From Promethearchaeota archaeon (lineage in GTDB: Archaea; Asgardarchaeota; Lokiarchaeia; Helarchaeales; RDOG01): DNA of 18,316 nucleotides. Under the pieces are notes generated by a model that was not told where the DNA came from, did not search any database, and saw only the letters and a list, made by a program, of their open reading frames with translations. Position 1 is the first letter of the stretch. Every line of letters begins with the position of its first letter. Positions 1-18,316 of this stretch are shown here, in pieces. The position numbers and the translations under genes are program-made. The stretch spans positions 1 through 18,316 of the forward strand of contig RDOG01000034.1 of the NCBI GenBank assembly GCA_011365055.1, written 5' to 3'.

Positions 1-78
1 ATGATTTATCTATTATTTTTGTCTCTAATTTAAATATATTTGATATTGAGATTAAATATGATTGAATATAATTTCTTC

Positions 79-90
79 ATATATAAAAAT
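79..90 (+). promoter_or_regulatory. TATA-box-like promoter for the CARF regulator gene
   Basis: An archaeal TATA-like element (ATATATAAAAAT) lies about 48 bases before the start codon at 138. A start of transcription 25-30 bases downstream would give a leader of about 25-30 bases. No purine-rich Shine-Dalgarno sequence is visible in the last 20 bases before the ATG, so translation would not rely on a strong SD. The rest of 1-137 is AT-rich with no repeat units or genes that I can see. Confidence 0.5.
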
Positions 91-137
91 TTTTTCTATA
101 CATAAAATTAAAATTTAACTAAATCGATAATTATTAT

Positions 138-851
138 ATGAAACCACTCACGCAAATCGTCTTGGTAGGACACACCTTGATAAGATTATTAGAAGGGATC
201 AAGAGGTTTCCGTTGAATAAGCTTGTTCTATTGGTAGGTAAAGATGTTGAATTGGAGGGTGAGCCCAGAGTCATCAAAATTGCGGATGATTTAGAAGCAA
301 CATTCCAGAACATTGCCACGATTAAGCGTCATGCTATTGATAAAGAAGCAATTTATCCTGCCACCATTGATATATTGAAAATTATCTTGGATGAAGTAAA
401 AGATAACCATGATGTATTACTCAATCTCTCTGGATCATTACGACACATGGCAATTGCCTGTTACATGGCAGCAGTTGTATCAAATACGAAGGCAATAAGC
501 GTTATTCCCAAATACTCCGAAAATTTTCTAGAGATTGGCGTGAAGAATGTATATACCGTTCCCTCATTCCCCATCAAGGAAATAAATGAGGAGCGTATGA
601 CGATCTTAAAGATGTTAACGACAGAAAAAATTGAATCCCTGCAGCAACTAATGACACTGCTGTATGGAAACAAATCACTGCAAGTGCAAAACAAAATGCG
701 TGCAAAATTAAGTTATTACGTCAAGGATTTACTTGAGGATGGATTTATAGAAAAGAAAAAAACGGGAAAGACAGTTCAACTTTCCTTAACTGAAATGGGG
801 GACATTTTTCTTTTAGGGAATGAAATAAAAGAAAATAAATTAGTAAATTGA
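138..851 (+). CDS. CARF domain - winged helix regulator (Csa3-like / DUF6293-like)
   Basis: A 237-residue protein with an N-terminal Rossmann-like CARF domain (about residues 1-145) and a C-terminal winged helix-turn-helix (about 151-228). The CARF part is recognised from strand one (QIVLVGHTLIRLLEGI, with the first-loop Arg) and from the ligand-loop motif LNLSGSLRHMAIACYMAA at residues 95-112, which matches the N-hydrophobic-(S/T)-G-G/S pattern of Csa3 and related archaeal regulators. The wHTH shows the expected recognition helix, the wing (IEKKKTGKTVQLSLT) and the final TEMGDIFL helix. Family knowledge: Csa3-type proteins regulate CRISPR adaptation or interference genes and can sense cyclic oligoadenylates. 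It lies 69 bases upstream of Cas6 on the same strand, which supports a CRISPR role. The ligand and targets are not visible. A general archaeal DUF6293 regulator is the main alternative. Confidence 0.8.
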   Translation: MKPLTQIVLVGHTLIRLLEGIKRFPLNKLVLLVGKDVELEGEPRVIKIADDLEATFQNIATIKRHAIDKEAIYPATIDILKIILDEVKDNHDVLLNLSGSLRHMAIACYMAAVVSNTKAISVIPKYSENFLEIGVKNVYTVPSFPIKEINEERMTILKMLTTEKIESLQQLMTLLYGNKSLQVQNKMRAKLSYYVKDLLEDGFIEKKKTGKTVQLSLTEMGDIFLLGNEIKENKLVN

Positions 852-920
852 GGAAAACCAAAAGATTTTAATTTCAACATCAAAAATAATGAACTGGGAA
901 AAACAGAGGTAAGAAGAAGG

Positions 921-1694
921 ATGTATGTATTCACGTTTTATCTGTTACCTAATGGTAGCACGAATGATCGGAAACGAATCAAGTCGCACATATTTCGTGG
1001 CGTGTTCATGGCGTATTTAAAGGAACATGATCCTGTTTTAATTGAGAAACTTCATGCTTCAAATGAAATTCGCTCCTATGCAATTTCTTATAAACGAAAT
1101 AAAGAATTACGGGAAATGATCGAATTTAGAATAGTCTCCTTGCTTGATGAAGTATCTCAAGCATTGTTACAATCCTTATTAAAGACATCAAGCCAGACAT
1201 TAAACATTCAAGGTGATCCCTATAACCTCGTCAAGATAGGATTTGAAAAAATAGATTATAAAAATTTAGTTATGAACGGAAGAAAGGTTCAAAAATTCAA
1301 CATCCGGTATTTATCGCCTGCTTTTTTCACGCAAAAGGGTAAAAAATTTGATTTAAAGGTCCCTTTACCAGAGCAACTCATTGGAAATCTAGGCTCCATT
1401 TGGAACACCCACGTGTTTCAAGCCGAAAAGATCCCCATTGATGATCTCATACAATACGTGAAGCAATCCGTATGGATGTCAAGTTACCAACTCGAAACCC
1501 GCTTTGCAGATATAGGAAAAAGTGCTCCCAAAAGCGGGTGTGTTGGCTGGGTTAATTACTTAGTTGAGGATGCTTCAAATTCATTAAACCCATGGTTAGA
1601 CATTTTACTAAAATTCGGTGAATATTCAAATGTTGGAGGGAATCGAACCGCAGGACTGGGCGTGATAAAATATAATCCAATAGAATACATATAG
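921..1694 (+). CDS. cas6: CRISPR-associated endoribonuclease Cas6
   Basis: A 257-residue Cas6 family protein, which cuts CRISPR precursor RNA within repeats to make crRNAs. The N-terminal ferredoxin-like fold carries the family pattern HIFRGVFMAYLKEHDP...LHASN at residues 23-48, followed by YAISY. The C-terminal half has KSGCVGWVNYLVED (204-217) and the diagnostic glycine-rich loop GEYSNVGGNRTAGLGVIKY (233-251). Length is usual for the family. His23, His36 and His45 are candidate catalytic residues; I cannot say which acts. The ATG at 921 has a purine-rich stretch (aggtaagaagaagg) directly upstream. It probably shares a transcript with the CARF regulator before it. G+C is higher than in the NosD gene (25 of 60 bases in the line at 1441, against 12 of 60 at 3661), which may reflect transfer. 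No cas1, cas2, effector genes or array are in the window, so its system lies to the left or elsewhere. Confidence 0.9.
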   Translation: MYVFTFYLLPNGSTNDRKRIKSHIFRGVFMAYLKEHDPVLIEKLHASNEIRSYAISYKRNKELREMIEFRIVSLLDEVSQALLQSLLKTSSQTLNIQGDPYNLVKIGFEKIDYKNLVMNGRKVQKFNIRYLSPAFFTQKGKKFDLKVPLPEQLIGNLGSIWNTHVFQAEKIPIDDLIQYVKQSVWMSSYQLETRFADIGKSAPKSGCVGWVNYLVEDASNSLNPWLDILLKFGEYSNVGGNRTAGLGVIKYNPIEYI

Positions 1695-1745
1695 CAAAAA
1701 CTAATCTTTTAGATAAATTCTAATGTATTAAACTCCATAAAATAT

Positions 1746-1752
1746 AAAAAAA
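1746..1752 (-). terminator. Possible U-tract terminator after the PH-domain gene
   Basis: A run of seven A on the plus strand (seven T on the minus strand, followed by further T-rich sequence) lies about 75 bases beyond the stop of the minus-strand PH-domain gene. It sits in the 131-base convergent gap 1695-1825, where I see no CRISPR repeat and no gene. Archaeal termination needs only a U-rich tract, so the call is plausible but weak. Confidence 0.3.
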
Positions 1753-1825
1753 GCGAATTTAAGAGAACTGTTGCTATAAGAGGTTATATTCCTTTAATTT
1801 TGAATAATAGATGTTTATAGCATTT

Positions 1826-2539
1826 CTATTTTTCATTTTTCATTCGTTTCATTAAAAAATCCCTTATCTGTTCGAAATTTTCAATTCCGTCAATTTTTAT
1901 TTCAGGTTTTGTGATGTTAGAATGTTTTGCAGTGTAAATTTCCAAATTTGCCAAGTCATATTTTCTGAAAAGGGGTCCTTGTTTGATTGAGATGTTAATG
2001 ATTTGTTTATATGGCACGATTGTCGTGTTTCTGAACCAAATACCTTTATTGACAATTATCTCCGATTCAGACAATTGATATGAAATAGAGTTACAAAGTT
2101 TCGGAATCCAATACAAAGAAAAGACATAGCCAATTGACAATTCAATAAGAACCAGTACGATTGGTAACAGAACGTGAAGGGGTTCTTGAGTTATTATATA
2201 AAATGGATAGATTGGGGTTTGAAGAAGGAAAAACATTTGACTAAATATAAATATTAAGGATGGTAGAATAATAAACGTAAAACTTGGAAAAATTATTGGT
2301 AAATTATTAGTAATAACAATAATGTATGGTAAAATAAGACAAATAGCAATTATTGGAGCAATAAATAATGATGTCAAAGATAAATAATTATCCATTCCAA
2401 AATAATTTATAAGTAAATAAGGCAAGAGCCATGTAAAAAGTCCTATTAGGATTGATAAAAGAACATACAATTTGTAGATAATTTTCAACTTAGGAGAAGG
2501 TTGAAATTCCTTCTTTAAATCAACATCCAATTTTTTCAT
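1826..2539 (-). CDS. Four-TM membrane protein with C-terminal bacterial PH domain (YdbS-like, bPH_2)
   Basis: A 237-residue protein with four predicted membrane segments (about residues 21-45, 52-76, 82-106 and 122-144) and a cytoplasmic-type C-terminal domain at about 148-230. The last part has the bPH_2 pattern: SISYQLSESEIIVNKGIWFR, then TTIVPYKQIINISIKQGPLFRKYDLANLEIYTA, then a helix (IENFEQIRDFLMKRM). Family knowledge: bPH_2 proteins are membrane proteins of mostly unknown role, often linked to envelope stress or export. Its ATG lies one base after the stop of the upstream NosD-like gene, and its SD (AGAGGAA) is inside that gene's last codons, so the two are translationally coupled. This suggests a membrane partner for the surface beta-helix protein, which is inference. 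The usual relatives carry fewer TM segments before the PH domain. Confidence 0.75.
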   Translation of the reverse strand: MKKLDVDLKKEFQPSPKLKIIYKLYVLLSILIGLFTWLLPYLLINYFGMDNYLSLTSLFIAPIIAICLILPYIIVITNNLPIIFPSFTFIILPSLIFIFSQMFFLLQTPIYPFYIITQEPLHVLLPIVLVLIELSIGYVFSLYWIPKLCNSISYQLSESEIIVNKGIWFRNTTIVPYKQIINISIKQGPLFRKYDLANLEIYTAKHSNITKPEIKIDGIENFEQIRDFLMKRMKNEK

Positions 2540-2540
2540 G

Positions 2541-4157
2541 TTAAGTTCCTCTTTTTAATTCATTTTTAGCAGTTTTATTAAATTCCTTTTTTGAGATTTT
2601 TCTTATATGTATGATTAAATGGGATAAAATACTAATAACAACCACTAATGCAATAATAACCATGTAAATCCAAATTTCCAAATGCCACGGATAATAATAA
2701 GGCTCAGGATTTCTATTTTGGTATGTATTATTTTTTATTTCATTTCCGATACTATTACGTTCAAATACATGTAGAAGGTTTTGATAGAGAGAATTCCAGG
2801 ATATATTGTTATCATCTGAATAAGTTAAATAGACCCCATAAATATTTTCATTTATATTATTGAATAAAATTTGATTTTTATCAGATCTACGTAAATAAAT
2901 TCCATAATATTGGTTTTGATTACATGTATTATTACAAAAAGTATTCAATTCTGAATATTCAATATAAATTCCCTGTCTATTTTGGTTTGCTGTGTTATTA
3001 AAAACTAAATTATTAACTGAACTGTAAAGGTGGATGCTACCAAGATAATAATCGCATAAACTAACAGAGTTATTTTCTAAAGTATTGTTAAAAGAATAAT
3101 ATAGATAAATACCTTGAGAAGATCCAACACTTAGGTTATTATTTGTGAGCGAGTTATTATGAGAAATATATAAATATATTCCTAATGAAAAATTATTAAC
3201 TGTATTATTATCTATCGTAATATTTCTTGAAAATGCTAAATTAATTCCGTATCTAGAATTATGTTCTAATATCGTACTTTTAATCATGCTATCATTACAG
3301 AAAAATAAGGAAATTCCATCCATGGAATTTGAACAATTCATGTTTAAAACATTAATCGAAGAACAATTTAGCAATATTACTTGTCCAACGTTTTCTGGAA
3401 CAACTATTCCACTTTGATGTTTTAAATAATAGATAGGTCGACCATTAACCAAATTGTCTGATGTTATATTGTGGTCTAAATAAGATATAATACTCCCTAA
3501 CAATCCAATACCATCTTGAATGAGAGAATTATTTGAAATTTGAATGTTTTTAGAATATGAAAGTAATAATCCATCATCATTGTAGGATAGTGTATTATTA
3601 ATTATCGTACAATTTTCAGAATTTCTAATTTCCATTCCATTAGAATTATGAATCGCTGTATTGTTATAAACCGTAATATTAATTGAATCATATAAATATA
3701 AACCAATATAGCGGTTATTTTTTAATGTATTATTAATAACTGATACATTTTCAGAATATAAAATTTCAATTCCATCTGAACTGTAAAATATCTCATTATT
3801 ACTTAACATTCCGTTTCTTACATTTCGTAGGTAAATTCCTTGATAGGCATTCTTAACTTGACAATTTTTAATAATGAAATAGGCATCTGTATTCGAAATA
3901 TCAATACCTGAACCGTAACTCTGTAAATTATTATTATCAATTATTTTATTCTCAATAACGTAAGGATTAAATCGTGTTCCATTCCCTTGGCTTGAATATG
4001 AAGCAAAATCTGAGTTTTGCGTTATTTTAATGGATTGATCAAAGTGTGGTGCATTTATAATGCTAGGAATAAGGAATAAAAGTGACATGCACAAAGAAGT
4101 AATTAGTATTATTGTGATCAAAACGCCCAAGATTCGAAACTTCTTTTCGTAATTCAC
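2541..4157 (-). CDS. NosD-like right-handed parallel beta-helix surface protein, membrane-anchored
   Basis: A 538-residue protein with an N-terminal signal anchor (about residues 9-33), a long beta-helix of Asn-rich rungs (about 70-470), and a C-terminal membrane segment (about 494-515) followed by a basic tail. Rungs of roughly 22-24 residues repeat the pattern N-N-x-hydrophobic-x-x-x-x-x-G-I-x-L-x-x-S-x-N (for example NNRYIGLYLYDSINITVYN), typical of the NosD/CASH pectate-lyase-like fold. Many N-x-S/T sequons suggest glycosylation outside the cell. The start is GTG (plus-strand CAC at 4155-4157); the next in-frame Met is inside the signal segment, and GGGAAG lies about 11 bases upstream. 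NosD of bacteria works with the NosF/NosY ABC transporter in copper-site maturation, but no Cu-binding or nos genes are adjacent here, so a copper role is not supported. A carbohydrate-binding or adhesive role is equally possible. Confidence 0.8.
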   Translation of the reverse strand: MNYEKKFRILGVLITIILITSLCMSLLFLIPSIINAPHFDQSIKITQNSDFASYSSQGNGTRFNPYVIENKIIDNNNLQSYGSGIDISNTDAYFIIKNCQVKNAYQGIYLRNVRNGMLSNNEIFYSSDGIEILYSENVSVINNTLKNNRYIGLYLYDSINITVYNNTAIHNSNGMEIRNSENCTIINNTLSYNDDGLLLSYSKNIQISNNSLIQDGIGLLGSIISYLDHNITSDNLVNGRPIYYLKHQSGIVVPENVGQVILLNCSSINVLNMNCSNSMDGISLFFCNDSMIKSTILEHNSRYGINLAFSRNITIDNNTVNNFSLGIYLYISHNNSLTNNNLSVGSSQGIYLYYSFNNTLENNSVSLCDYYLGSIHLYSSVNNLVFNNTANQNRQGIYIEYSELNTFCNNTCNQNQYYGIYLRRSDKNQILFNNINENIYGVYLTYSDDNNISWNSLYQNLLHVFERNSIGNEIKNNTYQNRNPEPYYYPWHLEIWIYMVIIALVVVISILSHLIIHIRKISKKEFNKTAKNELKRGT

Positions 4158-4203
4158 TAATTCTAACTTCCCTACAATTTAGAAAGTAAAATTTGGATTT
4201 CCC

Positions 4204-4218
4204 TTATTTATAAAATAA
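4204..4218 (-). promoter_or_regulatory. TATA-box-like promoter for the NosD-like / PH operon
   Basis: Read on the minus strand this is TTATTTTATAAATAA, a good archaeal TATA-like element about 50 bases upstream of the GTG start. The predicted leader of roughly 25-30 bases contains the GGGAAG that could serve as a ribosome binding site. Confidence 0.45.
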
Positions 4219-4466
4219 TCTTGTCTTCCCTATATATTACTGCTATGGCACGATAATTTTCTTTGTACAAGAATTAGAATTTAAAAAATATTGTGATAAT
4301 TTTTATTCTTGAAAATATTTAGACTCTGACAAATGCCTTTTCATCATTTTCTTTCGAATCTCAGGCTATTCTCGTCATCATCGTCTTGTATTAGAGTTAG
4401 TTTTAGTTGTTTTTATATTTTTTCATTAGAAATTCGTATCAATAATAACTTACTAGAAATAGAATA

Positions 4467-4474
4467 TTTTATAT
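4467..4474 (+). promoter_or_regulatory. TATA-box-like promoter for the small two-TM protein
   Basis: TTTTATAT lies about 50 bases before the ATG at 4525, giving a predicted leader of about 25 bases with no clear SD. It is one of several AT-rich tracts in this region, so the exact box is uncertain. Confidence 0.35.
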
Positions 4475-4524
4475 CAAATTATTTTTAACCTTAATATTGA
4501 ATTATAATGTAAATCTTATTTAAG

Positions 4525-4776
4525 ATGGAAGCGAGGAATTTGTTATTAGAAATAAATAAGAGACATGTTATTGCTCTTGCACTTCTTATATTTAGTTTAA
4601 TAGCGACAATATGGTTATTTATCGCAATGCTAACACAAATTACAATATCGATTGCTGCTATAAATCCAATAGACTCATCTATCATAGGATTATTAGCTTG
4701 GTCCTTGTTAACAGCTGCTTTAATTGGCATTATCACTGGAATCGTGTTTGTCTTGATTGGAATGCGAAAAAAATAG
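4525..4776 (+). CDS. Small two-TM membrane protein of unknown function
   Basis: An 83-residue protein with a charged N-terminus (MEARNLLLEINKRH), one membrane segment at about residues 15-37, a short polar loop with NPIDSS at about 46-51, a second segment at about 53-78, and a basic MRKK end. Both ends are predicted cytoplasmic. I prefer this frame over the overlapping ones because its membrane segments are clean, it has an upstream TATA-like element, and a T-tract follows its stop within about 10 bases. It is transcribed away from the NosD-like operon and towards the end of the subtilase-like gene, with no operon partner. I do not recognise a family. Confidence 0.5.
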   Translation: MEARNLLLEINKRHVIALALLIFSLIATIWLFIAMLTQITISIAAINPIDSSIIGLLAWSLLTAALIGIITGIVFVLIGMRKK

Positions 4777-4785
4777 TTTCTCTTA

Positions 4786-4792
4786 TTTTTTT
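4786..4792 (+). terminator. U-tract terminator after the small membrane protein
   Basis: Seven T bases begin about 10 bases after the TAG stop, within a longer T-rich stretch. A second run of T lies at about 4866-4874. No hairpin is needed for archaeal termination. The gap 4777-4922 holds nothing else that I can support. Confidence 0.4.
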
Positions 4793-4922
4793 ATTCCTTT
4801 AAATTAGAATCAATAAGAATGGGAGAAAATATTAAAGCGGAATATATTAGAGTCGAATTGAACTATTTTTTTTTCGAATATCAAGTATTTTTAATCATCA
4901 TATACTATTAAATTAACAAGAT

Positions 4923-7900
4923 TTAATACTTTTTAGATTTTTTCATAAGAAAATCATATCGATCTTTCATTTGTTTTAAAAAGTATAGCTTTTCTTCTTC
5001 GTCCATTTTTTTATCTTTAATAATTTGTTCTGACTCTATGAGAAATGCCTGAAAACTGCTTAATATATTTCCAATTTCTCTCTTGGATTCTTCTTTTAAT
5101 TCGATTGCTTCTAATTTTTTATGCCATCGATTTCTATTAAAATAGAAAAATCCAACGATTGCTGCGAAAATAGCGGTTGAAGTTATGTACACCGTTAGAA
5201 TGATTAAAAATTCGCTTTCAGGTATTGTTGGGTTAGGAGTCCTATCTGGTCGTAAAGCTGAAGGTCCCATCTCGAAGGTTACATGTCCAAAACTAATTGC
5301 GTAATCTGTAGAATTTGTAACAAAAACTACTGAATAAATTCCTTCTTGATCTGACCATTGTCCTAAATAAGCGGAAGTATACCACCCGTCAACCACGTGA
5401 AATGCAAGAAAATAAAACAATGAGCCATTAGGAAGAATGAAAATGGCAAATATCTGTAGGTCGCTAATATTATTTAGCTGCTTATCTTGAACGTGAATTT
5501 CAAAAGTTATGAAAAGATCATTAACGTAATATCTATTATCCTCACGTTCACTGTAGGTAAAAACTTCCATGGATAAGGTGTTACTTATTGCCCAATGAAT
5601 TGTGTTATTTAGTAAAATATAGTTATCTTCTTTAAAAACGTGTTCATTTTTAAGGAAATCGCTATCACCAATCACTAAAAGTTGTCCAAATGTCTCATTT
5701 TGGTATGAATTGGTTTTATTATATCCGATTATTATTTCATCAGGTGCATCATTCCAAACCATGGTCCTATTAACTTGGCTGTCATTAAATATCCAAAAAG
5801 AAGTCAAAGATAAATCACTTACGCCCTTTAAGAGCGGATCAGATGAATTCAAGTTGGATGTAGATAAAATTTTTGTTTGGTCTATTGTGGTGTTTAAACT
5901 ATATCCATATCTTTCTGTTATATTATTTATTTGTTCCGTACTTTTGGAATTTTCGTTCATTATAACGATCAAACTATTATTCTGTTCAACAAATCTAGTT
6001 AAATTATCCACTTCACTAGAAGTAAGATTCACGATAGGATCTATTAACAGAACTGCATCTAATAAGGAAAGTAAAGTATCATTTAATTCAATTGATTGTC
6101 CCATTAATTTTGCTACGCTAAAATCATCTATATCAAAGCCTTCTGAAACACATAAATTATATAATTCAAAATATTCTCCATAAATAGTTTCTAATCGTTC
6201 ATTGAATGCTAACAATAAATCCGAAGCATTCTCTAGATTAAAATCATTAAACTCTGACAATCCTGAAATGTTAAATTCGACATTCGGTTTATAAAATAAG
6301 AATCTCCCTTTTGGGTACGTGATTTCAAAATCCACCGTGATGTTATTTAATATAATTTCATTTGATTTTACAATAATTTTCCCGACGTATTTTCCTGCAA
6401 TTGGAAACGTTGGAATCATTGTCGTCACTGGTCTGGTATCAAAATACGTTAAATTAAATGCTGTCGGTAAAGTAATGAAATTTTCTAAAATAGATTTATT
6501 TTCTGATTCTAGCTCCATGTTAATATTTTGTAGAGGCGTGTTTGTAAAAAAGGAGAAATTAATTAGCGAAAAATCAGTCGGAAATTTAATTAAAAATGGA
6601 CTGTCTGGTATTTTAATGGGAAATATTAAGCTCATGGGCATGAACGTTGGTTTAGAACCATTATTTATGAAAATGTTTCTTGTGATAAAATTATCTAATG
6701 GATAAGATTCATTTTCTAAGCTTATGGAAATGTTCAAAAATTCCTCTAAAAATGCTGTTGATAGGAAATATTCTGAAATGGCATCTTCTGAACCTGCGAC
6801 CCAAAAAATCTCATATGATGATGCCTCTAAAGGCACGTACGAAAAATTAACCCACTGGAACTCACCTGGTTCCATTGTATAGAGCTGCAACACGTCAATC
6901 GTGATAAATTGCTCATCTTCGCGTGTTCTATGCAACATTAATGCTACATCAACATCATCCAACGTCAAGCTGCCCAAATTCATTACCAGACACTGAGTAG
7001 TTATCACGTTACCGACTTTTTCTGTTCTGAACAGATTTTCAACTTTTAATAAGGCAATATCACCTTTAGGATTGCCAAATCCTTTGCTCTGAGTTAGGTT
7101 GATATTTTGTAAAAGGCAACTCGTTGAATTTCCCATGCTCAATGAGATGTTGATCATTGCTTTTTCATTTGCTCCCAAAATACCATTTTCTGTTAAATTC
7201 CAACTCATGGCCATGCTTAGATTTTTAAAGGCGCTCATAAGCGGGTTTGAAACATCTTCATAATAACTTTGATTTGAAAAGGAATTTGCTATTGATGAAG
7301 TAGTTGCATTCATGCCAAAAAAGAAATTATTTCCTATTTCCGTATCATTTATAAAAATAACGTCATTTTGAGGAATGTAAGTACTATCATTATCCTCTTG
7401 ATTGTTAAGAAATAGATCCGTGTGCCATAATGAATGAAGAATCACAGAATAATTGGCAGAATCTTGATTAATGATTGTTAAAGTATTTCTAAAACCATCA
7501 ATATCTTCCCAAGCATCCTCTTTTACAATTATATAAAAAGGACCAACTTTAAGGACTCCTAAACCACTTGAATTCCCATTCTCAGCCGTTAAATCATGAA
7601 ACTCCCTTAATATTTCTCCTTCAGAAAACCAAGTCAACGTATCATTATATTCTAATGCATAAAAACCGAGTAATAAGTGAGATGTATTTTCTGTTGAAGT
7701 AAAGTTAGTTAGCATCACGTGAGATCCATAGTTACTCACGAACATCGACAAATTTCTTTGAGCATTTTCTGATTGAACATATCCATCATATGGGAGAAAG
7801 GGGGTGAATACTCTATTTTCTGTCAAATTTGCAACCATGTTATTTTCTCGTAAATATTGTTGTGCTCGAGTCAAATTTATCATCCCTGCTCCTTGATAAT

Positions 7901-9281
7901 TATAATCGCCAGTTACTAAGTTATCTGAAGTTTCATGTAAAATTATTTTAATGGTGTTGGGATCTAGATATTGATTTTGTTCTATCAATAAAGCAACGGC
8001 TCCTGCAACATAAGCAGCTGCACCAGTCGTTCCATTTGCTACTGAATAATTGTTTCCGAGATTGGTTCCATAAGTTGCAAAATCCACAAATTCTGAAAAA
8101 TTCAAAGGTAGGTTATTTAAAGTGGAGATTGTTGAAGTAATGTTGATTCCTGGAGCAAGAATGTCCGGTTTTACAAAAAAATCTAATGTAGGTCCTCTAC
8201 TACTATTTTCCCAGGCTATTGGTATTCCTGACATGTTATTGTATGCACCAACAGTAATGGCACCTAAAGCCATTCCGGGAGATCCAATACTCAAATATGA
8301 TTGTGGATAATCTCCTGCCGCTGCGATAACAATTATTCCACTTTCTACTGCTTCATTTATAGCTAAATTTAGTGGATCTGTTGGAAGTCCTGGCAAACCA
8401 AAAGCCTGAGTATCAAACGCTAGTGTTATGATATCTGCTCCGTGAGATAAACTCCAATCTATACCAGCTATGATCCAAGACCAATAGCCAATGCCAAGAT
8501 CACTCAAAACCTTTACATTGAACAAGTAAGCTCCTGGAGCTACACCAGTTCCATTAGTTCCTGCAATTATTCCTGCTACGTAAGTTCCATGTCCATTAAT
8601 ATCAATTGGATATGGATTTAAATCTGCAAAATTAACGTGTCCTATTATTTTTAAATCGCTTAACATGGAATAATTGATATTTTGGAACAAGTCTTCTAAC
8701 CCGATGCTTGTATATTGTGAAATATCGCCTAAATCAGGATGAAATGGATCAATTCCAGTATCTAAAACAGCTACTATAACATTGGAGCCATTATATCCTC
8801 CTGTTCCATTTACATTTCCAATCAAGCTATTGCTAGAAAGACAGATGGATTCACTATATTCTTGAGGATTGGAAACCTGAGGAATTGTTACTTGTTTATC
8901 TAACCAAATAAATTCCACATATTCTTCTAAGGATATTGATTTTATTACATTAAAGGAAGTTTCAATGGTAATTGATGATATAAATGTATATTTTACAATA
9001 ATATTAACCAATTCGGAATATTTATAGCGAAATTCATCAAAATAGTCATTCAAATCCGTAAAAACAACAATTACTTTTAGATTTGAGTTTGGATTAGTTT
9101 CCCATTCCTTTGTTATTAAAGGATCTATTTTAACGTCAACTTTTTCATCGATATTTTTTGGATTATTTTGTAGTATTGGAACAAATCCATTAATAAATCC
9201 AGTAATGGAAAAAGATAAGATGAAAACAAAGATCAATATACTTGAAATTAGAATTTTTCGACTATTCTGCGTTCCTTTCAC
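4923..9281 (-). CDS. Membrane-anchored subtilase-fold protein with altered active site, fused to a GldG/IFT52-like domain
   Basis: A 1452-residue exported protein. Domains in order: signal anchor (about 11-33); I9-like propeptide region (67-133); S8 subtilase domain (165-470); beta-rich linker; CARDB-like domain (about 738-840); GldG/IFT52 ABC_transp_aux-like domain (about 995-1235, with DAVLLIDPIVNLTSSEVDNL and LLVIGDSDFLKN...LLNNTIHWA); Ig/macroglobulin-like domain (1238-1337); TM (about 1358-1380); charged, coiled cytoplasmic tail to 1452. Asp174 (VAVLDTGID) and His231 (NGHGTYVAG) are canonical. The nucleophile motif reads GTTGAAAYVAG, with Thr419 in the Ser place and Ala for Pro; Asp324 (AAAGDYPQS) replaces the oxyanion Asn; LAFD replaces the substrate-strand SLGG. 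It has more than 40 N-x-S/T sequons. The start is GTG with no clear SD, overlapping the ATPase gene by 20 bases, so it is probably translationally coupled. Fold is confident; loss of normal protease activity is inferred. Confidence 0.85.
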   Translation of the reverse strand: MKGTQNSRKILISSILIFVFILSFSITGFINGFVPILQNNPKNIDEKVDVKIDPLITKEWETNPNSNLKVIVVFTDLNDYFDEFRYKYSELVNIIVKYTFISSITIETSFNVIKSISLEEYVEFIWLDKQVTIPQVSNPQEYSESICLSSNSLIGNVNGTGGYNGSNVIVAVLDTGIDPFHPDLGDISQYTSIGLEDLFQNINYSMLSDLKIIGHVNFADLNPYPIDINGHGTYVAGIIAGTNGTGVAPGAYLFNVKVLSDLGIGYWSWIIAGIDWSLSHGADIITLAFDTQAFGLPGLPTDPLNLAINEAVESGIIVIAAAGDYPQSYLSIGSPGMALGAITVGAYNNMSGIPIAWENSSRGPTLDFFVKPDILAPGINITSTISTLNNLPLNFSEFVDFATYGTNLGNNYSVANGTTGAAAYVAGAVALLIEQNQYLDPNTIKIILHETSDNLVTGDYNYQGAGMINLTRAQQYLRENNMVANLTENRVFTPFLPYDGYVQSENAQRNLSMFVSNYGSHVMLTNFTSTENTSHLLLGFYALEYNDTLTWFSEGEILREFHDLTAENGNSSGLGVLKVGPFYIIVKEDAWEDIDGFRNTLTIINQDSANYSVILHSLWHTDLFLNNQEDNDSTYIPQNDVIFINDTEIGNNFFFGMNATTSSIANSFSNQSYYEDVSNPLMSAFKNLSMAMSWNLTENGILGANEKAMINISLSMGNSTSCLLQNINLTQSKGFGNPKGDIALLKVENLFRTEKVGNVITTQCLVMNLGSLTLDDVDVALMLHRTREDEQFITIDVLQLYTMEPGEFQWVNFSYVPLEASSYEIFWVAGSEDAISEYFLSTAFLEEFLNISISLENESYPLDNFITRNIFINNGSKPTFMPMSLIFPIKIPDSPFLIKFPTDFSLINFSFFTNTPLQNINMELESENKSILENFITLPTAFNLTYFDTRPVTTMIPTFPIAGKYVGKIIVKSNEIILNNITVDFEITYPKGRFLFYKPNVEFNISGLSEFNDFNLENASDLLLAFNERLETIYGEYFELYNLCVSEGFDIDDFSVAKLMGQSIELNDTLLSLLDAVLLIDPIVNLTSSEVDNLTRFVEQNNSLIVIMNENSKSTEQINNITERYGYSLNTTIDQTKILSTSNLNSSDPLLKGVSDLSLTSFWIFNDSQVNRTMVWNDAPDEIIIGYNKTNSYQNETFGQLLVIGDSDFLKNEHVFKEDNYILLNNTIHWAISNTLSMEVFTYSEREDNRYYVNDLFITFEIHVQDKQLNNISDLQIFAIFILPNGSLFYFLAFHVVDGWYTSAYLGQWSDQEGIYSVVFVTNSTDYAISFGHVTFEMGPSALRPDRTPNPTIPESEFLIILTVYITSTAIFAAIVGFFYFNRNRWHKKLEAIELKEESKREIGNILSSFQAFLIESEQIIKDKKMDEEEKLYFLKQMKDRYDFLMKKSKKY

Positions 9282-10944
9282 CAGTTATATATTTTTTAGT
9301 TGATAAATATATGAAATAATCTACCATGTCCACCTCTTCTTTTGTTTCTATTCCATGAACACTCATCCCATATTTATTTAAACTATCTAAAACATTGCTT
9401 AGAGCTATATTCGACTCTTTAGTAGTGAAGATTCTAAGGCTTTCACCTCTTTGAATAACTGAATCAACTGTATCTAGCGCTTCTAATAATTGAATTGCTT
9501 TTGAATCAAACAATTCTAAGGTAATATCAATGACAAATCCTCCACCTGGGAGTCGGGATTTTAGTTCGTAGGGTGTCCCAAAGTCTACAAATCCCTTTCC
9601 TTTTATATAAATTGCTACTTTATCACAATATTCAGCTTCTTCTGGAAAGTGTGTGATAACTACAAAAGAAATTCCATATAAGCGATTTATTGAATCAATA
9701 TAGTCCCAAAATTCGTGTCGTTTGACTGGATCTAGACCTGAAGTTGGTTCGTCTAAGAAGATTATTTTAGGATAATGCACGAGTGATATGGCCACTGAGA
9801 CTCTTCTTTGTTCTCCACCTGATAAGTAGCTTACTGTTTCATTTCCCTTAGTTGAAATTCCCAAATCTTTAAGTGCTTGTTTTCCACGTCTAATCAACTC
9901 CAATTCATCAATGCCATATTGCCTTCCAAAATATAAAATATTTTCAAGAGGCGTGAAATCCCCATACATTCTACTTAAATCCTGAGGGACATAACCCATG
10001 AATGGTGCAACTTTTTTTTGTTGTTTCACATTAATTCCACAAACGCTTATTTCACCAGAATCAAAATCAATTTCTCCAATTATCGATTTAATAGTTGTTG
10101 ATTTTCCTGAACCTGATTCTCCAACAATACCTAAAATTTCTCCTTGTTTAATTCGAAAGGAAACGTCTCTTAATACTGGTTTTTCTTTATTTCCATAAGT
10201 CACAGTCAGCCCTTTAATATCTAGAACGTGTTTATAGGTTGTTTGTTTTTGACTCTTTGTTTTTATAAAAAATAGCATTTTATCAGCTAAAATATCTTCT
10301 TGGAAAATTCTCCTTCTTAACGCGTCAAAACGATTTATCCCACCAACAGATGCATTAATACCACTCAAATTTCTCTTTCCGGTTTTTCCTTCAGATATCG
10401 AAAGAACAAAATAATTGCGCAACATTCTTAATTCCCGTCGTTCAGTGAAAACTTGTCCTTTACAATAAACAAATTCACCCGACTCATGCCATTGACCCCT
10501 AATTAATGCTGTTACTTCTGCAAATTTTAGTGTATCATTTAACCACGTGCATGCATCTCGAATATCACTCCCTTCAAAGAACCAATATTCTCCAAAATTC
10601 TTTCTATAGGTATTCTTTAAAACAATAAGCGTTGCTCTAACGTCATGTCTCCTGTTTATTCCAATTGTTATGAGATAGTCAACAGGTAAATTAAATTTTT
10701 TTCCTTTTTCTTTATCTATCTCAGCTTCTTTCAAATATACAGCTAAATAATTATCGAAGGTTGATGAATAAGCTTCAACTAAGATTCCTTTTCCCCGAAA
10801 TCTCCTGAATGTATTGCCATATATTCCTTCTACTTCGACTTCTATCACTTTATCCTTTCTAACACTAGCCCATTCAATTGCTTCTTTTAATGAATTTCTA
10901 TCTTGCCCTCCGAAGGCTGCCCGTTCGAAAAACTTTATGCTCAT
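9262..10944 (-). CDS. ABC transporter ATP-binding protein with an uncharacterised N-terminal domain
   Basis: A 560-residue protein. Residues 241-470 form a complete ABC nucleotide-binding domain: Walker A GESGSGKST (275-283), Q-loop Gln321, signature LSGGEQ (374-379), Walker B IIFLDEP (394-400), D-loop SGLD and switch His432. All catalytic residues are present. A C-terminal extension (about 470-550, ending near VDYFIYL) matches the tails of ABC-2-type exporter ATPases. Residues 1-235 precede the NBD and form a soluble alpha/beta region rich in Arg, Trp and aromatic residues, with two GINR segments (95-98 and 202-205). I do not recognise this domain and see no membrane segment. An SD (TAGGAG) at the end of the permease gene lies 9 bases upstream of the ATG. 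It sits between the permease gene and the subtilase-like gene, so it should power that permease. Confidence 0.9.
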   Translation of the reverse strand: MSIKFFERAAFGGQDRNSLKEAIEWASVRKDKVIEVEVEGIYGNTFRRFRGKGILVEAYSSTFDNYLAVYLKEAEIDKEKGKKFNLPVDYLITIGINRRHDVRATLIVLKNTYRKNFGEYWFFEGSDIRDACTWLNDTLKFAEVTALIRGQWHESGEFVYCKGQVFTERRELRMLRNYFVLSISEGKTGKRNLSGINASVGGINRFDALRRRIFQEDILADKMLFFIKTKSQKQTTYKHVLDIKGLTVTYGNKEKPVLRDVSFRIKQGEILGIVGESGSGKSTTIKSIIGEIDFDSGEISVCGINVKQQKKVAPFMGYVPQDLSRMYGDFTPLENILYFGRQYGIDELELIRRGKQALKDLGISTKGNETVSYLSGGEQRRVSVAISLVHYPKIIFLDEPTSGLDPVKRHEFWDYIDSINRLYGISFVVITHFPEEAEYCDKVAIYIKGKGFVDFGTPYELKSRLPGGGFVIDITLELFDSKAIQLLEALDTVDSVIQRGESLRIFTTKESNIALSNVLDSLNKYGMSVHGIETKEEVDMVDYFIYLSTKKYITGERNAE

Positions 10945-10956
10945 ATCATTTCACTC

Positions 10957-12111
10957 CTAGATAGTTGATTTCTTTAGATAAAACACTGCGAATGCTAACC
11001 CTAGACTCACAATACCAAACATGGATATCCTAAATATGTCATCCAATGCTCCTGGAACATAATATTTATAGGCAATATCATTAAATCCACTGCTAGCTAA
11101 TGGTAAGGGTAGTATCGCCCCAAATATATCTGAGCTAACGAAATAAGTTAATATGAACATCATAATAAAAGCTAGCAAGAAATATTGAGATGCTTGAAGG
11201 CGTGAAGTACTCACAACTGAAATAAATAAACCTAATGTGATTCCAGCAAATGCAAGAGTTAATAATAACAAAATCAATAAAAGGACTCCTCCTATTCCGC
11301 CACTAATAGGCATTTGATAAACAAAAGTTGAAAGTCCAATTAAAATTAAAATCTGGAAAAATCCAATAATCATGTATGCAAGTAATTTCGCTAAAATGAC
11401 CTCTGCCTTTCGAGCAGGTGTTAATAACATTCTCTTTAAAGGTACATCACCAACAACGCTTTGACTCGCTGTCATCAATGTGGAGCCAAAGATTGAAATA
11501 GCAAAAACAGGGCCTGCTGTTCTGAATAAATTTGTGTTATAAAACCACAATTGGTCCATCGAAGGTAATATTTCATCAGCATAGAAATCGTGTTGAACCT
11601 TAAAAATCGCAATAGCCTCAATAATAGCGTTAAGTGCATTGGCTTGTCCTGCAATATTTGTTGCATCCGTAGTAATATTCATATAAACAACTGATATCGT
11701 TGTAATTGCAGTCTCAAATCCTTCTGGAATTTCTATATATGCATCTATTTTTCCTGCTTGTAACTCGTACCACGGTACTTTTGTATCGATTTCTGCTTTA
11801 GTATAATTACGAATAACCACATAGTCTGTTCCTTTATCATCCACTAAATTATCCAATGTCCTTGTAAAATTCAATGATAAATCTTGTCCTGGATAACCTG
11901 TGGAAGTATCTAAGTCAATAATACCAATAACTACAGTGGATTTACCTTGTATAGCACTAGAGGTCGAACCTATAGCAAATATTACTAATATCGGAAGAAG
12001 AAACATGATTAGCAGCGCTTGCTTATCCTTAAAAAGTGATTCAAGCTCTTTTAAAATCAAGTTAATGACTCTACTAGCTCTTGATTTAATTTTTGAAAAA
12101 ACACTTGCCAT
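10957..12111 (-). CDS. ABC-2 type transporter permease
   Basis: The preferred start is ATG at 12109-12111, giving 384 residues, because GAGG stands 7 bases before it; an in-frame TTG at 12117 would be only one base from that SD. Topology is typical of ABC-2 exporters: a cytoplasmic amphipathic N-terminus, TM1 (about 32-50), an extracytoplasmic domain (about 55-193) opening with the family pattern VVIGIIDLDTST, then five more TM segments (about 198-220, 243-263, 273-298, 308-328 and 360-379). The coupling-loop motif LKRMLLTPARKAEVILAKLL follows TM2. It is the first gene of the operon, 12 bases before the ATPase gene. Two copies, or one with another permease, would form the pore. The substrate is unknown. 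The GldG-like module downstream suggests a GldF-like motor role, which is inference. Confidence 0.88.
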   Translation of the reverse strand: MASVFSKIKSRASRVINLILKELESLFKDKQALLIMFLLPILVIFAIGSTSSAIQGKSTVVIGIIDLDTSTGYPGQDLSLNFTRTLDNLVDDKGTDYVVIRNYTKAEIDTKVPWYELQAGKIDAYIEIPEGFETAITTISVVYMNITTDATNIAGQANALNAIIEAIAIFKVQHDFYADEILPSMDQLWFYNTNLFRTAGPVFAISIFGSTLMTASQSVVGDVPLKRMLLTPARKAEVILAKLLAYMIIGFFQILILIGLSTFVYQMPISGGIGGVLLLILLLLTLAFAGITLGLFISVVSTSRLQASQYFLLAFIMMFILTYFVSSDIFGAILPLPLASSGFNDIAYKYYVPGALDDIFRISMFGIVSLGLAFAVFYLKKSTI

Positions 12112-12301
12112 ATTCAAACCTCATCTCATATTTTTTGACTTGAAATTTGCTAAAATAATTAAAATTTTGACTGATCTAATCTATAATAAATTATATGTTC
12201 TTAATATTTTAAAATAGATTATCTTTATTGAAGTAATCTTGATGAAATAAACTTATTTTTATAACTTTGGTATTTATAAGATACGTGAGGAGAAAAATTT
12301 T
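12112..12301. promoter_or_regulatory. Divergent promoter region between the ABC operon and the second ABC ATPase
   Basis: A 190-base AT-rich region. On the plus side ATTTTTATA (about 12255-12263) could be the TATA box, with SD GTGAGGAG at 12285-12292 and a 9-base spacer to the ATG. On the minus side ACATATAATTTATTATAG (about 12181-12198) could drive the permease operon with a leader of about 50 bases that includes the GAGG before 12111. The shared region would allow joint control of the two ATPases; no operator is obvious. Confidence 0.4.
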
Positions 12302-13341
12302 ATGGAACAAACCAATGAAAAAAAATCTACATCCAACATTAAAGCAATTGCTTTCTCAAAAAAGAAATTAATTGAGTTAAGGAACGTTACCGTTACGATA
12401 AATGAAAAAAATATAATTGATAATATAAGTTTTTATGCCGAGAAAGGTGATATTTTAGGCGTAATTGGAGGATCAGGGGCTGGTAAAACGACTTGCATGA
12501 GGTTATTGACAGGACAAATGACTGCTACAAAAGGTAAGGTAACTGTATTAGGCATAAATTTGACCGGATCAAAAGAAATTAATCGTCTTAAACAAAGAAT
12601 TGGATATGTTCCTCAAATGGGTCGTGTTGAAGATACTTATTTTCAATTTAATGCGTTGAGAAACGCCTATTATTTTGGAGCAATGTATGGAATGGATCAA
12701 AAAACCATTTATGAAAGAGCTCGAAAAATTTTGGGTATATTAGGTATGAATGAAGAATTATTAAAGAAGAAAGTCAAGGATTTATCTGGAGGCGAACAGA
12801 AAAACGCGTTTCAATTGCAGTAGGATTAATACATGAACCTGATATTTTATTTCTAGATGAACCAACAACAGGATTAGACCCCACGTTACGCGTTGAAGTA
12901 TTGAATTTTTTAAAATTATTGAATATAAATCTCGGTCAGACTATTGTTGTCGTTTCGCATGATTTAGAGACTGCAACGTATTGTACAAAAATCGTGATTT
13001 TAAGAGAAGGGAAGATCATTGACTTTGGAAATCCTGAAGACATGATAAAAACCATAACTGGTGGAAAAAAAGTTAAGGTAGAATGCCATGAAATGGATGA
13101 CGAGATTCAAGAAAAATTCTTTAATATTAAAGGTTTAGAATACATTTTAAAAGTCGGAAGAAGAAGGATTGATCTTTTTATTCCTGGCATAGAAAATAAT
13201 TTAAAAGGGTTAATCGAAGAATTCGATCGGTTAGGGTTAAAAAATATCGTGAAAGGATTTAATATCGATAAAGTAAGATTTATGGATTATTTTAGAATAA
13301 AAATGAAAACTGAAGAAAAAGAAAATTTTGAAATTACTTAG
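12302..13341 (+). pseudogene. Second ABC transporter ATP-binding protein, interrupted by a single-base frameshift
   Basis: Frame one runs 12302-12823 and reads Walker A GGSGAGKTT (56-64), Q-loop Gln105 and signature LSGGEQ (161-166), then leaves the family after EQK and stops. From 12805 on, the next frame reads RVSIAVGLIHEPDILFLDEP (Walker B), TTGLDP, the switch His in VVVSHDLE, and a tail ending near FMDYFRIKMK, to the stop at 13341. Adding one A to the five-A run at 12800-12804 restores an intact 346-residue protein with every catalytic motif. The break is therefore either a homopolymer error, a recent mutation or a recoded site. The repaired protein is a paralogue of the minus-strand ATPase, including its C-terminal tail, but has a 23-residue basic N-terminus instead of the 235-residue domain. 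It is divergent from the permease operon and may have supplied an alternative or partner NBD. Confidence 0.85.
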
Positions 13342-13867
13342 TTCTTTTTTTAAAGAAGTCAATTGATGCTTTAGTTAAATCTTCGAATGCCTTATCTACC
13401 TCTATTCCTGATTTAGCAGAGGCTTCATAAAACTTTACTGCGCCTAACTCTTTTGCTTTTTCTTCTCCTTTATCTTTTGGAACCTCTCTGTTCTTTCCTA
13501 GGTCAATTTTATTTCCCACTAATATGAATGGAACATCGCCACTAAACTTAGTTAATTCTCCAAGCCAATTCTCGAGATTTTTAAAACTCTCTTCATTGGT
13601 TATATCGTATACAAGCATGCAACAATGACTGCCTTCCAAGTAAGATTCTCTTATTTCTTTGAAAATCGCTTGCCCACCAATATCCCAAATTAGTAATTCC
13701 GCTTGAAATTCTTCCAAAATAATCGTTTTTAACGAAATATCAAATCCAAGCGTCGGTTTATAATCACTTCCAAAGGCTTTATCGACGTGTCTAATAATTA
13801 ATGATGTTTTTCCTACTCCTCCATCTCCAAGAACGACTCCTTTCAAAAAAATCTTCTTCTGATTCAT
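13334..13867 (-). CDS. Small Ras-superfamily GTPase with mixed Arf-like and Rab-like motifs
   Basis: A 177-residue single-domain GTPase with all G boxes: G1 GDGGVGKTS (14-22), G2 Thr39 in PTLGFDIS, G3 WDIGGQ (61-66), G4 NKID (119-122) and G5 EASAK (148-152). G2 and G3 look like Arf/Arl proteins (PTxGF, WDxGGQ), while the region after G3 (CCMLVYDITNEESFKNLENW, VPFILVGNKIDL, FYEASAKSG) looks like Rab/Ras. Family knowledge: Asgard archaea carry many such GTPases. There is no C-terminal Cys for prenylation and no N-terminal Gly2 for myristoylation; it ends in a basic KKRTK. The role is unknown. It overlaps the end of the convergent ABC ATPase gene by 8 bases. Its upstream region carries a set of short repeats, described separately. 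No strong SD is visible before the ATG. Confidence 0.9.
   Translation of the reverse strand: MNQKKIFLKGVVLGDGGVGKTSLIIRHVDKAFGSDYKPTLGFDISLKTIILEEFQAELLIWDIGGQAIFKEIRESYLEGSHCCMLVYDITNEESFKNLENWLGELTKFSGDVPFILVGNKIDLGKNREVPKDKGEEKAKELGAVKFYEASAKSGIEVDKAFEDLTKASIDFFKKRTK
13345..13351 (+). terminator. U-tract terminator after the second ABC ATPase, inside the convergent GTPase gene
   Basis: Seven T bases begin three bases after the TAG stop of the plus-strand ATPase. On the other strand the same bases encode the Lys-rich end of the GTPase, so the terminator and the convergent gene's tail share sequence. Confidence 0.45.
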
Positions 13868-13882
13868 GATATATCACACTTT

Positions 13883-13960
13883 TTCCGACACTTCTTCCAA
13901 CTTAAGTTATTCTCCTCAACTTATGATGTTTTCCGAAAGTTATTCTGGCAATACTTCCGA
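13883..13960 (-). repeat. Three TTCCGA hexamers and a repeated AAGTTATTCT upstream of the GTPase gene
   Basis: TTCCGA occurs at 13883-13888, 13931-13936 and 13955-13960, with start spacings of 48 and 24 bases. AAGTTATTCT occurs at 13904-13913 and 13937-13946. All are within 95 bases upstream of the GTPase start, in the otherwise gene-free 234-base gap 13868-14101. They could be operator sites or chance in a short AT-rich stretch. Confidence 0.4.
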
Positions 13961-14074
13961 AATACATGCGATGAATTTTGAAAATTATTTTTTGTTTACC
14001 TTATTTACATTATACTTCTTTTAAAATTTTAGTTCCCTATTTTTAAATTTCAAATCAATTTGATTTTATTTATT

Positions 14075-14090
14075 AAAAAATGTGAAAAAA
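14075..14090 (-). terminator. U-tract terminator after the tldD-tldE operon
   Basis: Two runs of six A on the plus strand (14075-14080 and 14085-14090) read as two T6 tracts on the minus strand, starting about 11 bases beyond the tldE stop. This is a good archaeal-type termination signal. Confidence 0.5.
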
Positions 14091-14101
14091 TAGAAGCATC
14101 C

Positions 14102-15427
14102 TCATGACGATATGATTAATCCATCAAAACTCATGAAAGGATATAAACAATTTTGCATGAACTTTCTTTCTTTCGTAATATTTAAGCATCTTTTAATCAT
14201 GGTTAACACATTTCCGCTTACATTCCCGCCTTTAATAGGTTCAGTTAATTCCCCATTTTTAATTGTATAAGCATTGCGAATCTCCGTGCCAAATGAACCA
14301 CTTAATCTATCGGGATTAAGCCAAGAGAATTTTTCAACATATAAACCCTCTTTAATATTTGAAATAAGTTCTTCATAAGTCAAATCTCCTTCCAATATTT
14401 CTAAATTAGTAATATTATTCACGACATTGCCATCCATTGTTCGTGCTCCGTTACCTGTTGATTTCGTGTTTTCTAAAATCGCATATCTTTGATCATAAAT
14501 TCGATTCTTAAATATTCCATCCTGAATGAGTATTGTTGATCTCGTTGGAGTGCCTTCTCCATCCCAAGGAAAAGTGCTTAAACATCCTTCTAATAATCCA
14601 TTATCTTTAATTGTTAAATTGGGAGATGACACCTCTTTATCGATTTCAAAGCTAGATACTTTTTCAAAATGAGCTTGACCCGTAGCATGATATCCAATAA
14701 CTGGATTAATAGCGTGCATTAAAATTTTAGGAGGAAAAACAATTGTTGCATCTTGTTTTGATCTTGGCTGTTTTGCCTTTAGCGTATCGACTGCTAATTT
14801 CGCCCAATGTTTCATTCTATTTTGAATATCAAGATGTGCTATTTGCTTGTAAAGATTAACATCCCAAAATTCTGCAAGATTTTTGCCCTCTTCTGCTTTA
14901 ATTGCGAATTCTAAAAATAAATAGGTGCTCTCATCACTAAGATTAATGCCTTTATAATTCCTTAAATAATTCTCCCGTATTATTACACCTAATCTACCAA
15001 ATGTTGGAACAACATTCTTTTCGTCTTTAATACAAGAATTTAATTCTTCTGATAAATCATCCAATACTGATGTTGGATCTTTTATTATTTTGGATTCTGT
15101 AGTTTTTATATCGTTATATAATCCTTTATCTGGAAATTCATACTTTGTTGTTTTATTGATCTTTGACAAGGTCATGCATTGATCAATTATTTTATCCAAT
15201 CTTTCTTCTTTTAATTCACTTGAATGAATGACTCCCATTCCAGGCTCTTCTTTCTGATTATATATCCTTATCATGTACTCCATGCTTTGAACTTCTCTAA
15301 AAGAATCAACACTATCTTTCAAGAATATGTTTTCATGATTCTTTTTTGTTTTAATGAGGATGTCATATGCTTCAATTTTTTTTGCTTTTAAACGCTTTTC
15401 AATAAAGTCTAATATTTCTTGACCCAT
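14102..15427 (-). CDS. tldE: TldE/PmbA family protein, non-metal partner of TldD
   Basis: A 441-residue member of the TldD/PmbA (modulator of DNA gyrase) family. The N-terminal half matches the family's curved alpha/beta domain (FLKDSVDSFREVQSMEYMIRIY; LDKIIDQCMTLSKI). The C-terminal beta-rich domain carries the family pattern ending SGSFGTEIRNAYTIKNGELT...GGNVSGNVLTMI (about 373-407). It has no HExxxH motif, as expected for TldE, which forms the heterodimer and shapes the peptide channel while TldD supplies the zinc. The gene begins 6 bases after the tldD stop, with an SD-like GGATGAG at that junction. Together the pair would degrade or trim unfolded or modified peptides. The natural substrate in this organism is unknown. 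Confidence 0.92.
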   Translation of the reverse strand: MGQEILDFIEKRLKAKKIEAYDILIKTKKNHENIFLKDSVDSFREVQSMEYMIRIYNQKEEPGMGVIHSSELKEERLDKIIDQCMTLSKINKTTKYEFPDKGLYNDIKTTESKIIKDPTSVLDDLSEELNSCIKDEKNVVPTFGRLGVIIRENYLRNYKGINLSDESTYLFLEFAIKAEEGKNLAEFWDVNLYKQIAHLDIQNRMKHWAKLAVDTLKAKQPRSKQDATIVFPPKILMHAINPVIGYHATGQAHFEKVSSFEIDKEVSSPNLTIKDNGLLEGCLSTFPWDGEGTPTRSTILIQDGIFKNRIYDQRYAILENTKSTGNGARTMDGNVVNNITNLEILEGDLTYEELISNIKEGLYVEKFSWLNPDRLSGSFGTEIRNAYTIKNGELTEPIKGGNVSGNVLTMIKRCLNITKERKFMQNCLYPFMSFDGLIISS

Positions 15428-15433
15428 GTTATC

Positions 15434-16828
15434 TCATCCTGGACTTATTAATCCTTTTTTTGCTCGTATATACGGTCCCCCACTTGTAACCGGGACGAAA
15501 TCAAATTCACCTTTACCGCACGTGCCTGCATGGAAAAAAGCTTCATCCTTACTTATGGCATCAATGTCTTGTAGGAATTCCAAAACAGAACCACTTAAGG
15601 TTATGGATTTTAATAATTTTGTTTTTTCGCCCTTCTCAATTAAATAACCTTTTTTTGAAGAACATTGCATCCCTCCTCCGAGTGGATCTTCCATGCCAAA
15701 ATATCCCCTCACTAGCATGACTCCACGATCTATAGTTTCGATCATTTCCTCCAATTTATGATCACCCGATTCAAAAAATGTATTGGTCATTCTGACTAGT
15801 ACTGGATGTTGAAAACTCTCTCTTCTCCCATTTCCACCAGGCTTTGCCTTTAATTTTGATGATGTCATTCGATCATGTAAGAAATTTTTTAAAATTCCAT
15901 CTTTTACCAAGGTTGTTTTTTCACTCTTAATTCCTTCATCATCAAAAAAATAACTGCCTAATTTATTTGGGACTGCTGGTGAATCACAAATGACGCAAAT
16001 TTCAGATGCAACTTTTTTATTTAAATATGCTTTTAAATAACTTCTATCTCGAAGCACTTGATCTGCTTCTAAACCATGCCCAAAACTTTCGTGTGCCACC
16101 AAACCTGTCATATCGGGATCTAAAATTAAAGGTAGCATTCCTGCTGGACAATGGTCTGCTTTTAACATGTCTAATGAATTATTAGCAATTTGTTCTAAAT
16201 CTAATTTCATGACTTCGTCGAAAATTTCATATCCCATTTCACCACCCGTGGAAAAATAATCAAAATCAACAGTGGCTCCTTCTTTTGCGATTGGTTGAAG
16301 GAATAAACGCACTCGTGGAATTGTTTGGGATAATATAGATCCTTCGTTATTTACAAATATTCTTTTCATTAAATGCTCTGCATACGAAACCGCAGGATTA
16401 ATGATTCTTTCATCAAATTTCTGAAAAAATGTGAAAAGCTCTCTAACCCTCTCTACTTTCTCTTCAAGTGGTACGGTACTGGGATCAATTTTTAATTTAA
16501 TCGTTGTATCAGTTTTCCAACCCTCAAATTCTTGAATGAGATCTCCCTTATCAGAAACTGAGGGAATTTTTTTCATGAGATCTAGTAATCCTGATTGATC
16601 TTGAAAGGAATATTCTCTCCAATAACCAACATATGTACGAGCTGCTGCACCAGAATTTTGAGAACTTACAATGGATTCCTCAGATCTTGTTTTTAAAATA
16701 CGAAGACTTTCATAAGAATCATATAAAATGTCAAAATATTGATTTTTTCTTGAAAAATTCCCTGAAAAATTTTCAAATTTTTGAATAATTTCTTCTTTTG
16801 ATAATAAATTCAGTTGATTTGATATCAA
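15434..16828 (-). CDS. tldD: TldD family zinc metallopeptidase
   Basis: A 464-residue metallopeptidase subunit. The zinc motif HESFGHGLEAD stands at residues 246-256 (HExxxH, with His246 and His251 as ligands and Glu247 as the base). The third ligand of characterised TldD, a Cys near the C-terminus, is matched by Cys437 in HAGTCGKGEFDFVPVTSGGP. GGNGRRESFQHPVLVRMTNTF and GYFGMEDPLGGGMQ are further family blocks. The start is TTG (plus-strand CAA at 16826-16828), chosen because AGGAGAG lies exactly 7 bases upstream and no in-frame ATG occurs until about residue 85, inside the conserved N-terminal domain. It is the first gene of the tldD-tldE operon and is divergent from the small beta-rich gene. 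Confidence 0.94.
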   Translation of the reverse strand: MISNQLNLLSKEEIIQKFENFSGNFSRKNQYFDILYDSYESLRILKTRSEESIVSSQNSGAAARTYVGYWREYSFQDQSGLLDLMKKIPSVSDKGDLIQEFEGWKTDTTIKLKIDPSTVPLEEKVERVRELFTFFQKFDERIINPAVSYAEHLMKRIFVNNEGSILSQTIPRVRLFLQPIAKEGATVDFDYFSTGGEMGYEIFDEVMKLDLEQIANNSLDMLKADHCPAGMLPLILDPDMTGLVAHESFGHGLEADQVLRDRSYLKAYLNKKVASEICVICDSPAVPNKLGSYFFDDEGIKSEKTTLVKDGILKNFLHDRMTSSKLKAKPGGNGRRESFQHPVLVRMTNTFFESGDHKLEEMIETIDRGVMLVRGYFGMEDPLGGGMQCSSKKGYLIEKGEKTKLLKSITLSGSVLEFLQDIDAISKDEAFFHAGTCGKGEFDFVPVTSGGPYIRAKKGLISPG

Positions 16829-16835
16829 ATATTCT

Positions 16836-16842
16836 CTCTCCT
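16836..16842 (-). promoter_or_regulatory. Ribosome binding site that fixes the TTG start of tldD
   Basis: On the minus strand this reads AGGAGAG, a strong Shine-Dalgarno, 7 bases before the TTG codon. It is the main evidence for the non-ATG start. Confidence 0.7.
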
Positions 16843-16891
16843 GAAAATTTCGCTGATCTCTTCATTAATAAAATTTGTAGCTATCTATTAA

Positions 16892-16904
16892 TTTTTATAT
16901 TTTT
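16892..16904. promoter_or_regulatory. Shared TATA-like tract between tldD and the small beta-rich gene
   Basis: TTTTTATATTTTT can be read as a TATA box on either strand. It lies about 65 bases from the tldD start and about 60 bases from the ATG at 16959, a workable distance for both divergent genes. Which strand uses it, or whether both do, cannot be told from sequence. Confidence 0.35.
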
Positions 16905-16958
16905 GTAATAATGATAAATTATTTCTTATTACTTAATGCTTTTTTAGGAAGAGAGAAA

Positions 16959-17291
16959 ATGAAAAAAGTTAAAGTCATAGAAAAAAAAATTACAATACGA
17001 GGAATTGTTAAAGAGATATCAATTGGTACGAATGGTCTAGCAGAGCAATATTTTACATTACAATTTATTGAAGTCGTTGATAATCCAAGTGAAGTCGCTG
17101 AAATTCCCTTAAAAAAAGGCGACTTTATCGTTGTTGAAACATATGGAAAACATTTTATTAGACCTGGTCATGAACTTGAATTAGAAGGTCATTTAATTTA
17201 TCTCTTTTATGAAAAAAGAAATGTAAAAACCCTTAAATTTATAGCTTATAAGAGTTTCAATGAAACTCTTCAATTTAGTTTTGATTATTGA
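16959..17291 (+). CDS. Small beta-rich protein of unknown function, possibly OB-fold
   Basis: The preferred start is ATG at 16959 (MKKVKVIEKK, 110 residues), because AGGAAGAGAG ends 3 bases before it; an upstream in-frame ATG at 16911 would add 16 hydrophobic residues and has no SD. The protein alternates beta strands and turns: ITIRGIVKEISIG, then QYFTLQFIEVV, KGDFIVVETYGK, HELELEGHLIYLFYEKR and LKFIAYKSF. This strand order and the central G-D-x-hydrophobic turns resemble an OB fold, but I find no definite family motif, Cys or metal site. It is divergent from tldD and 119 bases upstream of the acyl-CoA synthetase gene. A T-tract after its stop suggests it is transcribed alone. Confidence 0.65.
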   Translation: MKKVKVIEKKITIRGIVKEISIGTNGLAEQYFTLQFIEVVDNPSEVAEIPLKKGDFIVVETYGKHFIRPGHELELEGHLIYLFYEKRNVKTLKFIAYKSFNETLQFSFDY

Positions 17292-17312
17292 TTCCTAATA
17301 TTTCTTCAAATG

Positions 17313-17321
17313 TTTTTTTTT
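17313..17321 (+). terminator. U-tract terminator after the small beta-rich gene
   Basis: Nine T bases followed by further T-rich sequence lie about 20 bases after the stop at 17291. This separates the gene from the acyl-CoA synthetase transcript. Confidence 0.5.
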
Positions 17322-17410
17322 CTTCTTAAAATAAAAAAAAATTCTAAAGATTAATATTGTAGTTTGTTAATTTTTGTTTAGTAAAGGATTATTTTTTAAA
17401 AGGGATAAAA

Positions 17411-18316
17411 ATGGAACTTCCAGATTATATTAAGAATAGATATTGGAAGGATTTTCTTCCGCCAGGTATTTCTCTTGAATTAGATATTCCCGAAGACAAG
17501 TGTTTAAGAGATCTATTCGAGGAAGGCGCTAAATTATATGGTAATCAAATTGCAATTAACTTCTATTTAAAGAAGGAGTATACTTTCCAAGAATTAAATG
17601 ACTTGACATATAGATTTGCACATGGTCTATTAAACTTGGGTGTTAAAAAAGGTGATGTAATTGCAATATGGCTTCCGAATAGTCCTCAATTTTCAATCGC
17701 ATATTTTGCAGCTTTATCAATTGGGGCCATCGTTACTGCTCTCTCTCCATTATTTGTAGCTCGGGAAGCTGTACATCAAATAAATGATTCTGGAGCAAAA
17801 ATCTTAATCATGATTGATCGATTTTTCAGGCAATATAAGAAAATGAGAGAAGAAATTAAAATAGAGATATTAATATTATCTAATATTGAAGGAGATGTTC
17901 CAAAACAAGCCGAAGAAGATGAAATTATTCATTGGAATTCTTTGATGGATCAGAATCCTGTTCCTAAACCATTGCCCGAGGTTCAAATAGATCCTAAAAA
18001 AGATATTGCTATCATCCAATATACTGGAGGTACTACAGGTCTTCCTAAAGGTGCCTTATTGACTCATTATAACATTGTGGCAAATATTTATCAGATCAAG
18101 GAAATTGCAGATTACATGAAGAATGAATATATAAAAGGTCCATTAATTGCGCTTTCAGTCCTACCTTGGTACCATATATATGGTCAAACTTGTGAAATGG
18201 CTTTAAGTCCAATAACTGGGGCTAAAGCATTTGTATTTCCGACGTTTGATGCAGAAATGGTTCTAAAAACCTTAAAAGAATTTAAACCTAATAGCATGTT
18301 AGGAGTGACAACCATG
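17411..18316 (+). CDS. AMP-forming acyl-CoA synthetase (long-chain fatty-acid-CoA ligase family), 5' part
   Basis: An open frame of 302 codons from ATG at 17411 to the end of the window, so the C-terminus is missing. AGGG lies 6 bases before the ATG. The adenylate-forming P-loop YTGGTTGLPKGALLTH (residues 204-219) is canonical, and SVLPWYHIYGQ (249-259) matches the A4 region that lines the acyl pocket. Earlier blocks YTFQELNDLTYRFAHGLLNLGVKKGDVIAIWLPN and YFAALSIGAIVTALSPLF fit the family's N-terminal domain. It would activate a carboxylic acid, probably a fatty acid, to acyl-CoA through an acyl-AMP. The residues that set chain length and the C-terminal catalytic Lys lie mostly beyond the window, so the exact substrate cannot be given. 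Confidence 0.92.
   Translation, partial: MELPDYIKNRYWKDFLPPGISLELDIPEDKCLRDLFEEGAKLYGNQIAINFYLKKEYTFQELNDLTYRFAHGLLNLGVKKGDVIAIWLPNSPQFSIAYFAALSIGAIVTALSPLFVAREAVHQINDSGAKILIMIDRFFRQYKKMREEIKIEILILSNIEGDVPKQAEEDEIIHWNSLMDQNPVPKPLPEVQIDPKKDIAIIQYTGGTTGLPKGALLTHYNIVANIYQIKEIADYMKNEYIKGPLIALSVLPWYHIYGQTCEMALSPITGAKAFVFPTFDAEMVLKTLKEFKPNSMLGVTTM

Follow-up and report, generated by a model that had tools for sequence, protein, structure and literature searches.

The question raised by this locus is why the genes of an ABC-2 exporter in an Asgard archaeon lie directly against a gene for a giant membrane-anchored protein with a subtilase (S8) head, and what that protein does. We addressed it by analysing a contiguous stretch of 18,316 nucleotides from a Promethearchaeota archaeon (hereafter the window), together with relatives of the encoded proteins.

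Gene layout of the locus

Three genes follow one another on the minus strand, to which all coordinates of their features refer. An ABC-2 permease of 386 aa (10957..12117, TTG start; an ATG two codons further in corresponds to 12111) is followed after a gap of 12 bases by an ABC ATPase of 560 aa (9262..10944), which overlaps by 20 bases the GTG-started gene for a membrane-anchored S8-GIFT protein of 1452 aa (4923..9281), delimited by its open reading frame and Pfam. Such spacing suggests co-expression. The first-pass annotation had described the same tight order, with the same gap and overlap, and the same three products; ORF coordinates bore out the former, and Pfam combined with hydropathy the latter. 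Sigma-70-type promoter matches were discarded, as their number (38 versus 43.0 +/- 7.2) was at chance level and the host is archaeal.

The permease matched ABC2_membrane_3 (Pfam, E 2.5e-21), and its hydropathy profile displays a first TM segment, a long loop and more TM segments thereafter; no solved structure was matched by sequence up to E 1. The ATPase matched ABC_tran (Pfam, E 1.7e-28), and its nearest solved nucleotide-binding domains are those of ABCA3, ABCA4 and ABCA1. Motifs that we take to be Walker A, signature and Walker B are intact and invariant across five aligned proteins, the window's own included. The locus thus holds both an ABC2 membrane domain and a matching complete ATPase, as an ABC-2 exporter does. 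The ATPase also carries an N-terminal extension of 235 residues without a known family (10240..10944): residues 1-232 had no Pfam match up to E 1, and the best PDB match reached E 0.15. This extension occurs in five proteins, again counting the window's own; one relative, P0008, is 82% identical, is named Candidatus Helarchaeota and is marked as a partial entry.

Upstream and divergent from the operon, a second ABC ATPase on the plus strand (12302-13341) is broken into two frames near 12800, open over 12302-12823 and 12901-13341. The first portion shares 34% identity (51/149) with the nucleotide-binding domain of the operon ATPase; either pseudogenization or a fault in the assembly may explain the break. 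Beyond it, on the minus strand, lie a Ras-family small GTPase (13334-13867; Pfam Ras 3.3e-50), a gene type abundant in Asgard archaea that, like the Helarchaeota name of P0008, fits an Asgard origin of the window, and two adjoining TldD/PmbA-type genes (14102-16828). On the other side, the giant gene is followed after 765 bases, on the same strand, by a gene for a NosD-like beta-helix protein (2541-4157), in which a hydrophobic segment at the C-terminus was recognized by eye, and then by one for a bPH_2 protein (1826-2539). An HFX_2341_N/Csa3-like protein and then Cas6 occupy 138-1694 of the plus strand; no further cas families were matched among the 16 of 19 window ORFs scanned with Pfam.

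Domain order and topology of the giant protein

The strongest stretches with hydropathy above 1.6 in the giant protein are an N-terminal one (residues 6-37; 2.46) and a C-terminal transmembrane helix (residues 1356-1381; 5139..5216; 2.38), which is followed by a cytosolic tail (residues 1382-1452; 4926..5138). Two weaker hydrophobic stretches, at 1069-1088 and 1275-1297, belong to parts that are folded in the model of GIFT and sandwich. Residues 40-139 (8865..9164), placed by position alone as a putative subtilase prodomain, precede an S8 fold (residues 165-466; 7884..8789; Peptidase_S8 E 2.6e-43) that appears to be a pseudoprotease. Next come a beta-supersandwich domain (residues about 493-737; 7071..7805), a further beta-rich part modelled mostly as strands with few short helices (about 742-987; 6321..7058), a GIFT domain (about 991-1236; 5574..6311) and a membrane-proximal beta-sandwich (1237-1345; 5247..5573). 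Residues 1-1360 contain 52 N-glycosylation sequons, compared with 20.3 +/- 3.8 in 500 shuffles (maximum 34), an excess that fits a glycosylated ectodomain outside the cell. The full-length relative P0005, which starts 9 residues later, is 77% identical to the window protein (P0001); identity is 86% in the best-kept S8 region (140-480), 75-79% in the regions from the middle onward, and 58% in residues 40-139, the second lowest of the regions.

The middle domain was assigned from the VIA-align table, in which the model of residues about 493-737 resembled the beta-supersandwich of carbohydrate enzymes; S1P was absent among the matches listed for the middle model. Foldseek's top match, alpha-2-macroglobulin, reached E 3.0e-9 but had a TM-score of 0.15 and an rmsd of 23, and was set aside. 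For residues about 991-1236, the structure model and profile searches gave a GATase-like alpha/beta GIFT fold, in agreement with the likeness of residues 995-1235 to the GldG/IFT52 family proposed at first pass. Pfam matches in the giant protein were weak: IFT52_GIFT 3.3e-6 (26.8 bits, cutoff 27.2), DUF4350 2.2e-5 (25.3 bits, cutoff 30.4) and ABC_transp_aux 0.0047 (16.6 bits, cutoff 34.7). The nearest solved relatives of the domain are IFT52 and OST48/WBP1, and GIFT plus beta-sandwich aligned jointly to OST48/WBP1 over 299-306 residues with an rmsd of 12-13. By sequence profile OST48/WBP1 reached E 0.076, the same level as an unrelated GTPase at 0.08. Up to E 1, Pfam gave the giant protein no match to OST48_N or MBTPS1_4th; the latter was above cutoff in the relatives P0041, P0043 and P0048. 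Among 34 S8-GIFT proteins scanned, OST48_N matched one (E 0.002) and ABC_transp_aux matched 31 at E 0.01, several of them below the curated cutoff. Passages of published work describe GIFT as recurring in GldG, OST48/Wbp1, IFT52 and S1P (PMC11231238, PMC7226087) and propose that it binds sugar (PMC7226087).

Catalytic slots of the subtilase domain

The triad residues Asp174 (8760..8762) and His231 (8589..8591) are kept in the giant protein, but Asp324 (8310..8312) takes the place of the oxyanion Asn and Thr419 (8025..8027) that of the catalytic Ser. The complement of an active S8 protease, an Asp/His/Ser triad with an oxyanion Asn, is absent. In the nearest relatives, P0005 and P0006, the Ser slot holds Ala and the oxyanion slot Asp. 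Judged from these residues, the S8 domain of the giant protein is probably catalytically dead. The head had earlier been read as a possible processing module, which is unlikely with Thr, Ala and Ala in the Ser slot and Asp in the oxyanion slot of the three closest proteins. Since the S8 domain is the best-kept region despite replacement of both residues, it may be under a constraint other than catalysis.

Spread and phylogeny of the S8-GIFT family

An S8 search returned 2413 proteins at E 1e-10, the best 120 of which were examined; this sample favours close relatives of the window protein, and lower-ranking hits may include further members. A FastTree phylogeny was built from 119 of them, leaving out the partial P0051, and rooted by us on P0088. 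All 61 proteins whose oxyanion residue is Asp or Glu formed one clade (support 0.999); in the others this residue is Asn (57 proteins) or Arg (one). Within the clade, the Asp, His, oxyanion and Ser slots read DHDA in 28 proteins, DHDT, DHDS and DHDF in seven each, DRDG in six, DHDL in two, and GHDA, SEDG, SMEA and SAEA in one each. The altered-oxyanion proteins number 62 when P0051 is included. A profile based on eight of them detected GIFT (E <1e-5) in 60; the two without it are shortened (946 and 863 aa). Nine of the other 58 S8 proteins among the best 120 of 2413 also carried GIFT. The pairing thus belongs to a large S8-GIFT family and was probably not made in this operon by a GldG that gained a subtilase head, as the first-pass annotation had supposed. 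Under the P0088 rooting, seven canonical S8 proteins make up the sister group of the clade (0.957), and six of them have GIFT soon after S8, which suggests that the S8-GIFT pairing preceded the loss of catalysis.

The tail after the hydrophobic C-terminal peak measures 73-85 residues in 50 of the 62 proteins, 14-26 in eight (two subclades) and 42 in P0034, which is named partial; P0006, P0014 and P0051 have no clear TM helix. An IPEL...I.N consensus was found in the tails of 33 aligned proteins of the 62. Organism names accompany 20 of the 62 and fall into Helarchaeota/Helarchaeales, Promethearchaeota, Lokiarchaeia, Thorarchaeota, Freyarchaeota and Jordarchaeaceae/Jordarchaeum, all of which we take to be Asgard. 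A TM helix lies about 120 residues beyond GIFT in Helarchaeota, Lokiarchaeia, Thorarchaeota, Freyarchaeota and Jordarchaeaceae proteins; the sandwich between the two was modelled for the window protein only and aligned in its relatives. A separate protein, P0122 from Njordarchaeum guaymaensis, has a canonical-triad S8 domain (171-456), GIFT (575-808) and a C-terminal TM segment, a predicted domain order that is S1P-like, in an archaeon. Genome scans that used either an alignment of the giant protein or the ATPase extension returned no relative, nor did scans of viral contigs. Searches of plasmid and phage records matched at least 5000, 287 and 37 records; the matches listed (10, 5 and 5, respectively) were generic ABC ATPases, and S8 proteases that cover 15-24% of the S8-GIFT queries.

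Proposed mechanism and alternatives

In our leading interpretation, in which our confidence is evenly balanced, the giant protein acts at the cell surface as a receptor or gate made of a catalytically dead subtilase and GIFT. Its domain order, its lost catalytic Ser and oxyanion Asn, and its linkage to ABC-2 genes in the window are read from the sequence or model; the working of the machine is conjectural. A peptide or glycan would be bound by the ectodomain, in the kept S8 cleft, on the carbohydrate-type folds or on both, and a signal would then travel along the one C-terminal TM helix into the tail and on to the ATPase and permease, so that export is licensed. Alternatively, the ATPase cycle would move the ectodomain, which would hand exported cargo over at the surface. 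The nearly constant tail length, the GIFT fold, the supersandwich, the tight gene order and the strong conservation of an S8 domain with replaced catalytic residues all count in favour of a receptor or gate. Its mode would be akin to that of GldFAG's GIFT subunit and of the CspC pseudoprotease receptor, with membership of neither implied. CspC, a subtilase pseudoprotease, offers a precedent as a proposed bile-acid germinant receptor (PMC6636752). Since the GIFT subdomain of S1P is described as packing against S8 loops that bear the oxyanion residue N338 (PMC11231238), and that residue is changed here, the GIFT-S8 contact may have turned regulatory instead of catalytic.

A less likely possibility is that the giant protein acts on its own at the Asgard cell surface, as a glycan- or S-layer-related scaffold beside which the ABC-2 pair lies by local arrangement, with no shared machine. 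The S8-GIFT family is large (60 of 62 with GIFT) compared with the five proteins that have the extended ATPase, and the contigs that carry relatives of the ATPase and of the giant protein have no size in common, the window's own excepted, which is weak evidence against linkage in those genomes. We rejected the differing contig sizes as proof of operon loss, because P0005 starts 9 residues late and P0008 is partial, so that contig breaks could account for them; the absent linkage may merely reflect short contigs. Against a stand-alone protein, the 20-base overlap and 12-base gap suggest co-expression, and the conserved tail hints at a partner in the cytosol, which need not be an ABC ATPase.

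The first-pass reading of a true archaeal GldFAG system, its GldG bearing an acquired subtilase head, draws on the joint presence of an ABC-2 permease, an ATPase and a GIFT-TM protein and on the ABC_transp_aux matches in 31 of 34 S8-GIFT proteins. The GIFT fold and the tight gene set survive from that reading, but among solved structures IFT52 and OST48/WBP1 come closest, and the GldF and GldG models, presumably part of the library searched, did not match the permease or the giant protein up to E 10. The GldA model gave the operon ATPase 127.5 bits against a cutoff of 402.6 (77.8 bits for the broken second ATPase), and the curated GldA, GldF and GldG scores were not reached by window proteins. 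No other Gld match appeared in the window ORFs scanned (Pfam 16/19, NCBIfam 10/19). With the pairing also present in nine of 58 other S8 proteins, we consider a true GldFAG system improbable. Least probable, and in our view very unlikely, is an S1P-like regulatory protease still cleaving with a Thr nucleophile, whose products the ABC pair exports or removes. The order of S8, beta domain, GIFT and TM is that of site-1 protease (PMC11231238), Asp and His are kept, and Ser persists in seven of the 61 clade members; these seven may be active, because PC2 functions with Asp at the oxyanion slot according to passages of PMC4182778. Against such a protease, the same source describes markedly lower activity of kex2 after an Asn-to-Asp change (PMC4182778), and both nearest relatives have Ala in the Ser slot, which in 47 of the 61 is filled by Ala, Phe, Leu or Gly.

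Implications for the origin of eukaryotic GIFT proteins

Asgard archaea are the archaeal group closest to eukaryotes, and GIFT is also found in human proteins of glycosylation, the cilium and cholesterol control. The eukaryotic systems with GIFT modules are oligosaccharyltransferase, intraflagellar transport and S1P-mediated SREBP processing (PMC11231238, PMC7226087), and Eme et al. 2023 reported Asgard WBP1/Ost48 homologues from Heimdallarchaeia only, including Njordarchaeales (PMC10307638). In a speculative scenario that we think improbable, Asgard would share an ancient dead-subtilase family with an OST48-like GIFT/sandwich/TM arrangement; this family, with catalytic-type S8-GIFT proteins (one from Njordarchaeum), would be the archaeal source of GIFT in eukaryotic S1P, OST48 and perhaps IFT52, and in Helarchaeota would have become the outer gate of an ABC-2 exporter. 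The S8 domain fused to GIFT in the Asgard family has mostly lost its catalytic residues. Anyone tracing how S1P and OST48 arose can compare them with a concrete archaeal set, the S8-GIFT proteins, while the window locus provides a testable ABC-linked pseudoprotease. We found no publication on Asgard S8-GIFT proteins in the open PMC literature.

Comparison with known systems

NosDFY is an ABC-2 system, and the NosD-like beta-helix protein downstream of the giant gene recalls it; the NosD model scored 94.9 bits against a cutoff of 300, and the 765-base gap argues for a separate unit. In GldF-GldA-GldG of Bacteroidota, GldF is the permease, GldA the ATPase and GldG the auxiliary protein. The window likewise has an ABC-2 permease, an ATPase and a GIFT-type protein encoded by three genes, but its host is archaeal and the GIFT protein has an S8 head and a supersandwich. 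In the structural tables for the GIFT region GldG was absent among the matches listed, which is not evidence of absence. OST48/WBP1 shares GIFT, the middle beta-sandwich and the TM helix with the giant protein, but has no known S8 head, belongs to oligosaccharyltransferase and not to an ABC system, matches weakly by sequence profile, and at an rmsd of 12-13 holds its domains at another angle. IFT52 belongs to the IFT-B train in the cytosol and has no known S8 domain or TM helix. The CspC/CspA pseudoproteases resemble the giant protein in subtilase fold, degenerate triad and signal sensing, but are soluble and have a jelly-roll insert; a GIFT or ABC partner is unmentioned in the part of PMC6636752 consulted. 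S1P (MBTPS1) has the same combination of S8, GIFT and C-terminal TM, from which the giant protein differs in its incomplete triad, its missing oxyanion Asn and the lack of an MBTPS1_4th sequence match. The S8 sequence does not support descent of S1P from the S8-GIFT clade, as many subtilases of bacteria and archaea outranked S1P in the matches of P0041 and P0122, and S1P was not within the best 60 of 129 matches of the window protein; structural likeness did not single it out either, since the bacterial GATase-like structures 3soz and 2gk3 reached the same Z, which made the scenario of an archaeal GIFT source slightly less probable to us. The giant protein combines known kinds of parts, and the evolutionary angle toward S1P and OST48 merits a proper tree.
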